From a virus, in the IMG/VR virus record IMGVR_UViG_3300012228_000001, positions 1 through 64,000 of that record: a stretch of 64,000 nucleotides of DNA. The stretch is one strand, 5' to 3'. The notes below the pieces were generated by a model that worked only from the letters and a program-made list of their open reading frames with translations, was not told where the DNA came from and ran no database searches. Made by a program: the position numbers and the translations under genes. Shown here piece after piece: positions 1 to 64,000 of this stretch (positions within the stretch are counted from its first letter, which is position 1; every line of letters begins with the position of its first letter).

Positions 1-53
1 CCCCACGGCTTGAAGCGTAGCGTTTCAATTTGCCCTGGTTCCGTTCGCCGTGC

Positions 54-131
54 CTAATCGTCCATCGGGTTGGTGTCCGTGTCGCCGAGAATCCAATCGA
101 TTCCGGCTCGCAAGCCTTGCTCGTAAGTCAT
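54..131 (-). CDS. Possible 25-residue peptide gene
   Basis: This very short frame opens with ATG directly on the stop codon of the upstream gene (ATGA overlap), starts MTYEQGLRAG and ends NPMDD. The coupled start and lack of frame conflict suggest translation, and the tryptophan-containing acidic peptide resembles no family I know. It is the last gene visible on this strand before the window edge; bases 1-53 show no complete gene. It could be an accident of overlap. Confidence 0.4.
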   Translation of the reverse strand: MTYEQGLRAGIDWILGDTDTNPMDD

Positions 132-286
132 GCCGGGCCATTGACTGCCGTGCTCTTCGCCCTCGGCAGCTCGACGGCCAAGCACGCCATCGCCAAGATC
201 ACCGCTTGCCAATCGGCGCTATCCAGTTCGAACCGCATGCGCTTGCCGAATAGCGACTCGACTTCTTGAACTCTAGTTTCATTCAT
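128..286 (-). CDS. Small hypothetical phage protein, 52 aa
   Basis: The frame starts MNETRVQEVES and ends at an ATGA junction with the next tiny gene. A longer in-frame reading runs upstream but would cover most of the 88-residue gene in another frame, so I chose the internal ATG, which overlaps that gene's stop by eight bases. The product is a short helix with an aliphatic centre (AVILAMACLAVEL), compatible with a small helical accessory protein. No family is recognised. It continues the minus-strand early operon. Confidence 0.55.
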   Translation of the reverse strand: MNETRVQEVESLFGKRMRFELDSADWQAVILAMACLAVELPRAKSTAVNGPA

Positions 287-545
287 CCCGTAGTAACAAA
301 CCTTGCGATCTAAGCCACTCCTTGTAAAAAAGATCATCCTCAAAACAACTGCTCGACTCTGGTGTGAATGCGTAAAATCGCCGCCCATTCCACAAACGAT
401 CCGATTCCTGTCGCCATCCGGTTGAGCGTTTTTCTTTGTCGCCGTAGCACAATTCCGAGTAGGGCATATAGCAATAATTAAACGGCCCGTCGTCGTAATA
501 ATCGGCATCGAACGCGCCGCCGTTTTTGTTGTATGCGCGTCTCAT
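279..545 (-). CDS. Hypothetical aromatic-rich phage protein, 88 aa
   Basis: The product begins MRRAYNKNGGAFDADYYDDG and is unusually rich in Tyr, Trp, Phe and Asp, which is common in small phage proteins that bind host factors, although no function can be inferred. It lies 11 bases after the preceding 89-residue gene and overlaps the next start, so it belongs to the same transcript. No membrane segment, cysteine cluster or known motif is visible. Confidence 0.6.
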   Translation of the reverse strand: MRRAYNKNGGAFDADYYDDGPFNYCYMPYSELCYGDKEKRSTGWRQESDRLWNGRRFYAFTPESSSCFEDDLFYKEWLRSQGLLLRDE

Positions 546-556
546 TTACCGCTCAG

Positions 557-826
557 TCAAATCGAAGTCGTGTGCCGCTTTTGTGGCACCAGTGGTCCCA
601 TCGCTTTTAGCCACGCCTGCACTTCTGGTGACGCAATTTGAATCCTCGTTACGGTCAAATCGAAGTCATGCCCTTCTGCTGAAAGATATTCATCGATATG
701 CACGATGATGGAACCAAGCCGGGCGAGTAGCGCCGCACTCGGCTTGAGCGGGTCTTCAGGTTTGACTATGGCCCTTAGTTTTTTACCGTCGCCTTTGTAG
801 CTTAACTTCACGTTTTTTTTTGTCAT
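557..826 (-). CDS. Hypothetical phage protein, 89 aa
   Basis: It starts MTKKNVKLSYKGDGKK and overlaps the stop of the DUF5131 gene by four bases (ATGA), a strong sign of coupled translation. The middle (LKPSAALLARLGSIIVHIDEYLS) reads as one long amphipathic helix followed by mixed strands (FDLTVTRIQIASPEVQAWLKAMGPL). No family is recognised. Confidence 0.65.
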   Translation of the reverse strand: MTKKNVKLSYKGDGKKLRAIVKPEDPLKPSAALLARLGSIIVHIDEYLSAEGHDFDLTVTRIQIASPEVQAWLKAMGPLVPQKRHTTSI

Positions 827-1710
827 AACACCTTCCCTAAATATTCTCGCCCGTTTATTTCATGCCCGGCACTGTCCGGGCGCGGTCCACCCCACTGCTT
901 GAAGATAAACTGCGTGTGAGCAATCTGGCACTGATAGCGAATAGACTGCACCCATTCGAGCGCCAGCGCTTTTGGTTCCCAATGCTTTGTGACCATGTTT
1001 GGAAACACCAACGCACGGTGCTCTGGCCCGCCACTCTCGCCGCCAACGATCACCGTCGAGATTTTTCGCGACATGGGATATTCGAGATTCAAGCTGTTAA
1101 TCACACGACCGCGCAGCGCGTCGACTTCGATGGGACAGCTCACCGGCGCAACCGGCTTGCCCTTTACTCGATACGCAGGCGGCTGGACGAACATTTTGAC
1201 ATGATTCAAATCGAGCGGGCCGAGTAGCGGCTCGGCGCTGATAAAATATCCCACCGCTGGACATGCGAACATAGCTGGCAATCGCGCTTCGAGTTGAAAC
1301 TGATTCTCTGCCGACGCGCCGAAGCGAACATGCGGCCACGGCTCTTCGTTGTCGCGAAACCAGGGAATTAAATTTTTATTATCCCGCACACGCTGCCAAC
1401 GTTTACTCAGGATTAGCCAGCGATGCTGGCGCATATTTTTTATCACCCCCCATGCGTCGTCGCGCCACTGATCGGCCTCTTCGATGAAAAAATCCGACAG
1501 CGAGCAAGTAAATATCACTCGCGGGTCTTTCCAGTGAAGCGGCAGATAGAACGTTCCGTCTTTCGCTCGCACGACCTTATCAAAATCCCGACCGGCCCGA
1601 CTCGCCCAACGCTCGGCGTAACAGTTCGCGCAAGCCGGACTGATCTTTTTGCAGCCAAGCCAAAAATTGACCGTGGCGTCGGTCCAACGGATTTTCGATT
1701 CGTAAGCCAT
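823..1710 (-). CDS. DUF5131 family protein (phage Gp37/Gp68 family)
   Basis: The 295-residue product has the family's N-terminal signature: TVNFWLGC followed by SPACANCYA, giving three cysteines at about 20, 27 and 30, then a run of TDLFHE-like strands here read as IFTCSLSDFF. A later VIVGGESGG segment and a C-terminal FIFKQWGG are also typical. The Cys pattern resembles the CxxxCxxC cluster of radical SAM enzymes, and family members are suspected to be nucleic-acid-modifying enzymes, but no reaction is established. It sits between the helicase loader (two bases away) and a small gene it overlaps by four bases, so it is co-transcribed with replication genes. Length matches the family. The family call is firm; function is unknown. 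Confidence 0.85.
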   Translation of the reverse strand: MAYESKIRWTDATVNFWLGCKKISPACANCYAERWASRAGRDFDKVVRAKDGTFYLPLHWKDPRVIFTCSLSDFFIEEADQWRDDAWGVIKNMRQHRWLILSKRWQRVRDNKNLIPWFRDNEEPWPHVRFGASAENQFQLEARLPAMFACPAVGYFISAEPLLGPLDLNHVKMFVQPPAYRVKGKPVAPVSCPIEVDALRGRVINSLNLEYPMSRKISTVIVGGESGGPEHRALVFPNMVTKHWEPKALALEWVQSIRYQCQIAHTQFIFKQWGGPRPDSAGHEINGREYLGKVL

Positions 1711-1712
1711 GA

Positions 1713-2543
1713 TTATTTTATCGCCTTGAGTTTATTAGCCTGCTCTTTCAAGGATCGTCGACGTTCGTTCTCTTGATGCAATTCGTCATCGGTTTTCTCA
1801 AGCGTCGGTGTGACTTCGTTTTCAACCTTCATCGCACTTGGCGCACTTTTAACGAGCATTTCCCGATTAGCGATCAACTCGGCAAGCATCGCTTGCACTC
1901 GCTCGCGCTCGTCAACCGTTGGCGGCGCTTCGCTAGGCATAGGTTTGTTGAGCGGCGCGATGCGCAACGCCGGATCGGACACGCGCCGGTCGGGACCGTC
2001 GAGTTTGATTATCTCACCCATTTCGAGCAAGCGTGACGCAAGCCGGTCGTCGATGTTAGCAGCGACTTGATCCAACGATAAATTACTTGTGACGATCACC
2101 GGCTTCATGTTTCGATAACGCCGGTCAATCACTAGAAAAAATTGCTGCCGTGACCACTCTGAAACTTTCTCCACTCCAACGTCGTCAAGCGACAACAGCG
2201 GTGCCGACGTATATCGAGCAATTATATCGCGCTCGTTAAGCGTCTGTGAATCGAAGCTGGATTTTAACTCCGCAAAGAATTCGACAGACGGCACGAACAG
2301 CGGTGTTTGCGGTTCATTCAATTTGGCCCATAGCTTCAACAGCCCGACCGCCATGTGCGTCTTGCCGGTGCCGCATTCACCCGTGATAAAAACACTCAAA
2401 CCGTTGCTGATCGCCGTCGCGGCTTTCTCGACTTGCTTTTCATAGCCTCGCAGGTCGCTCAATTCTTTCAGCAAAAAACGTTTCGGGATGCCGATCTTAT
2501 CCCAAGTGTGAATACTTTCCTGGCGCTGGTTTGATTCCGCCAC
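1713..2543 (-). CDS. DnaC-like helicase loader ATPase
   Basis: A 276-residue AAA+ protein with Walker A GECGTGKT at residues 55-62, Walker B LLSLDDVG at about 116-123 and a sensor-like VIVTSNLSL near 150, followed by an RLASRL segment typical of DnaC/IstB ATPases. Such proteins load the replicative helicase onto single-stranded DNA at the phage origin. The C-terminal 80 residues are charged and coiled (ending EQANKLKAIK), longer than in E. coli DnaC. It overlaps the end of the organiser gene by 47 bases, reproducing the lambda O-P or DnaD-DnaC gene order. No replicative helicase gene is visible here, so it probably recruits the host's. A transposase-type IstB is unlikely without an IstA partner. 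Confidence 0.88.
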   Translation of the reverse strand: MAESNQRQESIHTWDKIGIPKRFLLKELSDLRGYEKQVEKAATAISNGLSVFITGECGTGKTHMAVGLLKLWAKLNEPQTPLFVPSVEFFAELKSSFDSQTLNERDIIARYTSAPLLSLDDVGVEKVSEWSRQQFFLVIDRRYRNMKPVIVTSNLSLDQVAANIDDRLASRLLEMGEIIKLDGPDRRVSDPALRIAPLNKPMPSEAPPTVDERERVQAMLAELIANREMLVKSAPSAMKVENEVTPTLEKTDDELHQENERRRSLKEQANKLKAIK

Positions 2544-3210
2544 TATCCCCCCCTGTCTTGTTTTTGTTGTTAGTCGGGTACACGTCGGTCCAGTTTGATC
2601 GAGTGCTTTTTTCCAGAACTTCGTTAGGCTCTTCTCCCAATGCCTTTAGCCTCGTCAACTCTTTCACGATCAAAGCTAACGCATGATCGCCGTTTTTAAC
2701 TCGCTTACTTGACCGCATTTTCAAATAATCGTTCCACGTTTCAGGATTGATCCAATTCGGAATTTCAAACGTCGCATGTTCCGACATGCGGCTCTTATTC
2801 TTATTCTTCTCTTCTTCTTTAGTTTGTTTAGTTATGGTTAGGTTAGGTTGGTTAGGAGGGGAGCCTAAAAGTTCCGGTTTAGGCTCCCTAGTTCTGTGAT
2901 AATTCCAATAATTAGCTATAAATAGCCCACCCTCTACGGGTGCCAACCACCCTTGAAGCAGCATCCAAGCGAGGGCGCTACGGGCTTGCTTCAACGCTCC
3001 ATCAAGCCTCATAGACAGGCTTACGCGGATCATATAACCGGCGATCTGCTCGTGATCGCCTTTGATAATTCCGTTGTTTCTGTCGCCAATTGACAGCAAT
3101 TCTAACCATGCAAATCCCATCCAATCACCAAACTTTTTTCGCAAATCTCGCATTTCGGGATCGTGATTTAGATCATGGCTCACGGGATGAAATCTCCTAA
3201 TTTTCGGCAT
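2497..3210 (-). CDS. Phage replisome organiser / replication initiation protein
   Basis: The 237-residue product opens with a winged-helix-like region (KIRRFHPVSHDLNHDPEMRDLRKKFGDWMGFAWL, then IAGYMIRVSLSM) and an AWMLLQGWL helix, the pattern of N-terminal DNA-binding domains in phage DnaD/O-like initiators. A charged linker (EEEKNKNKSR) leads to a C-terminal helical part (NWINPETWNDYLKMR) that in such proteins contacts the helicase loader, encoded immediately downstream. The ATG lies ten bases after GAGGA, and that site is part of the structured leader annotated separately. It should bind an origin, perhaps within this module, and start replication together with the DnaC-like protein. The family assignment rests on layout and position, not a catalytic motif. 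Confidence 0.7.
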   Translation of the reverse strand: MPKIRRFHPVSHDLNHDPEMRDLRKKFGDWMGFAWLELLSIGDRNNGIIKGDHEQIAGYMIRVSLSMRLDGALKQARSALAWMLLQGWLAPVEGGLFIANYWNYHRTREPKPELLGSPPNQPNLTITKQTKEEEKNKNKSRMSEHATFEIPNWINPETWNDYLKMRSSKRVKNGDHALALIVKELTRLKALGEEPNEVLEKSTRSNWTDVYPTNNKNKTGGDSGGIKPAPGKYSHLG

Positions 3211-3224
3211 CCAAACAAATCCTC

Positions 3225-3315
3225 AACAAGCCCCACCGCGCAGGGGTGGACTCCCTGGATTGTTGCCAATCAGACGCCGACTTTGCGCCGGGATCGCCCC
3301 GCAGTGAGGCTTGTT
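3225..3315 (-). ncRNA. Structured leader RNA of the replication operon (candidate)
   Basis: Read on the minus strand, the leader is closed by an 8-bp stem (AACAAGCC with GGCTTGTT, positions 3315-3308 and 3232-3225). Inside are CGGG-GCGAT-CCCG (3301-3289), GATTG-GCAA-CAATC with a GNRA loop (3271-3258) and CCACC-N7-GGTGG (3249-3233). The bases TGAGG at 3225-3221 are the ribosome site of the replisome-organiser gene and can pair with CCTCA at 3309-3305. That pairing overlaps and competes with the closing stem. This is the architecture of a translational switch. An alternative hairpin CAGGG/CCCTG overlaps the last stem. No known riboswitch class was recognised. Confidence 0.45.
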
Positions 3316-3360
3316 CAAAATTCTTTGGATTGAATGAAACAGTCCACGTCTCATGCTCTA

Positions 3361-3389
3361 GGATTACGCTCAAAATAACCCACTGTCAA
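3361..3389 (-). promoter_or_regulatory. Putative sigma70-type promoter for the replication operon
   Basis: On the minus strand a perfect TTGACA (3389-3384) is followed after 17 bases by TAATCC (3366-3361), a weak -10. Transcription from here would start near 3354 and yield a leader of about 140 bases containing the structured RNA. The rest of the 3211-3441 gap holds no gene that I can support. Confidence 0.4.
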
Positions 3390-3441
3390 AGATTATTTTT
3401 CAGGCACAACTTATAGTGGCGGCGACACTTACGAAGCACAA

Positions 3442-3672
3442 TTAGTTGCTCTTATCTCGCAGCACCGTCCGGCAAAATGGACAGACAATTTCATTCACAA
3501 TTACGATTTGAATACTGACTGTTATCGCGCAGTGACAGCGCACGCATGACAGCATGAGTTGCCCGCGAGGCTGGCCGTAGTCCAAATTTGCTACCCCGTA
3601 AACTTTATGATCGTGGTAGCTTTCGTTCGACGGCCAATGCTCACGGGCAACTTGAGAGAGTCTTTTTAGCAT
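3442..3672 (-). CDS. Small zinc-ribbon-like protein, 76 aa
   Basis: The product carries two cysteine pairs, CVRCHC near residue 43 and CPFC near 67, the spacing of a zinc ribbon, separated by a hydrophobic strand pair (AITVSIQIVIVNEIV). Such small phage zinc ribbons usually bind nucleic acid or host proteins, and no specific role is evident. It is the last gene before the gap that holds the leader of the replication operon and ends 52 bases upstream of that operon's promoter. Confidence 0.65.
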   Translation of the reverse strand: MLKRLSQVAREHWPSNESYHDHKVYGVANLDYGQPRGQLMLSCVRCHCAITVSIQIVIVNEIVCPFCRTVLRDKSN

Positions 3673-3678
3673 GAACTA

Positions 3679-4077
3679 TTACGCGGCGTTTTCGCCGTCG
3701 CCGCCGCTGCGCCTTCGGCTTCGTCTGGTCGCCGCCGTTGGGAACAACTGGATTTGCCGCTCCGCGCTTGTCATCGCCCGCTCGCTGATTTTCTCGTTGG
3801 TATCCAAGCGCCAAACTTCAACCATGAATGTGTCTTCGTTGCGCCGCTCTTCGATCTCCACGTCGCGGTATTCCTGTCGGCTCGAAATAGCCTGCGATAG
3901 ATCGGCGATCTTGATTTTCGATTCTTTGATCTGCTTGTTGTAATTGGACGACTCGGCGCTCTTCTTGGTCTCCAATTGCACGCGGTCGATCTCGGCTTTC
4001 GCCAAGTCGTCGGAGCGTGAGCGCAGTTCTTCATCGCTCAAGCGCACTGGTAAATTTCTTGTCATTTTGTCCGGCAT
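3679..4077 (-). CDS. Coiled-coil phage protein, 132 aa
   Basis: The N-terminal segment LPVRLSDEELRSRSDDLAKA followed by heptad-like charged helices (EIDRVQLETKKSAESSNYNKQIKESK) predicts a coiled coil, with a short strand region (DTFMVEVWRLDT) and a basic C-terminal tail (TRRSRRRSGG). Proteins of this layout are widespread in phage early regions, without known function. Spacing of six bases to the following zinc-ribbon gene and one base to the preceding gene places it in the operon. Confidence 0.65.
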   Translation of the reverse strand: MPDKMTRNLPVRLSDEELRSRSDDLAKAEIDRVQLETKKSAESSNYNKQIKESKIKIADLSQAISSRQEYRDVEIEERRNEDTFMVEVWRLDTNEKISERAMTSAERQIQLFPTAATRRSRRRSGGDGENAA

Positions 4078-4078
4078 A

Positions 4079-4318
4079 TTATCCCCCTTTTGTTTTTTGC
4101 TGCCACGATTTTATGAACGCCTCGACAGATTCCTTCGGTATAAGCTTTAGTTCAATAGGAATACGGCTCACGATTACGACAACGCCAGTGTGATCGAATA
4201 TGCGACGTAGGGTGTCAACCGCGTCGTGTTCGGCGCTTTGAGGATAATCGTCCGGCAGTTTGATCGCCAACACGTCACCGTTTTGCGGGTGAAGTTTTTG
4301 GATTGTCTCTATGTCCAT
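4079..4318 (-). CDS. Hypothetical phage protein, 79 aa
   Basis: The product starts MDIETIQKLHPQNGDVLAIK and has strand-helix alternation (VVVIVSRIPIEL). The opening, LxPxNGDxLxIKLPD, resembles short phage proteins found near replication genes, but no function is known. It ends one base before the coiled-coil gene. Confidence 0.65.
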   Translation of the reverse strand: MDIETIQKLHPQNGDVLAIKLPDDYPQSAEHDAVDTLRRIFDHTGVVVIVSRIPIELKLIPKESVEAFIKSWQQKTKGG

Positions 4319-4646
4319 TTTTAATCCTCGCTTTGATGATCGGTATTTCTGGAAAGTGCGTTCGATACATAACGCACGGCGGCGAAATGATCGGCGCTGA
4401 CTTTGGGATTCTTATCCGCTCCACTTGATACTTCCAGACTGGCGTTTTCGCCCGCCGCTCGCCGCGTGAATCTTTTTTACTGATCCGGTTCCACGCAATG
4501 TGATAATGCTCAATGTATGCGTGCCCGCCCAATTCTGGATCGCTGTGCGACGGCAAATATACAGGCACCCATTTCAGACGCATAAACAACCGCAGAAGGC
4601 AGCGGTATTCGTCTTTGATTTCGACTAAGCCGATTCGAACTTTCAT
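4275..4646 (-). CDS. Hypothetical basic phage protein, 123 aa
   Basis: A basic protein starting MKVRIGLVEIKDEYRC, with many Arg, Lys and Pro residues, no transmembrane segment and no recognised domain. Its 3' end overlaps the next start by 44 bases, more than elsewhere in this operon, so either the stop-proximal part is unconserved or the downstream gene starts later. The start codon overlaps the preceding stop by four bases, which supports it. Confidence 0.5.
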   Translation of the reverse strand: MKVRIGLVEIKDEYRCLLRLFMRLKWVPVYLPSHSDPELGGHAYIEHYHIAWNRISKKDSRGERRAKTPVWKYQVERIRIPKSAPIISPPCVMYRTHFPEIPIIKARIKNGHRDNPKTSPAKR

Positions 4647-4873
4647 TGTTGACCCAACTGGCCGTAGGCGTGCTTAACTTCCTGTCTAAGCGCTTCCACT
4701 TCACCCGCAAGCGTCGCCTCTTCGTGGACCTGCATATCGCTCAAGAGTCTTTTCCCTGGCGGTGCCCCCCTGTTGCCAAACTGTTGGAGATATTTAAGCT
4801 TTGCTTCTTTTTTGGCGAGCGCCATTTTCAGCTTGTTCAAACGTCGCCGATGCCACCAAACGAAAATCTTCAT
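4643..4873 (-). CDS. Small coiled-coil protein, 76 aa
   Basis: Begins MKIFVWWHRRRLNKLKMALAK and continues as one long charged helix to HAYGQLGQQ. A hydrophobic Trp pair followed by basic residues at the N-terminus could seat it on a membrane or on nucleic acid. Four-base overlaps on both sides couple it to the HerA-like gene upstream and the basic protein downstream. Confidence 0.65.
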   Translation of the reverse strand: MKIFVWWHRRRLNKLKMALAKKEAKLKYLQQFGNRGAPPGKRLLSDMQVHEEATLAGEVEALRQEVKHAYGQLGQQ

Positions 4874-6549
4874 TGGAATAAAATTTCCGTAGCACTCACC
4901 AGCCCCGGCGCGTAGTCGTCGATTAGTCTACGCGCTTTTAACCGGGACAAGTAAGCGTCCCGCGTCGAGCGCTTGAAGCCGGTCTTGTCGGATATTACTT
5001 CGCGCTCCACTGATTTTGGATAAGCAGCAATAACGCAGTGTAAAACTCGCGACTCGCCTTCGGGTAATTCATTCAGCCAATAATCGCGCAACGCCGCGCC
5101 GGTCGGCAGCGGTTCCATATTAGGGAAGTCGAGCGCCGCTTGGCGCGTCGGTTCGATCATGCCGTCCGGGCGTTGCCATAAATACCGTTTCGCAATCAGC
5201 CGGGAGATATAGGCGTCGCGTGTCGAGCGCTTCTTGCCGGTCAATACCGTTAGCTGATCGCGCCCTACGGCGCCGTGCTGGACTGCGGCCACCAAGATTT
5301 GATACTCGCCCTTCGGTAGTGTCCCGTTGCCCGATGGGACGTTTCGGGACGTTTCGGGACGTTTCGGGATTAATTCAGCATCAACCGCTTTGCCGGGCAT
5401 AGGGTCGCTCGCCCTGGCTATCCTGGCGCGGCATGAAGCAAACCGTTCATTGGCGGCAACTATCCCATCAAGGAAATCGGCGACGCCATCCTGATAGTCG
5501 TCGAATCTCTTACGCAAGCCTTTTAGTTCGTGCTGTAGCTGCGCGTTCTGCGTCTTCCATTCGTTGAGCGTTTCCTGTGCCTTATCGGAGACCGGGCGAT
5601 GGCGTAGCTGACCCTCAAGATCGGCAATCTTCTTGCGCAACTCTTTTGGGTCGTCGGCCTTGGCCTTCTCGATGGTGTCTTTCATCGAAGCTTCGAGCGC
5701 TTGGAGATCGACCGGCGCAAGCTTCTTAGGTTCGTACTGCGCCGCGCCGACCTTGGGAGTCGCCGACGCATCGAATGATTCTTTCTCGATAAACTTGGTC
5801 TTGACGAATTTATCGAGCCACGCGGGCGACCAAAAGAAACACTCGCCGGGTTGCAGCTTGGCGAGCGATTCAAGATCGTGATCGACGCCCATGTGCTCCA
5901 TCCAATCGCCAATGGCGTCGCGCTCATGCTTGGCGACAAGCTGGAACACGACCAACGGCTCGCACTGATTTCGCAGTTCGGTATTGACCGACTGCGGGCG
6001 CTGTGAGATCAAGCTTGATCCTATGCCGTAGTTTCGGCCAAGCCTGACAATATCTTCGAGCGCTCCAAGCATTCTTTCTTCGCCCTTGAAGGCGCGTTGC
6101 GGCGCAAAGAGCTGTGCTTCTTCCAAGACAAAGTGCATCGGCGAACGGTTCGACTTCTTCCTGTGAAATAGCTCTTCAGCGAACGCCGTGACGAATTCCT
6201 TGCGCTCATGCTTTCGGAAACGTGATACATCGATGATCGCCGACGATCCGGTAGTGACAATGAAGTTTGCGACGATTGCACCGGCCTGCGGTTGTAGGGG
6301 AACATCGCCGTGCTCGCCGCCGAGTATCGGGATGGTGAAGCGACTCGCGTGCTTGCCGGTTTTGTCCAAGCGAAGCCCGTACCAATTTCCCACGGCGTCC
6401 AACACGACGACTTGGATATTCGCCGACAGCATCAACTCAACCGACTTGCCAGCGGCATAGGTTTTACCACTGCCCTTGCGGCCAAAGTAGCCGGGGGTCT
6501 GCGTTACAAAGTCTGTCGGGACGGATAAATTGCTCGCTATTTTTAACAT
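4870..6549 (-). CDS. HerA/FtsK-like DNA-translocating ATPase
   Basis: The open frame runs to 6810, but that portion lies across the HNH gene in another frame; I choose the ATG at 6549, which gives 559 residues and puts Walker A GRKGSGKT at 23-30. Walker B VLEEAQ follows at 141-146, then LISQRPQSV, the sensor-like motif of the HerA/VirB4/FtsK superfamily. These enzymes form hexameric rings that pump or process double-stranded DNA. After a coiled-coil region (about 310-390) come two related C-terminal winged-helix units, each carrying STRDAY-SRL, likely a DNA-binding arm. It could act in replication fork processing or as a translocase, and a packaging role is unlikely because no terminase hallmarks are seen. 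The upstream ribosome site is weak. Confidence 0.75.
   Translation of the reverse strand: MLKIASNLSVPTDFVTQTPGYFGRKGSGKTYAAGKSVELMLSANIQVVVLDAVGNWYGLRLDKTGKHASRFTIPILGGEHGDVPLQPQAGAIVANFIVTTGSSAIIDVSRFRKHERKEFVTAFAEELFHRKKSNRSPMHFVLEEAQLFAPQRAFKGEERMLGALEDIVRLGRNYGIGSSLISQRPQSVNTELRNQCEPLVVFQLVAKHERDAIGDWMEHMGVDHDLESLAKLQPGECFFWSPAWLDKFVKTKFIEKESFDASATPKVGAAQYEPKKLAPVDLQALEASMKDTIEKAKADDPKELRKKIADLEGQLRHRPVSDKAQETLNEWKTQNAQLQHELKGLRKRFDDYQDGVADFLDGIVAANERFASCRARIARASDPMPGKAVDAELIPKRPETSRNVPSGNGTLPKGEYQILVAAVQHGAVGRDQLTVLTGKKRSTRDAYISRLIAKRYLWQRPDGMIEPTRQAALDFPNMEPLPTGAALRDYWLNELPEGESRVLHCVIAAYPKSVEREVISDKTGFKRSTRDAYLSRLKARRLIDDYAPGLVSATEILFQ
5341..5370. repeat. Three tandem copies of a 10-bp repeat (GTTTCGGGAC)
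   Basis: Three head-to-tail copies of GTTTCGGGAC (the last ends in T) lie inside the linker of the HerA-like gene. A 10-bp period puts all copies on one face of the helix, as in replication iterons or operators. Being inside a coding linker that tolerates insertions, they might equally be a slippage expansion. Confidence 0.6.
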
Positions 6550-7049
6550 CGTGTTCGTGTAATTCCCTGGCGGAATCGCCAGATCGTTGATTGAGACACT
6601 CCATAAATGGACGCCAATTTTCGCTGCGGCGTAAGTGTATCCATCCGAATTATCGCCACCTGCGCATCCGTCAGAGTAGCCTTTGGATGATTTTCGCCGC
6701 GTATCACTGGCGGCGTCGATCCTCGCCCTTTCTTGAGCATATCGGCAATGTTTTCCAAGTGGGTGCCTAGAAATAAATGGCGCGGTCGCCAGCAATTGCG
6801 AACGTCGCACTTGTGGAGAACATACTTGCCCTTCGGAATTGGGCCGCGATGGATGGCATAGCTAAGTTGATGAATTCCTGTTGACTTATTGTGAACCGAA
6901 ATTACCCCGTAACCTTGGATGCAGTAACCAGTCCAAAGCCAGCACCGCGTCATTTTTTGACTGCCACTTTCAATCCTCGCCAATAGTTTAGCCGCGTAGC
7001 GCCTATCAAGCGGTTGCGACAGGTCGATGCCTTTGCCGTTGCTACTCAT
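6543..7049 (-). CDS. HNH endonuclease with C-terminal helix-turn-helix
   Basis: The 168-residue product has the HNH_3-type core LHKCDVRNCWRPRHLFLGT followed by an Asn (ENIADM), in which the conserved His and Asn residues coordinate the catalytic metal. The C-terminal part (KLASIYGVSQSTIWRFRQG) is a helix-turn-helix that would direct it to a target. This is the typical free-standing phage homing endonuclease. It lies immediately upstream of the HerA-like gene, overlapping its start by seven bases, so the neighbouring HerA or small-protein sequence may be its protected target. Confidence 0.85.
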   Translation of the reverse strand: MSSNGKGIDLSQPLDRRYAAKLLARIESGSQKMTRCWLWTGYCIQGYGVISVHNKSTGIHQLSYAIHRGPIPKGKYVLHKCDVRNCWRPRHLFLGTHLENIADMLKKGRGSTPPVIRGENHPKATLTDAQVAIIRMDTLTPQRKLASIYGVSQSTIWRFRQGITRTRC

Positions 7050-7243
7050 AATCGTCCTAGCTCAATCCTTTGGCCGCAGGTGCAAGGGTCGCACTTCGGA
7101 CACACGTCACGGCCATGCTCGCACTCAATGCCGACCGCGCACGTCGCCGAGACTCGATATTTGCAGCCCTCTTCGTGGTTCGCGATGATATCGCACACGC
7201 AAGCGAGAAAGCCGCACACGTTGCAGCCGATCCGTGCGCTCAT
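7046..7243 (-). CDS. Cysteine-rich zinc-binding protein, 65 aa
   Basis: Starting at the ATG two bases after the upstream stop (with GAGG eleven bases before it), the product MSARIGCNVCGF contains CNVC, CVCD, C-N6-C and CPKCDPCTC. This is at least ten cysteines in 65 residues with two histidines, enough for two or three zinc sites. An ORF start at 7258 lacks a ribosome site. It may be a zinc-dependent host-interaction or nucleic-acid-binding protein. Confidence 0.6.
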   Translation of the reverse strand: MSARIGCNVCGFLACVCDIIANHEEGCKYRVSATCAVGIECEHGRDVCPKCDPCTCGQRIELGRL

Positions 7244-7244
7244 T

Positions 7245-7631
7245 CTAGGTAGCCTCATATAACTCGACAACGAATCGTTTCAGATTGAAATCGTACTCGC
7301 CCTTGACCGCCATCCCGTGCTTAAAGCGCGGGTCGGTGAGCACATGGGCAAACCTTCTATCGATTTGCCTCTCAATAGTTTCCGGTTCAATCGTCGGATC
7401 GGCATAACCGGCCTTGGCAAGTAGATCAGTCATCGTCACGCCAAGCGCCCGCGCCAGCGCGGCTAGGGCCGCTGGCTTCGGTAAGTAAGTTTTCACACCC
7501 GTTTCTAATTGCGAAATGAACGTATTGTTCAAGCCGGTTATCGCTTCCAATTCGCGCAAAGAAAGCATGCGCCGCCGCCGTTTTTCGGCGATATAATTTC
7601 CAAGTTCTTTCATACCTTTATGCTTCTCCAT
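7245..7631 (-). CDS. XRE/Cro-CI-type transcriptional regulator
   Basis: The N-terminal 65 residues form a classic XRE helix-turn-helix: LGNYIAEKRRRRMLSLRELEAITGLNNTFISQLETGVKT. The remaining 60 residues hold a short C-terminal domain without the Ser-Lys self-cleavage signature of LexA-like repressors. Paired TTATGAA repeats lie upstream of its start. It probably tunes the early operon. Whether it is a lysogeny repressor cannot be decided, because no integrase is in the window. Confidence 0.85.
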   Translation of the reverse strand: MEKHKGMKELGNYIAEKRRRRMLSLRELEAITGLNNTFISQLETGVKTYLPKPAALAALARALGVTMTDLLAKAGYADPTIEPETIERQIDRRFAHVLTDPRFKHGMAVKGEYDFNLKRFVVELYEAT

Positions 7632-7655
7632 TCCTAGAATTCCCGCTTTCGTGGA

Positions 7656-7682
7656 TTATGAATACTCCCTATGGTTTATGAA
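7656..7682. promoter_or_regulatory. Two direct TTATGAA repeats upstream of the XRE regulator
   Basis: TTATGAA occurs at 7656-7662 and 7676-7682, start-to-start distance 20 bp (two helical turns), 25 bases upstream of the regulator start on the minus strand. This is the placement expected for an autoregulatory operator. The rest of the 7632-7714 gap holds nothing else that I can support. Confidence 0.3.
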
Positions 7683-7714
7683 GTCTTGAAGGTTGGGTTT
7701 TCGTGGGATTCCGC

Positions 7715-8107
7715 CTACTCATAAATCATGCGAATCTTCTCCGCATCCCCACCATCCTGCTCGACAGTCAGGGCAATTTCTTCCCCCAACCCCCACAGTG
7801 CCCACCGAATGCACTCAACAAGTCTCGGTTGCTCTTTATATTCGCCAATATGTTGAAACGCCCTGTCGACCGTTCTTTGCGCCGTGCCGGTCAAGCCGGA
7901 CGCATACACTTCTTGCGGAATAAGTTCTAAACCTTTATCGAATACCGGCAATTGATGCTGCGCAAACGCGACTTCGGAACAATCCCCAAATCCGCCTCGA
8001 ACATATCCCGGCCCGATCACTGTTCCGACAGAGCCGATAACAAGCGAGTGATGGTATCTAGTCAGGTCCACCGTGAGGCGGACGCGATTTCCGATTGTAA
8101 AAGTCAT
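7715..8107 (-). CDS. Hypothetical protein with SH3-like N-terminus, 130 aa
   Basis: The opening MTFTIGNRVRLTVDLTRYHHSLVIGSVGTVIGPG follows the pattern of small beta-barrel domains (KOW/SH3-like: Val-rich strands with a GTV turn). The C-terminal half is helical (ECIRWALWGLGEEIALTVE). Function is unknown. It overlaps the next gene by four bases, and an 83-base gap to the XRE gene ends the sub-operon. Confidence 0.6.
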   Translation of the reverse strand: MTFTIGNRVRLTVDLTRYHHSLVIGSVGTVIGPGYVRGGFGDCSEVAFAQHQLPVFDKGLELIPQEVYASGLTGTAQRTVDRAFQHIGEYKEQPRLVECIRWALWGLGEEIALTVEQDGGDAEKIRMIYE

Positions 8108-8400
8108 TCGATCAACCTCCCATCCATGTCGAGTTCTTTTAATCCTGTCGCCGTGATCGTAAACACCCGCTGGCCGTCGTATTTATGTTCGCGATTGACG
8201 TACCCGGCCTTCGCCAGCTTGGCGAGATACGATCCCGCCGCCAGCCACATGCCCGTGCCGCGTCGCGAGCCGTTCTTGCCGCACTTGTACGACTTCTGCC
8301 AGCACTCGGATTTCGGCCAATTTAACTCGGCGAATCGCGTCGCACTTAGCTGTCCGTGCTTACGCAGGATTGTCAAAGCTTTGCGGGTCTTGGGTTTCAT
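8104..8400 (-). CDS. Winged-helix-like protein, 98 aa
   Basis: The arrangement KALTILRKHGQLSATRFAELNWPKS, then AAGSYLAKLAKAGYVNREHKYDGQRVFTIT, is a helix-helix-recognition helix-wing pattern like MarR or winged-helix DNA-binding domains. The strand pair ends in GLKEL. It probably binds DNA as a regulator or accessory factor. Its start overlaps the upstream nuclease-like gene by 41 bases. Confidence 0.65.
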   Translation of the reverse strand: MKPKTRKALTILRKHGQLSATRFAELNWPKSECWQKSYKCGKNGSRRGTGMWLAAGSYLAKLAKAGYVNREHKYDGQRVFTITATGLKELDMDGRLIE

Positions 8401-8872
8401 GCTTTTTTAATACCCTGAGTCTATCCCATGCGAACAGTGCGCCCGGTTCAACATCGCCAGCGCTATTGCGATCATGTCTTCCAAAATCTTTGATCTCCGT
8501 AAACTGCGCTCTGACACTCACGCGGGCAATAGTTTCGCACGCGAAACGAACCAAAAACAAAACCGGCACCCTAACGATTTGATAAAGCGTTTGCCCCTCC
8601 AAGACTTTGCGCTTACTAACCGCCCATCCCCCCGGAAAGCGAGGATCGCGAAAGTCACAACGATAACAGCCCTTAATTTCACAAAAACCGACGATGCGCC
8701 CGGCGCGAACCATTACGCCGTCGAAACGGGATTTTTGCTTCTTTGGATCGTCATCCCCAATCGGAAAATACTCCGTCCTGTAGTAAGCGCAGGCATGCGC
8801 CGCGACTTCTTGTTCCGCCGCTGCGTCTCTAGCCGACTTGAAAGTGGGTCGCGGTAGGCTATCGTCTGCCAT
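8360..8872 (-). CDS. PD-(D/E)xK nuclease-like protein, 170 aa
   Basis: The central segment RFDGVMVRAGRIVGFCEIKG places an Asp, then a hydrophobic strand ending in E-I-K, the core of the PD-(D/E)xK nuclease fold; a later FLVRFACET continues a strand. The N-terminus (AAAEQEVAAHACAYY) is an alpha helix as usual before the core. Proteins like this occur in phages as unassigned nucleases or inactive derivatives. Substrate cannot be told. It overlaps the HTH gene by 14 bases. Confidence 0.55.
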   Translation of the reverse strand: MADDSLPRPTFKSARDAAAEQEVAAHACAYYRTEYFPIGDDDPKKQKSRFDGVMVRAGRIVGFCEIKGCYRCDFRDPRFPGGWAVSKRKVLEGQTLYQIVRVPVLFLVRFACETIARVSVRAQFTEIKDFGRHDRNSAGDVEPGALFAWDRLRVLKKHETQDPQSFDNPA

Positions 8873-9086
8873 CGCTTGCCAGCCGTCCGATCTCTTCGAG
8901 CGACTTGCCGGTCAGGTCGGCGATCTTGGCGATAACGTCGTAGTTGCTCACCGTTTTCGATCCGGCCAACAGGCAACACACCATCGGTTGCGAAAGACCG
9001 AGCAGTTTGCCAAATTTGGCCTGCGTCAAATCACGCTTTTTTATCTCGGCGGTGAGCAGCGCGGCGAGTTCTCGATAGTGTTTCAT
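8859..9086 (-). CDS. Cro-like helix-turn-helix protein, 75 aa
   Basis: Almost the whole product is one helix-turn-helix domain (LTQAKFGKLLGLSQPMVCCLLAGSK, followed by VIAKIADLTGKSLEEIGRL). It is the first gene leftward from the divergent region at 9087-9189, which has an imperfect dyad covering promoters in both directions. It therefore most likely represses one or both of the leftward replication and rightward recombination operons, like lambda Cro. Confidence 0.85.
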   Translation of the reverse strand: MKHYRELAALLTAEIKKRDLTQAKFGKLLGLSQPMVCCLLAGSKTVSNYDVIAKIADLTGKSLEEIGRLASDGRR

Positions 9087-9189
9087 GGATCAATCCCTTA
9101 TCACTTAGCCTGTTATTACACAAGAAATTATTTTGCTTGTAATTGCCTCGTTGTTGTACTATACCAAATCCTCAAGGGGGGCAAGATCA
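9087..9189. promoter_or_regulatory. Divergent promoter and operator region
   Basis: An imperfect inverted repeat ATTACACAAG / CTTGTAAT (9115-9143) lies over two promoters. Rightward: TTGCTT (9133-9138), 18 bases, TACTAT (9157-9162). Leftward: TTACAA, 18 bases, TAATAA on the minus strand over the same bases. The rightward gene has AAGGGGGGC before its ATG at 9190. Sharing of one dyad by both promoters suggests the adjacent Cro-like protein controls both. Confidence 0.45.
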
Positions 9190-10161
9190 ATGCGAAAAGC
9201 AGCTTTAATAGATATCGCTGGCAATCCGGTTGTCATGCCAGAAAAAGACACGGCGCTTTCTTTGGGCAAGCCGGTCAAAACAACTTACTACTCAATGGAC
9301 GAATGGCGCGACGGGCGCTCGACGACCATCGGCGGATCGGAAGCATCCGCCATCTTGGGGCTTAATCCATACTTATCCCCGTTTGAACTTTACAGTCTTA
9401 AAGCGGGCTTGGTTGAACCTGACAATGGCGCGGAAAGCGAAGTGTTGGAGTGGGGGTCTAGGTTGGAACAGCCTATCGTTGAAGCATATCAAGATAAAAC
9501 CAACCGCAAAATCAAACGGCACGGCATCCATACCTTTCGCAGTCCCAACTATCCCCTATCTGTCAGCCTCGACGGCGAGATAGAGCCAATTGATGATCGT
9601 GGCCCTGGCGTGCTCGAAATTAAAACCACCGGACTATACTCGGAGAAAGACCTTCAAGAATCGGTCCCGGTCGAATGGCAAATACAATGCAATCACGCGA
9701 TGGCGATCATGGGGTGGCGATGGGCAAGCTTGGCAATTTTCATAATTCATTCGCGGAAGTTTCGATATCTCGACATAGAAAGAAATGACCAGTTCATCGA
9801 AATGCTTTTGCGCAAGGAATTGGATTTCGTCAAAAGAATCGAAGACAATAATCCGCCCATCGTTGATGGTTCCGATTCTACGACCGAAGTTTTGAAACGC
9901 CTCTATCCTAACGATTCCGGCGAAACTATCCAATTACCGAGCGACGCAACAAAGTGGGATGCTGAACTTGTGCGGCTAAAATCTCAAATACAAGATGCGG
10001 AAAAGCGGAAGACCGAACTTGAGAATCTTTTTAGAGCCGCGCTTGGTACGGCGACCTTTGGCGTCGGCGATGACGGGTTGAAGTATTCTTGGCGGCTTCA
10101 ACATCGCGATTCGTATTATGTGAAGGAGTCGGAGTATCGCGTTCTTAGAAGGCTCAAATGA
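9190..10161 (+). CDS. YqaJ/lambda-exonuclease-family recombination exonuclease
   Basis: The 323-residue protein contains the YqaJ signature: GGSEASAILGLNPYLSP, LEWGSRLEQ, then LSVSLDGEI followed by VLEIKTT, whose Asp and Glu-x-Lys bind catalytic magnesium in the PD-(D/E)xK fold. Such enzymes resect one DNA strand 5' to 3' for single-strand annealing by a RecT-like partner. The start at 9190 is chosen for its ribosome site. An upstream in-frame start at 9133 lies inside the promoter. A coiled-coil C-terminus (KSQIQDAEKRKTELE) is typical of YqaJ proteins. It leads the recombination operon. Confidence 0.9.
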   Translation: MRKAALIDIAGNPVVMPEKDTALSLGKPVKTTYYSMDEWRDGRSTTIGGSEASAILGLNPYLSPFELYSLKAGLVEPDNGAESEVLEWGSRLEQPIVEAYQDKTNRKIKRHGIHTFRSPNYPLSVSLDGEIEPIDDRGPGVLEIKTTGLYSEKDLQESVPVEWQIQCNHAMAIMGWRWASLAIFIIHSRKFRYLDIERNDQFIEMLLRKELDFVKRIEDNNPPIVDGSDSTTEVLKRLYPNDSGETIQLPSDATKWDAELVRLKSQIQDAEKRKTELENLFRAALGTATFGVGDDGLKYSWRLQHRDSYYVKESEYRVLRRLK

Positions 10162-10706
10162 ATGCTCATAACTTTATCGATCTAACGGGCAAGTCGTTCG
10201 GTCGCTTGATCGTGCGTCGATATCTTGGCCGCAACGGGCATCCGCAACCACTATGGGAATGTCAGTGTAGCTGCGATGGCAAGATGGTGAACGTCTTTGG
10301 ACCGAATCTTAGAAGTGGCGTTACGGTTAGTTGTGGCTGTTGGCGAGAAGAACGCAAGATCACTCACGGACAAGGCGGACATAATAAATCACCGGAATAT
10401 CGAACGTGGCTTACCATGAAAGACCGTTGTTATAATCCGCAACATACGGGATTTAAGTATTATGGCGGCAAGGGCGTTGTGATGTGCGACGAGTGGCGAG
10501 ATTCGTTTGAAAGTTTTCTGTCCTATGTTCTGGCTAATCTTGGGGCAAAGCCCTCGCCGAAGCACTCGATTGATCGTATCGCGGGCGGGAATTACACCCC
10601 TGGCAATATACGTTGGGCAACAAAAATCGAGCAGGCTCAAAATACGACCAAAAATGTGAATATAACAATTGACGGCGAGACTCACTTAGAGAAGAGAAGG
10701 AGCTAA
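10158..10706 (+). CDS. HNH endonuclease with AP2-like region
   Basis: The product has LTGKSFGRLIVRRYLG with paired Cys (CQCSC, CGCW), then the hallmark of phage HNH/AP2 homing enzymes: PEYRTWLTMKDRCYNP, YGGKGVVMCDEW, SIDRIAGGNYTPGNIRWAT. The His-containing active core and zinc-like N-terminal cysteines are present. It overlaps the exonuclease gene by four bases and is followed one base later by the candidate annealing protein, so it splits the exonuclease-partner pair, the classic position for a homing gene. Confidence 0.88.
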   Translation: MNAHNFIDLTGKSFGRLIVRRYLGRNGHPQPLWECQCSCDGKMVNVFGPNLRSGVTVSCGCWREERKITHGQGGHNKSPEYRTWLTMKDRCYNPQHTGFKYYGGKGVVMCDEWRDSFESFLSYVLANLGAKPSPKHSIDRIAGGNYTPGNIRWATKIEQAQNTTKNVNITIDGETHLEKRRS

Positions 10707-10707
10707 C

Positions 10708-11598
10708 ATGGCAGAAAAAACAGTCGAGAGCGAGAGCATGGAGATGGTGACTCCAATGATGGGAACAGTCGAAGCACAAGCGCACGCGGAGATCGATATT
10801 CAAATCGCCACGGCGAAACAATATCCGCGTGACGTGGCGAAGTTTTTGAAAAAAGCAGAATCGTTGGCCTGTCTCAATGACGACATTGCCGCCGCCTGCT
10901 TTTATAAACTCAAGCGTCGAAGCAAGGATGGCGACAAAGTTATCGAGGGGCCGAGTGTTCGCTTTGCTGAGATAATCGCGGCCACTTGGACGAACATGCG
11001 AATCGACGCCCGCACGATCAACGAGGATGATAAATTTGTTTATTCGCAGGGAACGGCTTGGGACTTACAGGAAAACGTCGCGATCCGGTTTGAGACGCGG
11101 CGGCGCATTACCGACAGCAATGGCCGGAAGTACAACGACGACCTGATAGGTGTTACAGCGAATGCCGCAACGGCTATCGCGCTTCGCAACGCTGTTTTTA
11201 GGGTAATACCGAAGGCGTTTTGGGAGAACGTCTACGACAGTGCCAAGCAGTGCGCCATTGGCAACGTCAAGACGTTGGGCGAGCGGCGGCAAAAGATGCT
11301 CGATTACTATACGCAAAAGCTTGGCGTCGCCGCCGACCGGGTTTTCAAGTATCTGGAAATTACCGGCATCGAATCCATGACCCTTCAACACGTCGAAGAC
11401 TTGCGCGGCTTGGCGACGGCGATCAAAGAGGGCGATACAACTATCGACAAAGAGTTCTTTGCGGCCAATGAATTGAAGGGCGATAAGCAGACAAGTAATC
11501 TCTCCAAGCTGGCCGAGACCATGAAGAAGGAAGACGCGCCGAAAGCCGAAGAAAAGAAAGCCGACGCGCCGAGGGCCACGGGGGGAAGACTTTTCTAA
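10708..11598 (+). CDS. Conserved phage recombination-module protein, 296 aa
   Basis: The middle third, EGPSVRFAEIIAATWTNMRIDARTI, the run TRRRITDSNGRKYNDDL, and ANAATAIALRNAVFRVIPKAF form the most strongly patterned part. The C-terminus is a low-complexity Lys/Asp/Ala tail (APKAEEKKADAP) ending in RLF. It takes the place where a RecT-like annealing protein is expected next to a YqaJ exonuclease, and a flexible charged tail ending in hydrophobic residues suits an SSB-type or partner-binding peptide. No RecT, Erf or Rad52 motif is recognised, so single-strand annealing is a hypothesis. Ribosome site GAGAAGGAG precedes the ATG. Confidence 0.6.
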   Translation: MAEKTVESESMEMVTPMMGTVEAQAHAEIDIQIATAKQYPRDVAKFLKKAESLACLNDDIAAACFYKLKRRSKDGDKVIEGPSVRFAEIIAATWTNMRIDARTINEDDKFVYSQGTAWDLQENVAIRFETRRRITDSNGRKYNDDLIGVTANAATAIALRNAVFRVIPKAFWENVYDSAKQCAIGNVKTLGERRQKMLDYYTQKLGVAADRVFKYLEITGIESMTLQHVEDLRGLATAIKEGDTTIDKEFFAANELKGDKQTSNLSKLAETMKKEDAPKAEEKKADAPRATGGRLF

Positions 11599-11704
11599 GC
11601 CTGCGTAACCACCACAGAGACAGGACAGTAGAAGCGCGGTAACGGCCGGGAAGCCGAGGAGCGCGACGTGGTGAACCGGCGTCCTGTCACAAAGGAGAAG
11701 AAGG

Positions 11705-11932
11705 ATGATCCAAGCAGGAGTGGCCGGGCCAGAAAACCACGACATAATTTTGGAGTGCAGCCATTGCAAGCGCTGTTGGGTGAAGCTGTTCAAGCTGCCA
11801 ATGATGCTGCGCCAGTTTGTCCAAGAGTTGAAAGATGCGAAGTGCCCGCAGTGCGGCAATCAAGCGGGAGTCTTTATGCTGATGGGCGAGCGCTACAAAA
11901 AGGCGAAAGCGGAACTGGAAAATGAATCTTGA
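11705..11932 (+). CDS. Small zinc-ribbon protein, 75 aa
   Basis: Preceded by AAAGGAGAAGAAGG, the product has CSHCKRC near residue 17 and CPQCG near 50, the four-cysteine arrangement of a zinc ribbon, with a helical C-terminus (MGERYKKAKAELE). It overlaps the RusA-like gene by 11 bases. The 11599-11704 gap contains no ORF that I can support. Confidence 0.65.
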   Translation: MIQAGVAGPENHDIILECSHCKRCWVKLFKLPMMLRQFVQELKDAKCPQCGNQAGVFMLMGERYKKAKAELENES

Positions 11933-12431
11933 AATCATAGTGTACGGTTCGCCCATCGCGCAGCCGCGTGCGCGGTCGCGGGCGTTTATGGTTAAAGGCA
12001 AAATACACGTTCGCGCCTATGAGCCGGAAACAAGCAAAGACAAGAATACCGGCATCCGCAAGGTGAATCCGATCTACGAGTGGAAGCAAGCCGTTCGCAA
12101 GGCGTGCTACGACGCGCTAGGTATCACCGAAAACGAGCACTATGAAGGCCGTCGCCCGCCGCTATGGGAAGGGCCGATCAAGATGGACTTGACGCTGTAT
12201 TTCCCGCGCCCCAAGGAATACGACAAAAAGCAATATCCCGATGGGCCGATCCGGCATATCAAGAAGCCTGACCGCGACAACATGGAAAAGGCGATTTTAG
12301 ATTCTATGAAGGGGATTATCTTCGTCGACGACTGCCAAGTTTGCGACGGCACGGTACGCAAATACTACCACGGGCGAACGCAGCGACCGCACGCGCTGAT
12401 TCAGATCGCACAAATCCATGAGACTTACTAG
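11922..12431 (+). CDS. rusA: RusA-like Holliday-junction resolvase
   Basis: The 169-residue protein has the RusA fold signature: VYGSPIAQPRARSRAF, then WEGPIKMDLTLYFPRP, and the catalytic acidic segment KPDRDNMEKAILDSMKG followed by IFVDDCQV. The Asp residues of PDRDN and DD bind magnesium. The family makes symmetrical cuts in four-way junctions and helps resolve phage recombination or replication intermediates before packaging. An inserted loop (SKDKNTGIRKVNPI) slightly lengthens the N-terminal half. It sits in the recombination operon between the zinc ribbon and a 49-residue gene. Confidence 0.92.
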   Translation: MNLEIIVYGSPIAQPRARSRAFMVKGKIHVRAYEPETSKDKNTGIRKVNPIYEWKQAVRKACYDALGITENEHYEGRRPPLWEGPIKMDLTLYFPRPKEYDKKQYPDGPIRHIKKPDRDNMEKAILDSMKGIIFVDDCQVCDGTVRKYYHGRTQRPHALIQIAQIHETY

Positions 12432-12480
12432 AATCACGGAGACCCAATTTTGAGAAAACTTAGAAAGGAAGGATTATAAA

Positions 12481-12630
12481 ATGGATATCGATAGAAAATT
12501 TAAGATCACGGAGAATCCGACGCAAGTCAAAGTGCCGGATATCGACGAGGGCGACGAAGAGGCGCTTACAATCAAGGGGCGCATTAAAACTTATCATCCA
12601 AAGGGGTATCGAAATGCTCAAGGTAGTTAG
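12481..12630 (+). CDS. Small protein of 49 aa ahead of the SbcC-like ATPase
   Basis: A good ribosome site (AAAGGAAGGA) precedes the ATG; the product starts MDIDRKFKITENPTQVKV and is acidic in the middle. Its last six codons overlap the start of the SbcC-like gene in another frame, so its translation likely delivers ribosomes to that gene. No family is recognised. Confidence 0.6.
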   Translation: MDIDRKFKITENPTQVKVPDIDEGDEEALTIKGRIKTYHPKGYRNAQGS

Positions 12631-14479
12631 CATCCACAATTTTATCGGTATCAGCGAATGCAGCATGACGCTCGAAAAGAAAATCTCGATTGTCACGGGC
12701 ATGAATGGCGCGGGCAAGAGCAGTATCGCGGCGGCTATCGAATGGGCGCTAACCGGGAAAGCACGTCAGCTTGAATTCAAGAAGGATAATGCCGGATTGA
12801 TACATCAAGGCGCAAAGACGGCGGAAGTGGTTCTCACTTTCGATGACATGACGATCCGGCGCAGCCGCACGGCAAGCGCCGAAACGCTGCGCGTCATTAA
12901 CGACGGCAAGCCGGAACAAAAAGAGCTGCCGACGACGATTAAAAACTGGTCCGCGTTGGCTCTCAATCCGTTGGCCTACTTCGATATGAGCATCGAAGAG
13001 CGCAAGGCGGCATTGGGCGCCGTGCTGCTAAAAGACCCGGACGCGGCGGCGATACAATCGCTGCTCGTGAAGCGGTATCAGATACCGGACGAATTCGCTG
13101 AAGCTTTCGCCGCGTTGGCCGTCAAGGATGGATTCGACGAGGCGGCAGATGAAGCCGTGCTCAAGCGGCGCGAAATGAAACGGGACATCGATGCGCTCAA
13201 CGCCGAAGCGCCATCGCCGAGTCTGATCCTCGCTGGCAACAGCTACAATATGGCGACGATTGACCCGGCGCTTGTTGCCGAACAGCTTGACGGCGTGCGT
13301 AGCGAGCGTGACGGGTTGCTCCAAGAGAAGGGCGCGGCCCAAGCGCCGGTTGCGACTAAAATGAGCGGGCCGACGCGAGCGGTCATCGACGAAGCGCTGG
13401 TCAACGCTAAAGCCGAACTTGCGGCGCTGATAAAGCCCGATGCTTCGCAGGCCGAGTTGGAGCGCAGCATTACCGACTACGAAGCCGAAATCGCCAAGTG
13501 GGAACAAAAAATCCGCGAAGCGCAGGCCGCGATCAAAGTGAGCGACGCCGAGGGGAAGCTGCAAATTCCCAATCTCGAATTTACGAAGTGCCCGGTCATG
13601 GAGCAGATCAATTGCCCGGTGCCGATGGCCGACCGCAAAAAATTGCTCAAGACGTTTGAAAGCCGCAAGCGGATCGGCGAGCAAATCATCGCCGAGAACA
13701 ACGACGCGATCCGTCTAGCGACTAGCGAGATCGATGCGTGCCGCCGAAAGATCAACACGGCGCGGGCCGACATGAACGACGCCCGCGACTACGAAATGCG
13801 CGACATGGCCGCGAGATCGGCTGTAACGGCGCTTACTCAAGCGCTGGCGACGGCCACCGACGAGCCGGAACCAGAGCCGGAACCGCAGCGCGATTTCAAC
13901 TCCGAGATCGCCGCGCTCGACGACCGCATTAAGATCGGCGAGCAGCTACTAAGCAAGATCGAACAGTTCAAAGCCGACAGCGAGCGAAGCGCCGCCGCGA
14001 TAACCGACTCGAAGGAATTGACCGAGCGTGTCGAAATGTACGACCGGCTTGCCGGTGCGCTCGCGCCGGGCGGCATTCCGTTGGAGTTGATGCGCGAAGG
14101 GCTGAAACGATTCGCCGGTCGCTTGGCGACGGCGAGCGCGATCTTCGATATTCCGATTGCCTTGGGCGAGGGCGATTTTTTGCCGGTTTACAACAATCGC
14201 CCCTATCGCTTATGCTCCGAGTCCGAGCAGTGGCGTGCCCGGATTGCGCTGCAAGAAGCCATTGCCTTTTGGGGCAAAGTGCCCTATTTGATTCTCGACG
14301 GCGCGGACATTCTCGACCGCGAGCTAAAACAAGCCTTCGCCGGTTTTCTTATGAGCGTAGCGGAGCATTACGATAGGATTTTCGTTTTCGCCACCGAGTC
14401 CGATGTTCCGCCGACGACGAGCACCCATCCCGACGTGCAGCAATGGCAGGTGAGCGGCGGCATCGTTAAATCTGTATGA
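12614..14479 (+). CDS. SbcC/Rad50-like SMC-type ATPase
   Basis: The 621-residue protein starts with the ABC-type P-loop head (LKVVSIHNFIGI, Walker A GMNGAGKSS at about 29-37) and ends with LILDGADIL, the Walker B and D-loop region, after two arms of charged helix. In the middle (near residue 325) KCPV followed by NCPVP resembles the zinc-hook dimerisation element of Rad50. A QWRARIALQEAI segment stands in for the signature helix. Such proteins pair with Mre11/SbcD-type nucleases to process DNA ends, and no SbcD gene is seen here. It is shorter than bacterial SbcC (about 1000 residues), typical of phage versions. Confidence 0.85.
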   Translation: MLKVVSIHNFIGISECSMTLEKKISIVTGMNGAGKSSIAAAIEWALTGKARQLEFKKDNAGLIHQGAKTAEVVLTFDDMTIRRSRTASAETLRVINDGKPEQKELPTTIKNWSALALNPLAYFDMSIEERKAALGAVLLKDPDAAAIQSLLVKRYQIPDEFAEAFAALAVKDGFDEAADEAVLKRREMKRDIDALNAEAPSPSLILAGNSYNMATIDPALVAEQLDGVRSERDGLLQEKGAAQAPVATKMSGPTRAVIDEALVNAKAELAALIKPDASQAELERSITDYEAEIAKWEQKIREAQAAIKVSDAEGKLQIPNLEFTKCPVMEQINCPVPMADRKKLLKTFESRKRIGEQIIAENNDAIRLATSEIDACRRKINTARADMNDARDYEMRDMAARSAVTALTQALATATDEPEPEPEPQRDFNSEIAALDDRIKIGEQLLSKIEQFKADSERSAAAITDSKELTERVEMYDRLAGALAPGGIPLELMREGLKRFAGRLATASAIFDIPIALGEGDFLPVYNNRPYRLCSESEQWRARIALQEAIAFWGKVPYLILDGADILDRELKQAFAGFLMSVAEHYDRIFVFATESDVPPTTSTHPDVQQWQVSGGIVKSV

Positions 14480-15150
14480 GCAGTGACAACACCTTTCAGC
14501 CACTAACCGACGACGAGCTAGAAGACGCCAAGCGAGTCTTGGCCGTGCTTGGCAAGAAGACCGGCTTTACGTCGAAAGTGCTGTGGGATGCGCTCGACGA
14601 ACTTGAAGAGCGGCGGCGGATCGAGCGCGGCAATTTTCCCTACGATGACCAGCGCCAGCTTGAGTTGCCCAAGACCTACAACAATCGCGGCCATCGCTAT
14701 GAGCGCACGCAGTTTCCATCCGGCGATCTTGAGAAAGCGTTCGCCGACCAGTGGGAAGAAGAGAATGAAGAGCGGCGCGGCATCAACTACGGTCAAGGGC
14801 TGCTGCAAGATTTGTTTATCGAGCGGCGGTCGGTATTGACCCAATGGACTACCGTCATAAGTCGGCGCGAGCGCTGGATTGCCGCCACGGTGATTCAATG
14901 GCTTGGGACAAACTGCGGGTTTGCGTTTCTGATCCGGTGTCTCAATAAGTGCGGTTACTCAATCGAGGAAACCACGCAGCGCGACAACGTTCGCAACATG
15001 CGCTCCCTCAAAGAGCGAGCCGAGCTACTCAACAATCAGGAAGACGGTTTGCACCAAGCGCAAGAGTGGCTACTCGAAGAAATTAAACGGACTTTGGAGC
15101 ACGTTAGATTTAGAGCGACCATGCGCCATCCGCGAAAGGGATTCCTATGA
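14476..15150 (+). CDS. Conserved hypothetical phage protein, 224 aa
   Basis: It overlaps the ATPase stop by four bases. The N-terminus (LTDDELEDAKRVLAVLGKKTGFTSKVLWDALDELEERRR) is helical and DNA-binding-like, and the middle carries TVIQWLGTNCGFAFLIRCLNKCGYSIE, a pattern I have seen in uncharacterised phage proteins. The C-terminus is charged helix with a basic end. Position suggests a partner of the SbcC-like protein. Confidence 0.6.
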   Translation: MSSDNTFQPLTDDELEDAKRVLAVLGKKTGFTSKVLWDALDELEERRRIERGNFPYDDQRQLELPKTYNNRGHRYERTQFPSGDLEKAFADQWEEENEERRGINYGQGLLQDLFIERRSVLTQWTTVISRRERWIAATVIQWLGTNCGFAFLIRCLNKCGYSIEETTQRDNVRNMRSLKERAELLNNQEDGLHQAQEWLLEEIKRTLEHVRFRATMRHPRKGFL

Positions 15151-15431
15151 GCAGCGTTAGCGCCAATAACACCACGGGCGATGAAGCCCCGATAATCGTA
15201 GATCGATGGGACGTAATCACGGATACCAAGACCGGCGAAGTCCTGATAGTGCCGAAACGGTCGTATAAGTACAATGTAATAGAAGGCATCGAGCCTGAAG
15301 GGTTTTATGTTGGTCCTTCTCATTCTAATTATGCTTTCGAGCCTGCGGTATTGGTTTGTTTTGCACTCGCAGCATTTTTCTTAGGAATTATTGTTGGGGC
15401 ATGGTTGAGAAGGCACGCGGAAACAAAATGA
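15147..15431 (+). CDS. Small membrane protein, 94 aa
   Basis: The first 65 residues are soluble with beta-like runs (VIEGIEPEGFYV), followed by one transmembrane helix (EPAVLVCFALAAFFLGIIVGAWLRR) with positive residues after it, indicating an N-out, C-in topology. The start overlaps the preceding stop (ATGA) and its stop overlaps the next start. Function is unknown; it may act at the host membrane. Confidence 0.65.
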   Translation: MSSVSANNTTGDEAPIIVDRWDVITDTKTGEVLIVPKRSYKYNVIEGIEPEGFYVGPSHSNYAFEPAVLVCFALAAFFLGIIVGAWLRRHAETK

Positions 15432-15601
15432 CGGGCGCACAACTGATTAAGAAGCTATCAGCCGAAAACGACGAACTTAAAGCGCAGTTGGCCGAGTCCG
15501 AACGTCTGTGGGAATTGGAGTTTAAGATCGTGGCAAAACTAGGTGCCGAGTTGCGACGAACGCAAATCGAGCGAGACAAGCTTGGGATGGCGGTCAAATA
15601 G
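15428..15601 (+). CDS. Small coiled-coil protein, 57 aa
   Basis: One long helix of heptad character (IKKLSAENDELKAQLAESERL, then RTQIERDKL) begins at an ATG overlapping the membrane-protein stop. It resembles a small i-spanin-like or scaffold helix but has no membrane segment. Translationally coupled on both sides. Confidence 0.6.
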   Translation: MTGAQLIKKLSAENDELKAQLAESERLWELEFKIVAKLGAELRRTQIERDKLGMAVK

Positions 15602-15602
15602 G

Positions 15603-15833
15603 ATGGACACTAAAACACAATGCGAGAATCCCTGTCTGTTTAGGTACACTTGGCCGGGCAAGGATGAATCTTATGTCTGCTTGGAGCACACGCAAGGTTT
15701 GCTGAATCTAGCACATGCTATCGGACTCCCTTTGCAGATGATCGTGTTTCAACCGGATCGGAATTCCCATGAGTGGCCGAACTGCAAACAGCAAGTAGAA
15801 AGCGAAAGGCGCGATAATGAGAACCAAGAATGA
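15603..15833 (+). CDS. Cys/His-containing protein, 76 aa
   Basis: It starts MDTKTQCENPCLFRY two bases after the preceding stop and has C-N3-C, YVCLEH, HEWPNC. The spaced Cys and His residues could form one zinc site. Members of this kind occur near phage recombination genes without known function. Confidence 0.6.
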   Translation: MDTKTQCENPCLFRYTWPGKDESYVCLEHTQGLLNLAHAIGLPLQMIVFQPDRNSHEWPNCKQQVESERRDNENQE

Positions 15834-16023
15834 AACGGCTTGGCAACGAATCTTCGCGCAGAGCCGGGTAAACGGCGGGGAGTATCGTGAACCGTGCGGG
15901 CGAAACTTTATCGCTTGGCCGACCGAAACGTATTTACAGAAACGATTGCGCGTGCTGCGAGCATCGGCGTCGGCACCAATAAACGCCAGCGCCAATACCG
16001 AAGCCAAAAGCGAACGCTGCTAA
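15817..16023 (+). CDS. Hypothetical protein, 68 aa
   Basis: The frame starts inside the end of the Cys/His gene and reads MRTKNETAWQRIFAQSRVNGGEYREP. The C-terminal half (SASAPINASANTEAKSERC) is low complexity and overlaps a minus-strand membrane-protein gene. The N-terminal half looks like genuine protein, so translation is likely. The two transcripts converge here. Confidence 0.45.
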   Translation: MRTKNETAWQRIFAQSRVNGGEYREPCGRNFIAWPTETYLQKRLRVLRASASAPINASANTEAKSERC

Positions 16024-16080
16024 GACGCCGACCCACGGGTGCCGCGAGAGAACGTAAAGCACGAAGCCTAGCAGTTCCAC
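15934..16080 (-). CDS. Small membrane protein, possible holin-like lysis gene, 48 aa
   Basis: A GTG start follows AGGTGAT at the proper distance. The product, starting VELLGFVLYVLSRHPW, has a single hydrophobic segment (VGVLAAFAFGFGIGAGVYW) ending in CRRRC. It sits five bases after the lipoprotein gene, in the lysis end of the late operon, where holins and spanins are found. It could be a small holin-like or antiholin-like protein, although one transmembrane segment and 48 residues are on the short side. The plus-strand gene overlaps it in convergent orientation. Confidence 0.55.
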   Translation of the reverse strand: MELLGFVLYVLSRHPWVGVLAAFAFGFGIGAGVYWCRRRCSQHAQSFL

Positions 16081-16084
16081 CTTA

Positions 16085-16423
16085 TCACCTAAATCTATTC
16101 CCCGTCCGCCCTACAATCAGCATTATTTCAAACGCCAGATGGCCGCACTGCTGCCCGCCCTGCGCCTGCACGGCCTGTATCAATCGATTGAGCAAGATGC
16201 CCTTGTAAGCCTCCGCAAGAATCGCTATCAGCGGGATCGGCTCGGCATTGATCGCATCGATCTTTTGCAGCGTATCGAGCGCCGTCTTGGCGCAGGCTTG
16301 ATCCGCTGGACTGCCGAATTTTTCGGCGAGCATGGCGAACGCGGCAGCGTCATCGCCAACGACGCCGATGAACGTTGAGCATCCGGGCAGCACGAGCAGG
16401 GCGATCAAGCAGGCGTATTTCAT
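16085..16423 (-). CDS. Lipoprotein of the lysis region, 112 aa
   Basis: The N-terminal signal MKYACLIALLVLPGCS has a lipobox (LPGC), so the mature protein would be anchored to the outer or inner membrane through Cys15. The rest is helical with Ala-rich segments and AGDDA-type loops (FGSPADQACAKTALD). Placement just after the endolysin suggests an o-spanin or another lysis accessory, but it lacks the proline-rich short form of Rz1-type o-spanins. The ATG overlaps nothing and follows one base after the endolysin stop. Confidence 0.75.
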   Translation of the reverse strand: MKYACLIALLVLPGCSTFIGVVGDDAAAFAMLAEKFGSPADQACAKTALDTLQKIDAINAEPIPLIAILAEAYKGILLNRLIQAVQAQGGQQCGHLAFEIMLIVGRTGNRFR

Positions 16424-16424
16424 A

Positions 16425-16814
16425 TTAGTCTATCCAGAGCACGTCTTGGTTGAGTCGGCCTTCAAGATCGAGATGGACATGCCGCATGTCGCTGTATAAT
16501 CCGATTCGGCGGAAGCCGACTTCGTGGGCGTGCTTCACTATCATAAAAAGCTGGCCCGGCGAAATGCTTCCACCATCCACCGTGAAGTCGACACCGGAAT
16601 ACATGCCGTCGTCGGCGCGACAATGCGAGCTGTTGGGAGCGCCGCCAATAGCCTTGTTGTGTTCGGGAGATCGACACGTCGACGTGATGACAAACGGAAA
16701 GCCGCACAGCTCACGCAGGCGATCAAGTTTTTCCAGCATTTCCCATCGCAGGCATTCCGGGTTTTCAAATTCCGCCCTGCGAAAGTGGTGGATTTTTGTC
16801 CAGTCGATGCTCAT
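16425..16814 (-). CDS. Peptidase M15A-like endolysin
   Basis: The 129-residue protein has the M15 zinc peptidase elements: ITSTCRSPEHNKAIGG, NSSHCRADDGMYSGVDFT (His and Asp ligands), and HVHLDLE (third ligand His). These enzymes cleave peptide bridges of the cell wall at the end of infection. It is shorter than typical D-Ala-D-Ala carboxypeptidases but equal to other phage M15A endolysins. Its own C9 run separates it from the fibre gene. With the lipoprotein and small membrane protein it forms the lysis cassette at the end of the late operon. Confidence 0.9.
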   Translation of the reverse strand: MSIDWTKIHHFRRAEFENPECLRWEMLEKLDRLRELCGFPFVITSTCRSPEHNKAIGGAPNSSHCRADDGMYSGVDFTVDGGSISPGQLFMIVKHAHEVGFRRIGLYSDMRHVHLDLEGRLNQDVLWID

Positions 16815-16829
16815 ACTGCCCCCCCCCTG

Positions 16830-18305
16830 CTAGTCATACTTAATAACCCATATACACGACGCCGCGCCAAGAGTGACATCCTCACCAGAGTTATTGGAAA
16901 TCAACAATTCGATGTAATGTCCCGCAGCGAACGCATATAGCGTCTGCAACGATCCACCCTCTTGACTAACCGCCGCAATAATCGTCGATCCGTTTAGGCG
17001 AAACTTTAAGTTTCGCAGACTGCCAAGGTCGACTGCCAATGTCACGCCCACTGTATATAACCCATTGAACGGAAACGTTATCACTGTAGGATTGCCGCCA
17101 GTAAAAAAGTTGTTGGTATCAAGTTCCTCGGCGGTCCACGGAACTGCAATGTCGACACTGCCACTGCTAAGAGTTAGGCTAGGTGCGCTGACCCGGCAGT
17201 AAACGAGGGCGGGAAGTGAGGGCATTCCGTGGCGATGATCTGATCGAGCAACCGCATCCACGCTGCCTTGAGAGGCCGCATCGCCGAACGCTTGAGTAAC
17301 CGGATTCCAGTAGCCGGGCATTCCGTGGCGATGATTACTGAGTGCCCACGCTCCACCGCTGCCGCCGTTGGCACCATCGCCCATTGCCTGCGTGACCGTA
17401 TTGTATCCCGCCACTGGTATGTCGACCAGCCGCGCCGCGCTGGTGCCCGCCGATGGTGCCGGGAGACCTACGATCTGACTACCATTGGCGTTGAGTTGGC
17501 ACTGAAGTATCGTTTGAGGGACGGTTCCGTCGAACGAAAAAAAATAGCGGGCCGCTCCCGTATCGGGACGAAATGCTAAGAGCACCATGTACTGCCCGTG
17601 GCTTTGAAATCGAAAATAACGATATTGGGAACTCGGTGCCGTGGGGTCTTCGAGTCCCAAAGTGGGATATCCGTCAGTTGTTTGGAGAAGAAGAGGCCCT
17701 GCCATGACTTGTTGAGCCGGTTGCGCGAGCATGAGATAGCGCCAGTCGTGATCGCCGCTGTATTTATGATTATTGAGGATAACGTCGGTAACTGGCACAA
17801 ATGTTAGGTTGCTCGCGTCGATTTTTGGCAAACCCTCTTTAATAAAACCGATTTCCAGTTCGGTCAATGAAGCGTCGAGAATGTTGTCCCATAGCGTCAC
17901 CGTCGTCCTATTCAGCCCCCCGTCATACGCAACAACCTTGACGGTCGATACCGGCGACGTGCCGCTAAGGATGGCCTTGACGGCGCGATTGACCGTAAAG
18001 GTCGTCGAATAGTCACTGGTCACATAAAACTGGTTTGCGCTGACGAATGTCGGCACGGGAACGCCGCCAGGGAATGCCGCAAACTCTAACGCGGTAGCGA
18101 TCAAATTGCCTTCGGCGTCGGCATGCATGTCGACACGTTGAGTCAGTGTGGAAATATCAGCCGCGTTCTCGTTCGCCGCATTTAGCAATTGGTTCACGTC
18201 CGAATCGATCTTATCGACCATGCCCGCATTCAAGTCTGGTTCGCGGGGCTTCTCGCCTGTCGTAAATCGGAAGTATTGCCGGAATTGAGATAGTGAGGCT
18301 GTCAT
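16830..18305 (-). CDS. Tail fibre or tailspike protein, 491 aa
   Basis: The N-terminus (SLSQFRQYFRFTTGEKPREPDLNAGMVDKIDSDVNQL) is the anchoring type seen in tail fibres. The second half has two copies of SNHRHGMP or SDHRHGMP after Gly-rich loops, the His-containing motif of phage long-tail fibres that binds iron in T4 gp37-like tips. The C-terminal region is a beta sandwich. It probably recognises the host receptor. The gene is the last tail gene before the endolysin. Confidence 0.7.
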   Translation of the reverse strand: MTASLSQFRQYFRFTTGEKPREPDLNAGMVDKIDSDVNQLLNAANENAADISTLTQRVDMHADAEGNLIATALEFAAFPGGVPVPTFVSANQFYVTSDYSTTFTVNRAVKAILSGTSPVSTVKVVAYDGGLNRTTVTLWDNILDASLTELEIGFIKEGLPKIDASNLTFVPVTDVILNNHKYSGDHDWRYLMLAQPAQQVMAGPLLLQTTDGYPTLGLEDPTAPSSQYRYFRFQSHGQYMVLLAFRPDTGAARYFFSFDGTVPQTILQCQLNANGSQIVGLPAPSAGTSAARLVDIPVAGYNTVTQAMGDGANGGSGGAWALSNHRHGMPGYWNPVTQAFGDAASQGSVDAVARSDHRHGMPSLPALVYCRVSAPSLTLSSGSVDIAVPWTAEELDTNNFFTGGNPTVITFPFNGLYTVGVTLAVDLGSLRNLKFRLNGSTIIAAVSQEGGSLQTLYAFAAGHYIELLISNNSGEDVTLGAASCIWVIKYD

Positions 18306-18306
18306 A

Positions 18307-18561
18307 TTATTTCACCGCCTTCGCAATTTTTGCCGAAGCATCCTTGAGCTGTTGAAGCTTCGTAAGCGAATCGTTGGACTCCCACGGCGCATTCGCCCTA
18401 TCGGTCTGTCCAAGGTGCCGCAGCAGTTCGTCGATCTCGAATTGCAGCTCTTCAATCTGCATAAGCAGGATTTTCGGCAGCTCTGTTCGATCTATGTCAG
18501 CGGGTGTTGCGATGTTCTCAACAAACCCCGGCAGTATTTTACGATCCATGACCACCCCCAC
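18307..18561 (-). CDS. Small helical tail-region protein, 84 aa
   Basis: Nearly all helix: PADIDRTELPKILLMQIEELQFEIDELLRHLGQ then LTKLQQLKDASAKIAKAVK. It lies between two fibre genes and overlaps the upstream stop by one base. It could be a chaperone or trimerisation helper for the fibres; no family is recognised. Confidence 0.65.
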   Translation of the reverse strand: MGVVMDRKILPGFVENIATPADIDRTELPKILLMQIEELQFEIDELLRHLGQTDRANAPWESNDSLTKLQQLKDASAKIAKAVK

Positions 18562-21500
18562 TAATTGAACGTCGCGGCTAGGTTTCTAATCGCTGCCGAA
18601 AAGGCGTGGTTGGCGCATACCTGATCGACTCGCACGCGCAGCTTCCGATAGCTGGTCTTTTCAACAATCGCGTTGTTCAGTGTTTTGCTCAACGTGAGAA
18701 GATGAAAGCCGTCGCCAAGGTCAACGTCCGAGTCGACCACAGACACCACTTCCCAAATCGGGTCGCCGTTCGCATCTTCGGCGTTGCTAACGTAGTACGC
18801 AACCGTAACCACCGCTGGCTTTTTGATTTCGAGATAGTATTTCACGGTTGCTATGTCTTGCGTGACATCGGCGCGGCGGCTTACATATCTACCGACGCCC
18901 GTATAGCGAATGCCTTGGAGCGACACCGTGCGCGTCGCGATATACGGCGAGACCCTTGTGTTTGTCGTTATCAGCTTGGCCCGAATGTCGATTGTGGTTG
19001 CAAGACTTTCCAGATCGAGTTTTTCGTATGGGTTTATTGTCCTCCATGTTTTAAGCGAATTCCCCACAGCGAGACCATCGGTTGACACGTTCCATTCGAT
19101 AGCCGTCCCTGATGGGATAACAGTGTCGGCGTTGAGCACCAGTTGCGAATAATTAACGCCCGTCAACCGCGTGAAGTAGACCCACGCTTCGGCGCTAAAC
19201 TCTGCGCGGTAAACTTGATAGCGCAATGCGGAACGCGACTCCGCTTCCCAATTCACAGCGTTCAAGCTTTCCAATAGAATGCCCGCTGGTTCGGTCCCGC
19301 GAATGTTTGGATTTTGCGTGATGTGCTGCGTTGGATTAAGACCCGCCCTGCCAAGCGTCGCGGTGTAGATCAAATAATTATTGCTGTCGCTCAACAGCAC
19401 CAACGCTCGCAGCGTATTGGCCGGTTGATAGATCGGGTTTCCAAACACAAACTGATTTGGAGCACCGACGATTATATCTTGCGGCTTTCTCACCACTTCG
19501 TCGAAGTAAGATCGGCCTGGAAATCCACCGGGTAGCTCGACCGTGCGCAGTTGAACGGTCACGGGCGAATCTCCCGCTGCTCCCTTCCCGGCGAACGGGA
19601 TTCGCACTCGCGTAATCGTGGTCGGTTGCGAGAAGCCGAAAGATTGCGCAACCGGATCGGCTATAACGACATACTCGCGCTCGAAGATCGTGATCGCCCG
19701 TTCGGTGAAACGGCCATCATAAGACCCTTCGGCCCTCGAACCAGACGCGCCGGTAAGAACTAGCGTTCTGATGCCGGTAGGCACATTTTGTGGGATAGAA
19801 AACGTCCCTTCAAAATCGCCGCCGCGAGTGACAACTTCGTTGTTGATATCGAACGTCGAGAGCCGCGCCTTGAGGCTACCGCCGAGCGTCCCTGTTGGCG
19901 TTCCGTTAATGGCCGTGAGATTGACCGCTTTGCCGTCGAACCGTGCTTGGATATTATCTTCGCCGGGAACGAATTTAGTGCCGCGAACTTCTACGTTGAT
20001 TTGCCGCATGTAAGTTCCGGCGCGTTCCTCCAGTATCCTAGATATTTCCTGCGAGGATCGTCCGGTTGCTTGATATCGCGGATGCGTAGAAAACCAGAGA
20101 TTGACTTCGTTCTCCGATGCAGCGCGGAAAATGTTTCGACCGTTGTAAACAAGCCAAATATCGTTCTGCGTTGATGTTGTCTCGTCAACGCCGCCATCTT
20201 TGTCTGGTATCAAGGTGAGCGCTGGCGGCGGCGGCGTAAACGTCGCGAACGGGTTTATGTTGCGCTGCTCGCTCCACTGCTCTTGGTCGATTTCGAGAAC
20301 TTCCGAGAATGGCAGCGTGAGAAAATCCCGATTGACTGCGCAAGCGCTATTTCCCGAAGGGATTAAGCCGTCGTCACGAACGAGCGCATTGGTAGTGATA
20401 AACACTGGCTGAAGTAGCTGCAAATCGAATAGATCGATCAATGAGCTGTATGGTATTGCAGTACCCGGTAGGTCGCCGCCGAGTCCGCCGATGCGGTTGA
20501 ATAACAGATCGGACATTTCTTCGCTGGCGAAAGCGTCGGCGAATACCCCTTTGAACGATCCTGTCTCGCCAAGCTTAACCTGATTTATCAGGTCTTGCAG
20601 AGCGTCGTTTCGCCGTTGATCTTCCTGGCGCTTGATTGAGTTGCGAACTGCCGCCATCGTCACTTGCAGGTTGTCATCCTGCGTAATCACGATGTTTGTC
20701 GCGGAATTTGCGCCTATCGCGATCCGCGCAATTCCTAGAAACTCGCTTGGGCTTTTTGGCTCTATTGGATTATCCGATGGAACGCCGCGCAGCACTTCGA
20801 AAACTCCATCGGTGCGTAAAATTATATTGTCAATTCGTGGCTGGAAATACTCGTAGTCTACGAAAAACGTCGACGTATCAACGGGGTTGTCGCCGCCGAG
20901 ACTAAAATAGATGCTGTCCAGATCGCCGTCGCTGTCGTCGTCGATAAGATCGAAATCGACACCCTCGACCATCTGTTTGGTGTATCGATAGGTCACATTG
21001 TAACTTGAGCCGGAACCCGGCTCGCTGCCACCCGGCGACCAGTCGACAAAATTCCCGTTCTGAACAAAATCGGTCGTCACCGTGTAACCGGCGATGCTTA
21101 CGATTGATTGCACCGGCTGATCGGGTAACTCGTCAAGTCCGTTCGCTATGCCCTTGGTAATCTGCCGGGTCACTTCCACGATTGCCGCTACCGAGACAAC
21201 GGATTCGATGGGCAGCTTATTCGCGCCTATCGCCTTGTTGAGCGCATAAACATCGGTGCCGGTATTGTATGTCTTGGCCTCGCCGCTGACAGCCGACGTA
21301 TCGAGCGCCAGATCAACCGACAAGTCCTCTTCCGCCGTCTTGGTAATTTTAAGCCCTGAGATTCGCGCCTTGCCTTTTTCGACGGTGATGAACACCTTGC
21401 CGCTCGGCGCAGCGTTCGTGGATATCCGCGCTTGTAAGCCACGGATTCTGTAAGACCCCCCTGTAATGTCATTGACCACTTCGGCAATCGTGCCCTTGAG

Positions 21501-22457
21501 CTGTTCGCTAAAATCCAAATCGGCAAGTGACGCCGCAGGAAGCTGGCCCGGAATATCTTCAAGATGAAATTCGATTGGTCGCCGGGTGGCCCGCTCCACT
21601 TTATCGGTTGCCCGGTCCCACAAATAGGCAGCGTAGACTTTGCGCCAGATCGCCGCTGACGGCAGCGCATCCCCGCTCGTGTCCCGATTGACAAACCGCC
21701 CCACGATACGCTCGCGCTCGGCGACGTTTAAGTTCGTCAACGCCGCTTTGATATCAGGATCGGCGTCGCCGGTCACAACATCCTTGAGCACTTCGACATA
21801 CACCACGCTCTTGCCGGTAGTGGCGAGCGCATAGGTCAACGTTGTCGAGGGCACTGCTATTGCGCGACCGTCAGCATAAAACAAAATCTTCGTCGGCGTG
21901 ATTTGGGAAGCGATAACGTCGAGCGTTGGTAATCGTCGGCTATAGGTAGCCAAAATAACCCATGAGTCTGTTACGACAAAATTTTTGATCGGCTTGGTAT
22001 CGGTGAAGCTAATTGTGATGCCATGCGTTCCAACCGCATAGGCCACGCTTCCGTCGACGGGATCGCTCGCGCTAGTAAGAATTTCAAACCCTTGATTGTT
22101 TAGCCCGCTGTCTTCTCCGTCCGACGTGACTTCAATGACGGCTTGACCGGCGACGCCACCAGTGACGACCCGGAGCGTGTAAATTTGCGTAACGAACCCG
22201 CGATATGTTCCGCCCGACGCGCCTGCGACATGCCCTGTCGCCACACCCTGCGTTGCCGGGGCCACCGTGCCGCCAGCTTCCATGATAATCGCGCCGTCAA
22301 CAAACACGCGATCAAAAAGCTGCTTGCGCTCGGCGCTGAGGATTTGTTGCAGCTCGTTTCCCTCAAAATCTTGAAAATCCCTGTCGCCGATCCAGCGAAT
22401 GCCTCGATAGCTCTTCGCCGGATCGAACACGTCTTTTGATGGCGCTGTTAAAGCCAT
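18561..22457 (-). CDS. Large tail/baseplate fibre protein with DUF4815-like N-terminus
   Basis: The 1298-residue protein is the largest in the window. Its N-terminus matches the DUF4815 pattern (FDPAKSYRGIRWIGDRDFQDFEGNELQQIL), known in phage tail proteins. Several beta-rich modules follow, including GFSQPTTITRVRIPFAG and a C-terminal VVTVAYYVSN/SYRKLRVRVDQVCANH. No enzyme motif is seen. It likely forms the outer baseplate plate or fibre base. It is read from a start 20 bases after the gene upstream. Confidence 0.72.
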   Translation of the reverse strand: MALTAPSKDVFDPAKSYRGIRWIGDRDFQDFEGNELQQILSAERKQLFDRVFVDGAIIMEAGGTVAPATQGVATGHVAGASGGTYRGFVTQIYTLRVVTGGVAGQAVIEVTSDGEDSGLNNQGFEILTSASDPVDGSVAYAVGTHGITISFTDTKPIKNFVVTDSWVILATYSRRLPTLDVIASQITPTKILFYADGRAIAVPSTTLTYALATTGKSVVYVEVLKDVVTGDADPDIKAALTNLNVAERERIVGRFVNRDTSGDALPSAAIWRKVYAAYLWDRATDKVERATRRPIEFHLEDIPGQLPAASLADLDFSEQLKGTIAEVVNDITGGSYRIRGLQARISTNAAPSGKVFITVEKGKARISGLKITKTAEEDLSVDLALDTSAVSGEAKTYNTGTDVYALNKAIGANKLPIESVVSVAAIVEVTRQITKGIANGLDELPDQPVQSIVSIAGYTVTTDFVQNGNFVDWSPGGSEPGSGSSYNVTYRYTKQMVEGVDFDLIDDDSDGDLDSIYFSLGGDNPVDTSTFFVDYEYFQPRIDNIILRTDGVFEVLRGVPSDNPIEPKSPSEFLGIARIAIGANSATNIVITQDDNLQVTMAAVRNSIKRQEDQRRNDALQDLINQVKLGETGSFKGVFADAFASEEMSDLLFNRIGGLGGDLPGTAIPYSSLIDLFDLQLLQPVFITTNALVRDDGLIPSGNSACAVNRDFLTLPFSEVLEIDQEQWSEQRNINPFATFTPPPPALTLIPDKDGGVDETTSTQNDIWLVYNGRNIFRAASENEVNLWFSTHPRYQATGRSSQEISRILEERAGTYMRQINVEVRGTKFVPGEDNIQARFDGKAVNLTAINGTPTGTLGGSLKARLSTFDINNEVVTRGGDFEGTFSIPQNVPTGIRTLVLTGASGSRAEGSYDGRFTERAITIFEREYVVIADPVAQSFGFSQPTTITRVRIPFAGKGAAGDSPVTVQLRTVELPGGFPGRSYFDEVVRKPQDIIVGAPNQFVFGNPIYQPANTLRALVLLSDSNNYLIYTATLGRAGLNPTQHITQNPNIRGTEPAGILLESLNAVNWEAESRSALRYQVYRAEFSAEAWVYFTRLTGVNYSQLVLNADTVIPSGTAIEWNVSTDGLAVGNSLKTWRTINPYEKLDLESLATTIDIRAKLITTNTRVSPYIATRTVSLQGIRYTGVGRYVSRRADVTQDIATVKYYLEIKKPAVVTVAYYVSNAEDANGDPIWEVVSVVDSDVDLGDGFHLLTLSKTLNNAIVEKTSYRKLRVRVDQVCANHAFSAAIRNLAATFN

Positions 22458-22477
22458 GATAATGTTACCCCCTACTG

Positions 22478-23281
22478 CTATGGCTCGATGAGCAGCCGAA
22501 CCGGGCGCTGCTCGGAACCAGTTTTTTCCTGATCGGGAATATTTCGCAGAAACACAAGCCAGCCGTTGCTATCGATTTGACCCGTTGGGTTCGTTGGCGA
22601 ATTTACTCCATTCGCACCGGATTGTGTTGCTGCCGCGAGCACTGGCGCGACTGGCGTATCGATACCGGGAAGAGAGCCGGGAGTGACACTCACTCGCACG
22701 ATCTTCGCTGGCGTGTCGCCATCGGTGAGCGTAAAAGTTCCGCCCGCACCGACCGCAACGGGAGCGCCGAAAGTCACCGATGCTGGCGCTCTCCATTCCA
22801 ACGTTTGCCCCGACGCCGTGAATTCCAGTGCGCCATTGCCGACGCCGTTATTTGCTGACAGAAAACTGATCTGGACGCCACTGATCCCGCTCGCGCACGG
22901 CGGCATTGTTCCGTTATAAGTGTTTCCGAATGTCACATTGCCACCAAAAAACCCATACTCTTTCCAAATAAAATTAGCCTCGTTGAAATCGAATAACCAC
23001 TCGAACATAACGATGGCCGTTGGGTTGGCGGACACTGAAAATGTGCGCGATCCAAATTGAATACTGCCGTTTGCGTCGAGCGTGAGATATTGCCGCGTAG
23101 CGTACATGCGGCGCAGCTTTTCACCGAGCAGTCCAGATTGCGCTGCGCTTTCCTGCGGCGGGGATAGCGGGTCGGTAAACGTGCCGTCGCCTTGACCAAC
23201 CGCGCAAAAAAATGGCCCGTTTTCGTACCACATCGATCCCTTAAATATCCGACCGTTCGCAACGATAATTCCTTCGCTCAT
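22478..23281 (-). CDS. Tail fibre-associated protein, 267 aa
   Basis: A beta-rich protein starting MSEGIIVANGRIFKGSMWYENG. It has FNEANFIWKEYGFFGGN, a segment typical of phage receptor-binding or fibre accessory proteins, and repeated Gly-Thr loops (GGTFTLTDGDTPAKIVRVSV). It stands between baseplate proteins and the giant fibre. No motif is diagnostic. Confidence 0.6.
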   Translation of the reverse strand: MSEGIIVANGRIFKGSMWYENGPFFCAVGQGDGTFTDPLSPPQESAAQSGLLGEKLRRMYATRQYLTLDANGSIQFGSRTFSVSANPTAIVMFEWLFDFNEANFIWKEYGFFGGNVTFGNTYNGTMPPCASGISGVQISFLSANNGVGNGALEFTASGQTLEWRAPASVTFGAPVAVGAGGTFTLTDGDTPAKIVRVSVTPGSLPGIDTPVAPVLAAATQSGANGVNSPTNPTGQIDSNGWLVFLRNIPDQEKTGSEQRPVRLLIEP

Positions 23282-23293
23282 AATTCACCCCTT

Positions 23294-24379
23294 TTACGCG
23301 ATTTGAGTTCCCGGCATAGGCATTAGCCCAACCGTCCATTCTGGCAAACCAGTATCAAACTCCGTAATTATGTTCCCGACGCTGGCAAAAACGCCTAGCT
23401 CTTGTTCCGGTATGAGGCTCGCGTCGAAAAGCGACAAGTCGAACCAAGTTATCGTTATCGTTGGATCGATATCGATAAATCCAGCCTCGGCGATCCGTTT
23501 AAAAAATGCCCTTGTGCCAGCCGCTCTATGCCGGTCCACGAGCGACCGAAGATCGTCGCCGGTCAGTGGCGCGGTAATCAAAAAACTGCCTACGTTGTAA
23601 ACTTCGCCAGGGATTTTGGAAAAGCAAATCGCATTGTTGATGTTGAGAACTAACGGCAGCAAGTCACTCACTGTGGCGCGGACACCGTAGGCGTCGGCGA
23701 TCAAGGCTTCAAGCGATACGTTGTTGTCGCGTTTGAGCAATATTTCATCCACGATCCGCTGCGTGTAGGTTGCATCGCTCTCCCCCGGTAAGCGCATGAT
23801 GCCCATGAACGTGCCCCAATAGTCAGCGAAAAATTTCTCCGACGTGAGCAAGTTGAGCTGCGCGAGCGCCTTGTCGATGTTCAGCTCGTGCCGATCAATT
23901 GCGAAGGCAATCGGCTTTAGCAGAACGCTTAACGGATTTGTGTCGACAGAAAGCACCGATGGCAAACCGAGATCATAATCGTCGAGCTGCGTACAAATCG
24001 CGGCGGCGAGAATTTTTGCATAGCGCGTATCGAGAATGGAAGCCGTGAAGCCGGGATGGGCGTTCAAGTATTCAACGAGCCGTTCCAGCGTCCAATCCCG
24101 AAGGTCAATCGTGAACGATGCGAGCGGAAGGATGACGCCCACGTTGCGATTTATGATATTCGACACCGTAGTTTCGCGGTCGCGAATCACGCTGTCGAAT
24201 AGAGCCGCCCCCGCCGATTCTTCTTCGGTGCGAATTGCGAGCGTGCCCCCATCTATGCTTAGAAATGCGAGCGCGTTGGGAAGCGTAAAGGATACGCTCA
24301 CGACCGGATGGGACACCGGATCGCGCCGAAAAATTTGCGTTAGCGATTCCTGCAATCGCTCAAGCTGCGCCATGCTCAT
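23294..24379 (-). CDS. Baseplate/tail protein, gpI-like by position, 361 aa
   Basis: Located immediately after the J-like protein (overlap of four bases), as P2 gpI follows gpJ. It has helical runs (LERLQESLTQIFRRDPVSHP), LRDWTLERLVEYLNAHPGF and LVDRHRAAGTRAFFKR. Such proteins link baseplate wedges to tail fibres. The sequence does not itself prove the family; length is longer than P2 gpI (about 180). Confidence 0.6.
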   Translation of the reverse strand: MSMAQLERLQESLTQIFRRDPVSHPVVSVSFTLPNALAFLSIDGGTLAIRTEEESAGAALFDSVIRDRETTVSNIINRNVGVILPLASFTIDLRDWTLERLVEYLNAHPGFTASILDTRYAKILAAAICTQLDDYDLGLPSVLSVDTNPLSVLLKPIAFAIDRHELNIDKALAQLNLLTSEKFFADYWGTFMGIMRLPGESDATYTQRIVDEILLKRDNNVSLEALIADAYGVRATVSDLLPLVLNINNAICFSKIPGEVYNVGSFLITAPLTGDDLRSLVDRHRAAGTRAFFKRIAEAGFIDIDPTITITWFDLSLFDASLIPEQELGVFASVGNIITEFDTGLPEWTVGLMPMPGTQIA

Positions 24380-25512
24380 AACTGTGTCAGCGTTATAGTT
24401 CCCGCCAGTAACCGCTGGCTGTTCGCCGGGTTCTGGTTCGTTGTTGGAGTTGTCATCACCAAATCCCTGACGCCAGATACTTCGGCAATCGCAACGATTA
24501 GGTCAACTATGATTAGCTCGGAACCCGCTGGCAAGACAAGAAAAAAGTTTTCGATGGCGTCCTGCACTGCCAGCGCCACGGTTGCAAAGTCGTATCCGTC
24601 CGCAATCTCAATTTGCGCCGTGACGGCGACGGATACCGCCTCAATCGCCGAGACCGTGACGACAATTCCCGCCGCCTTATAGCCCGGCACGCTCTGCCCA
24701 TCAACAGTCGTGTAGCCGTTAATATTCCGCTGCGCCAGGGCGATTAGCTCGGCGCTGGCGGTGCCACCACCATTATCGATATACACCGCCACGCGCCCAA
24801 GGGTATTGTCAGGCTCGATAGCTTTGGCCCAACGGACGATCTCCTGCAACGCCCCTTGGTTGTCGAGGATTTGCGCCGTGAGCGCACCGGCCTCAAGTCC
24901 AGCCAGCGGCGATCTCGCTAAATTCTGTATATACACGCGGAAGCGCACGGCCCGCGCTTCTGCCGTTTCCACGTCCGCGCCGTTCTTGATGGCCGTGTAA
25001 TTGTAGACGCCGCCGATCCCGGCGATCTGGCCGGATATCGCATTGACCCGTCCAGCCGAAATATTGCCCGCCGTGCCCGCAACCGAAGCGCTCACCCCAA
25101 CGTCCACAATTTGCTTCCCTGCCGGTAGCGTCGCGGCGGCGAGGGTCACAAACGATACTTCCGGCGCTGTCCCGACCGCTGGTGCAGTCACAATAGTTCC
25201 AGCCGGGATTGCGACGGCGGCAGTTCCGGTGTTGGCCTTGCGGGAGAATGTTACAGCGCCGGTTGATTTGACCGCGCCAAGCAAGGGGAAATTAAACGCC
25301 GCATACAGCTCTGTAGGGATTGCTCGTTGCAGGCCGAAAAACATCTTCGAGTCCAACGCTTCGAGCTGGATCGCCAACGCTTCAAGCACGGTTCGCGCCA
25401 CGCCGCCCGCGTTCAAGTCGGTCAAGATCGTCGACAGGCCAACCATATCGAAGATCAACTGCTCGGCATGATCCTCTGCTGGTGTAACTTCGAAGGGAAT
25501 TTCTAACGCCAT
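24376..25512 (-). CDS. Baseplate J-like wedge protein
   Basis: The 378-residue protein has the family's hallmarks: an N-terminal LSTILTDLNAGGVARTVLEALAI, the central Ala/Gly-rich sandwich (IPAGTIVTAPAVGTAPEVSFVT), AGNISAGRVNAI, then EARAVRFRVYIQNLARSP and AVYIDNGGGTASAEL. This is the J/gp6 wedge that joins the tail tube to the baseplate periphery. Gene order gp25-fusion, J, next protein matches contractile-tail phages. Confidence 0.9.
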   Translation of the reverse strand: MALEIPFEVTPAEDHAEQLIFDMVGLSTILTDLNAGGVARTVLEALAIQLEALDSKMFFGLQRAIPTELYAAFNFPLLGAVKSTGAVTFSRKANTGTAAVAIPAGTIVTAPAVGTAPEVSFVTLAAATLPAGKQIVDVGVSASVAGTAGNISAGRVNAISGQIAGIGGVYNYTAIKNGADVETAEARAVRFRVYIQNLARSPLAGLEAGALTAQILDNQGALQEIVRWAKAIEPDNTLGRVAVYIDNGGGTASAELIALAQRNINGYTTVDGQSVPGYKAAGIVVTVSAIEAVSVAVTAQIEIADGYDFATVALAVQDAIENFFLVLPAGSELIIVDLIVAIAEVSGVRDLVMTTPTTNQNPANSQRLLAGTITLTQL

Positions 25513-25521
25513 AGTCGCCTC

Positions 25522-26517
25522 TTATCGCGGAATAACGAGATTTAGCTCCGCTGGACTTTCCTGTCCGATCACTCGCGCTGTCAATGTTGCCGTCAATGCC
25601 GACGCTTGGAATATCGTTACCGCGTTCTCCACCCGCGTAATGCGCGGGTCTTGCCGCACCGTGCGGCGCACTTCCATCGCCGCCTGCTGCACCGCTGCCG
25701 GTGTTCCCGCGATGCCGATATACAACTCCAACTCGCAGCCGTAATCGGCGTGCAGCGGAAGTTGGCCCTTCGGAACTATGAGCCGGTGCCGCACGGCCTG
25801 CGCGAGATTTTCGCCCCCGCTGACAACCCGCAAATCGCCCTGCGCATCGAATTCGAGATAGCCGTCCTGCGTCAACGCAATGTCCTGCCCAAGCAGCGTG
25901 CCGTAGTCAGTTGGTGCTGATCCGACGACTTGATTGTGCGGGTCTTGCGCGTCGAGCGGTAGCGTTATCAAATCGCCCGGTATGGCGACGGCCTTCCCCG
26001 CTGAAATGTCCGCTTCCCTCTTCGCGACGTAGGGATAATCGAGCGAGTTGAGAGTTGCGATCTCAAGCCACCGATCTCCGTCGTTTAGAAAGCGCTGCGC
26101 GACGCCGCGAAGCGTGTCGCCCCATTGAACCATGTAGCCCTTGCGAGACCGTGACTGCACAAGAAACACGTTGTTGACAGCTTCGGACGACTTTTCGAAC
26201 GAAGTGAATAGGTCTTTAATCAAGCGCAGCCGTCGAAGCGCCCGCAACTCGTCGCGTAGCGCGACGTTCAAATCCCAAGGCACGTCAAGATTTGCCGTTG
26301 CCAGCTCAATCAAGCTATCGATCTGATCGACCGTGGTTTGCACTTCGGAGTACGGGAACCGGATCATTGGCGACTTGCCCTTGTTGAACGCCATATAAGC
26401 GTTTCGAATCAGCAATAGACGAGCGAGGACTTCGGTAAGCGCATTGACGACCGGCTTGACCAATGGTGCGCGTTTTTGATCGGCGGACAGCGCGACGTAA
26501 TGTTCAGTGAGAGTCAT
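25522..26517 (-). CDS. Baseplate protein: LysM domain fused to gp25-like domain
   Basis: The 331-residue protein has three parts: an N-terminal helical region (1-130), a LysM-like segment (YMVQWGDTLRGVAQRFLNDGDRWLEIATLNSL, about 129-160) and a C-terminal gp25-like domain (GQDIALTQDGYLEFDAQGDLRVVSGGENLAQAVRHRL). In T4 the LysM protein gp53 and gp25 are separate wedge subunits; here they are joined in one chain. Gp25 initiates sheath assembly on the baseplate. The ATG lies in good context next to the preceding tail gene. Confidence 0.85.
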   Translation of the reverse strand: MTLTEHYVALSADQKRAPLVKPVVNALTEVLARLLLIRNAYMAFNKGKSPMIRFPYSEVQTTVDQIDSLIELATANLDVPWDLNVALRDELRALRRLRLIKDLFTSFEKSSEAVNNVFLVQSRSRKGYMVQWGDTLRGVAQRFLNDGDRWLEIATLNSLDYPYVAKREADISAGKAVAIPGDLITLPLDAQDPHNQVVGSAPTDYGTLLGQDIALTQDGYLEFDAQGDLRVVSGGENLAQAVRHRLIVPKGQLPLHADYGCELELYIGIAGTPAAVQQAAMEVRRTVRQDPRITRVENAVTIFQASALTATLTARVIGQESPAELNLVIPR

Positions 26518-26518
26518 T

Positions 26519-27199
26519 TTAATACACTGCCGGGTTTTCAGCTCCCATAAGCGAGCCGTAAAGCCCTGCGGCCTTGTCTTCGATCCCTTTGATTAGCGAT
26601 TCCGGCATGGCCGGGAAGTTGCCGAAGCCGTCCAGTATCCGGTTGAATATTTCCAGCGGCGACCCCAAATCCTTTATCAAGCTGTCGAGTAGGACGGACG
26701 GGTTATTCAGAAAATCTTCGAGCACCAAAAACTCAATGTTGTACTTATACAAAAACTGATGCTGGATGCTGCGCTCGTACTGAAACTGAGTAATACGGAT
26801 TTTGAAAAAGTGCATGTCCGATACGTCCATAAAAATCCACGCGCTGCCCCGGTCGCGCACCGACGCTTGCGCTTGGTTGTAAAAATTCGTCGCCATCCCT
26901 TCGAGCAGGCGATATTGGAGTTGGCCGGGAAGTGGAACGCCCGCAAGCCCCCATTGCGGCGTCGCCTTGAATCCGAACGTGCCGCGAATGTTACCTTTAG
27001 GGACGCCAGCGCCAAACCAGTTTTCAAAATTGCTACGCAAGGTTTGCACCACCCCGCCGCGTGTCGGGATAGTGAGCTGAAAACTTTCGGGGTTGACCGG
27101 GAAAATATAGAACGCTGAAAACGTCGATCCCGTCGTGCGAAAAACGAACGGCAGAGATTGCATGTTTCGCAGTGTTTTATCGAGAGATCCGTTGCTCAT
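26519..27199 (-). CDS. Tail/baseplate structural protein, 226 aa
   Basis: Starts MSNGSLDKTLRNMQSLPFVFR and has LFYIFPVNPESFQLTIPTRGGVVQTLRSNFENWFGAG, a pattern shared by tail proteins adjoining LysM wedge genes in phages. It overlaps the next gene by four bases. A role as hub-associated or gp48/gp54-like tube initiator is an inference from position. Confidence 0.6.
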   Translation of the reverse strand: MSNGSLDKTLRNMQSLPFVFRTTGSTFSAFYIFPVNPESFQLTIPTRGGVVQTLRSNFENWFGAGVPKGNIRGTFGFKATPQWGLAGVPLPGQLQYRLLEGMATNFYNQAQASVRDRGSAWIFMDVSDMHFFKIRITQFQYERSIQHQFLYKYNIEFLVLEDFLNNPSVLLDSLIKDLGSPLEIFNRILDGFGNFPAMPESLIKGIEDKAAGLYGSLMGAENPAVY

Positions 27200-27717
27200 A
27201 CAAATTCCTGATACCGTAAAGTCAAGGCAGAGATATTGAGTGTCGTTCCGTCAATAGCGCCGTCCAGTCCGTTGAGCCGCGTGTCGGTGCCGTAAAAGGT
27301 ATCAGCTTGCCACGTCCAAAATACCCACCACGTTCCTTCCGCCGCTTGTATCGCCGCGTTGTTATCCCAATTCACCGAATGGCTGTAATCGACTATCGTT
27401 TCGAGCAGTTCGTCAACATGGGTGATTCGCCACGCGGTTACATCGGTGCCAGCGTTCTGCGGATGCCCGCCGAGATATTCAACGGTTCGTTCGAATTCAG
27501 GATCGGCTAATTCTATCGCGTCTTTTTTTGCTATAAGCAGCGCGTCCAAAGCGTCGAGCGCGTCGGCCTGCATCTTTTGATAAATGCCTTTTTCGAGCAA
27601 TGTTTCGGCGTACAGCCCTTGCGCAAACACGAGCGATTGTTGGAGCTGCGAGAGTTGCAACGGGTAGCCAGTGACCCATTTTGCAATCAACGCCAATTCT
27701 TGTTCTGTAAACGCCAT
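27196..27717 (-). CDS. Tail/baseplate protein, 173 aa
   Basis: Helical start (FTEQELALIAKWVTGYPLQLSQLQQSLVFAQGLYAE) then a Trp-rich C-terminal half (GTWWVFWTWQADTFYGTD). It is sandwiched between the spike gene and the 226-residue protein with overlapping stop and start codons. No family recognised. Confidence 0.55.
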   Translation of the reverse strand: MAFTEQELALIAKWVTGYPLQLSQLQQSLVFAQGLYAETLLEKGIYQKMQADALDALDALLIAKKDAIELADPEFERTVEYLGGHPQNAGTDVTAWRITHVDELLETIVDYSHSVNWDNNAAIQAAEGTWWVFWTWQADTFYGTDTRLNGLDGAIDGTTLNISALTLRYQEFV

Positions 27718-29034
27718 TTACTTGCTCACAAAAACGGTCCCGCTGAGTATATCGGGCGGGAGAATATTCGATGGGCCGGTTACGCTTCGCCCGTTCTCCA
27801 CGCCAAAATGAAAATGAAAAATCAACGTCGTGATGATCCACAGTAGCAAATCATCGCCCAACACAACCGGATGGGAAGCCCCCGACGTGCCGACCCGCGC
27901 AATCCCGCCGCACTCGATTGTCGCGTTGCCGCCCGCCTTGGCGGCGATGTTCCCGTCCGCATTGGCGTCGATGTTCCCGTCCGCTTCCGCCGTGATGTTC
28001 CCCTTTGCCTTGACCGTAACATCTTCCGGCGCGTCGACTTCAAGGTTGCCTTCCCCGTCAAACTTGATGGATGTTTCGCCCTTATCGATTATCAAAATGG
28101 TCCCGTTTTCGCTCTCTTGTGTCGTGATCGTGACCTTGCCTTGCTTCGCACTTTTCGTGGATATGTGAACGTTGCCTTCTTCACTCTGCTCTTCGAGTTC
28201 TTCAACCAAGACGATCTCGCGCACGGCCTCGCCGTTGGCACCAACTATCTGCATGGTTTTACGTTGCGTCGCGATCTTGCCGGTCACTAGGCCGATGTTT
28301 CCGCGCTTCGCGCCGCGAGTCGATAGGACGATATTGCCTTCAGGATCGGGCGTCGTTTCTATCCGTGCCACGCCATATTTATAATCGTCGTAGATTTCCT
28401 GTTCGATGGGTTCACGGGCAATCGTCGTTTGAACGTTTACGTTGCCACGATTATCGATCTCAAGCGCCGAGCCGTTCTGGACTCGCGTGTAGCGCGGGCT
28501 TTCGCTCTGCGTCGGTTGTAGGCGCGACCGAAATTCTTCTTTGGGGTTGCCAGCGGCGTCGAACACCGTCACGGCCTGCGCCTCACGCGGGTAAATCGAT
28601 TCGTCCGAGTCCCGGTTGACGTGCGGCAAGGCTTGGTTGGAGACCGGGCCAAAGGCGGTAATAACGGCATCGCGCTGCGGCCCCGGTGCGCCGATAAACT
28701 GGACTAAGCAGATTGAGCCGACCCTCGGCGTCCAACTTTCGCCGTCGTAAATATCTCTAGTACGCGACGCCGCCCGCTGGCGCGACAATTGCGCGTCGGG
28801 TCGCGTGTCCTGATGGAAGTGCGGTGAGAATACTTGCAGGCGGAAAAGCGTGTAGTTGTAATCGATCAGCGACACGTCGCACAAGGTTTGCCCTTGGCCG
28901 TTGTTAGGATCGTCGGTCGCCAGCACGTTGACGACGACGCCCTTGACCGGCCAATTGATCGACTCGGCGGGGTTGCTGTATCCGCTGGCGTCGCGGAACG
29001 TGTGTTGACTGACTGTGCCGTCCGGCAGTTCCAT
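27718..29034 (-). CDS. Baseplate central spike (gpV/gp5-like)
   Basis: The N-terminus is an OB-fold type (KGVVVNVLATDDPNNGQGQTLCDVSLIDY). The C-terminal part has repeats rich in Gly-Asn-Ile (GNITAEADGNIDANADGNIA), matching the octad-like beta-helix of phage spikes, followed by HFHFGVENGR, an HxH apex motif that binds an iron ion. The spike pierces the host envelope. It is the second protein downstream of the tape measure, after the gp27-like hub. Confidence 0.85.
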   Translation of the reverse strand: MELPDGTVSQHTFRDASGYSNPAESINWPVKGVVVNVLATDDPNNGQGQTLCDVSLIDYNYTLFRLQVFSPHFHQDTRPDAQLSRQRAASRTRDIYDGESWTPRVGSICLVQFIGAPGPQRDAVITAFGPVSNQALPHVNRDSDESIYPREAQAVTVFDAAGNPKEEFRSRLQPTQSESPRYTRVQNGSALEIDNRGNVNVQTTIAREPIEQEIYDDYKYGVARIETTPDPEGNIVLSTRGAKRGNIGLVTGKIATQRKTMQIVGANGEAVREIVLVEELEEQSEEGNVHISTKSAKQGKVTITTQESENGTILIIDKGETSIKFDGEGNLEVDAPEDVTVKAKGNITAEADGNIDANADGNIAAKAGGNATIECGGIARVGTSGASHPVVLGDDLLLWIITTLIFHFHFGVENGRSVTGPSNILPPDILSGTVFVSK

Positions 29035-30741
29035 TTAATACTCTCTCCACGTTGGATCGCGAAGATCGGGATCGTCGCTGTTGATGCCGCCGTTCGCGAA
29101 CGGTCTCGGGTTGACCGGGTTGGTATTGGCAAGCGTGCCCGCCGTCTTGGCCGCTTCGGCCTCTGCGTTTTGTTCAGTGCCGGTTGCAAGGCTTGGCCTG
29201 ATAAACGCTTCTGCCGGTTGTCCGCGAGTCAGTTCCAGCTCGGTCGTAAAATGGCCCTGCTCGGTGTTGTAGCTGTGATGCACGGCGACGACGTAAAAAT
29301 GATAGGGCGTCTGGAATCCTTGGTTCGTCACGCCCGGCAGTTCGATCTTGTGGCCGACGCGGATTGTCGGACTGCCATGAATTTTCACTCGGCCTGTATA
29401 ATAACGATCAAGCTGGCTGTACCAGCGCCACGCCGCGCCCGCCCAATCGTCGGCAATCTGGTAAATTGGCCCCGTCTTGTTCTGAATGTCCCTCGCCGTC
29501 GCGTCGACCTGCGTCATCGAAAGGGTCGAGTTGGGCGTTTCCATTGTGATCGCTTCGTTTTCAAGCGCCTCATGGAAGCTGCCGGTGAGCCGCGCCGTCT
29601 TCACTGAGTCGGTGATCTGGCTGTCGAGATACTTGCTTGTGATGAATAGCTGCCGCACGCCGCGATCTTTGATCGAGCTAAGATCGAGCCGCTTCGTCGA
29701 GTCTATAACCAGCCGCGTGATCGAAGTTGGCGAGTAAATCCACGGGATGACTGAAATGAAATTGTAATACTGCTCGTCGCCACGGGCGACATTGATGCCG
29801 ATAATGGCGTCGTCGGAAATAAAGTGGTGCCGCCGCGACGCATTGCCGCCGCTTACCGAAAACGAATACCAGTCCGACTCGTCAAACGGCACGCGCCGGT
29901 AATTGATCGCGAAGCCGCCGTCCGGCGTTGTGTCCGACCACAGCTCCCCAAAATACTCGAATTGATGGTCGAGCAGCAGATTTGCAAACGAGCCTTCGTA
30001 GCCGTCGAGCGAAAGATTTGGAATATACTTTTCGCCAAAGCCAAGGATCGGATCGTTGCCAACGAATTGCGCCTCGACACTCATGGTCGGGATCGGGTTC
30101 CACTGGAAAACTTCCTTGACTCGCGGGAAGAACTCGCCGATATAACCGAGCAGGATGTTTTTCAAGATTTCCGCAGACGGAAGATTGCTACGTCCTTGGT
30201 TGGGGAAATAATTCAAGAATGCCTGCTGGCGGTCGGCAAGTTCGGCCACGCCGTCTTTTGCGTTCGATCCGACCCCGGCGTAGAACCAAAAAAACGTGCG
30301 CCCAACGTAGAGCCAACGCGCCATATCTTGCCCGCTGATTTCAATGTAATGGCTGACATGGTTGTCGTTGATCGTCGTAGTCTTCGCCACGCGGGAAACA
30401 AGGCCGAGCATGACGTTTTCGAGCCGCCCGTTAGCCACGCCGTTGTCCAACTGAATCAGCATAATATCGTTCGGCTGGATTAAATCCGTGTACGACGGGC
30501 GAACCGCATCGATGAGATACATGGAAAAACTTCCCGGTGCCAAGTCGAGGCTTTTTCGGGTCTCGATGCTGAAAACATCGTTGGTAAGATCGATCCCGAT
30601 CTGCTGGACAAACCGTTCGTCGACAACCGCGACTTGGCCGGTGTCCAGGTAGATCGCGGCCATTTCTGCCGTAGCCCGGTCGCTCTTGAACAGCTTGAGC
30701 GGGAGCAGATAAATCCGGTGTTGTGGCGCGTAGCTTGTCAT
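29035..30741 (-). CDS. Baseplate hub protein (gp27/gpD-like)
   Basis: A 568-residue protein with beta-rich start (HRIYLLPLKLFKSD) and RKSLDLAPGSFSMYLIDAV, later a receptor-like GRTFFWFYAGVG, and a C-terminal segment GQPAEAFIRPSLA in low complexity. Next to both the tape measure and spike genes, it corresponds to the hub through which the tail channel opens. The family is inferred from context and gross sequence pattern. It directly abuts the spike gene. Confidence 0.7.
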   Translation of the reverse strand: MTSYAPQHRIYLLPLKLFKSDRATAEMAAIYLDTGQVAVVDERFVQQIGIDLTNDVFSIETRKSLDLAPGSFSMYLIDAVRPSYTDLIQPNDIMLIQLDNGVANGRLENVMLGLVSRVAKTTTINDNHVSHYIEISGQDMARWLYVGRTFFWFYAGVGSNAKDGVAELADRQQAFLNYFPNQGRSNLPSAEILKNILLGYIGEFFPRVKEVFQWNPIPTMSVEAQFVGNDPILGFGEKYIPNLSLDGYEGSFANLLLDHQFEYFGELWSDTTPDGGFAINYRRVPFDESDWYSFSVSGGNASRRHHFISDDAIIGINVARGDEQYYNFISVIPWIYSPTSITRLVIDSTKRLDLSSIKDRGVRQLFITSKYLDSQITDSVKTARLTGSFHEALENEAITMETPNSTLSMTQVDATARDIQNKTGPIYQIADDWAGAAWRWYSQLDRYYTGRVKIHGSPTIRVGHKIELPGVTNQGFQTPYHFYVVAVHHSYNTEQGHFTTELELTRGQPAEAFIRPSLATGTEQNAEAEAAKTAGTLANTNPVNPRPFANGGINSDDPDLRDPTWREY

Positions 30742-33108
30742 TTAGTGATCCGGTCGCAACGGTTTTTGCTTGTTCATCGTCGGCCCGCCCGGTGCGGCGT
30801 TGGCCGGGCGTTGGCCCGCAAGGCGAGTGGCATCCGCGTCGTCCCGCGTCGCCGCCGTGTTGTTCGCAACCACTACGGCGAGTTCTCCCATACGCCTCGT
30901 AACTTCCGTCATGTACCAGTCTAGGTGAGGGGTCTCTTTACCCGCATTGCCGCTATAGATCGACGTGGCGCGGCGCACGTCGCCTTTCGCCATCCCCAAG
31001 TGTTCTTTGAAAAGTTGAGCGGCCACGTCCGCATTCTCTTCGATATTTCGTGGGTCTTTCATCTTAAAGGCTTGAGCATTCTTTGGCATGATTTGCCACG
31101 GCCCCATCGCCCCCTTCGAGCTATCCCTTGGATTTGTGCCGTATTCAGACTCCACACCAGCCATCGCTACGAACCGCAACGGATCAAGGCCGTAGCGATT
31201 AGCAGCGGCGAACCCCGCTTCCATTACCCGTTGTCGAGTATCTGCGCCATGTTGGCTGCTCCACCGATAAGCGCCGTATAGCGTCGCGCCCGCACCGATG
31301 GCGCCCAAGACCGGCAGGGCGGCGGACCCCGCAACGGCGGTTCCGGCTTTGGCCGCTACGCCCCCTAACGCGCCAAGCGTCGCGCCGACCCCGCCCTTGC
31401 CAAGAAAGAAGGCGATGGCGTGACTGGACAAGCCCATAAGGCTGCTGAGAATCGCCATCAAGGTCGGGCCGAGCATTTCTTTTATCTCGCTTTCGATTTT
31501 GACCAGTTTGTCGCCTATCCCGGTGATCTCTTTACCCGCAAACCCAATGTCGACCGTGCGCGGCCCATAGTCGGCTTGCCGCCGCGCCTCGTCTATCTGC
31601 GCCTGCAATCCCGTGCTCACGTCTTTGGGCAAATCCTTCGCATTAAGCTGCCACAAACCGGCCACGTCGCCGCCGACCGCCCCGTATTGGCCGAGGGGTT
31701 TTAGCATCTGCGGGAATTGTCCAGAAATATGCTGAAAAAAATTGTTAAGCTGCTCGTCGGTTGGCCGTTCGCCCGGCCTGATCCCGACGTTGCCGCCCAA
31801 ACGCTGCAAGGCTTCCGTGACGCCGCCCGCGTTGGTCATCATCTTGTTGATGCCAATCAGCGTCGGCATGTAGCCCTTGGAGATATCCAGGCCAAGGAGT
31901 GCGCCCTGACGCATCACGTCGCCGAAGCTTTTGCCTATTGGCGACATTGACTCCATGAGTCCACCCATGACCTGCGTTGCGATGGGAGCACCGCCAGCGG
32001 GCAAATTAAGCCCCCTCATTGACCCCATTAGAGCGTAGATGCCACCGAAATAGGATTGCTCGTTTAAGGGTCGCCCGCCGTACAACTTGGACAGCATTTC
32101 ATACTGCCCCTTCCAATCTTCAAACTGATAGCGCCGCTGCGCTGCGTTAAGGCCGGTAGCTGCCGACACACCACCGGCCATGTTGGCGAAGCGCTCGAAG
32201 TGCCCCGCGTCGTAGAATCCGCCGCCGCCGACGCCCTGCTCGGCAGCTTGCGCCATTCCCTGCCGCCCAAGGCCGAAGTGCATCCCAAGCCCGGCAAACC
32301 GTTGGGTCATGCCGATTTGCTGCGCGGTCGTGCCGGTCATCCCGGCAGCTCGAAGCGATCCGGCGATCCGGGCGGCGTCGATCTGATACACGCCATACGG
32401 CCCTGCGGCCTGCATGGCTATCTCGTTGAGATTTTCTGACCCGCGTCCGAGGAACGCCCGTATGTCCGCCGCCGCAATGCCAAACTCTTTTGCTCGATTG
32501 CGCGACTCATAGGCAATCGCCCCCGCGCTGGCGATACCAAGCAGGCTCGCGGCCCTGGCGAACCCTTGCACAAGGCGCGGCATCCATTTATCGAATGCGC
32601 GGTCTTGGGCGCTGTATAAACCCTCTTTCAAATCTTCCCGATAGCCCTCCATGCGCTGAATCTGGCGCTGGTAGCGTTCGATCACTTTAGGGTCGCCGCT
32701 CGCCGCGCCGCCAACAAGCGGATTGGTTGCCGCTTGGGCCGGAGTCGCCCCCCCACGAAGCATCGCGTTATAGTACATTTCCTTGCCGGGTGGCACGGTG
32801 ATCTTGTTGATCGCTTCAAGGTCAAGCTTGCGTTGCGCGATTAGCTTGTTGATCTCCTGTTCGCCAAGCTTCCAGCGGGAAAGATGAGTGAGAATTCTAT
32901 CGATCCGATCGGGACTGTATGCGGTTGGCCCTGCGGCGCCCGCTTCGGCAAGCGCGGCGGCAGCGGTGTTGGGAGCGCCACGCCCGGCAATCGGTTTGGC
33001 GCTTGCCTGCGCTCGCTCGTACCAGTCAGCGCCGACCTTGCCGACCTGCGAAATGGCGTCCGCGATCCCTTGGACTTCTACGCCTACTGTAACTCGTGCA
33101 TCAGCCAC
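30742..33108 (-). CDS. Tape measure protein with lytic transglycosylase domain
   Basis: The 788-residue protein has long Ala-rich helices (TAAAALAEAGAAGPTAY, LTHLSRWKLGEQEINKLI), a hydrophobic Gly/Ala segment (LGALGGVAAKAGTAVAGSAALPVLGA) and near the C-terminus an SLT domain: AMAGVESEYGTNPRDSSKGAMGPWQIMPKNAQAF. The Glu of ESEYG is the catalytic residue. The tape fixes tail length, and the SLT domain cuts peptidoglycan on entry. For myoviruses the tape is fairly short, corresponding to a short tail by the usual 1.5 angstrom per residue rule. Confidence 0.88.
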   Translation of the reverse strand: MADARVTVGVEVQGIADAISQVGKVGADWYERAQASAKPIAGRGAPNTAAAALAEAGAAGPTAYSPDRIDRILTHLSRWKLGEQEINKLIAQRKLDLEAINKITVPPGKEMYYNAMLRGGATPAQAATNPLVGGAASGDPKVIERYQRQIQRMEGYREDLKEGLYSAQDRAFDKWMPRLVQGFARAASLLGIASAGAIAYESRNRAKEFGIAAADIRAFLGRGSENLNEIAMQAAGPYGVYQIDAARIAGSLRAAGMTGTTAQQIGMTQRFAGLGMHFGLGRQGMAQAAEQGVGGGGFYDAGHFERFANMAGGVSAATGLNAAQRRYQFEDWKGQYEMLSKLYGGRPLNEQSYFGGIYALMGSMRGLNLPAGGAPIATQVMGGLMESMSPIGKSFGDVMRQGALLGLDISKGYMPTLIGINKMMTNAGGVTEALQRLGGNVGIRPGERPTDEQLNNFFQHISGQFPQMLKPLGQYGAVGGDVAGLWQLNAKDLPKDVSTGLQAQIDEARRQADYGPRTVDIGFAGKEITGIGDKLVKIESEIKEMLGPTLMAILSSLMGLSSHAIAFFLGKGGVGATLGALGGVAAKAGTAVAGSAALPVLGAIGAGATLYGAYRWSSQHGADTRQRVMEAGFAAANRYGLDPLRFVAMAGVESEYGTNPRDSSKGAMGPWQIMPKNAQAFKMKDPRNIEENADVAAQLFKEHLGMAKGDVRRATSIYSGNAGKETPHLDWYMTEVTRRMGELAVVVANNTAATRDDADATRLAGQRPANAAPGGPTMNKQKPLRPDH

Positions 33109-33199
33109 TTATGCCCTCAAAAAAATGTTTCACGAAATCCCTAAGTGTGCCATTTTTCTCTTTTAATTACTCTCTCGTAATGGTATTCACCGTAACACA

Positions 33200-33568
33200 A
33201 TGAAGACCAAACAGTGCGGACACGATCAAGCTGAAACTATCGTTGGATGCCGTGAATGTCACAATGCCTATGCGCGTGAATGGCGCAAGGCGCATCCACC
33301 ATCCTTGGAACAACGAAAGAAAAACAGTTGCACTTCGATGGCTCGCGTCTATCTGCAACGCGGCAAAATTAAACGCAAACCTTGCCGCCTGTGCAAATCT
33401 CCAAACGCGCAGATGCACCATCGCGACTATTCCAAGCCGCTCAAGGTCGAGTGGCTTTGCCGTGACTGTCACATGATCGTTAGACATAACCGAGTCAGCC
33501 CAAAAATTAGAGCGATTGCCGATAGAGTTATTGCCAACGCTAAGGCGCTTGAAGCAGCGCGAACTTAG
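33200..33568 (+). CDS. HNH-type zinc-finger protein, homing endonuclease-like
   Basis: The 122-residue plus-strand product starts MKTKQCGHDQAETIVGCREC and has CRLCKSPNAQMHHRDYSKPLKVEWLCRDCHM: a treble-clef zinc site with HH, the HNH core. The gene lies antisense between the tape measure and the chaperone genes, an insertion site of the late operon. The ribosome site is poor, which is common for such genes. Its flanks show no recognisable target duplication. Confidence 0.75.
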   Translation: MKTKQCGHDQAETIVGCRECHNAYAREWRKAHPPSLEQRKKNSCTSMARVYLQRGKIKRKPCRLCKSPNAQMHHRDYSKPLKVEWLCRDCHMIVRHNRVSPKIRAIADRVIANAKALEAART

Positions 33569-33627
33569 GTTGTATGAGCAGCGCGGTGAGCAGGCGCGTT
33601 GGCCCGCTGCGGGGGAACCCGCGCTAC

Positions 33628-34403
33628 CTATTCTTCGTTCTCAATATCGAAAGCTCTGCCGGAATAACTGCCATCCTCGTTGCGGACGAAGTAATCGGCC
33701 AAGCTGACTTTCTCGCCGCTATCTTTTTTGGCAAGTAAGTCGTCGATGGCCGGATCACCCGTAGGACCGGCCTTGAGTTCGCTATCCGAACAGAACGGAC
33801 AAATCTCGCGATATGTAAAAACATCGCAAGTAGCACAACGCCGAAGCGGCGCATCTTCCATCCATAGCTGCAACTCGCGTTCAAGCGCGATCTCGGTATC
33901 GGTGAGCGCCAGCAAGCGCGGGTCGTTCGGCGGCAGCGAGTATTTGTTTCTAAACCAAACAACGTCCGGCCCTTCCCTCAAGATTTCGACGTTGAGCCGT
34001 TGGAAGAGTTGTTTTTTTTTGCCTGTATCGCCTCGTTCAAGGCGCGGCCAACTTCTATAACCGCCCACTGATCTCGATAGGTCGACAGCGTTTCCTGATT
34101 GAACCAGCCCGGCACAGGCTCAATCGCCAACAGCTTGACGGCGGCGAACGCATACTCCTGCTCTTGCGGGATGGATAGCGCATCGGTCACGCTTCTGTAA
34201 CCAGCCGCGATCAACGAGTTGGATTGCGCCGCGCCGATCTTTAACTGATCGCCCAAGTTTGGATGCCGCAAGATAAACGTGCCCGCATAATCGTCGCCGA
34301 ATTCTATAAAGTCGAAACTCTCAAGAGAAGTCGGTTGCCCAATCGTGCCCGGCTTGACCATCGGGTACGTTCGTTTTTCTATCGAGATCGAAATAGGTTC
34401 CAT
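33628..34403 (-). CDS. Tail assembly chaperone, -1 frameshift fusion (gpGT-like)
   Basis: The upstream frame (34403-33978) and the downstream frame (34068-33628) overlap by 91 bases, the downstream one in the -1 frame. An A9C run at 34020-34011 reads GCA AAA AAA AAC in the upstream frame, an A-AAA-AAC slippery heptamer. Slippage would give a fused protein of about 258 residues (130 + 128). The C-terminal part has CATC, CPFC and a zinc-like knuckle (TCDVFTYREICPFC). This matches the lambda gpG/gpGT type arrangement just upstream of the tape measure gene. Confidence 0.8.
33978..34403 (-). CDS. Tail assembly chaperone, gpG-like short form
   Basis: The unshifted product of 141 residues starts MEPISISIEKRTYPMVKPG and ends NSSNGSTSKS, just after the slippery run. 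In long-tailed phages an excess of this short form over the fused form is needed to coat the tape measure before tube polymerisation. The gene precedes the tape measure at the expected place and follows the tube gene. Confidence 0.8.
   Translation of the reverse strand: MEPISISIEKRTYPMVKPGTIGQPTSLESFDFIEFGDDYAGTFILRHPNLGDQLKIGAAQSNSLIAAGYRSVTDALSIPQEQEYAFAAVKLLAIEPVPGWFNQETLSTYRDQWAVIEVGRALNEAIQAKKNNSSNGSTSKS
34011..34020 (-). promoter_or_regulatory. Programmed -1 ribosomal frameshift slippery site
   Basis: Minus-strand bases 34020-34011 read A9C. In the upstream frame the heptamer A-AAA-AAC occurs at 34017-34011, and A-AAA-AAA three bases before it. A -1 slip joins the two chaperone frames exactly. 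No obvious stable stem follows within 20 bases; adjacent sequence is AACTCTTCC. Confidence 0.7.
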
Positions 34404-34441
34404 TGCGCCGTTCTATTCAGATTTAGCGAATTGTGCAAGCC

Positions 34442-34894
34442 TTATTGCACGTCCATCTTTGCCGCCTGAATCGCCATGAAGGTCAATCCCTGCGTCAATA
34501 GCCGGTTCGCCGGAACGTTGATGTTCCGCGTGCCGCACACCGCGTCGATGTACGATTCGATCACCTTGCCCGTTTTGCGCGACACGATATCGATAGCAAT
34601 CGGCTCGTTCTGGACGATCTCTCGCGGGTCATAACCGGCGTCGATTTCTTCAAGCAATAGATTGTTGATCGTCACTTGGAAGCGCGTCGCACCGACGACA
34701 TATTCGAGCGCGTCGGCCTGACCAAGCCCGCGCACGTCTTGCAAGCCGAAATCGGCGCTTACCGCCACGTCCGAAACCGGGTCAATCGCTCCAGAGACGC
34801 CAGCGCCAAGAACTTTGTCTTGACCCTGCGGCGCGTTAAGACGTAAGAGGGCGCGGTTCCCTGTCAAGTGACGTTCCTTTATTACCGAGGGCAT
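34442..34894 (-). CDS. Tail tube protein
   Basis: The 150-residue protein starts MPSVIKERHLTGNRALLRLN and has beta-strand-rich repeats (FQVTINNLLLEEIDAGYDPREIV, IDIVSRKTGKVIESYIDAV). Length, beta content and its position between sheath and chaperones fit the Hcp-fold tail tube subunit of contractile tails. No separate motif proves it. Confidence 0.7.
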   Translation of the reverse strand: MPSVIKERHLTGNRALLRLNAPQGQDKVLGAGVSGAIDPVSDVAVSADFGLQDVRGLGQADALEYVVGATRFQVTINNLLLEEIDAGYDPREIVQNEPIAIDIVSRKTGKVIESYIDAVCGTRNINVPANRLLTQGLTFMAIQAAKMDVQ

Positions 34895-34908
34895 AGATGC
34901 TCCTATCT

Positions 34909-34949
34909 AAAGCAACACCTAACAAACACAAGTTAGCTGGTGTTGCTTT
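34909..34949. repeat. Long inverted repeat ahead of the tail tube gene
   Basis: AAAGCAACACCTAAC at 34909-34923 pairs with GTTAG..GGTGTTGCTTT at 34932-34949, leaving a three-base bulge and an eight-base loop. It lies just upstream of the tube ribosome site (GGAGC) in mRNA and just before the LAGLIDADG gene on the other strand. It could be a processing or stability hairpin for the highly expressed tube, or a feature of the nuclease insertion. It is not followed by a convincing U run on either strand. Confidence 0.6.
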
Positions 34950-34978
34950 ATCGTTTTAGGTATGTTAATAATAAAACC

Positions 34979-36103
34979 ATGAAAAACACGCTCGAACCAT
35001 TTGCAAAGAAAATCATTACTTCCTATCAACGCGGGCAATCTATGGCTGCGCTTGCGCAAAAGTATAAGGCTGCGGTGCCTAGTGTTTACGAACTGCTCAA
35101 GCGCCACGGTATAGAAACCCGCAATCCGAATGGCGCAATCCGCCAACAGCTTTTTGCTCACGCCGATGTGATTGTGAAACTTTATCGTGAGGGGGTTAGT
35201 GGTTGGAAAATCGCTGAACAATTCGGCGTATCCTTCCCGACGATCTACAAACTCCTTCGGGAACGTGGAGAAACTATTAGGCATGATGACCAAGATGCGA
35301 CGAAAATACTTTTGGAGAACGAACAGAGAATCATCGAACTTTACAAGTCTGGCAAGTCCACGCGCCAAATTTCTCAAACAATCGGCGTTCACTATTCGCC
35401 AATCTGTAATCTTCTTGAACGGAACAAAGTTCCGCGCAGAGTGCGCCAACAGTTTCGTCGAGGGCACACGCTCAACGAATCCTGCTTTGACGAGATTACC
35501 GAAGCGTCCGCTTACTGGATTGGATTTCTTTTTGCCGATGGTCATGTCGGCACCGTCGAGGGTTATAAAATGTCGCCACGCATCGCTCTTGAACTGAAGA
35601 ATGCCGACATTGAGCATGTAGAAGCATTCAAGAAGTTTTTGGGAGCAAGCCATAAGACCCTTGTACGCAAACGTGAATACGGCATGGTCGCATCGATTAC
35701 CGTTAGTTCCAAAAAGATCGCGCAACGTCTCGCTGAGTTCGGTTTGCTTGGCGGCGACAAAAGAAACCAGACGATCAAGCAACTTGAAAATAATCGCCAC
35801 TTTTGGCGCGGCGTCGTTGACGGCGATGGGAGTCTCGGATTCGATGGAGACAATTTCAGGATCAATCTTTGCGGTCATCGGCCACTGTTGACGCAGTTTC
35901 AAACCTATGCGCGAGCGCATGTACCGGCAAAGGGCAAAAAGCCTCTCGCCAATCTGCAACGAGACGGAAGCATTTGGAAAATTGCACTCGGAAATTCTCG
36001 CGCTGAACATCTTTCTCGCCTTCTCTATTCTGACTGCTCTCTCGCACTACCGCGTAAGCTTCGCATCGCCGAGCGAATTATTGCCCCAATGGAATCTCTA
36101 TAG
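34979..36103 (+). CDS. LAGLIDADG homing endonuclease with three N-terminal helix-turn-helix repeats
   Basis: The 374-residue plus-strand protein has three similar N-terminal units ending ASVYELLKRHG / FPTIYKLLRERG / YSPICNLLERNK, each a helix-turn-helix of the Sigma-like type. Two LAGLIDADG helices follow: YWIGFLFADGHV and FWRGVVDGDGSL, whose acidic residues bind the catalytic metals. This is a single-chain, pseudodimeric homing enzyme. It lies antisense between the tube and sheath genes and overlaps the sheath stop by 26 bases. Confidence 0.92.
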   Translation: MKNTLEPFAKKIITSYQRGQSMAALAQKYKAAVPSVYELLKRHGIETRNPNGAIRQQLFAHADVIVKLYREGVSGWKIAEQFGVSFPTIYKLLRERGETIRHDDQDATKILLENEQRIIELYKSGKSTRQISQTIGVHYSPICNLLERNKVPRRVRQQFRRGHTLNESCFDEITEASAYWIGFLFADGHVGTVEGYKMSPRIALELKNADIEHVEAFKKFLGASHKTLVRKREYGMVASITVSSKKIAQRLAEFGLLGGDKRNQTIKQLENNRHFWRGVVDGDGSLGFDGDNFRINLCGHRPLLTQFQTYARAHVPAKGKKPLANLQRDGSIWKIALGNSRAEHLSRLLYSDCSLALPRKLRIAERIIAPMESL

Positions 36104-37862
36104 TTTGCTCTATTACTGTGGCCTTTAATGAGGCTATGGGAACAATAAAACGAATCGGCTGGATCGGCTCGAAGCTGTAGTAGACTTTCAGCACGGTCGA
36201 TTCGAACGTTGCGCTGATCGCGTTGCGGTCGTAATTCGCGATCCGCAAACTTGAACTGGCAAGCATTGCCCGACTCAATCTGCGGTCCACGGCGCTGATA
36301 ACGCGCCCGATCATAACTTCGGTCGCTTCGCTGCCGAGATAGTTTTCCAGCTCGTAAATAATGTCTTGGTTCATCCCGTCCGCTGCGCGGCGAACCGAAA
36401 TTATCCGGTTGTAGAGATTGTCGTCGGCAGTGTACGTCGAGAGGCCGTCCGCGATCACGAAGCCCGGTCGATTCGGATTGAGTCGGCGGAACGGCGGCGA
36501 TACGCCAGCGGCGAGCAGGTCTTCGGCTTCCTCGATAGACAGTTCGGCTTCGATCACGCTCGTTTGCAGGTCTTTGTTGTTGAGCGGCACGGATGGCGCA
36601 ACGCCCGCTGCTATTCCTGCATATTTAGCTACAGACAAATAGCTCGCAAGGTCGTCGGTGCCGACGCCGGAAAAAAGAACCGCTGGCGAACCGAGCGCCG
36701 TGGCGCGGGCTTGCAGATTGCTGATGTTGGTCGCCCGCGTGTTCGTGACTTGCCAGCCGGTTTGCAGCGAGTAGCCGCAAAAGCCGATCCGCTTGTTCAC
36801 TTCGCAGTGATCGGCGAGCGCGACTTGCACGGTCTGTAACGGGGTGGCAACCATGACGAGATTGACGTTGGTCCCGCCAAGCTGATCGAGGCAATCGGTC
36901 CAGTCGGCGAGCGTCGGCGCGGAAACGGCAGCACCGCCAGTAAACGGCGCGGCGGCAAGATCGGCCAACGTTTCAGTGCCGCCTTCGATAAAGACTGCGG
37001 TCACTAGGCCGGACGTGGCGTTGATAAGGGCAACCAGGGCTTGCAAGGCACCGGCCCCGGTGCCGTAGGTGAAGGTTTCTTCGGTATCACCGAGGATCAC
37101 TTTCAACGTTTTGGCCGTATCGTCGATGGTGCAGTCCATCGAGTTCTGGCCCGTGCCAAGCCCCTTGGTCGTTAGCGTGATAACATCGAGCGCAGTGGCC
37201 GGTGTCTCGTCTTTCAGGGTGATGCTCGCGGGAGTCGCGCCCGTGATACCGTCCGTTCCACCAGTGAAAGCCGTAGCAGTGATTGTGTCGAGCGTGTCGT
37301 CGCCTGCGGCTATCAGCGCCGCGACCACCAGTGCGCTCGTGTCGTTGATCTTGGCTACCAGCGCCGCCAGCGAATCGGCCCCGGTGCCATAGCTGAAAAT
37401 CTCGGTCACTTTCTCGGCACCCGTGCCGTAAGTGAGCGTCACTTCCTTTGCCACGTCGTCGACGACGACTTCGATCCCATTGAACGCCAGCCCGTAGCCG
37501 TGCGACGTGAGCGTGATAGCATCCGCCGAACTGCCGTCCTGCAAGATCGTGCTCGCCTTGGTGGCCGGATTCGCCGTGACGAGATAAAGATGGCTCGCGC
37601 CCGGCACTTGCCCGCTCGGATTGATGGCGAGTTTCGCTGCCGTCAAGATTTCCGACCCCGGAATAAACAAGCGGTTCAAGATGCCCGCGTTGGGTGTCAC
37701 ATGATGCAATTTCTTCGGCTCAAGCACGCCAGTACCAAGGCCGACAATTGCAAGGATGCCCGCGCCGCCTTCGAGCGTGCTTACCAAATCGGACGAGTCT
37801 ACGACGGGGTAAACTCCCGGCATAAGGTGAAATCGACCGTTTACCGTCACTCCGATTGTCAT
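36078..37862 (-). CDS. Contractile tail sheath protein
   Basis: The 594-residue protein starts MTIGVTVNGRFHLMPGVYPVVDSSDL and ends with conserved sheath segments: RRAADGMNQDIIYELENYLGSE, IRVAGRVISAVDRRL-like IGRVISAVDRRL and TVIEQTIEIPLGQ. Between residues 105 and 300 a domain with SYGTGA and TATAFTGG is present twice in tandem, forming surface-exposed insert domains. The C-terminus handles sheath-tube contacts. It precedes the tube gene. Confidence 0.9.
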   Translation of the reverse strand: MTIGVTVNGRFHLMPGVYPVVDSSDLVSTLEGGAGILAIVGLGTGVLEPKKLHHVTPNAGILNRLFIPGSEILTAAKLAINPSGQVPGASHLYLVTANPATKASTILQDGSSADAITLTSHGYGLAFNGIEVVVDDVAKEVTLTYGTGAEKVTEIFSYGTGADSLAALVAKINDTSALVVAALIAAGDDTLDTITATAFTGGTDGITGATPASITLKDETPATALDVITLTTKGLGTGQNSMDCTIDDTAKTLKVILGDTEETFTYGTGAGALQALVALINATSGLVTAVFIEGGTETLADLAAAPFTGGAAVSAPTLADWTDCLDQLGGTNVNLVMVATPLQTVQVALADHCEVNKRIGFCGYSLQTGWQVTNTRATNISNLQARATALGSPAVLFSGVGTDDLASYLSVAKYAGIAAGVAPSVPLNNKDLQTSVIEAELSIEEAEDLLAAGVSPPFRRLNPNRPGFVIADGLSTYTADDNLYNRIISVRRAADGMNQDIIYELENYLGSEATEVMIGRVISAVDRRLSRAMLASSSLRIANYDRNAISATFESTVLKVYYSFEPIQPIRFIVPIASLKATVIEQTIEIPLGQ

Positions 37863-37878
37863 AAAAAATCCTCCTTAT

Positions 37879-38061
37879 CTACGCCGATGCCCTGAATTCT
37901 TCGAACAGTTTGTCCCACTCGCCCCGAAGCTTTGTCGCACCGGGTATTTGCTGCGCCATGATTCTCACAAACACGCGACGAGTCGGACGAAGTGAAACTT
38001 CTTTTTGCCGACGAAGCAGCCATTCTTGCGCCGTTAAAGCGAGTTCTTTTTTTTCGCTCAC
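37879..38061 (-). CDS. Small helical structural protein, 60 aa
   Basis: Mostly helix with Lys/Arg (SEKKELALTAQEWLLRRQKEVSL, then GATKLRGEWDKLFEEFRASA). It overlaps the start region of the neighbouring gene by four bases and precedes the sheath by 16. Probably an assembly helper; no family recognised. Confidence 0.65.
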   Translation of the reverse strand: MSEKKELALTAQEWLLRRQKEVSLRPTRRVFVRIMAQQIPGATKLRGEWDKLFEEFRASA

Positions 38062-38942
38062 GGTATCTCCACGGGTCGTGTCGGTATTACGCCGGTAAGC
38101 GTCGGATAGTTTTCAAGCGCCAGCGCTTCGATCATCGGCTGCGGCACGCCTTCGGAAATTCGCGTCGACAGGGTGAGCGAGCGCATGTAGAGCATTTCCG
38201 GGTAGAACTGCGGGCGCGGCTGAAAATCCGACCCGGACATTTGCATTTCGGTGAAGCCCTCGTCGTCGAGCACTTCCCAATTGAGCAGCAAAATCCACTT
38301 CACGACTTGCTGCAAAAAAATCACAATGTCGGCGTTATCGTGCAACACGTCCATCCGATAGTTCGAGAGCTGATGCACGCCAATCTCTTTCTCGATCTGC
38401 CATGCGGTAATATCGCTGCCGACCGGATACGCCGCCGCCGCCGTGCGCCGGATACCACGGGTAACGATATGAAGCTTTGCCGGTGCGGGCGGCGTAATCA
38501 CTGCCGGGATGACAGCGTTGTAAGCCAAAAATTCATTACCGATCTTGATGCGGCAAGCATCGGGAAGCGGCCCGTCGACTATCGTGTCGATTGACAAATC
38601 GAACGGCGGCTCTTGGAGCGCGGTGATCTCCGAAGCCGTTTTCGCCGTCACATCGAACTGCGTGTCGCGGATCGCAAGTTCATCGCCGATAAATCGCTGC
38701 TCTGTCTCGCTCGCGAGTAGGATGCTGATCTGCGGGATTTCCCAAGGCTCGCGGGCGAACGCCAGCCGCACCGCGACTTGATTCTTGAGTATGTAATTGA
38801 AAATCGCATCGCGGCTGGCTTGCTGATAACGCTGAATAAGCCGTTCCAGTAGCGACTGGTTCGCTTGCAGCGCCGCAAGCCCGCCCTGCAAGACGCTTTG
38901 CAGCACCATTTCGGCGGGAGTATGTCCGGCGTAAATGTCCAT
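38058..38942 (-). CDS. Tail-completion-region protein, 294 aa
   Basis: Starts MDIYAGHTPAEMVLQSVLQ; helical N-terminus, then beta-rich segment (QFDVTAKTASEI, PDACRIKIGNEFLAYNAV) and a TGVIPTRPVEIP end. It lies between the gp10-like protein and the sheath. It might be the tail terminator or neck protein. No motif is diagnostic. Confidence 0.55.
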   Translation of the reverse strand: MDIYAGHTPAEMVLQSVLQGGLAALQANQSLLERLIQRYQQASRDAIFNYILKNQVAVRLAFAREPWEIPQISILLASETEQRFIGDELAIRDTQFDVTAKTASEITALQEPPFDLSIDTIVDGPLPDACRIKIGNEFLAYNAVIPAVITPPAPAKLHIVTRGIRRTAAAAYPVGSDITAWQIEKEIGVHQLSNYRMDVLHDNADIVIFLQQVVKWILLLNWEVLDDEGFTEMQMSGSDFQPRPQFYPEMLYMRSLTLSTRISEGVPQPMIEALALENYPTLTGVIPTRPVEIP

Positions 38943-38943
38943 A

Positions 38944-39768
38944 TTATCTCACGCGCACCTGATAGCCAGCACTCGAAAACACGTTCGCCACGACCTGCAC
39001 CGCGTCGAGCATTGCGGCCTGCGCGATGATTTGCCGAATCACCGGCGTTGCGCTCTCGGCGGCTTGCTGTGCAAGATGCCGCCCTGGCTGCGCCGGTATA
39101 TACCAGCCCGGCGAATCTTCGGTCATTACCCGAAACGTCGTGTAAACGCCCTGATCGACGTTCGGCGTGACTTGCGCGTTGCGGATCATGCCTTCGTAGG
39201 GCGACGACTTCCAAGTGTAGCCACCGGGACGCCCCGGCTGGCGTCGTGCCAGCGCGGCGGCATGAATCAACCCCTCGCTCACCCGTGCGCCCATCGCCCG
39301 GTTCGCGCCGATCATTTGACGGTAGCTTTTGCTCTGCTTATAAAGATCGCCTAGCCCGCGAAGCCTGTCTGCGCCGAGCTGCTTTGCTCGCTCGTAAATA
39401 TCTGCTGGCATTGCGCCGCGCATCGCCCGCCCGCTTGAACTGACAGTGCCCGGCGTGAAGTGGCGGAACGGGATGACCATGTAGCCGCGCCCCCGCTTGT
39501 TGCGGTGCGGCCAATTGGCGATCCGTGACGGTAAATGAAATCCCTGATGGCCCTCTTCGACAATGCCCGCGTAGGGCGAATGGTTTGCGATTGACACCGA
39601 CAGAGAATTGCCGCCGTAGGGATATTCCGTCGTCGCGTCGCGGATGCCACGGATATATTGCCCCGTGGCCGAATAGGGCATTGCCAGCGTGATCCACTCA
39701 CGGCGGATAATGTCGGCCACCGGCCCGGCAAGGGATTCCTCAATGTGCGGATAGTCGCCTGCTGGCAT
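38944..39768 (-). CDS. HK97 gp10-like head-tail joining protein, 274 aa
   Basis: The basic protein has YAGIVEEGHQGF and WPHRNKRGRGYMVIPFRHFTPGT, with many Arg and Gly loops, and AGYQVRVR at its end. The Y-[AV]-x-x-[IV]-E-x-G pattern is characteristic of minor tail or head-tail proteins that make the neck. It follows the antisense HNH gene on the other strand. Confidence 0.6.
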   Translation of the reverse strand: MPAGDYPHIEESLAGPVADIIRREWITLAMPYSATGQYIRGIRDATTEYPYGGNSLSVSIANHSPYAGIVEEGHQGFHLPSRIANWPHRNKRGRGYMVIPFRHFTPGTVSSSGRAMRGAMPADIYERAKQLGADRLRGLGDLYKQSKSYRQMIGANRAMGARVSEGLIHAAALARRQPGRPGGYTWKSSPYEGMIRNAQVTPNVDQGVYTTFRVMTEDSPGWYIPAQPGRHLAQQAAESATPVIRQIIAQAAMLDAVQVVANVFSSAGYQVRVR

Positions 39769-39798
39769 CTATGCGTCCCTCCATGCTAAATTTTTAGA

Positions 39799-40404
39799 AT
39801 GCCAGCAAAAACACATGGGCTTTATCAAACCCGCATATACAAAGTGTGGATCGGAATTAAGCAGCGATGTTTGAACCCCAACGATGGTGCCTACCCCGAC
39901 TACGGCGGGCGTGGGATAACGATTTGCAATGAGTGGCGTACCTTCCCACCGTTTTATGCTTGGGTCACGAGCAAGTTCCCCGATGGAAACGTTCCGACTG
40001 GATTGTCGATTGATAGATTCGACAACGATGGTCCCTATGCGCCCTGGAATTGCCGATGGGCGACGCGAGCTGAACAAAATAGAAACTCCCGGCATAATCG
40101 CTTCGTGGAGTTTAATGGACAAAAACTTTGCCTTATGGATTGGGCGAATCAACTTGGTATTAGTTATCACTCCCTGTCGAAACGTCTGCAAAAATGGCCG
40201 ATTGATAGAGCATTGACGGAACAAAAGAATCATTTCACTGGACAGCGCCTTATTACTCACGCCGGACGAACGCAGTTTCTTTTTCAGTGGGCGAACGAAA
40301 TCGGTATTAGCCTCAAAGGGCTGTCTTCTCGTTTGAATCGTGGTTGGTCCGTAGATCATGCTCTTACCGTTTCGCGTCGGCGCTCGCCTACTGCACGGCC
40401 CTGA
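39799..40404 (+). CDS. HNH/AP2-type homing endonuclease, antisense to late genes
   Basis: The 201-residue product has the family pattern: IYKVWIGIKQRCLNPND, YGGRGITICNEW, SIDRFDNDGPYAPWNCRWATRAEQNRNS, and a C-terminal NUMOD-like region (LCLMDWANQLGISYHSLSKRL, twice). The repeated C-terminal units bind DNA. It belongs to the same family as the enzyme at 10158. It occupies the gap between the connector (38944-39768) and adaptor (40388-41104) genes with a 17-base overlap at its 3' end. Confidence 0.88.
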   Translation: MPAKTHGLYQTRIYKVWIGIKQRCLNPNDGAYPDYGGRGITICNEWRTFPPFYAWVTSKFPDGNVPTGLSIDRFDNDGPYAPWNCRWATRAEQNRNSRHNRFVEFNGQKLCLMDWANQLGISYHSLSKRLQKWPIDRALTEQKNHFTGQRLITHAGRTQFLFQWANEIGISLKGLSSRLNRGWSVDHALTVSRRRSPTARP

Positions 40405-41104
40405 TAAAGTCGAGCCTCTTCGCAAGCCACTGCAAAGGTAGCGGTTGAAGATTCTCCGCTCGCGACCGCATCGGTGCCCAACAAATATATTCAGCTTCGG
40501 TCTTGAATCGAATTGAGTATCTGGCCCCTTCATCGGGAGCATTCCCGCCGTTGAGCCATGACACTTGGTTGTTGTTAATAATTTCAAAATCGGTTCCTGC
40601 CAATAATTCGGTCAGTACATAAGTGTACGGATGACCACTGCTCGGCGTCCTCTTCGTCCATATCGCCCGCTCGACGAAAAGAATTTTATCGAATCGCGTT
40701 CGCTCTTGCGTGTTTCCAGTTAGCGGATTGACCGCACCTTTTGTTAGGAGTTCCGACACGCTAACAATCTCGGTTGGCACGGAAAAACGATCATAGTGGG
40801 ACATTGGCGTCCCTGTTGGGAAACTCCAAAGAGCATCCATCAAATCGATACTCCCCTGTTCATAATATGCTCGATTGATCCGTCTATTCGGCCCGAACGC
40901 CATAACGGTCGCCCCGGCATCCCACAAGAACCCCCAACCCGTGCATACTGAACAACTAGCATCCGGCTGACCCGATTCCTCAGTTGAGCAGGGACACTTG
41001 ATTCCTTGCCGAAGAACAACCGGCACGCCATGCACGGCAATTTCTTCATCGAAATCGTCTTTCGATAGAACTTCATGGAATACGTTCGGGTTTTCAATTG
41101 CCAC
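40388..41104 (-). CDS. Head-tail connector/completion protein with zinc-like Cys cluster, 238 aa
   Basis: After MAIENPNVFHEVLSKDDFDEE it has GIKCPCSTEES..DASCSVCTGWG, four or five cysteines in C-x-C..C-x-x-C arrangement, a metal-binding knuckle found in neck proteins of some phages. The rest is beta-rich. Its place between decoration proteins and the gp10-like protein supports a neck role. Confidence 0.6.
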   Translation of the reverse strand: MAIENPNVFHEVLSKDDFDEEIAVHGVPVVLRQGIKCPCSTEESGQPDASCSVCTGWGFLWDAGATVMAFGPNRRINRAYYEQGSIDLMDALWSFPTGTPMSHYDRFSVPTEIVSVSELLTKGAVNPLTGNTQERTRFDKILFVERAIWTKRTPSSGHPYTYVLTELLAGTDFEIINNNQVSWLNGGNAPDEGARYSIRFKTEAEYICWAPMRSRAENLQPLPLQWLAKRLDFIRAVQ

Positions 41105-41105
41105 T

Positions 41106-41945
41106 TCACACCGTAACGAAAATCACTGACTTCTCGTGCGCCCGGAAACTCTCTCGAATCTCTTTCTCCTGCTCGACGGCGAGCTGGATTTGCCCGCTGT
41201 AGCGGCCATATTTGCCGCCAGCAAAGCCCCGTGAATGCGATAGCCCGTCCAGCCCTATCGACGTGCTCCCAACGCCCGCAAACGGCACGTTGCCGATAAT
41301 CCCGCCGAGAAAAAGCAGAGTACGCAGCATTATCCCTTCGAGCAGGTCGGCGTTATCGCGCCGCAACCGAGTCGGGTCGTAGCCCGCCAGATAATCGACG
41401 AAGATCACCTTGGGCAAACCGTAAGCCCCACCCGAAGCGATTGACAAAAAGAAAGCGTTGAAGCTGGCGTAGATCGCGGCGTTAGTCGGGATTACGTTGA
41501 TCTGCCCGTTCTTGAAATCGACCTTCAGCCATTGCTGCGGGACGTTGAATAACTTTTGCTCTGCCGAGGGGAAAGCGAAAAAGAGCTGCGTGATTCCCGA
41601 TGGCGCGTTCGGGTCTGGCACGACGGGCCGGTTGCGCAGCTTGAAGCCGCCCCACTTGTCGCCGAGATACCAGTCACGGTCGTAATCGTAGCCCGGCTCT
41701 TCGATCTCCGGTATGGCCGCATTCGGATCAATCGCAACACCCCGTTCGTGAGCGCCGCACTTGATCCGCTTGATGCCTAAAAAAATGTTGAGATTCTTTT
41801 CGTAGAAATCTTCTGCCGCCCGAATTTTCCGCAATATTTCCGTGTCGGGATAGCTCTTTTGTTCCCCGCGTGCTGTTAAGAGGATGCCATAAAGCTGATT
41901 GCCCTTGATATCCTCAACCACCAAGCCGCTTTTGGTTTGCTCCAT
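41106..41945 (-). CDS. Head/neck structural protein, 279 aa
   Basis: Starts MEQTKSGLVVEDIKGNQLYG; Phe/Leu-rich middle (GITQLFFAFPSAEQKLFNVPQQWLKVDF) and RLRRDNADLLEGIMLRTLLFLGGIIG. It ends close to the connector gene. No recognised family; position suggests an adaptor or completion protein. Confidence 0.55.
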   Translation of the reverse strand: MEQTKSGLVVEDIKGNQLYGILLTARGEQKSYPDTEILRKIRAAEDFYEKNLNIFLGIKRIKCGAHERGVAIDPNAAIPEIEEPGYDYDRDWYLGDKWGGFKLRNRPVVPDPNAPSGITQLFFAFPSAEQKLFNVPQQWLKVDFKNGQINVIPTNAAIYASFNAFFLSIASGGAYGLPKVIFVDYLAGYDPTRLRRDNADLLEGIMLRTLLFLGGIIGNVPFAGVGSTSIGLDGLSHSRGFAGGKYGRYSGQIQLAVEQEKEIRESFRAHEKSVIFVTV

Positions 41946-41952
41946 CGCATCA

Positions 41953-42537
41953 TTAAGGCAAATCGTTCAGGTTCGTAATTCCGGTCGCGGGAATGATCGG
42001 CGTTGCCGGGTAGTAATTCGTTTCGCTCGCCGGATTGCCCGCCGCGCCGCCTTTCAGTGCATCAGTGGCACCGATCCACGCCAGCCCGGCAGCGGTTTTA
42101 ACAGTGACGTAGCCCATGTCCGCCTCGTTCGCAGGCGTCACCGGAAGCGCGGCAATCGCCAGTTTTTCGGTGGCATAGCCAGTGACATTGCCTGCTGCCG
42201 GGGCCACGGTGATTGTCCCGTTGGCTTGAATCGATAAGCGATAAAGCGCCCATTTGTCCGCTGTCACCGTTTGCGCCGTTGGCGCAGTGCCCGCCACAAC
42301 TGCGGCCTTAGTGTAGACCAAGCCGTTGATGCCAAAATTAAACGCGGCGCTGGCGATTTGATCGTCGGTCGAGCCGATGGCAAGCCCGGTGCTCTCAAAA
42401 ACGCCAGAGCCGCCGACAAGAAAACTGCGCAACGAATTGACGGCGGTGATGAGTCCTTGAAGAGTCGTGCCGAGCAGCGCATTTTTCGCCGCTGGCATAC
42501 TCTCGTCAAGGTCTTTCATATAGTCACGAAGAGCCAT
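41953..42537 (-). CDS. Head decoration or fibre-like protein, 194 aa
   Basis: The first 40 residues are helical (ALRDYMKDLDESMPAAKNALLG), the rest is beta/Thr/Ala-rich (TAPTAQTVTADKWALYRLS, TITVAPAAGNVTGYA), typical of outer capsid or head-fibre proteins. It lies directly after the coiled-coil protein following the capsid gene. Confidence 0.55.
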   Translation of the reverse strand: MALRDYMKDLDESMPAAKNALLGTTLQGLITAVNSLRSFLVGGSGVFESTGLAIGSTDDQIASAAFNFGINGLVYTKAAVVAGTAPTAQTVTADKWALYRLSIQANGTITVAPAAGNVTGYATEKLAIAALPVTPANEADMGYVTVKTAAGLAWIGATDALKGGAAGNPASETNYYPATPIIPATGITNLNDLP

Positions 42538-42543
42538 AGAAAA

Positions 42544-43038
42544 TTACCCCCTTTGCGCGATGCTTGCCTCGATCATTTCAAGGATTTCTTCCTTCGAAGT
42601 TCCTTGATTCACGATAAGGCCCAAATTCTCCGCGTAGTCAGCCAGCGACTTTCTCGACCACGTTAATGACGGCTCGCCGATCTGCTGCTTCAGCTTCGAG
42701 TTTTCTTCACGCAGCTCAAGAATCAGCATGTTCGCCTTGCCGAGCTGTTCGGAGTTGATCGATAGCGTGCGCTGCAATTCGGCGATGGTTCGATCCTTGT
42801 CGCCGTCACCGCTTACAACCGCGTTTAGATTGTCCGCCTTGAAGGCCGCAACCGCTGTCTCGACTTCTTTCGGATCGGCGCGGAACAACTGGAAGCCGGG
42901 AATTTTCAGAAGCCGCTCCGCTTCGGCTTCCGTGAGCGCTTCGCTCACATGATGCACGCGGTCTTTAACCTTGACCGGCACGAATAGCTTGCCATCAATT
43001 CGATTACTGGCGTTCGGTAAACCGCAGACAACGTGCAT
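42544..43038 (-). CDS. Capsid-associated protein with coiled coil and HeH-like C-terminus, 164 aa
   Basis: The N-terminal part (GKLFVPVKVKDRVHHVSEALTEAEAERLLKI) is followed by a coiled coil (RTIAELQRTLSINSEQLGKANMLILELREENSKLKQ) and SKEEILEMIEASIAQ, resembling HeH/LEM-type helical ends. It follows the capsid gene in minus orientation. Possibly a head-closure or assembly factor. Confidence 0.6.
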   Translation of the reverse strand: MHVVCGLPNASNRIDGKLFVPVKVKDRVHHVSEALTEAEAERLLKIPGFQLFRADPKEVETAVAAFKADNLNAVVSGDGDKDRTIAELQRTLSINSEQLGKANMLILELREENSKLKQQIGEPSLTWSRKSLADYAENLGLIVNQGTSKEEILEMIEASIAQRG

Positions 43039-43072
43039 GAAATCCCCCCTTGAAGAAGTTAATGGCCGAGTT

Positions 43073-44566
43073 TTAGTTGAACGGTCTCCACGTCGCCGTG
43101 CGCGGCAACACGTTATTCAAGATGACGTGCTGTTGCGGCTTGGCGACTCGCAGCGCGAAGAAGATCAACTGCGCCCACAAGATTTCCGCCGTGGTGCTTG
43201 GATAGAGCGGGAATTTCATCATCGGGAGCAAGCGCCGGATCGTAAGAGCGCCCATACCCGGCACCATGTTCAGGATGTACGCTTTCGACGTGCCGGGAAT
43301 GTCGGTGTTGTAGTCGACATAGACGGTCGTTGCAGCGCCCGAATCGGCGACGCGGGTCATTTCGCGGAAGTCTGCGTCGGCATTGCCGCCGTTTAACTTG
43401 CTGCGATAAACAATCCAACCGCTCGGATGCGCGGTGCCCGCCGTGATCGTCAACGTGACTTTATCGCCAGACGCGACAGTTACTTGTGCGCTCTTGGTCA
43501 GGTTGCCGTGGCCGTCCTTGGTGATCGGCGCGACGGCGTAGTAGTACAAGCCCGCCTGCGCAGCGACAAACTCCGAAGCGGCATCCCCGGCTGCTACGCC
43601 CCCGAGGGTAGCGGCGGCTTCGATAGTCGCATTGAGAGCACCGGCAAAGATACCCGTGGCGGATTTCGCTGCCGGTTGAGATTCCAAAATCAGCTTGTCG
43701 AAACAAGCTTGGAGTCGGCCCTCGAAAGCGAAACTCGACTTGATGCCGATGACCGGCGCACCCTTCATAATGCCGAAGGCGCCGACTTCACTTGGCGAAC
43801 CCATCATTACACGGAAAGCCGGATCGAGACCCTTGTCGAGATCGGCCTGAACGCCGGTAGACCAAAAGCCGTGAGAAACCATGCCGAAGTTTCCGAAGCG
43901 GCTCACCTGCTCGGCAGCGTCGACGATCTGCTCGCCGGAATTGCCGATAGGTTGGCCCTTCAGATTCACGATATTGGCCGGTGCGAGGGTCTTGATAATC
44001 TTGTAGAGACCGTCGAACTGTTCCGGCACAACAGACGAGTCGCCGTTGAACAAACCCCACTCACCAGAAGTAAGCAGTTCCAACGCGCCGCCAGTTTGCT
44101 GCACGGAAGTAGCCGAAGCGATGCCGCCTTCCAATTCCTTGACGAACGAAACGCGCCGCTTGGTCATCAGATATTTGATCTGCAACGTGCGACGGCGCAG
44201 CGTAGCATCCTGCTCGCCGATTGCGCCGAGTTCGGAATTGAACGAACTGCCGGGATAGCCGCCGACAGCAGTCTCTTCCGTCCATTCGTCGACAGTCGCG
44301 GTAGCGTTGCTCTTTTCAGCCATGTTCCACAGACGGAAATCCGTGAACTGCTGAATGACCGCGAGCAATGTGGCCTCCAAGCTTTGACGCCGCAAAGCGC
44401 CGCCGCCTGTTAAACTAGCCACGTCGGTCACGCCCGTACCAGACGTAAGGGCTTTGAAAAATCCCTCGTAAGCGTCATAGTCGAGTAGGTTGGGGATGCG
44501 CGGGATGCCGCTGCCACCCTCTACTGAACCAAACGGGATCAGTGGATATCCGCCTGCAAGTTCCAT
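43073..44566 (-). CDS. Major capsid protein
   Basis: The 497-residue protein has the expected size and position for the HK97-fold major capsid protein, following protease and scaffold-like genes. Near residues 54-61 it has GGGALRRQSL, a peptide shared with the protease. A beta sandwich insert from about residue 320 to 420 (GLYYYAVAPITKDGHGNLTKSA, then SGWIVYRSKLN) looks like a fibronectin/Ig-type domain for surface display. GGGGG before the ATG is the ribosome site. Evolutionary class cannot be told from sequence alone. Confidence 0.8.
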   Translation of the reverse strand: MELAGGYPLIPFGSVEGGSGIPRIPNLLDYDAYEGFFKALTSGTGVTDVASLTGGGALRRQSLEATLLAVIQQFTDFRLWNMAEKSNATATVDEWTEETAVGGYPGSSFNSELGAIGEQDATLRRRTLQIKYLMTKRRVSFVKELEGGIASATSVQQTGGALELLTSGEWGLFNGDSSVVPEQFDGLYKIIKTLAPANIVNLKGQPIGNSGEQIVDAAEQVSRFGNFGMVSHGFWSTGVQADLDKGLDPAFRVMMGSPSEVGAFGIMKGAPVIGIKSSFAFEGRLQACFDKLILESQPAAKSATGIFAGALNATIEAAATLGGVAAGDAASEFVAAQAGLYYYAVAPITKDGHGNLTKSAQVTVASGDKVTLTITAGTAHPSGWIVYRSKLNGGNADADFREMTRVADSGAATTVYVDYNTDIPGTSKAYILNMVPGMGALTIRRLLPMMKFPLYPSTTAEILWAQLIFFALRVAKPQQHVILNNVLPRTATWRPFN

Positions 44567-44617
44567 AAAAAACCCCCTCTTTTCTGCTTATACAGCGTTA
44601 GTGATTACGGCTAGTTA

Positions 44618-45502
44618 TTAACCAACGTCTCTGATCGCCGACATGATATTCGACGGGACCGCCATGCCCTCGTTGACACAAGTCTCGGCAAGCGCAACGT
44701 CTTGGAAGCTGATCTTTTGCGACTTCTGCGCCTTCAGTAAACGCTCCGAGAATTCCAGCCGGGTCATCCCGCCGCCATCGTTGTTCGCGCCAGCGCCATT
44801 GACGCTTTTGTTGGTGGCCGCTGGTTTGTCGACCGCTGATAACATGCTGATGCGACCGCGCCCGGCGTTGCTCGCCCCTTCGAGGCTCTTCTTCATGCCG
44901 TTCAGCATGACGCTCAACCCGTAGGCGATAACTTCGACGGATTTTTCCAGCTTGGCCTGCGCCAAACGGACTTCGTGAATCTCGTTGAAGCCCTTGTCGA
45001 GCTGCTGGTTAATCACGAATACTTTTTCGTCTTCGCTCAAATCCGGGTCGTTGGAGATTTCATCGATGGATTTACGCACGTTGCGCTTCTCGTCGTAGTA
45101 CGGCACTTCGGCGTTCGACGGAACATCGACATCATCGTCTTCCATCTTGGCGTCGTAGTTGAATTTCTTTTTGATTTTCTTGGGCGAGTCCATGTCGCCG
45201 GTGTTGAGGCTATTTTGATCGCCATAAGGCTGCTTGGTCTCACCAGACTTTTTGGCGAACATCTTTTTGTCCATAACCTCGTCTTCTTCCTCGTCATCAT
45301 CGCAGCCATCAGCCGGGTCGCCAATCGGCCCCATCGGCATCGCCTTTTTCAACCGGGGCGATGAAATCATGGAGCCGAGCAAGTCGAGCGCTTTCTGGAC
45401 AATGCCCAACTGCGTGACCGGCTCTTTGGTTGCTTCCGGCGATTTACCGTCCAGCGATTTTTGAATCTCCGCTGCCTGCGCTTCGAGATCGGAAATTTTC
45501 AT
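44618..45502 (-). CDS. Scaffold-like assembly protein, 294 aa
   Basis: A highly charged protein with acidic patch (GCDDDEEEDEVMDKKMF), many Lys, and helical C-terminus (FSERLLKAQKSQKISFQDVALA). It is encoded between protease and capsid, the usual scaffold position. Low hydrophobicity and charge clusters are typical for scaffolds that the protease later removes. Confidence 0.6.
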   Translation of the reverse strand: MKISDLEAQAAEIQKSLDGKSPEATKEPVTQLGIVQKALDLLGSMISSPRLKKAMPMGPIGDPADGCDDDEEEDEVMDKKMFAKKSGETKQPYGDQNSLNTGDMDSPKKIKKKFNYDAKMEDDDVDVPSNAEVPYYDEKRNVRKSIDEISNDPDLSEDEKVFVINQQLDKGFNEIHEVRLAQAKLEKSVEVIAYGLSVMLNGMKKSLEGASNAGRGRISMLSAVDKPAATNKSVNGAGANNDGGGMTRLEFSERLLKAQKSQKISFQDVALAETCVNEGMAVPSNIMSAIRDVG

Positions 45503-45518
45503 AGACTCCCCCTTTTTG

Positions 45519-46379
45519 TTAAGCGACCAATTTGAAAATTTGGATCACTGTCTTTTTCGCAATATCGACCGGCTTGCCCGCGCACTTGACTAAATGCTCA
45601 AGCGCCTCTTTCGGATCGTCGGTCTCTTCGTCGTGCCCGCACTTCTTTTTGCCGCCCTGAATTTGCGCCATCGGTGCGCCGTGCAAGCTTTGGCGTCGCA
45701 ATGCTTCGCCGCCAGCCATCGCGTTGCTATCCGTGCTGCCCGGCCCGGCGACAAGCGCTTTCGCCATGTCCGCCCATGCCCACGAGTTCACGGGCTTGGT
45801 CGTCAAGACAACGTTCGTGACCATGCAGGCTTTGCTTGACGGATCGCCGAGATTTTGCACCGGGAGATATGCGCCCTCGATTGAGTAGCCAAGCTTGCGA
45901 TCAAACCCTGACTTGCGGATCGCTTGAATCAAATCCCATGCGTCGTCGGCGGCTTTCTTTACGCCCGCAGGGAATAGGTGGCCCCAAATCGCCGTGCCGG
46001 ATTTCATCGCGCCGTTGATCGGATCGCGATACTGGACACCCTTCTCGACACGCTCTGGCACGCCGATAATGTTGGCCGTTTCACCGGCATGACAAGTCGG
46101 GCATTCGCCGGAAAAATGTTCAAATTTAAGAAAGCCCTGGCGGGTTGAGAAGCGGTCGAAATCGATCTGGTCGGCGAGCGCCGCGCCGAGATTTTTCCCC
46201 ATCGCTTGAAGCATCGGGGAGTAGGTCGAAAATTGCTCAAGGATCACTTCGCCGTCCAAGTCGCGGTCTTCGGTCGAGATAATGCCGCAAATCATCCGGT
46301 CGGTCGGGCTGGAAATCTCCACGGATTTCTCAACGTCAAGCGGCACCCAAAAACTAAACGGTTGGCGAGTTCTGTCCAT
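45519..46379 (-). CDS. Prohead maturation protease
   Basis: The 286-residue frame has MICGIISTEDRDLDGEVI, then FLKFEHFSG (catalytic His candidate) and LGYSIEGAY (Ser candidate, the S-I-x-G of herpesvirus-like prohead proteases). A CPTC/H knuckle (GECPTCHAG) follows the His. Near the C-terminus GGEALRRQSL nearly repeats a peptide of the capsid protein and may be an autocleavage site. The ATG at 46379 lacks an SD, lying five bases after a terminator U-run; translation start is uncertain. It is the first late gene. Confidence 0.75.
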   Translation of the reverse strand: MDRTRQPFSFWVPLDVEKSVEISSPTDRMICGIISTEDRDLDGEVILEQFSTYSPMLQAMGKNLGAALADQIDFDRFSTRQGFLKFEHFSGECPTCHAGETANIIGVPERVEKGVQYRDPINGAMKSGTAIWGHLFPAGVKKAADDAWDLIQAIRKSGFDRKLGYSIEGAYLPVQNLGDPSSKACMVTNVVLTTKPVNSWAWADMAKALVAGPGSTDSNAMAGGEALRRQSLHGAPMAQIQGGKKKCGHDEETDDPKEALEHLVKCAGKPVDIAKKTVIQIFKLVA

Positions 46380-46383
46380 AAAC

Positions 46384-46418
46384 AAAAAAAGCCCGCCAGG
46401 GATTACCTGTGCGGGCTT
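46384..46418 (-). terminator. Intrinsic terminator in front of the late operon
   Basis: AAGCCCGC and GCGGGCTT pair at 46418-46411 and 46396-46389 with AGG/CCT pairing inside the loop region, followed in transcription by seven Us (46390-46384). It sits five bases before the protease ATG, between the leader RNA and the coding region. It would end transcription from the promoter at 46532 unless countered. Confidence 0.75.
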
Positions 46419-46423
46419 GAAGC

Positions 46424-46497
46424 CACAATGACACGACTCACTTCGGAGTCGGCCTTCCTGTCTAATCGGTTTTACCGAAACAGCTTTCCAAATTGTG
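46424..46497 (-). ncRNA. Three-way-junction leader RNA of the late operon (candidate)
   Basis: In minus sense, CACAAT (46497-46492) and ATTGTG (46429-46424) form a closing stem. Inside are CTGT..ACAG enclosing TCGG-N5-CCGA (46483-46458) and CGACTC-N6-GAGTCG (46451-46434). The predicted start of transcription falls near 46496, the first base of the fold. Aptamer-like domain, terminator and coding start follow one another in order, as in a transcriptional riboswitch or a cis antitermination element. Confidence 0.5.
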
Positions 46498-46502
46498 ATT
46501 CT

Positions 46503-46532
46503 CGTTTACCACCCCTGCTTATACATTGTCAA
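46503..46532 (-). promoter_or_regulatory. Promoter of the late operon
   Basis: Minus strand: TTGACA (46532-46527, perfect -35), 18 bases, TAAACG (46508-46503) with TG just before (TGG-TAAACG, extended -10). It points to the late operon. A rightward promoter may also lie nearby (TTGAAG, 16 bases, TATTAA, about 46583-46610). Confidence 0.5.
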
Positions 46533-46555
46533 GCGCTCTTTTTGGCCCCCTCGGA

Positions 46556-46620
46556 GAAAACGGAACACTGCGGGAATAAAGGGTTGAAGGGGCCAACCGG
46601 CCAATTATTAACGGGCGCAA
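46556..46620 (+). repeat. Repeated leader box, copy A
   Basis: Contains GGAACACTGCGGGAATAA followed 24 bases later by ATTATTAACGGGCGCAA. Both elements recur at 48375-48438, and single elements at 53784, 54349 and 58034. It precedes the first plus-strand accessory gene by 18 bases. It may be a phage-specific promoter. Confidence 0.6.
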
Positions 46621-46637
46621 CAAGAAAGGGGTGGCAA

Positions 46638-47057
46638 GTGAAGAACGAAGTAATCGAGGCAATCAAGGTGGTGAAAGAGTTCACCAGCAAGTCTCAATTC
46701 GCTGCGATGCGCGAAGGGCTTAAAGACGATGACGGTCAATACTTCGCCGACAAGTTCATGGAGATCGCGACCACGATCAACGGCATGGCAAAGACTTACG
46801 AGCAGAGCGGCATGGGCGACGAGGCCATTGCTTACCTGCACTACTTTCTCGGATCGATGGATTTCTACATCACGGAGAAAGACATAGGCAGCGACGACGA
46901 GCCGGGACAGCATCAAGCTTTCGGCTTGGCCGATCACGGCTACGGCGCTGAACTTGGCTATATCTCAATCGTCGAGCTGGTTGAGAACGGCGTCGAGCTG
47001 GACTTGAACTCACGCCAAAGACGTTGGCGGAAATCAAAGCGGAGCGCGAGCCGGTAA
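46638..47057 (+). CDS. Hypothetical acidic phage protein, 139 aa
   Basis: Starts at GTG after AAGAAAGGGG; the long open frame upstream contains the leader box and is not coding. The product (KNEVIEAIKVVKEFTSKSQF) is helical and acidic with a basic end. No family recognised. It begins the plus-strand accessory operon. Confidence 0.6.
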   Translation: MKNEVIEAIKVVKEFTSKSQFAAMREGLKDDDGQYFADKFMEIATTINGMAKTYEQSGMGDEAIAYLHYFLGSMDFYITEKDIGSDDEPGQHQAFGLADHGYGAELGYISIVELVENGVELDLNSRQRRWRKSKRSASR

Positions 47058-47128
47058 CGGACGAAGAACGAAGCAACGGGCCGAAGCGATATTAACCCTA
47101 ACCCAAAAGAAAGGATGGCAAGACGACA

Positions 47129-47527
47129 ATGGCAAACGTACACGAAGTCGACATTAAGGGAGCGCTGGCATTTGACGCGAACGGTGACGATAAGGTGCTC
47201 AAACTTTTAGGCTGGCTTTCGCTGCCGAGCGTCGGATTCAAACTGGAATGGTCGAATGAGTTTCGCGTGCCGAATCATCACGGCGGCGAAACGACGTTCA
47301 CGCGGTTTGCGATCTACGGCAGTGAAGCTGCGAGCAGCGCCGCGATCTTACAGGACTTGGAAATCTTGCAGCGTGCGGGAACGATCTATTCCGCCAGCTA
47401 CAAAGACATTGAAAACGACGGTGGCTGGATTCACGTCAATTTGCATGAACGACGTTTTCGGAAAGTGTTCAATCCTATGAACACAAGTGCTTGTCGGTTC
47501 TGCAAGGCGGCGAGCGACGGAAACTAA
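47129..47527 (+). CDS. Hypothetical phage protein, 132 aa
   Basis: Preceded by AAAGAAAGGATGG, the product starts MANVHEVDIKGALAFDANGDD and is alpha-beta with aromatic strands (GFKLEWSNEFRVPNHHGG). C-terminal CRFC could join a metal site. No family recognised. Confidence 0.6.
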   Translation: MANVHEVDIKGALAFDANGDDKVLKLLGWLSLPSVGFKLEWSNEFRVPNHHGGETTFTRFAIYGSEAASSAAILQDLEILQRAGTIYSASYKDIENDGGWIHVNLHERRFRKVFNPMNTSACRFCKAASDGN

Positions 47528-47547
47528 TCTTCAAGAAAGGGATGGCA

Positions 47548-47796
47548 ATGGAAAACGAATTTGAATCTATGCGGCGAACGCTGGCTGCGGAGACCAACAG
47601 CGTCAAGGGCGACCGTGAGTTGCTTGAAGCAAAACACGGCAAGGTATGGGACACCGACGAACTGGCGAGGGACTTTGACGTGTTGGGGTTCATGGCACCG
47701 TTCATCGTCGTGAAGCGCAAAGACAATGGCGACATGGGGAGTTTGCAATTTCAGCATTCTCCCCGGTTCTACTTCGGCTACAAAAAAGATCGATAA
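47548..47796 (+). CDS. Hypothetical phage protein, 82 aa
   Basis: I chose the second ATG (47548), eight bases after AAGAAAGG; the first (47542) is too close to it. The product MENEFESMRRTLAAETN is a helical acidic N-half followed by MGSLQFQHSPRFYFGYKKDR. No family recognised. Confidence 0.6.
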   Translation: MENEFESMRRTLAAETNSVKGDRELLEAKHGKVWDTDELARDFDVLGFMAPFIVVKRKDNGDMGSLQFQHSPRFYFGYKKDR

Positions 47797-47800
47797 CGAT

Positions 47801-47929
47801 ATGAAAAAATTCCGACTGATTAACCGCAATAAGTTCCGCGCCGCCATGAAGCGGCTGCGGGGAAAAGCTACCGACCGGACGTTCGCGGCGATCCGCGAGT
47901 TGAAGGGAGAACGTTATGCCTCGATATAA
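47801..47929 (+). CDS. Small basic protein, 42 aa
   Basis: MKKFRLINRNKFRAAMKRLRGKA with basic helix, ending in GERYASI. Its end overlaps the start of the next gene by 14 bases. It could bind nucleic acid; unknown. Confidence 0.5.
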   Translation: MKKFRLINRNKFRAAMKRLRGKATDRTFAAIRELKGERYASI

Positions 47930-48113
47930 AGGCGACCCGCGATGGATGACGGCGAAGTACGACAGCGTTTGTTATGTCTGCAAAAAGCCGATCAAAAAGT
48001 ACGACCGAATTTTCTATTACCCGAACGGCAAGCACGTCTTGTGCTCCAAGATAGACTGCGGTGAAAAAGCGGCACGCGAATTCGCCAGCGCCGCGTTCGA
48101 TGAGGGGAGTTAG
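47916..48113 (+). CDS. Cys-containing protein, 65 aa
   Basis: CYVCKKPIKKYDRIFYYPNGKHVLCSKIDCGEKAA gives a zinc-ribbon-like Cys4 cluster typical of phage zinc-beta-ribbon proteins. It starts with AGGGAGAACGTT ahead. Confidence 0.6.
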   Translation: MPRYKGDPRWMTAKYDSVCYVCKKPIKKYDRIFYYPNGKHVLCSKIDCGEKAAREFASAAFDEGS

Positions 48114-48117
48114 TAAC

Positions 48118-48372
48118 ATGATAAAACCAACCATTCACAACAACGGCACGTCGCGGCAAGCGCTGTTCGATCAGGTCTTGAACGCCGGATATAAAATTTA
48201 CGACGCCCTCAAGGCGCTGGAAGCGGCGTGCCCCAATGGCCGGGATTATTACCCGCAAGGCGCGGACGCCATTAACAAAGCGATGGCTGAACACACCGTT
48301 CGTCATCACAAGCTAAAAGAAGTGTGGGACGACATGCAAGAGCTGGCCACGCACATTTCCGACGCCGAATAA
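48118..48372 (+). CDS. Hypothetical helical protein, 84 aa
   Basis: MIKPTIHNNGTSRQALFDQVLNAGYKIYDALKALEAACPNGRDYY is a helix-rich small protein of the kind found widely in phages. Preceded by GAGGGGAG. Copy B of the leader box lies just after it. Confidence 0.65.
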   Translation: MIKPTIHNNGTSRQALFDQVLNAGYKIYDALKALEAACPNGRDYYPQGADAINKAMAEHTVRHHKLKEVWDDMQELATHISDAE

Positions 48373-48374
48373 GA

Positions 48375-48438
48375 AAACGGAACACTGCGGGAATAAGAGT
48401 ATGTAGGGGATGGGTAGGCGGATTATTAACCGGGCGCA
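48375..48438 (+). repeat. Repeated leader box, copy B
   Basis: GAACACTGCGGGAATAA and, 25 bases on, ATTATTAACCGGGCGCAAA, matching copy A with one extra C. It lies 16 bases before the ATG of the 55-residue gene. Confidence 0.6.
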
Positions 48439-48453
48439 AACGAAGGGAGAGTT

Positions 48454-48621
48454 ATGAACGGGATGGCAAAAATCAGCATGGCCAACAAGGCTAGGTTTTA
48501 CGATTACAAAGCGAGGCAAGCGCAGGCAAAGAAAGAAGCTGCACTAATCCTGAATAAGCTGCTTCGGGTACAGATCGCGGCGATTCCGCCAGCGCATCCG
48601 AAAGCGCGGGTGTCGGCATGA
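48454..48621 (+). CDS. Small basic helical protein, 55 aa
   Basis: MNGMAKISMANKARFYDYKARQAQAKKEAAL, basic and helical. Its stop overlaps the next start (ATGA). Ribosome site GAAGGGAGAG. No family. Confidence 0.55.
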   Translation: MNGMAKISMANKARFYDYKARQAQAKKEAALILNKLLRVQIAAIPPAHPKARVSA

Positions 48622-48839
48622 AGATCGTCAAACGCACGTTTGCGGCAAAGAAGCATCCGATAGGTAGCGCCGAAAGGGACGAGCTAAACAAAGACTGGCT
48701 TACCAGCGAGTATATGCCGTCGCACAAGTACGGCATACGAAACGATGACAACGGTCACACGCCGTTCACCTATCGGACAAAGGCCGAGGCTCTTGCAAAG
48801 AAATGCGAATTCGCAACGAAAGGGCGATTCTATGTCTGA
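48618..48839 (+). CDS. Hypothetical protein, 73 aa
   Basis: MKIVKRTFAAKKHPIGSAERDELNKDWLTSEYMP, an alpha-beta fold with alternating charged residues, ending in FATKGRFYV. No family recognised. Overlaps both neighbours. Confidence 0.55.
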   Translation: MKIVKRTFAAKKHPIGSAERDELNKDWLTSEYMPSHKYGIRNDDNGHTPFTYRTKAEALAKKCEFATKGRFYV

Positions 48840-49116
48840 ACAGAAAGTCTGCGCCTGCCACGAGCAGGCCAAGGAATTAAAGGCGGACGATTACCCGTAC
48901 AAGTGCCCGACGATACCGGGCCGCGTCCATGTCCAGTGCAAGAAGTGCCACGAGCGGATCGCGCTCGACTTCGGCTCGCTGACCAAGGAAGACGCGGAGA
49001 AAGCGCTGCGCGACGTTGCCCTAACCCCCGGCGAGTGTCCGGGCTACCACGTCGAGTTTAGCATGTGGACTTATTGGCAGTGCGCGAAAGCGCTCGAAGT
49101 AGCGTTCGCAAACTAA
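48832..49116 (+). CDS. Zinc-binding protein, 94 aa
   Basis: MSEQKVCACHEQAKELKADDYPYKCPTIPGRVHVQCKKCHERIALDF has CACH, C and CKKCH, plus later Cys and His; likely zinc-binding. No function known. Confidence 0.6.
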   Translation: MSEQKVCACHEQAKELKADDYPYKCPTIPGRVHVQCKKCHERIALDFGSLTKEDAEKALRDVALTPGECPGYHVEFSMWTYWQCAKALEVAFAN

Positions 49117-49140
49117 CTCAAAAATACGAAGGGAGAATTT

Positions 49141-49617
49141 ATGGGATTTTGTTATACCGACACCGGCCTGCTCTGCTGCGATATTTGCGGTCGACATGGC
49201 GGCGTTCGGAAAATACGGTGCCCGTTTGGCTGGTGCGGGCCGTGCGCCGCTTGCCCGGATTGTCGGAAAGACCCGGACAAGAAAAAATACTTTTCCGCCG
49301 CGCATCATCGCGAGTCGGGTTGCGAGCGCGAGCATGCCAGGTTCGCCGCAAGCGAAAAGCTGCGATACGACTTGATAAACGCCGGACGTGCCGTTCGCTG
49401 CTCGGCCTTGAGCGTCAAGGTCGGCAAGAGAGATAAGGTTCACGTTCTGTTCGCCAAGAAAGACGGATCGTGCATCGGCTTCTACATGAGCGCCGAGACC
49501 TATCACGCCTTCCCGCTGGCCGAACCGAAAACGCCGGAAGACTACCGCAGGCACGGCAAGCTAACCAAAGCACCCGCCGAGTTTCATTTCGGCGGAACAA
49601 CGAAGAGGGCTGCATAA
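49141..49617 (+). CDS. Cysteine-rich zinc protein, 158 aa
   Basis: The first 60 residues contain CCDICGRHGGVRKIRC, CGPCAACPDC: about nine cysteines forming zinc fingers. The rest is beta-rich (VHVLFAKKDGSCIGFYMSAE). Ribosome site GAAGGGAGAA. It could be a zinc-dependent regulator. Confidence 0.65.
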   Translation: MGFCYTDTGLLCCDICGRHGGVRKIRCPFGWCGPCAACPDCRKDPDKKKYFSAAHHRESGCEREHARFAASEKLRYDLINAGRAVRCSALSVKVGKRDKVHVLFAKKDGSCIGFYMSAETYHAFPLAEPKTPEDYRRHGKLTKAPAEFHFGGTTKRAA

Positions 49618-49618
49618 T

Positions 49619-50164
49619 ATGAACGGGGAATTTCAACTACCGCCTTTGAAAACATTGGACGAAAAAGAAACGCTGGCGCTGCTCAAACTTAGCCTAGAAG
49701 AAATCCATCAACTCGATAGGGAGCTAGGCGGCATGGGCAAGTGGCGCATCAAGTCGCTGTGGCTATGTGAACTTTTGAATCAGCGCGAGAAAACCCACGG
49801 CTTTCAGTACAACGCCGAATTTCTGCGCTGGTTCGAAAAAGAATACGGCGTTGGGCCGTTCGCCGAAAACGGCTCGACTCTATCGATATTGATCTACAAC
49901 GCGCAGGGATACCGACGCCATGATCGGCTCGTAGCCGAGGGGTGGCAACCGGGGAGCGAAGCATTGCTACAAGAAGCCTTCGAGCAGAATCGAATGCTTG
50001 AGATTCGCAAAAGCAGTCTCTTTGGCGGCGTTGGCATAACTCCGCTCAAGATTAAGAAAGTCGGCGACAAGCTTTATGCGATGGCCCCAAAGAAACGAAA
50101 GTATGCCGTCAACATTGTCGGCGAGCCGGTGCGGATGAAAGGCGAGGTTAATGCCACAAGCTGA
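49619..50164 (+). CDS. Hypothetical phage protein, 181 aa
   Basis: Starts MNGEFQLPPLKTLDEKETL; helical N-half with IKSLWLCELLNQREK, then RYRRHDRL-type middle and basic C-terminus (APKKRKYAVNIVGEPVR). Overlaps the SWIM-like gene by 14 bases. No family recognised. Confidence 0.6.
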   Translation: MNGEFQLPPLKTLDEKETLALLKLSLEEIHQLDRELGGMGKWRIKSLWLCELLNQREKTHGFQYNAEFLRWFEKEYGVGPFAENGSTLSILIYNAQGYRRHDRLVAEGWQPGSEALLQEAFEQNRMLEIRKSSLFGGVGITPLKIKKVGDKLYAMAPKKRKYAVNIVGEPVRMKGEVNATS

Positions 50165-50426
50165 TAAGTGGGCAAAGCAATGGCAAGTGCAAGGGAGCGC
50201 CTCCGCTCCCTACACTGTGTCAGTCGATTGGAACAGCAATTGGGCTTGCAGTTGCGTCGGATGGATACGGCATTTCCCGCGCCAGGATTGCAAGCATATC
50301 AAGAAAATACGTTGTAGCTGCACCGGGCCGGGAATTTGTTGTCACATCAAACAAAGCATGTCGCCGGAAGTCGAGAAGCCTAAGTCGCGGCTATCGATCC
50401 GGTCAGTCAGAAACGAGGGATTATGA
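50151..50426 (+). CDS. SWIM-type zinc-finger protein, 91 aa
   Basis: Begins MPQADKWAKQWQVQGSASAPYTVSV. It has C-S-C-x15-C-x-H (WACSCVGW..DCKHIKK), the CxC..CxH pattern of SWIM zinc fingers that bind DNA or proteins in recombination and polymerase accessory factors. A second cluster (CSCTGPGICCH) follows. The domain is intact; the partner is unknown. Confidence 0.65.
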   Translation: MPQADKWAKQWQVQGSASAPYTVSVDWNSNWACSCVGWIRHFPRQDCKHIKKIRCSCTGPGICCHIKQSMSPEVEKPKSRLSIRSVRNEGL

Positions 50427-50440
50427 AAGGGGGGAGAAAC

Positions 50441-50737
50441 ATGAAAGCGCAGGAAAAACACAAACTGTTTCGGGAGCAGGTCGCAAGCGGGGTGTGGCCG
50501 CAAGATAGCTGCGAGAAGTGCCTGCACAAATACTACGCCTGCAAGACATGCGGGCATAGCCAGTTCACCAAGCCGGATCAGCCGGACGAACTGTGCAGCA
50601 AGTGTCACGGCGGGGTTTTGGTCTATACCGAAACTCGCATCTGTTGCGAACGGTTCGGCCATCACTTGTACTCTTGCTGCCTGCACTGCGGCAACGATGA
50701 ACGGAATATCCGCAACATGAACTTTAGGGGGGAATAG
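50441..50737 (+). CDS. Cysteine-rich zinc protein, 98 aa
   Basis: CEKCLHKYYACKTCGHSQF and ELCSKCHGGVLVY, then CCLHCG: multiple CxxC pairs, rubredoxin-like zinc ribbons. The ATG at 50441 is preceded by AAAGGGGGGAG; an earlier ATG at 50423 lies in that site. It ends on the GTG start of the ParB-like gene. Confidence 0.65.
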   Translation: MKAQEKHKLFREQVASGVWPQDSCEKCLHKYYACKTCGHSQFTKPDQPDELCSKCHGGVLVYTETRICCERFGHHLYSCCLHCGNDERNIRNMNFRGE

Positions 50738-51591
50738 TGATTTTAGAGATACCGATTGAGCAGATAATGCCCGACCCGAACCAGCCCCGTAAAACTTTCG
50801 ATCAAGCCAAGATCGACTCGCTTGGTCAATCGATCAAGCAAGTGGGGCTGATTCAGCCTATTCTTGTCCGGCCCGCCGACGCCAACGGCGTGCATCTTAT
50901 CGTCGCGGGGGAGCGCCGCTACCGGGCGCATCTTTCCGCTTGCATCGGAGTAATCCGGTGTTGTATATATTACGGGGAAAATAAAGCTGAAACATTGGCG
51001 GTTCAGCTAATTGAGAACCTTGACCGTGAAGACATGAACCCTGTCGACACGGCCAAGGGTTTTCAATCGTTGTTGGAAGCGGGATGGCAAATCGAGACGG
51101 TCGCAGAGCGAACGGGATTAAGCCCAAGTACGATTCAATCGAAGTTGAATTTGCTTAATCTGGATCAACGGATTCAGAAGCAAGTCGCTGCCGGTCAACT
51201 CTTCGAGTCGGTTGCCATCGCCCTTTCACGACTAAGCAAGAACGGTCAGTTTCTAGCGCTGCGTAGGATCAAGTCGAAATCCTACGCGGAAGCAAGACCC
51301 GTGATCGACGCGGTGCTGTGCCAAGAACAGCAAGTCGATTTGTTCGCTGCGCCAGAATCTAAGCGCGACGCGAATAAGCTGGTTCGCGCCTACACGATGG
51401 CGATGTTGTCGCTTGTGGCGTTCTGCAAGAAAGTCTACGGCGACGACTACCGGGTGCTGGCGGGCAGGCTGGACGATGGCCGGTTAGGCAAGCGGATCGA
51501 CGAGATCGATCTGGCGATCAAAGGTTTGAAAAGAATCAAGCATGAACTGGAAGTCTACCAGCACGCGAAAAAACTTAGGAGAGTGGCATGA
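50737..51591 (+). CDS. ParB/Spo0J-like nuclease-fold DNA-binding protein
   Basis: The 284-residue protein has ILEIPIEQIMPDPNQPRKTF, the ParB N-terminal opening, HLIVAGERRYRAHLSA (the GERRxRA CTP/arm motif), VQLIENLDREDMNPVDTAKGFQ and a helix-turn-helix (ETVAERTGLSPSTIQSKLNLL). ParB-family proteins bind parS-like sites; in phages without ParA they often act as regulators or nucleases. No ParA gene is visible nearby. GTG start overlaps the preceding stop. C-terminal 100 residues vary from chromosomal ParB. Confidence 0.85.
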   Translation: MILEIPIEQIMPDPNQPRKTFDQAKIDSLGQSIKQVGLIQPILVRPADANGVHLIVAGERRYRAHLSACIGVIRCCIYYGENKAETLAVQLIENLDREDMNPVDTAKGFQSLLEAGWQIETVAERTGLSPSTIQSKLNLLNLDQRIQKQVAAGQLFESVAIALSRLSKNGQFLALRRIKSKSYAEARPVIDAVLCQEQQVDLFAAPESKRDANKLVRAYTMAMLSLVAFCKKVYGDDYRVLAGRLDDGRLGKRIDEIDLAIKGLKRIKHELEVYQHAKKLRRVA

Positions 51592-51968
51592 AATATACAA
51601 CATACGATTCCCGCAAGCCGTTCAAGTCGGCAGACTTCGGGCAGGTCAAGCGCGATATTGGCGTGCTCGTATCGATACCGTTCCGTCACATGGGAATAAT
51701 ACCGGGCCGTCCGCGTTGCGTCGAAGTGTCCTACGAGACGCCGCGAATGTTCAACACGGAAACCTATGCGGCACTTGCGGTGCCGGAACATCACTGGCGA
51801 CCGGAAGCCATTGCGCAAACCGAAACGATTATCGGCAATATCGACAAGCTGATTGCTGACCTAAACAGCCATCGGTCGCGGCTCAAAGTGGCGGTCGGGC
51901 GGCTACGCGATATCGAGAACATGAAACAACGGATGATTTACCAAGCGATACAGGAGAACCTAACATGA
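51588..51968 (+). CDS. Hypothetical phage protein, 126 aa
   Basis: Starts MKYTTYDSRKPFKSADFGQVKRDIGVLV; alpha-beta N-terminus then a helix (TETIIGNIDKLIADLNSHRSRLKVAV). Overlaps the ParB-like gene and the next gene by four bases each. No family recognised. Confidence 0.6.
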   Translation: MKYTTYDSRKPFKSADFGQVKRDIGVLVSIPFRHMGIIPGRPRCVEVSYETPRMFNTETYAALAVPEHHWRPEAIAQTETIIGNIDKLIADLNSHRSRLKVAVGRLRDIENMKQRMIYQAIQENLT

Positions 51969-52243
51969 TCTATCTAACATGCTGCGTCGCTTCGACTGCG
52001 GCAAAGATTCGCGCAATGCGCGACCGGGAACGCCGGATTGGATACGCAACAGCCCGCAAGGCCATCGGCGGCGAGACGCTGGATGATTGGGCGAGCGCCA
52101 TGCGGTATGACACCGGATCGGAACGCGGCGGCTTGCGGCTGCAAAACGATTTCGCCGTTTCGTACTATCGCAGCGTTTACGATGGGAAGCCATGCGTGTT
52201 CATCGAGCATTCGGCAATCGAATATATTTTCGTGCGAGGGTAA
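51965..52243 (+). CDS. Hypothetical phage protein, 92 aa
   Basis: MIYLTCCVASTAAKIRAMRDRERRIGYAT, with an aromatic C-terminal strand. Possibly an N-terminal membrane-associated helix. No family recognised. Confidence 0.5.
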   Translation: MIYLTCCVASTAAKIRAMRDRERRIGYATARKAIGGETLDDWASAMRYDTGSERGGLRLQNDFAVSYYRSVYDGKPCVFIEHSAIEYIFVRG

Positions 52244-52245
52244 AT

Positions 52246-52470
52246 ATGAGCTATCCAACACTCAAAGAAGTAAACGCGGCAGATCACGAGCAGATTTGCC
52301 GCTGGTGGCGCTTTCTACCGTCGCCCGGCACGGGCGCGATTGGCGAGCATAGCTTTAAGGCGGCGCTGGCACGCGAGGCAAAAATCATGGATCGCATCGG
52401 CGAGCGCCTATACAAAGAGTTCGGCGGCTTTACGCCAGAAATCAGCAAAAAGATCGGATGGGAAAGATGA
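52246..52470 (+). CDS. Hypothetical phage protein, 74 aa
   Basis: MSYPTLKEVNAADHEQICRWWRFLPSPG resembles small phage proteins of the DUF-type with WWRFLPSPG and GGFTPEISKKIGW; function unknown. The ATG follows three bases after the previous stop. Confidence 0.65.
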   Translation: MSYPTLKEVNAADHEQICRWWRFLPSPGTGAIGEHSFKAALAREAKIMDRIGERLYKEFGGFTPEISKKIGWER

Positions 52471-52823
52471 CAAAACGTTGGGAAAGACGGCGCTATTTCA
52501 AGTTCACTTGGGCCGTGCCGCCGTCTGGCAAAGTGAGGCTCGGCGACATGGCGCTGGACTCGTTTCCGATCACCGACAAGCCGCTTGTAATCTACGGCTA
52601 CGAGTCTGATTCGGAGTTCAACGACGATCACGGCTATATCGACGAGTGCCTATGGCACGGCAAGGTGCATGGCTACTGGTTCTCGATCAAGTGCGTTGAC
52701 GGCGAGTGGGGGTCAAACCCGCTTGCCAGGATGACGCAGATTAGCGCGGAAGAATTTGAACTGGCGAAGAACGTCGGCTTCAAGGTCGACTGGACGCGAG
52801 CGCCGAGAAAGGAAGGGCTATGA
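52467..52823 (+). CDS. Hypothetical phage protein, 118 aa
   Basis: Starts at the ATGA overlap (52467). Strand-rich (RRYFKFTWAVPPSG, VIYGYESDSEFNDDHGYI) with acidic loop; perhaps small beta barrel. No family recognised. Confidence 0.6.
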   Translation: MTKRWERRRYFKFTWAVPPSGKVRLGDMALDSFPITDKPLVIYGYESDSEFNDDHGYIDECLWHGKVHGYWFSIKCVDGEWGSNPLARMTQISAEEFELAKNVGFKVDWTRAPRKEGL

Positions 52824-52969
52824 GATTTGTTTTTACCCTAGTGGCAGCAACGCTAATTGGCCTGACGCTGCGATTCCAAGGCGCACCCGATTGGGCCGCA
52901 ACGATGTTCACAATCGCCTTCTGCGGCGTCATGGGTTATCTGGCGGGCCGAGACACAAAGAAAGGGTGA
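52820..52969 (+). CDS. Small two-helix membrane protein, 49 aa
   Basis: MRFVFTLVAATLIGLTLRFQ and ATMFTIAFCGVMGYLAGRD form two transmembrane segments separated by a Gln/Gly turn. Its ATG overlaps the previous stop by four bases. It could be membrane-acting, e.g. a superinfection factor. Confidence 0.6.
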   Translation: MRFVFTLVAATLIGLTLRFQGAPDWAATMFTIAFCGVMGYLAGRDTKKG

Positions 52970-52975
52970 GGGGTC

Positions 52976-53164
52976 ATGGAGAACAAAAGACATACCGAGT
53001 TGCATCAAGCGCTCGACGAGTTGTGCGCGTGCTACTTTTCGCAGACGCGCAAACTCTTTTCGCAGTCGACAATTTTGGAGCTGATGCAGTTCAGCTCGAA
53101 GCTGATGGACATGGAACAGGACGGCAAAATTCCGCCGTGCTTTGTGGAGGGAAAACATGATTGA
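52976..53164 (+). CDS. Hypothetical protein, 62 aa
   Basis: MENKRHTELHQALDELCACYFSQTRKLF is helical with two Cys, ending FVEGKHD, overlapping the next start. No family recognised. Confidence 0.5.
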   Translation: MENKRHTELHQALDELCACYFSQTRKLFSQSTILELMQFSSKLMDMEQDGKIPPCFVEGKHD

Positions 53165-53444
53165 ACTAAGCGCAGATAAGCCGCTCAAGCGCGGCATACC
53201 GGGCACGCATTTCTACGTCGAACTTTTTGCCGGACATTTTACCATCAAGGCTAGAGGGTCGCGCAGGTCGGGCGCGCATTGTAATTGGGTGCTCGTTCTC
53301 AAATCCCCCGAAGCGGTGGTGCCAATGAGCGCACCGGCCAAGATACGCAACGGGCTGGAATACCTACGGTGGATCGTTGAGCGGCAGGAACGAAAGGGGA
53401 AGCGTGAAAACAATAGACGCGCCGATGCTAAAGAGAATCCTTGA
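53157..53444 (+). CDS. Hypothetical protein, 95 aa
   Basis: The ATG at 53157 lies seven bases after GGAGG. MIELSADKPLKRGIPGTHFYVE has strand pairs and ends in a basic tail (KGKRENNRRADAKENP). It overlaps the HExxH gene in another frame by 41 bases. No family. Confidence 0.55.
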   Translation: MIELSADKPLKRGIPGTHFYVELFAGHFTIKARGSRRSGAHCNWVLVLKSPEAVVPMSAPAKIRNGLEYLRWIVERQERKGKRENNRRADAKENP

Positions 53445-53823
53445 TACGCTGGTGCCGTCGTCCGACCGCGATTTCACTGTCGAGATCGTGGCCGGGCGGC
53501 ATCGCCGCAGGCGCATCGCGGCGCAGTACCGCGTCATCGATAAGTCGATCAAGACATACGGCGAGTTTCATCCGTTGACAATCGTCGCGCTAGGCGTGCA
53601 TGAGCTGGCTCACCACGTCGCCCGCAAGCGCGGGTACGGCGGGCACGGCAAGGGGTTTATCGACACGCTCGACAAACTGGTGCGCCTTTTCAATCTCGGT
53701 TACGCCGAATCGATGAAAATGGATTTGAACTTCGACAAGCGTCAACCGTCGACGAAAATGCTCTTTTTCATCAAAAGGGAGAAAACGGAACACCACGGGA
53801 ATATAAGGGTAGAGAGGGGGTGA
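53404..53823 (+). CDS. HExxH-motif metallopeptidase-like protein, 139 aa
   Basis: A GTG start after AAAGGGGAAGC; the earlier in-frame TTG lies inside the previous gene. The segment ALGVHELAHHVARKRGYGGHGKGF holds an HELAHH zinc motif followed by GGHGK, in the style of SprT/WSS1-type or phage HExxH peptidases. Target unknown. Its end holds leader-box element GGAACACCACGGGAATAT. Confidence 0.65.
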   Translation: MKTIDAPMLKRILDTLVPSSDRDFTVEIVAGRHRRRRIAAQYRVIDKSIKTYGEFHPLTIVALGVHELAHHVARKRGYGGHGKGFIDTLDKLVRLFNLGYAESMKMDLNFDKRQPSTKMLFFIKREKTEHHGNIRVERG

Positions 53824-53829
53824 TCCGAA

Positions 53830-54345
53830 ATGATGGCGAAGGCCAAAGCAGAATACCAGCGACGATGGCGACGAGCTAATCTTGATAGGTTTGCGAAATG
53901 GCAAAGAGATTATAGATCGCGGCATCCCGAAAAAGTACGAGCGCAGTTAAACGCTTGGAGATTGAAGAATCCTGAATCATACAACGCCATCATCGCTCGC
54001 TGGCGAGATACGCATCGCGCAGAATGGCAAGCCTACAGCGCCAGATGGCGCAGAGAGAATGCCGCAGCTAGGCGCGAGCATGACTTGAAACGGCGGGCCG
54101 CAAAACAGAAAGCGACAATTCGGGACAGAAAGAAAATTGCCGCATGGATCAAGTCATGGCACCGAAAGCCGAAGGTCCGCTGTCACTGGTGCCGAAAGTA
54201 TTTGCCAGGGAGAAAGTGCCAAGTTGACCATGTAATCCCGCTGTCCAAGGGCGGGCGACACACGCTCAACAATCTGGTCAAATCGTGCGGCGATTGCAAC
54301 ATGCGCAAGGGCGCAAAACTAATTGTGAGGGTGAAGGGAGAGTAA
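53830..54345 (+). CDS. HNH endonuclease 1 with N-terminal repeat array
   Basis: The C-terminal core is WIKSWHRKPKVRCHWCRKY followed by DHVIPLSKGG and LVKSCGDCNMRK, a zinc HNH nuclease. N-terminal 80 residues are basic repeats of about 14-16 residues with Trp/Tyr anchors. It precedes the DUF1257 gene. Closely related to two further copies nearby. Confidence 0.88.
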   Translation: MMAKAKAEYQRRWRRANLDRFAKWQRDYRSRHPEKVRAQLNAWRLKNPESYNAIIARWRDTHRAEWQAYSARWRRENAAARREHDLKRRAAKQKATIRDRKKIAAWIKSWHRKPKVRCHWCRKYLPGRKCQVDHVIPLSKGGRHTLNNLVKSCGDCNMRKGAKLIVRVKGE

Positions 54346-54348
54346 GGC

Positions 54349-54364
54349 TTACTAACGGGCGCAA
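54349..54364 (+). repeat. Leader-box second element, copy C
   Basis: TTACTAACGGGCGCAA, similar to ATTATTAACGGGCGCAA, lies 25 bases before the DUF1257 start. No first element is beside it. Confidence 0.5.
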
Positions 54365-54388
54365 CCAAGGGAAGGGAGAAAGATCGAT

Positions 54389-54772
54389 ATGTCTCATATC
54401 GCGAATTACGCAACCGAGATTCAGAACCCCGACTTGAACCTGCTCGCGCAGGCTTTTCAAGTCGTGGCGCAAACCCACGGCGGGCAAGTAGGCTCGCAAG
54501 TTTTCGAGTACAGCAACAGCTACGCGCAGGACGTGCAGCTCGCGCTAACCACGCCGAACTTCAAGCGCGGCATCGGTATCAAGATCGGCGCAAACGGCAA
54601 GCTGGAATTTGTCGGCGATCCGTATAACGCGCAAAAGCAGTGGGCGGAATTACAGCAGGAAATACTAAACACGTTCACCGCGCTCGGCTTTAACGACGCG
54701 CTGCTTGAACTCGGCTACGCCGTCGATATCGAACAGTCTAACGGCGAGATTCAACTAACGGCCCTGGCGTGA
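54389..54772 (+). CDS. DUF1257 (Ycf35-like) protein
   Basis: The 127-residue product starts MSHIANYATEIQNPDLN, as DUF1257 proteins do, and has FKRGIGIKIGANGKLEFVGD and QTILNTF-like helices with GEIQLTAL at the end. In cyanobacteria and plastids DUF1257 (Ycf35) genes often associate with Ycf46 AAA proteins. Here it opens the ATPase cassette. Function of the family is unknown. Confidence 0.65.
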   Translation: MSHIANYATEIQNPDLNLLAQAFQVVAQTHGGQVGSQVFEYSNSYAQDVQLALTTPNFKRGIGIKIGANGKLEFVGDPYNAQKQWAELQQEILNTFTALGFNDALLELGYAVDIEQSNGEIQLTALA

Positions 54773-55422
54773 CCGAGCACCAGCGATTATTAGCCTGCCA
54801 AGCAACGGCAAGATGGCGCTCGGCGCATCGTGAGCAAGCCAGAGAAGCTACGCGGAAATGGCGACGTAAACATAGAAAGGGGGTTGAGGCGTACCGCAAG
54901 TTGTATCGAGAGCGAAACCGCAGCGCGATTTTAGCTTACAATGCACAATATCGAGTCAAACATAAAACGCGGCGCAATAAGTATAGTCGTCTGTGGTATG
55001 CGACTTATGGGAAAGAGTATCAAAATCAATGGTATGCCAGAAATCGGCACAGGTGTTTAACTTCTGCCGCCAAGTGGCGCGTAAAGCATTCTGACCGCAT
55101 CCTTAAATGGCGGGCTAATAACCCGCACATCTTACGACAGCAATCGATGAAACGTCGCGCCCTGAAGCGCGGTGCTGCCGTTGGGGATGCAAAGGCCATC
55201 ATCGCCTGGATAAAATCGTGGCAACGCAAGCGATGGGTTAAGTGCCACTGGTGCCGCAAATCATTTCTTGGCAAAAAGTGTCACGCCGATCATGTGATAC
55301 CGCTGTCCAAGGGCGGGGCGCATTCGAGAAGAAATCTGGTCGTGTCGTGTGCGACGTGCAATCGTCGAAAATTTACTCTGTTACCTAAATCATGGAAGGA
55401 GAAACGTTATGGCGGGTTTTAA
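54769..55422 (+). CDS. HNH endonuclease 2 with longer repeat array
   Basis: GTG start on the DUF1257 stop. The 217-residue protein has about eight basic repeats (WRSAHREQAREATRKW, YRERNRSAILAYNAQY, ..) before the core (WIKSWQRKRWVKCHWC, DHVIPLSKGGAHSRRNLVVSCATCNRRK). It overlaps the start of the DUF2997 gene by 14 bases. Same family as HNH 1. Confidence 0.88.
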   Translation: MTEHQRLLACQATARWRSAHREQAREATRKWRRKHRKGVEAYRKLYRERNRSAILAYNAQYRVKHKTRRNKYSRLWYATYGKEYQNQWYARNRHRCLTSAAKWRVKHSDRILKWRANNPHILRQQSMKRRALKRGAAVGDAKAIIAWIKSWQRKRWVKCHWCRKSFLGKKCHADHVIPLSKGGAHSRRNLVVSCATCNRRKFTLLPKSWKEKRYGGF

Positions 55423-55621
55423 GATTGTTATTCAGAAATCGGGGAATGTAATCACCGAAGCGGAAGGGTTCGCGGGAGAGACTTGTGTCACTCGTGCGGG
55501 CGAAATCATGGAAGCCCTTAAACGGCGCGGCATCGGCGTTCACCTGGATACTTTTCACATGAAAGACCCTTCGTGCGAAGGCGTCGTTCACTTGGCCGAC
55601 GTTTTGAAAAGCGGGAAGTAG
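55409..55621 (+). CDS. DUF2997-like protein, 70 aa
   Basis: Starts MAGFKIVIQKSGNVITEAEGFAGETC: a beta pair with GxxC pattern (GETCVTRAGEIMEAL) as in DUF2997 proteins that accompany DUF1257 and AAA genes. Ribosome site AAGGAGAAAC precedes the ATG. The family's role is unknown. Confidence 0.6.
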   Translation: MAGFKIVIQKSGNVITEAEGFAGETCVTRAGEIMEALKRRGIGVHLDTFHMKDPSCEGVVHLADVLKSGK

Positions 55622-55628
55622 TGCGGGC

Positions 55629-56351
55629 ATGAGCAAGCGGAGCAAGCAGCGCGAATACGACGCGAAGCGGAGATACGACCCTCACCGGATCGCTTCGCGT
55701 CGAGAACAGGGGCGGCGCTACCTTATCGCCAATCGGGACCGGATCACGAAATATCAACGCGAATGGGATGCGAACAACCGTGGGAAGAAAAGGGGGTATC
55801 AACGAAAATACTACGCCACGCACCGCAAGCAAATTAAAGCGCGTCGAGCGAATGGACGACCGGCTATGTTGGCTTACCTAAAGAAATATAGGGCGGCGCA
55901 CCGCGAAGAATTTGCCGCTCGCGACGCCGCATATCACCGGGCGCACCCGGAAGCCAATAGGGCTGCGGTTCGCAGATACTTCAAGCGGCATCGAAGGCGG
56001 ATCATGGCACGGATTAAACGCTGGAATGCGGCTCACCCGGAAAATGGACGCCAGCGAGTAATGCGATATCACGCCAGGAAGAAAGGGGCGAAGGTTGGCG
56101 ACGCAAAGGCAATCGCAGCATGGATTGCATCGTGGCACCGCAAGCCGAAAGTTCGCTGCCACTGGTGCCACAAGTATTTTCCCGGCAAGTCGTGCCATGC
56201 CGACCATGTTGTGCCGCTGTCCAAGGGCGGGGCGCATGTACTCAAAAACTTGGTTAAATCGTGCGGCGATTGCAACAGGCGTAAAAGCGCGAAGTTGCCG
56301 CAGAAATGGAGAAAGGAAATAAAACATGGACTGGTTTCACGAACTCGCTGA
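55629..56351 (+). CDS. HNH endonuclease 3 with longest repeat array
   Basis: The 240-residue protein has about ten basic repeat units (e.g. YLKKYRAAHREEFAARDAAY) then the HNH core WIASWHRKPKVRCHWCHKY, DHVVPLSKGG, LVKSCGDCNRRK. It overlaps the AAA gene start by 26 bases and the DUF2997 stop spacing is seven bases. Confidence 0.88.
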   Translation: MSKRSKQREYDAKRRYDPHRIASRREQGRRYLIANRDRITKYQREWDANNRGKKRGYQRKYYATHRKQIKARRANGRPAMLAYLKKYRAAHREEFAARDAAYHRAHPEANRAAVRRYFKRHRRRIMARIKRWNAAHPENGRQRVMRYHARKKGAKVGDAKAIAAWIASWHRKPKVRCHWCHKYFPGKSCHADHVVPLSKGGAHVLKNLVKSCGDCNRRKSAKLPQKWRKEIKHGLVSRTR

Positions 56352-58035
56352 CAAGTTCAGCGCGGGCATCGCGCATTGCTTTGTCATCCACGGCAACACG
56401 CGAGATTACATCGATGTCGACGACAACTATCACCCCATAGCGCAAGCGCTCGCTCACTTGTTCAAGAAGCGCGATGCGGTGATCTTTTACAATCGCTCGG
56501 CGGGCTGGCGATTTCGAAACGACAAAGAGCGGACGCTAGTCAAGAACATGATTAGCTCCGCGAGCGGTCAGACGCCTAACCCGCTGGCGGCAGTGGCGGC
56601 AAAAGATGAATTTCCGAAACAACCCGCCGCCGCGATACCGATGTTTGAAAAGTTGCTCGGTGCCGACGCCAAGATTGCCGTTGTGGTTGAGTACGCAGAA
56701 TCAGTGTTCGCCATGCCCAAGTGGGACGCGGCGGGCGCGAACGGCGAGCTAGGCACGCAGATCGTGTCGGTGCTGCGGTGGGCCACGGATGCGGCCATCG
56801 CGTCAAAGAGTAACCCGATTATCTTGTTGTGCGCCGATAGCTTGAGCGATCTTCATCCGTCGCTCCGGTCGCCGGAAGCCAAGATCGAGCCGATCTTTAT
56901 TCCGTACCCGAAGCGCGAGGAACGGATGAAATTCATTCAGTGGTATCTCTTGCACAAAGAGATCGACATGGACGGCGTATCGCCCTCGCAGTTGGCGAAC
57001 CTAACGGCGGGATTGGCGCTGACCATGATCGAAGATATTTTGCTGCGTTCTCAACAGATGGGCGGCTTGCAGCTCTCGTTTGTGAAAGAGCGCAAAGACG
57101 AAATCATCGCGGCTGAATACCAAGACGTGATTGAAATCGTCGAGCCGCACCACGGTTGGGAAGCGGTCGGCGGGCTGGATTACATCGAAGATTTTTTCAC
57201 GAAGAACGTAATCGATCCGATGGCGAACGGTGATTGTGCCCGCGTGCCGATGGGTGTGCTACTGCCCGGCCCCCCTGGCACCGGCAAGTCAATCATTGCC
57301 GAAGCGCTGGCGAAAGAATCCGGCGTCAACATGGTCAAGTATTCGCCGGGCCGGTCGATGGGCAAGTTCGTCGGCGACTCGGAGAAAAACACCGAACGGG
57401 TGTTTCGCGCAATCGAAGCCATCGCGCCTTGCATCGTGTTTATCGATGAATTGGACAAGGCGGTTCCCCATGAAGATGCGTATCAAGGCGATAGCGGCGT
57501 GTCGTCTCGGATATTGCAGCGCTTGCAGGATTTCATGTCGGACACTAAGCATCGCGGGAAGATCGTTTTCCTTGGTGCGACGAACCGGCCTGACCGAATC
57601 TCTGCGGCGATGAAGCGGGCCGGGCGTTTCGACAAAAAGATTCCGGTGCTTGCGCCGAATAGCGAAGCGCGGCACGGGGTTTTCAAGGCGTTGTTCGGTA
57701 AGTACAAGATCGCGTTCAAGGGCAAGCTGGACGAAGCGGTTAAACTCACCGAGGGCTACGTCGGCGCTGATATCGAAGCCATCGTTACGAAGTCTTGGGA
57801 GATCGCGCAGGACGACGGCAAGACGACCGTGACGGAAAAGCACTTGGCCGAAGCGCAGGACTGCATGTTGCCGTCCGTCGACGCCAAGCAAATCGAGTGG
57901 ATGACGGCGTTGGCAATCAAAGAGTGCAACGACCGTTCGTTGCTACCGCCAGATTACCGCAAGGCAATGACGCGGGAGAAAGTCGAGACGGTGATAGCAG
58001 AGTATAAGCAGCGCGAGGGACACCGCGAGCTGTAA
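56326..58035 (+). CDS. AAA+ ATPase, Ycf46-like
   Basis: The 569-residue protein has Walker A GPPGTGKS near residue 315, Walker B IVFIDELDKA near 370 and the arginine finger segment ATNRPDRI..RAGRFD near 425-435. The N-terminal 250 residues (HCFVIHGNTRDYIDVDD) look like a degenerate AAA or ring-partner domain, as in plastid Ycf46. It should form a ring that remodels a protein target. Start ATG follows AAAGGAAATAAAAC. Confidence 0.88.
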   Translation: MDWFHELADKFSAGIAHCFVIHGNTRDYIDVDDNYHPIAQALAHLFKKRDAVIFYNRSAGWRFRNDKERTLVKNMISSASGQTPNPLAAVAAKDEFPKQPAAAIPMFEKLLGADAKIAVVVEYAESVFAMPKWDAAGANGELGTQIVSVLRWATDAAIASKSNPIILLCADSLSDLHPSLRSPEAKIEPIFIPYPKREERMKFIQWYLLHKEIDMDGVSPSQLANLTAGLALTMIEDILLRSQQMGGLQLSFVKERKDEIIAAEYQDVIEIVEPHHGWEAVGGLDYIEDFFTKNVIDPMANGDCARVPMGVLLPGPPGTGKSIIAEALAKESGVNMVKYSPGRSMGKFVGDSEKNTERVFRAIEAIAPCIVFIDELDKAVPHEDAYQGDSGVSSRILQRLQDFMSDTKHRGKIVFLGATNRPDRISAAMKRAGRFDKKIPVLAPNSEARHGVFKALFGKYKIAFKGKLDEAVKLTEGYVGADIEAIVTKSWEIAQDDGKTTVTEKHLAEAQDCMLPSVDAKQIEWMTALAIKECNDRSLLPPDYRKAMTREKVETVIAEYKQREGHREL

Positions 58036-58051
58036 TTATTAACGTGCGCAA
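58034..58051 (+). repeat. Leader-box second element, copy D
   Basis: ATTATTAACGTGCGCAA before the DUF3150-like gene. Its GTG, in frame, matches a GGG in the other copies, so it is the box and not the start codon; the ATG is at 58068. Confidence 0.5.
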
Positions 58052-58067
58052 GAAAAGGAAAACAGGG

Positions 58068-59093
58068 ATGGCAAAGATAGCGAAAACAGTTAAGCCCAAT
58101 TGGGGCGTTGTGCTTAGTAATAAAGGGCTAGTCGTGTCGCTGTCGATTCGTTGGTTCAAAGGCCAACGGAAGCTGACAGCCGAAGATTTGGATTTGGAAA
58201 AGCAGTCCGAGGCTGCGGAATTTCAAAAGCTATTCTCGCTCGGACAGAAAAGCATCATTCCGAAAGAAGTCTTCAACGAGTTTCATCGGATGGAAACGCG
58301 AGCACGCTCGCTGCTCGATAAATACTCGTTCGAGACGCCGTTCGGACAGTTCGTGACCTATGAGGCTTTTCCGATCTTCGAAAAGAAGATCGAAGAGATC
58401 GAGAAAGAGTTTCGCGAAGCGGTGCATGAAACGATTGCGAAGTTTCCGAAGTATCGCGGGCAAGTCTTGGCGGATTACGCCAAGCTGTCCAACGACTTGT
58501 TTACCAACGGCAACAAGCGCAACAACACGGCGCGGCTCTTGAACGCCGTGCGCAACTCGATGCCGTCGCGCAACTCGCTGCACGAGTATTACAGCTTCGA
58601 GTGGGAGCCGTTTCATATCGCGACTCCGAGCGAGCTAGTGCAGGAGCAGAAGAAGGCGACAGTGTTGGCCGAAGGCAAGGCGGTCAAGTATCAAGTCAAC
58701 AAGAAGCTTGCCGAGAAGTACGAGAAAAAATCGGCGCACGCGATTGACTCGTTTATCAGCGGGTCGATCAAGAAGATGCGCGGCGTCGTCAACGAACTGG
58801 TTGTCGCGGCGCTGAAATCAATCGACAAGAACGACGGCGTGCTGGTGCCCCGGCTGTCGACCACGCTCAAAGGCATGGTTGACCAGTTCAAGCTAATGAA
58901 CGCTTGGGGCGATCAGGATATCGAAGCGAAGCTGCTCAAGCTGAAAGAGTATTTGCATGAGACCGATGGCGACGGCCCGAAGCGCACGCCGGAAGTCAAG
59001 GCAATGTTGAAAGAGTTGCGCAGCAATCTTAAAGAGCGGATCAGCGAAAGCCAGTTGTCGATCCGGCAAGTGCGGAGCGGAGTCGAGCTGTGA
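58068..59093 (+). CDS. DUF3150-like partner of the AAA ATPase, 341 aa
   Basis: Starts MAKIAKTVKPNWGVVLSNKG, then LVVSLSIRWFKGQRKLTAEDL and ..SLGQKSIIPKEVFNEFHRMETRARSLL, the layout of DUF3150 proteins, which in bacteria occur beside MoxR-type AAA genes. The rest is long helix (EKKIEEIEKEFREAVHETIAKF). It probably is the substrate adaptor or partner of the AAA protein. Confidence 0.65.
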   Translation: MAKIAKTVKPNWGVVLSNKGLVVSLSIRWFKGQRKLTAEDLDLEKQSEAAEFQKLFSLGQKSIIPKEVFNEFHRMETRARSLLDKYSFETPFGQFVTYEAFPIFEKKIEEIEKEFREAVHETIAKFPKYRGQVLADYAKLSNDLFTNGNKRNNTARLLNAVRNSMPSRNSLHEYYSFEWEPFHIATPSELVQEQKKATVLAEGKAVKYQVNKKLAEKYEKKSAHAIDSFISGSIKKMRGVVNELVVAALKSIDKNDGVLVPRLSTTLKGMVDQFKLMNAWGDQDIEAKLLKLKEYLHETDGDGPKRTPEVKAMLKELRSNLKERISESQLSIRQVRSGVEL

Positions 59094-59272
59094 AGAAGCG
59101 GCCATATCCGAAATGGGTTCTCGCGGATTGCCCGAAGTCACGGTGCCCGGACTGCCACGGCACCGTGACGCTTCTTTCTAAAAACGACGCGATGCCAGCA
59201 TTTTATATTTGCTGGACTTGCAAGGCAGTTGCAGAAGTCGGCAGCGGGCCGGTCAGAAAGGAAACCGAATGA
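59090..59272 (+). CDS. Small zinc-ribbon protein, 60 aa
   Basis: CPKSRCPDCHGTVTL and YICWTCKAVAE give four cysteines, a zinc ribbon. The ATG lies on the stop of the DUF3150-like gene (four-base overlap). Confidence 0.6.
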   Translation: MKKRPYPKWVLADCPKSRCPDCHGTVTLLSKNDAMPAFYICWTCKAVAEVGSGPVRKETE

Positions 59273-59490
59273 ACACTTGGACTGCGTATTACTTCGAGAA
59301 GACTAACCGTGACGATAGACCCTATCATTGGGTAGCGCTCACCAACTGCGATTCTGGCAAACCGGACGGCTATATTTGCATCACGCAAGGCTTCGGCGAT
59401 CTGCCAGAACTGCTTGATATTTTCGGCCATAAGAGCCGCGTCCATGAAGGGCGCGAGATCAGCGTGTTTGTCGATGGTGTGAAGCAATGA
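59269..59490 (+). CDS. Hypothetical protein, 73 aa
   Basis: MNTWTAYYFEKTNRDDRPYHWVALTNC, alpha-beta with many aromatic residues. Overlaps the zinc ribbon and next gene by four bases each. No family. Confidence 0.55.
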   Translation: MNTWTAYYFEKTNRDDRPYHWVALTNCDSGKPDGYICITQGFGDLPELLDIFGHKSRVHEGREISVFVDGVKQ

Positions 59491-59783
59491 CGAAAATTTA
59501 TACACGAGGAAAAACACCGGAAGGTCGTTGGGGCCGTTGGATGTTGTGGGCGACGTTTGCCGTTCAAATCGATGCCGAGGCTTTTGCCGCAACGATTCGA
59601 AAAACACACCCGACTTGGCAAGTGGTAGTCGGCAACAAACACGCGCCGCGACAGCATGAGTGGAACGTCGAGCTATCCGAAGATGGACAGCTTGAAGTAG
59701 TGCGAACGCGCACCGGCAAACAGGAAAGCGAGCATGAGCGGCGCATGGAGAAGTGGGCGCGGCAGAATTACGAAAGAGATTAG
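59487..59783 (+). CDS. Hypothetical protein, 98 aa
   Basis: MTKIYTRGKTPEGRWGRWMLWATFAVQIDAEAFAATIRKTHP, then an Arg/Glu-rich C-terminal helix. No family recognised. Confidence 0.55.
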   Translation: MTKIYTRGKTPEGRWGRWMLWATFAVQIDAEAFAATIRKTHPTWQVVVGNKHAPRQHEWNVELSEDGQLEVVRTRTGKQESEHERRMEKWARQNYERD

Positions 59784-59785
59784 CA

Positions 59786-59992
59786 ATGACTCTCAACGAA
59801 ATGCTCGACTTCGAGTTGATAGGCAACCCTGACGTGAGTCATGCGGTTGCCGTGAACAACTCGACGATCTTGGTCACGTTCAAGGATGGTTCGTTAGGTG
59901 CGCTTGGGCGCACCGACGAAGAGGGCTGGCAGTGGCTAGGCGGCGGGCCAATAGACGCCGCAATAATAATGGCAGGGGGTTTTAACGCATGA
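59786..59992 (+). CDS. Hypothetical protein, 68 aa
   Basis: MTLNEMLDFELIGNPDVSHAVAVNNSTILVTFKDGSLGAL, a small beta-rich fold with Gly-rich end. ATG two bases after the previous stop. No family. Confidence 0.55.
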   Translation: MTLNEMLDFELIGNPDVSHAVAVNNSTILVTFKDGSLGALGRTDEEGWQWLGGGPIDAAIIMAGGFNA

Positions 59993-60474
59993 ATAAATTT
60001 CAACCGGCTAACTACGAAGTCAACCCGGAAAAGTTTGACGCGATGGTACGCAAAGCGATGGAAGTGCATGGCATAGACCGGCAAGACGCCGAACGGTTTA
60101 TCAAAACCACGCTGTCCGAGCCGGTGTTTTTGAACGACACCTATCAAGTGAGCACGCGGGGATTTCGCTTGCCGGACTTTGGCGGCGATTGGGTTCATTT
60201 ATCAATCAAGCGTATCGACCGCGAAGCGATTCGAGACTGGCGCGATCTGCAAGAGATCAAAAATCAGCTCGTCGGCGAAGAGAACGAGGGCATCGAATTG
60301 TTCCCGGCTGAATCGCGGCGTGTCGATACAGCGAACCAGTACCATTTATTTGTGCTCAAGAAGAAAGGCCAAAAAATCCCCATCGGGTTTAACGAGCGCT
60401 GGATAATGGATCACGACGAGCACGATCCGGTGACTCAAGTGAAGCAACGGCCCTTCAAGAGTGATGATCTATGA
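59989..60474 (+). CDS. Hypothetical phage protein, 161 aa
   Basis: Starts MNKFQPANYEVNPEKFDAMVRKAMEVHGID; has VFLNDTYQVSTRGFRLPDFGGDWVHLSIKRIDREAIRDWRDLQ, a pattern common in phage proteins of unknown role. It overlaps the membrane-protein gene by four bases. Confidence 0.65.
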   Translation: MNKFQPANYEVNPEKFDAMVRKAMEVHGIDRQDAERFIKTTLSEPVFLNDTYQVSTRGFRLPDFGGDWVHLSIKRIDREAIRDWRDLQEIKNQLVGEENEGIELFPAESRRVDTANQYHLFVLKKKGQKIPIGFNERWIMDHDEHDPVTQVKQRPFKSDDL

Positions 60475-60629
60475 GCCGTGATCTTTGGGTCATGCTCGTT
60501 CTCGGCGGATTTATCGGCTTCCTTGTCGGCATGTACGTCGGCGTTGGGGTTGCCTTAAAACAAGAAAGGAAATGGCATGAGTATGATGCGGCTTCGGTGG
60601 AAAACGCCCGCGACCGCCTATCCGAATAA
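60471..60629 (+). CDS. Small membrane protein, 52 aa
   Basis: MSRDLWVMLVLGGFIGFLVGMYVGVGVALKQERK has one transmembrane segment and then a charged tail. It overlaps the methyltransferase-like gene start. Unknown membrane role. Confidence 0.6.
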   Translation: MSRDLWVMLVLGGFIGFLVGMYVGVGVALKQERKWHEYDAASVENARDRLSE

Positions 60630-61257
60630 GCGGGTCGGCAAGGCGCGGATTTTCAAATATCGGTGCCCGGTGAGGGACACCTATTGGGCTGAAGGCATGA
60701 AGGGCTATCTGTATTACCGCTTCGAGCCGGGACACAACAGGATCACGCAACTATCGATCAACGGCCAATGTTGGATGACCGATATGCCGCCTTACTTTTG
60801 GTCAATGGAACACTTTGCCGAGCAATCGCACGGGCATGTGCTCGTCGCGGGCTTGGGGCTTGGGCTGGTGGTTCACTGCCTTGCCAAGAATCCCACGGTC
60901 GAGAGTATCACGGTAATCGAAAGAGAACCGGACGTGATAAAACTGATTAAGCCGCTTTTACCGAAGGATATGAGTATCAAGATCATCAACGCCGATTTCT
61001 ATGAATGGATGGAGCGAGACCGTTTACAGCGCGACGTGGTGATTTGGGACTTGGGCTTGTGGGGCTTGCCCGAAGACGGGGGCGAGCGCCACGGCTGGCC
61101 GGAAGTTTTCATTATCAAGTTCAAGGTGGCCGACAAATACGGCGATGATTGCAAGTGCTTCCGTCACGGCCTCGACCGCGATCCGGCTGGCGCAGAGTTT
61201 ATCAAAACGGAACGCTATAAGAGGGCGCGTGAGAGTTTATATCCGGGGGTTATATGA
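60577..61257 (+). CDS. Class I methyltransferase-fold protein, 226 aa
   Basis: HVLVAGLGLGLVVHCLAKNP is a SAM-binding glycine loop; VIEREPDVIKLIKPLL is the acidic strand 2 and INADFYEWM the next. Spermidine synthase-like or tRNA/DNA methylase; no NPPY or DPPY catalytic motif, so substrate is open. Starts inside the membrane-protein gene. Confidence 0.6.
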   Translation: MSMMRLRWKTPATAYPNKRVGKARIFKYRCPVRDTYWAEGMKGYLYYRFEPGHNRITQLSINGQCWMTDMPPYFWSMEHFAEQSHGHVLVAGLGLGLVVHCLAKNPTVESITVIEREPDVIKLIKPLLPKDMSIKIINADFYEWMERDRLQRDVVIWDLGLWGLPEDGGERHGWPEVFIIKFKVADKYGDDCKCFRHGLDRDPAGAEFIKTERYKRARESLYPGVI

Positions 61258-61279
61258 GCGACTTTTTACAGGAGAGAAC

Positions 61280-61888
61280 ATGGCAACTTCCAAGTGGTTG
61301 AAGTGGTATCGAGAACACATGAAAAAGCCAAAAGTTCGGAAAAAACGGAATGAGTATTTGCGACGCTACCGGGATCGGCCCGAAGTTCAACAGCGGGGGC
61401 GTGCCTATAGAACTAAAGAAGAAGTTAGAATTCGAAACAACGCAGTACATAGAGAAAGCCGAAGGCGGACTCGTCTTTCGGTTCTCTGTCATTATGGTGG
61501 CAACCCGCCTAAATGCGCTTGCTGCGGGGAAACTATTGTGGAATTCCTTTCCATCGATCATATCAATGGCAGACCACCTGAACATCGTGGCAAGAATCGA
61601 GCGGTCGTTGGTGGCTATTGGCTATGTCGATGGCTAATCCGCAATAAGTTCCCGAAGGAGTATCAAGTCCTTTGCCTCAATTGCAATTTCGCCAAGGGGC
61701 ACTATGGCGGGTGTCCACATAAAATCGGAAGTTCCTATAACAAGTTTCGAAAGTTCGAGAAGAAAATATGGACGCGAACCGGACGCCGGAATAAAACTGG
61801 ACTCGACTGGAACAATTCTAATGATCGTCGGAAGTATCATCGGGAATGGGCGCGTCGTACTAGGGGCTACAAGACGAAACGAGTTTAA
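61280..61888 (+). CDS. HNH endonuclease, 202 aa
   Basis: The ATG at 61280 follows AGGAGAGAAC. Basic N-terminal helices (WYREHMKKPKVRKKRNEYLRRYRDRPEV) precede CACCGETIVEFLSIDHINGRPPEH, CLNCNFAKGHYGGCPH: a zinc HNH core of the type seen in phages. Related to, but distinct from, the three paralogues at 53-56 kb. Confidence 0.85.
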   Translation: MATSKWLKWYREHMKKPKVRKKRNEYLRRYRDRPEVQQRGRAYRTKEEVRIRNNAVHRESRRRTRLSVLCHYGGNPPKCACCGETIVEFLSIDHINGRPPEHRGKNRAVVGGYWLCRWLIRNKFPKEYQVLCLNCNFAKGHYGGCPHKIGSSYNKFRKFEKKIWTRTGRRNKTGLDWNNSNDRRKYHREWARRTRGYKTKRV

Positions 61889-61926
61889 CTTGAAAAATCA
61901 AAGTGGAGTGAAAGAAAATACTTAAA

Positions 61927-62457
61927 ATGAATCCGAGAATCGCAAAACTAAAAACATACAAGGGCATCCCGATTGTTTTCTTCGCGACAATCGACAAGAA
62001 AGGCATTCCAGATTTCAAAGTAACCGACGAAGAGAAGCGGATGCGCTGCGGCAAGGAACATCTGTGCTGGATTTGCGGCGAACCGCTCACCATGCCGATC
62101 TGCTTTATCGGCGGGCCGCACTCGGTTGCGCAAGGAACTTTTACCGATGGCCCCATGCACGCCGAATGCGCCGCCGACTCAATGGAAATGTGCCCGTGGC
62201 TTTTGGGACGCATGGACTATGCGCCGCCTGAATCGTTCAAGATGGACCGGCACAACAGGCCGGTGCGGTTTGTGACTGGTGCGGCGAGACCGGAAATGGT
62301 CAAGTCGCCTGACCGTGTTGCGATCTACAAGTGCTTGGGGTTTGACATACTAATCTTGCCGCTACAAGGCGGGCGCTGCGCTTGGTTCTTCAAAGCGTTC
62401 ACTGCGCTATCCGTAGATTTTCGGGATCGGATTGCGCCAACTGCGAAAACAGCATAG
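61927..62457 (+). CDS. Conserved phage zinc-binding protein, 176 aa
   Basis: CWICGEPLTMPICFIGGPHSVAQGTFTDGPMHAECAADSMEMCPWL matches a family of small phage proteins with CxxC, H and AEC..C residues, zinc-binding. Function unknown. It converges with the sigma-like gene, overlapping it by 59 bases. Confidence 0.65.
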   Translation: MNPRIAKLKTYKGIPIVFFATIDKKGIPDFKVTDEEKRMRCGKEHLCWICGEPLTMPICFIGGPHSVAQGTFTDGPMHAECAADSMEMCPWLLGRMDYAPPESFKMDRHNRPVRFVTGAARPEMVKSPDRVAIYKCLGFDILILPLQGGRCAWFFKAFTALSVDFRDRIAPTAKTA

Positions 62458-63367
62458 CCATCCGATCCAATACAAATTCCTGATAGGCTTCCGGGTAGCC
62501 TCTCTTACTAGCGTTCTCAAGGCGGGCTAGGTTCATCAAGAATCTTTCTTGGTTGGACCTGCCGCCTTGGAACGCTTTTTTTATGTCCGGTTTCCGGTTC
62601 AATTTCCTGATCGCGTCTTTCGCGATTGCAAAATCATCGAACACCCGCGCCACCCCTATCCCAAGCTTCTCCGCAATATCCCGGTAACTCATGTTGTCGA
62701 CGGTTTTCATTTTGTAAATTTTAAGCTGCCGTTTGGCGAGACTCACATTTTTCCAAGTCGTGCGCGTCTTCTCTTTTTTCTTCAACTCGTCACGGGCGTC
62801 TTTTAGCTTGATGTTGAATTCTTTTTCAATCTCGTCAAGCAAGTGATCGCGCTGCGATAGCGCGTATGCCTGCTCCATCATGCTTTCAATGCTGTTATTT
62901 TCGTCGGGGAGTGTTTCTGGTACTTCGGTGACTTCTGGAAAGCGGTCAATAATTTTCTGGCGCTGCTCGTCGGTTACTTCCCTATGGATCAAGTCGTATA
63001 ACGTCCGGGTGCCCGTCATGCCGTGCCCGCGCTCCCATTGAAGATGCTTCAAGATACCGAACTTGATCGACGGCCTGATAAAATTCTCAATCGGCCCCGA
63101 CTTTGGAGTATAGCGTCGCAACGCATGCAGGGCTTCGTGCATGCCAGCTTCGGCGGCGTCGTCGAACGATTGAAAGTGAACCCCTTTGGCTTTCTGATAC
63201 GCGACGCTGATCGCCGACCATCTTTCGATATTGGGATAATGCTTCTCAAACAGTTTTTTCACACGCGGTGGGAACTTCGTGTTGCGATTATAGCCGCTGA
63301 CCAAGCCGGTCCTGCGCCTGTATCCGCGCACGCGCTGAAAAGCCTTAACGCAGATCGCTATTATCAT
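62399..63367 (-). CDS. Sigma70-like transcription factor, 322 aa
   Basis: It has a region-2-like AAEAGMHEALHALRRYTPKSGPIENFIRPSIKFGILKHLQ and a region-4-like helix-turn-helix (NMSYRDIAEKLGIGVARVFDDFAIAKDAIRKL). Together these suggest a phage-encoded sigma factor or sigma-like recruitment protein for late or middle promoters. Length and spacing differ from host sigma70. It overlaps the upstream minus gene by four bases. Confidence 0.65.
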   Translation of the reverse strand: MIIAICVKAFQRVRGYRRRTGLVSGYNRNTKFPPRVKKLFEKHYPNIERWSAISVAYQKAKGVHFQSFDDAAEAGMHEALHALRRYTPKSGPIENFIRPSIKFGILKHLQWERGHGMTGTRTLYDLIHREVTDEQRQKIIDRFPEVTEVPETLPDENNSIESMMEQAYALSQRDHLLDEIEKEFNIKLKDARDELKKKEKTRTTWKNVSLAKRQLKIYKMKTVDNMSYRDIAEKLGIGVARVFDDFAIAKDAIRKLNRKPDIKKAFQGGRSNQERFLMNLARLENASKRGYPEAYQEFVLDRMAMLFSQLAQSDPENLRIAQ

Positions 63368-63756
63368 GCGGGCACCACAACGGCGTCGGACACATCTTGA
63401 GCATTCGCGCCTTCGCCGGATTCTGGAATGTCGAGATTCTCAAACACTCGAATCTCGGCAAATCCGTTATTGGGCACGGTTTGCCGACCGTCTGGATATC
63501 GCACCACCCACTCACCCCGATACAACCCCGCCTCGTTCGTGTCGCCCGGCTTCCATTCGTATTTAACCTGACCGCTGATCGGATCGTCAACGAGGATTGC
63601 CGCCCCGCCAATGATGGGCTTATCGGGACGATCCGGCCATCGCATCGCGAACCTGACCGTCGTGCCGGTCAAATCCATCACGCTATCATCGGCGTTCTTG
63701 AGCGTCGCATAGAGAGTCGGGAAGTTGTCTCCACGTTTCAAAAAAAAGTCAGCCAT
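63364..63756 (-). CDS. BppU-N-like baseplate/tail protein, 130 aa
   Basis: MADFFLKRGDNFPTLYATLKNADDSVMDLTGTTVRFAMRW with the double-beta pattern of BppU N-terminal domains that anchor tail fibres or baseplate. Stands alone. It overlaps the neighbouring genes by four and eight bases. Confidence 0.6.
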   Translation of the reverse strand: MADFFLKRGDNFPTLYATLKNADDSVMDLTGTTVRFAMRWPDRPDKPIIGGAAILVDDPISGQVKYEWKPGDTNEAGLYRGEWVVRYPDGRQTVPNNGFAEIRVFENLDIPESGEGANAQDVSDAVVVPA

Positions 63757-64000
63757 CTTGAATCTCCGCGCTGGTGTGCGCTTGGTTTATTTCCGCGCTC
63801 GTATGCGCCCCGTTTATTATTTCGGCGCGATTATACGCTGGTGCGCCGTTCACGTCTACCGCCGTCGCTGATGTTCTCCCGCGCTGCGCGTTCACGAAGA
63901 TTCCCGCCGAGTCAATCAATGCCCTAGCCAATGCGGCTTCAATCACACCAGCGAAGAAGATATTTCCGAGTGTCGAGTCTTCGTCATCCGCCGCGCTGGC
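63749..64000 (-). CDS. Partial structural-type gene running off the window
   Basis: The frame stays open from the window edge to 63749. It ends in repeats AEIINGAHTSAEINQAHTSAEIQDG, with the unit HTSAEI twice. The start is beyond 64000; an in-frame GTG at 63946 is not preferred. Repeats of this kind are common in fibre or display proteins. Confidence 0.55.
   Translation of the reverse strand, partial: ASAADDEDSTLGNIFFAGVIEAALARALIDSAGIFVNAQRGRTSATAVDVNGAPAYNRAEIINGAHTSAEINQAHTSAEIQDG

Follow-up and report, generated by a model that had tools for sequence, protein, structure and literature searches.

Which kind of element occupies the strongly folded segment directly preceding the replication initiator gene in this phage genome, and how might it act on that gene? 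The segment lies within the first 64,000 nucleotides (hereafter, the window) of a 103,292-base IMG/VR virus record. A sequence-only reading had described it as a multi-hairpin leader with a switchable ribosome site and had suggested control by a ligand or a protein.

All features listed in Table 1 are encoded on the minus strand, and the leader is followed, at decreasing coordinates, by the genes for an O-like replication initiator and a DnaC-like helicase loader. The replication genes are adjoined by a gene with a DUF5131 domain (PF07505; 823–1710, minus strand). Within the O gene, the region 2790–2890 contains CCTAAC-type repeats, an 11-bp perfect inverted repeat (2859–2888) and an AT/purine-rich stretch, features reminiscent of a lambda-type origin inside O. 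We found no phage integrase (PF00589) in the 103-kb record; therefore, a lysogenic life, and hence 'immunity', is unproven for the phage of the window.

Table 1. Coordinates of the leader features and of the adjoining replication genes in the window
Feature	Position	Strand	Basis or remark
TTGACA, possible -35	3384–3389	-	Sequence; the -10 would be a weak TAATCC, 3366–3361
5' hairpin A, AUGAGAC-GUGGACU-GUUUCAU (seqA / c4-a1b1-like target)	3334–3354	-	Fold; equivalent hairpin in relatives
Loop a, GUGGACU	3341–3347	-	Exact complement of 3246–3252
Outer helix P0, 5' strand (linker between hairpin A and core)	3317–3330	-	Fold
Core element, candidate C4/CI-like RNA	3225–3315	-	Closing stem and three hairpins; z -4.8; R3 match
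Closing stem P1, 5' strand	3300–3315	-	Fold; pairs with 3225–3240; homologous stem pairs kept in relatives
Hairpin 1, with AUC bulge	3272–3299	-	Fold
Hairpin 2, GAUUG-GCAA-CAAUC	3258–3271	-	Fold
Hairpin 3, CAGGG-AGUCCAC-CCCUG; holds family motif GGGAGU(N)CACC	3241–3257	-	Fold
Loop a', AGUCCAC	3246–3252	-	Complementary to 3341–3347; pairing covaries in relatives
Closing stem P1, 3' strand	3225–3240	-	Fold
Outer helix P0, 3' strand (most of Shine-Dalgarno and AU of start codon)	3209–3223	-	Fold; pairs with 3317–3330
Shine-Dalgarno GAGG, 10 nt 5' of ATG	3221–3224	-	Sequence
O-like replication initiator, 237 aa, controlled gene	2497–3210	-	phrog_678 'replication initiation O-like', E 1.9e-15
DnaC-like helicase loader, next gene	1713–2543	-	phrog_50, E 1.1e-46

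Fold of the leader and burial of the ribosome site

Folded as minus-strand RNA, the 91-nt core element (3315–3225) has a minimum free energy of -50.4 kcal/mol (z -4.8), and none of its shuffled versions was equally stable. Across both strands, 12,782 segments of equal length were scanned, and none reached this stability. The plus-strand version is weaker (-38.4 kcal/mol), because the non-Watson-Crick pairs are G-U pairs in the sense RNA. The structured leader is thus genuine and strand-specific, a feature at the RNA level in the sense of the O gene. The end stem, previously described as 8 bp long, is present (AACAAGCC/GGCUUGUU) and actually extends over 16 bp; the GNRA-capped hairpin (hairpin 2) and the two additional hairpins that had been noticed are likewise found in the minus-strand fold. 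Neither a tRNA nor a tmRNA was detected, and no second copy of the element was found in the genome.

The proposed switch fared differently. CCUCA (3309–3305) is exactly complementary to UGAGG (3225–3221), and this pairing and the closing stem are indeed mutually exclusive. However, a fold forced to include the pairing is about 22 kcal/mol worse, which makes such a switch unlikely. Rather than being switched inside the closing stem, the ribosome site is buried by the outer helix P0 (3330–3317 : 3223–3209), in which AGG and the A of AUG have a probability of being unpaired of only ~0.01. In the model, opening the stretch from the Shine-Dalgarno sequence to AUG costs 13.5 kcal/mol. A thermosensor was considered and rejected, as the modelled ribosome site remains largely closed at temperatures up to 60 C. 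The TTGACA hexamer is present where it had been reported (3389–3384), but the -10 sequence TAATCC is weak, and the site is absent from our promoter scan, which demands a better -10. A 43-codon open frame (3223–3354, minus strand) spans the leader, and its TGA stop codon overlaps the Shine-Dalgarno sequence of O.

Upstream of the core, hairpin A carries loop a (3347–3341), all seven nucleotides of which are complementary to loop a' of hairpin 3 (3252–3246). This match was spotted by eye and its statistics were calculated afterwards: complementarity of at least 7 nt between hairpin loops occurred in 15 of 5000 dinucleotide shuffles and in one of 5108 window segments. A C4-like fold of the window leader with a' unpaired lies just 2.5 kcal/mol above the minimum, so that segment a' could be available for pairing. 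A 14-nt inverted repeat (3331–3344 and 3484–3497, minus strand) is predicted to break hairpin A in read-through transcripts. In agreement with the 86% complementarity of its two halves, the hairpin is predicted to be displaced in a transcript started at 3680, its pair probability dropping from 0.94 to 0.07. Such displacement suggests that the leader may not work the same way in read-through transcripts as in those started locally.

Other structured regions were also observed. Positions 3558–3654 of the minus strand form a 97-nt hairpin (-48.9 kcal/mol, z -7.2) that is even more unlikely than the core element. It has no Rfam match above threshold. A short CxxC...CxxC open frame (3442–3672) has an in-frame ATG at 3555, directly after the hairpin, which may be another structured leader or may belong to a longer coding frame. 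The possible 37-aa zinc-finger-like protein starting at this ATG (3442–3555, minus strand; MLSCVRCHC...CPFCRTVLRDKSN) is encoded directly upstream of the leader and has only weak PHROG matches. Of the 91-nt segments in the fold scan, the most extreme after correction for composition is 62511–62601, a strong hairpin on both strands that lies within the coding sequence 62399–63367 (minus strand).

Relatives of the leader and covariation

Protein searches with O, DnaC, capsid and ATPase sequences (IMG/VR, GTDB) gave no close relative usable for the leader, and a pattern search with the N-terminal O motif had no match. A DNA pattern with the loops of the window produced 39 matches, none of which had the leader structure on inspection. 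The leader family was discovered through weak co-located matches of R1, a covariance model derived from the window element alone, in Erwinia phages Stean and PEp14 (E 0.026 and 0.063, respectively). In both phages the match falls into an intergenic stretch of ~275–290 nt, ahead of genes leading to an O-like gene.

The relatives identified comprise Erwinia phages PEp14, Stean and Pavtok, Pantoea phage PdC23, Pseudomonas phage Orisa03 and two IMG/VR contigs (L064 and L067). In Stean, PEp14 and Pavtok, the hairpin loop CGUG(NN)AC is followed downstream by GGGAGU(NN)CACC, with the two NN matching each other. All seven relatives share a 5' hairpin and then a complementary AGU(NN)CACC within a long stem, Orisa03 having AGAGU instead of GGGAGU. 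The distance from CACC to ATG is nearly fixed: exactly 37 nt in every relative and 34 nt in the window. The closing stem is directly followed by T6-7 in all seven relatives, whereas the window has CUUGUUGAGG there instead; we do not hold the T run as defining for the family, because the window has the other features. A second complementary pair, b/b', spans 8–11 nt in the relatives and is strong in PdC23, L064 and Orisa03. In the window it comprises only 5 nt, a length at chance level (1177 of 5000 shuffles), and is not evident. The element precedes a gene for the anti-repressor Ant in PdC23 (phrog_63, E 2.5e-52), and genes for an HNH endonuclease and then a DNA helicase in L064. The terminator-like stem had no Rfam match in the relatives scanned. 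The one-N version of the motif revealed no further leader among the matches listed (at least 120) in IMG/VR.

Alignment of homologous leaders, which had been suggested as a check of the structure, revealed that both stem pairs and a/a' pairs are kept by compensatory changes. The a/a' helix can form in all six aligned members (100% of cells paired), and two of its seven pairs are changed on both sides. This double change, GA/UC versus AG/CU, separates Stean from Pavtok and also L064 from Orisa03; judging by these sequences, the switch arose within two groups of close relatives. For the closing stem together with three CCC/GGG pairs, 95.5% of cells are paired across four members and five pairs are double-changed (0 of 500 shuffles). 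Compared with its relatives, the window leader is one base shorter at matching places in both segments, CGUG-G-AC being complementary to the corresponding part of GGGAGU-C-CACC. There is a single instance of this two-part motif in the window, against none in 100 shuffles; GGGAGU(N)CACC alone is likewise present once, with 0.03 occurrences expected.

A further covariance model, R3, was built only from PEp14, Stean, Pavtok and PdC23, with the window excluded. Its sole match in the window (3227–3313, minus strand) scores 23.4 bits (E ~0.001 for 64 kb, both strands). The held-out L064, L067 and Orisa03 score ~51 bits, 80 unrelated viral loci (690 kb) gave a single match of 25.2 bits, and nothing was found at E 1e-5 across 369 bacterial genomes. 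The score of the window is modest; therefore, similarity beyond structure was tested with structure-preserving decoys having permuted pairs. None of 3000 decoys reached the mean sequence similarity of the window to five members; this result depends heavily on the Erwinia phages, of which two came to light through the window's own model. The similarity to PdC23 alone was reached by 228 and that to L064 alone by 141 of the 3000 decoys. Overall, R3, the decoys, the genomic position and the loop complementarity make it very likely that the window element belongs to the same leader family as those of PEp14, Stean, Pavtok, PdC23, Orisa03 and L064.

Comparison with C4 and P4 CI RNAs

No Rfam model matches the leader, in line with the earlier remark that no known riboswitch motif is recognizable, and yet its layout is of a known kind. 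Neither RF01695 (C4) nor RF03163 (c4-a1b1) matched the window or the relatives tested, even at permissive E-values. With the same search, the CI RNA of P4 and the c4 of P1 scored 74.9 and 68.8 bits against RF01695 (gathering threshold 45 bits). The upstream piece of P4 (seqA region) matched RF03163, the model for the C4 target, just under threshold.

In the P4 leader, a hairpin loop CGUGAGAA (seqA) and then UUCACAGG precede a downstream structured RNA with CCUGUGAA and UUCUCACC. The CI RNA of P4 is processed out of its leader transcript; by pairing with seqA and seqC it brings about premature termination of replication-gene transcription (PMC4825925). The window leader resembles this system in having an upstream target hairpin and a downstream structured RNA with a complementary a', and in its link to replication-gene control (PMC4825925). 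The arrangement is also shared, with a and b before the closing stem and b' and a' after them, although b and b' are convincing in the relatives rather than in the window. In contrast to P4, the stem of the window family ends ~20 nt before the start codon, with T6-7 in the relatives; moreover, neither Rfam model recognizes the window or its relatives, and b/b' is weak in the window. We found no convincing copy of a seqC-like second target, and none near the Shine-Dalgarno sequence of the window; a partial copy of the target (2720–2743, 71%) is found farther away, inside the O coding sequence.

The c4 RNA of P1 blocks the anti-repressor mRNA (PMC12197685); its a' sets target specificity, and RNase P makes its 5' end (PMC5320573). 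By analogy, RNase P processing at the window leader is a candidate parallel only. The long closing stem, the inner hairpins and the pairing segments are shared with P1/P7 C4, and the PdC23 copy precedes an anti-repressor gene, the type of gene under c4 control (PMC12197685, PMC5320573), although RF01695 does not match the window element. IsrK of Gifsy-1, described as a structural homolog of the P4 SeqA RNA (PMC4825925), is similarly a short phage RNA heading an operon, but the Rfam isrK model has no match in the window.

The window leader thus has the layout features of C4/P4 CI, namely, a long closing stem with inner hairpins and an a' complementary to the upstream loop a. It also has their position, before O and the helicase loader in the window and before Ant, HNH and helicase genes in relatives. 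Because layout and position are shared but RF01695 and RF03163 do not match, we call the leader, by analogy, a variant of the C4/P4-CI kind in layout and position, not in Rfam sequence profile. Our preferred reading, which we consider reasonably probable, is that it represents an antisense control element of the C4/P4-CI type, in divergent form, placed ahead of the replication initiator gene. The idea of a structured leader controlling the initiator is supported. No ligand or protein has to be invoked, an antisense RNA with its target hairpin just upstream being the best comparison.

Proposed mechanism and alternative readings

Under the antisense reading, one transcript would carry the upstream target hairpin (a) and then the long stem with the complementary a'. 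We infer that termination or processing releases the stem RNA and that this RNA, through a' (and b'), binds the target hairpin on transcripts made later. Such pairing in trans would shut the replication operon, keeping early genes off, and the RNA might confer immunity. In the relatives, the long stem ending in U6-7 would itself be the terminator. In the window, the T run is lost and the linker between target and core pairs with the Shine-Dalgarno–AUG region instead, so that the element would act mainly on O translation. The loss of the T run and the buried ribosome site suggest that control there is probably translational.

Some of these observations may be accounted for without a released antisense RNA. 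In a purely cis-acting leader, kissing loops a and a' would compete with P0 within one mRNA, and a protein (e.g. O) or a ligand would tip the balance to expose the ribosome site. The deep burial of both the Shine-Dalgarno sequence and AUG, the presence of target and antisense within the same transcript and the near-fixed distance to ATG are consistent with this scheme, as is the energy of the 7-bp loop duplex (about -9.7 kcal/mol versus 13.5 kcal/mol to open the site). Nevertheless, we consider it rather unlikely, since the close parallels, P4 CI/seqA and P1 c4, are antisense RNAs, the two-base a/a' switches resemble the changes in pairing specificity expected of immunity RNAs, and no conserved unpaired core resembling a ligand pocket is seen across relatives. 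It is also conceivable, if doubtful, that the leaders arose independently of C4 and form an RNA class of their own. They would then be kissing-loop attenuators that target themselves, set at a near-fixed distance from the start codons of early phage genes; their two-base loop code would define immunity groups, and the window version would have been converted from transcription termination to ribosome-site burial.

Translation of the leader itself seems quite improbable as the means of control. The 43-codon frame (3354–3223) does end at the Shine-Dalgarno sequence, and a ribosome translating it could unfold the leader; however, the frame starts within the hairpin A stem and lacks a good Shine-Dalgarno sequence, short open frames are frequent by chance, and the relatives are conserved as RNA structure. 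An element acting as DNA, either an origin or a single-strand initiation hairpin, would fit a strong inverted repeat adjoining the O and helicase-loader genes. Such a role is highly improbable given the strand-specific pairing with G-U in the sense RNA, the lack of iterons around the leader and the near-fixed distance to ATG, and given that the element of the relatives is followed by T6-7 and stands before genes for Ant or for HNH and helicase. Equally hard to credit is activation of translation by the small CxxC...CxxC protein (3442–3672), as Com of phage Mu activates mom. The likeness lies in the zinc-finger-like spacing and in the gene order, with the small protein just upstream of a leader with a buried ribosome site, and CC(N)2-3GAG, the Com SELEX motif (PMC6483171), has three separate sites in 3180–3365 (~0.2 expected). 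However, that motif test was made after the fact, and the small protein has no sequence relation to Com and matches no curated family.

Few phage immunity systems rely on RNA instead of a repressor protein, and C4/CI-type RNAs belong to these few. On the antisense reading favoured here, the leader RNAs probably allow the phage to silence early genes of its own. An Rfam-invisible branch found before anti-repressor, helicase and replication-initiator genes of different phages suggests that annotation underestimates how common such RNA control is. Thanks to the two-base covarying loop code, the specificity of pairing can be tested directly. The window member suggests a route from a terminator-type to a translational element.

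Follow-up and report, generated by a model that had tools for sequence, protein, structure and literature searches.

A promoter, a folded leader and a terminator before the head protease gene of an environmental phage: a putative gate for capsid gene expression

How are the capsid genes of a phage transcribed when an intrinsic terminator stands directly before the first of them? The question is raised by a 64,000-base stretch of DNA (hereafter the window), which covers positions 1-64000 of a metagenomic viral record, 103,292 bases long, that may be incomplete; the part of the record beyond the window was examined as two loci. An earlier note on this DNA had read the locus as a riboswitch-like or antitermination leader in front of the entire late operon. 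Late-gene control has been worked out in few phages, and a search of the open-licence full-text literature found no report of such an arrangement.

Promoter and terminator at the protease gene

The head maturation protease gene (45519..46379, minus strand; 286 aa; PHROG head maturation protease, E 2.8e-23) is the first gene of the capsid operon, with the gene for the major head protein (43073..44566, minus strand) downstream of it. The C-terminus of the protease (approximately residues 195-246) is similar to the N-terminus of the major head protein, which perhaps represents a common cleavage or assembly signal. Upstream, the neighbouring gene (46635..47057, plus strand; PHROG 5203 match) is divergent, so that no co-directional gene feeds the protease, and protease transcripts should begin within the ~255-bp gap and run across the terminator. 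The portal gene, a terminase large-subunit-like gene and a tail-fibre-like gene are located away from the capsid operon, and the portal block has a cassette of its own. The leader thus precedes the capsid operon, which is less than the entire late operon of the earlier note. Elsewhere in the window, three HNH endonuclease genes lie inside 2.5 kb (53830-56351), and a gene for a ParB-like protein (50737-51591) is found among rightward genes.

The intrinsic terminator, AAGCCCGCACAGG..CCUGGCGGGCUU followed by U7 (46384..46418, minus strand; -20.6 kcal/mol), consists of a hairpin at 46418-46389 and a T7 run at 46390-46384, from which the protease ATG (46379-46377) is separated by the four bases GTTT. 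This ATG has no Shine-Dalgarno sequence, while many other genes of the phage possess one; a strong hairpin with seven Us and a close ATG lacking a ribosome site had been described before, and the sequence reads accordingly, with a gap of four bases. Across both strands of the 103 kb, only two compact hairpins with a U-tract (32 nt or less, -18 kcal/mol or better) were found, this one and another at 96957 (minus strand). The scan also gave an imperfect hairpin of 40 nt at 26876, located where the operon's coding frames run.

The -35 element TTGACA (46527..46532, minus strand) can be read directly, and it recurs in the close relative L002 and in the portal cassette. It is separated by 18 nt from the -10 element TAAACG (46503..46508, minus strand), which has TGG, and hence TG, before it. 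The perfect -35 element, the 18-base spacer and the extended -10 of the earlier description therefore stand, but the strength that it implied does not: TAAACG matches TATAAT at only 3/6 positions, L002 has TATAAG at the aligned position, and a simple promoter scan (at least 9/12) missed the promoter in the window. By itself, the promoter of the protease cassette is unremarkable. RNA is predicted to start at A46496 on the minus strand, giving a leader of ~110-113 nt. Its predicted 5' end is formed by the ACAATTTGG block (46488..46496, minus strand), which L002 shares without a change; the block has a single site in the 103-kb record and contains a -10-like hexamer (CACAAT/AACAAT, 4/6).

In Q systems, a sigma-dependent pause element is expected at such a site. 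By analogy, the conserved block would suit a pause of this kind, and the locus could then work by Q-like processive antitermination, in which a phage protein loads near the promoter and the modified polymerase ignores the terminator, the fold of the leader being of minor importance. The likeness to lambda pR'-tR' extends to the promoter, the short terminated transcript and the late genes that follow, which in lambda are turned on by read-through. However, the -10-like hexamer is not general among the other leaders compared, and homologs of lambda Q and Q21 (PF06530 and PF03589) were absent from the possibly incomplete record, in a search whose controls worked. The window phage also differs from lambda in having two cassettes for separate structural blocks, a terminator at most five bases from the first ATG and a strongly folded leader. 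We regard a Q-like mechanism as rather unlikely.

Leader fold and the second cassette

Together with its terminator, the leader folds better than dinucleotide shuffles (z -3.3), and it contains two stable predicted hairpins (46458..46483 and 46430..46454, minus strand), the sequences of which are not conserved. The 74-base three-way junction proposed earlier is not supported. Its outer stem, CACAAU/AUUGUG, is missing from the minimum free energy structure of an RNA starting at A46496, and in the window it forms only when a few 5' bases are added. The earlier note had asked for conservation of the stems in relatives; L002, the one close relative, retains the 5' strand of the outer stem (ACAAUUUGG) but lacks AUUGU, so that the stem is impossible there. 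L002 speaks against a three-way junction as the conserved core, and with the folding from the predicted start it leaves the junction unsupported as the working fold. This also bears on a metabolite riboswitch, in which the leader would bind a small molecule via the junction: the order of fold and then terminator suits such an element, but no Rfam family was found in the window at the gathering cut-off (permissive mode gave only weak non-riboswitch matches) or in 11 related loci, and neither the outer stem nor the hairpin sequences are conserved in the way a riboswitch would lead one to expect. We consider a metabolite riboswitch very improbable.

A pair of stem-loops opening a phage transcript that has to pass terminators is also known from the put sites of HK022 (PMC9378689), and the two predicted hairpins of the window leader resemble them in this respect. 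The put sites, however, act in early operons on far-away terminators, whereas the hairpins of the window abut a single terminator and differ in sequence between relatives.

Prefix folding of the window leader predicts that the 5' arm of the terminator pairs upstream before the terminator is completed (UGUGGCU/AGC(C)CCGCA). The resulting candidate antiterminator, UGUGGCU-UCA-AGC(C)CCGCA (46410..46427, minus strand), overlaps that arm and occupies the same position as the antiterminator of distant relatives described below; as a single-sequence prediction it is no better than chance alone (p 0.3 against shuffles). A different alternative pairing, AUUUGGU/GCCGAAU, was predicted in L002, and the portal cassette gave no convincing one. 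Such single-leader tests are weak (median p 0.28, with 11% below 0.05) because 4-bp hairpins are common, and the argument for an antiterminator therefore rests on covariation and location.

L002 is a 5-kb locus with a protease 67% identical to that of the window, and it was the sole find when more close relatives were sought with the protease and its two-sequence profile. It displays the same succession of parts: TTGACA-N18-TATAAG with TG, the ACAATTTGG block, two hairpins, a terminator of -25 kcal/mol and the protease start ATGGAC. Its promoter is better than that of the window, its leader sequence has diverged, and its two predicted hairpins differ from those of the window. In L276, from the same metagenome as L002, an additional promoter lies between the terminator and the portal gene, which counts against gating by the terminator.

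The second compact terminator of the record belongs to a second cassette (97050-96924 of the record, minus strand), upstream of the portal gene. Its promoter, TTGACA-N17-TATAAA at 97050 (minus strand), is preceded at a distance of 60 bp by a similar element (97110). The leader again has two hairpins (z -4.5), and the terminator (-22.4 kcal/mol) carries TTTTTGTTTATGGAC at its end, where the protease cassette has TTTTTTTGTTTATGGAC; TTTTGTTTATG has exactly two sites in the record, which are the two cassettes. Downstream follow a 31-codon ORF, seen by eye, another small ORF and the portal gene (637 aa; PHROG 3e-30; Pfam PF04860). The 31-codon ORF (L085, record ~96920-96825, minus strand), directly 3' of the terminator, encodes a hydrophobic stretch. 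The phage thus has two cassettes of the same design, one for each block of structural genes.

Terminators and alternative pairing in distant relatives

Distant loci were gathered by searches with the major head protein. In a clade around the locus L060, whose head proteins are ~56-76% identical to that of L060 and ~30% identical to that of the window, the head protease lies behind a sigma70-type promoter with a short leader and terminator in 36/58 nonredundant loci; other gene starts of these loci, taken as controls, showed this order in 4/344 cases (Fisher p 1e-31). When the printed sequences were read, several loci scored as misses proved to have the layout as well. In a mixed set, the order of promoter, terminator and protease was found in 50/171 cases versus 4/400.

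The leaders of the L060 clade carry CUCCANAAAGGGAG just 5' of the terminator, and its CUCC can pair with GGAG, which is the 5' arm of the terminator. Across 60 leaders, two-sided changes were found in 6/6 tested pairs of CUCC/GGAG, compared with 2.8 in shuffles (0/500), and variant pairs include CACUCU/AGAGUG, GCUUC/GAAGC, GUUUCC/GGAAAU and UCCC/GGGA. The pairing holds in 75.6% of cells versus 43-64% when the partner is slid; this paired fraction shows no excess over shuffles (145/500), because one consensus is common to most of the sequences. The terminator helix of these leaders has good support, being 88.5% paired, with a covariation of 0.306 versus 0.162. These co-varying arms may reflect a regulated switch. 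Short antiterminators that share bases with a terminator arm are known from the RAT elements of LicT/SacY and from the ribosomal protein L10 attenuators, which the CUCC leaders resemble in this sharing; here, the element stands before a phage head protease, and the RNA sequence, the genes and the likely factor differ.

The exact pattern of antiterminator and terminator had 19 matches in the viral collection, and all of them lie directly before a head protease match (19/19). Bacterial genomes (257 Gb) gave six matches to the same pattern, none of them followed by a head protease match (0/6), and these are likely to be ordinary terminators. With one mismatch allowed, the CUCC motif occurs in 9/13 phage records, nearly always as a single copy. 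At L092:1566-2237, ~600 nt separate the upstream match of the leader model from the called protease start, and an HNH-type ORF, judged by eye, appears to be inserted between them.

These locations speak to the possibility, named in the earlier note as the main alternative, that the locus encodes a free, trans-acting small RNA with its 3' end at the terminator, the protease merely adjoining it. A folded RNA of 113 nt with its own promoter and terminator does resemble a small RNA gene. Among relatives, however, this reading is disfavoured because the element adjoins the head protease, at about one copy per phage record, and because its pairing arms co-vary; and no other route of transcription to the window protease was seen, given the divergent upstream gene. 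For the window itself, a small RNA is still a rival, albeit an improbable one.

The window has the layout of the CUCC type, in which the head protease is immediately preceded by a promoter, a leader and an intrinsic terminator. The CUCCANAAAGGGAG pattern is absent from its 103-kb record, and a covariance model of the CUCC leaders (R1) had no match there, so the window is no sequence member of the CUCC family; common descent of the two mechanisms finds no support in that model. Annotated phages searched for the window DNA or the CUCC leader gave no useful match, and the phage collection showed no isolate belonging to the CUCC group. SPO1 (Herelleviridae) has a homologous protease and major head protein, and a terminator between portal and protease, but neither a cassette of promoter, leader and terminator nor the CUCC motif was seen in that gap. 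In the P100-like Listeria phage CKA15, early and late promoter motifs are reported ahead of the major capsid gene, in passages that mention no leader terminator there (PMC12282133).

The SPO1 terminator, and others that precede the protease in phages lacking such a leader, would suit a fixed attenuator, in which a constant fraction of read-through sets the level of expression and nothing is regulated. A fixed attenuator would leave unexplained both the compensatory changes in the alternative pairing and the better-than-shuffle folding of the leaders, and we consider it unlikely.

Conditional termination as the proposed mechanism

The idea that structural genes lie behind a terminator that can be bypassed gained from the layout of L002, the second cassette and the enrichment in distant relatives, while a three-way-junction aptamer or riboswitch is not supported. 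From sequence comparison, the order of the parts recurs within the genome, in L002 and in distant relatives, and in the last of these the alternative pairing co-varies. We consider it fairly likely that the structural operons of this phage are controlled by conditional termination, with capsid genes gated by the terminator. RNA polymerase would start near 46496 and make the leader of ~113 nt, and by default it would stop at the terminator four bases before the protease ATG, so that capsid genes would be made only upon bypass; the portal block would be gated by the second cassette of the same kind. Bypass would most likely come about through a structure of the nascent RNA, or a phage factor acting on that structure. 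A model for it is provided by the short antiterminator hairpin of the distant relatives, in which the terminator's 5' arm takes part and to which the pairing predicted in the window is comparable. These comparisons lead us to infer a terminator that is active in vivo, a regulated read-through, a direction of switching and the participation of a factor.

Found in this phage and many of its relatives, the layout suggests that particle building is under an on/off switch of an undescribed kind. It is conceivable, though we propose it only tentatively, that the leaders belong to a widespread, undescribed family of RNA switches controlling head genes in uncultivated phages. In such switches the antiterminator would be stabilised by a phage factor, which the capsid operon itself perhaps encodes, and a diverged version would act at the two structural operons of the window phage. 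If conditional termination operates as proposed, a large group of environmental phages with head modules related to the SPO1 type would gate their capsid genes in this way rather than by new promoters alone, and each cassette would serve as a compact switch of natural origin.

Another promoter-like motif was observed in the group of loci L004-L055, where GTCGTGAC-N3-A-N2-AT-N5-CATG is repeated in 3-10 copies per genome and the reversed control pattern in 0; examples of the motif group are L269 (Pseudomonas phage Jeremy), L272, L273 and L275. TCGTGAC/T occurs near the called protease start in 41/46 loci, most often 21-22 nt upstream. The GTCGTGAC motif resembles a phage-specific promoter, and RNA made from it would begin with the A of the ATG, giving a leaderless mRNA. 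In L029, L037, L040 and L053, 102-124 nt separate the motif from the called protease start downstream, and this interval contains a leader and a terminator-like hairpin, as in the window.
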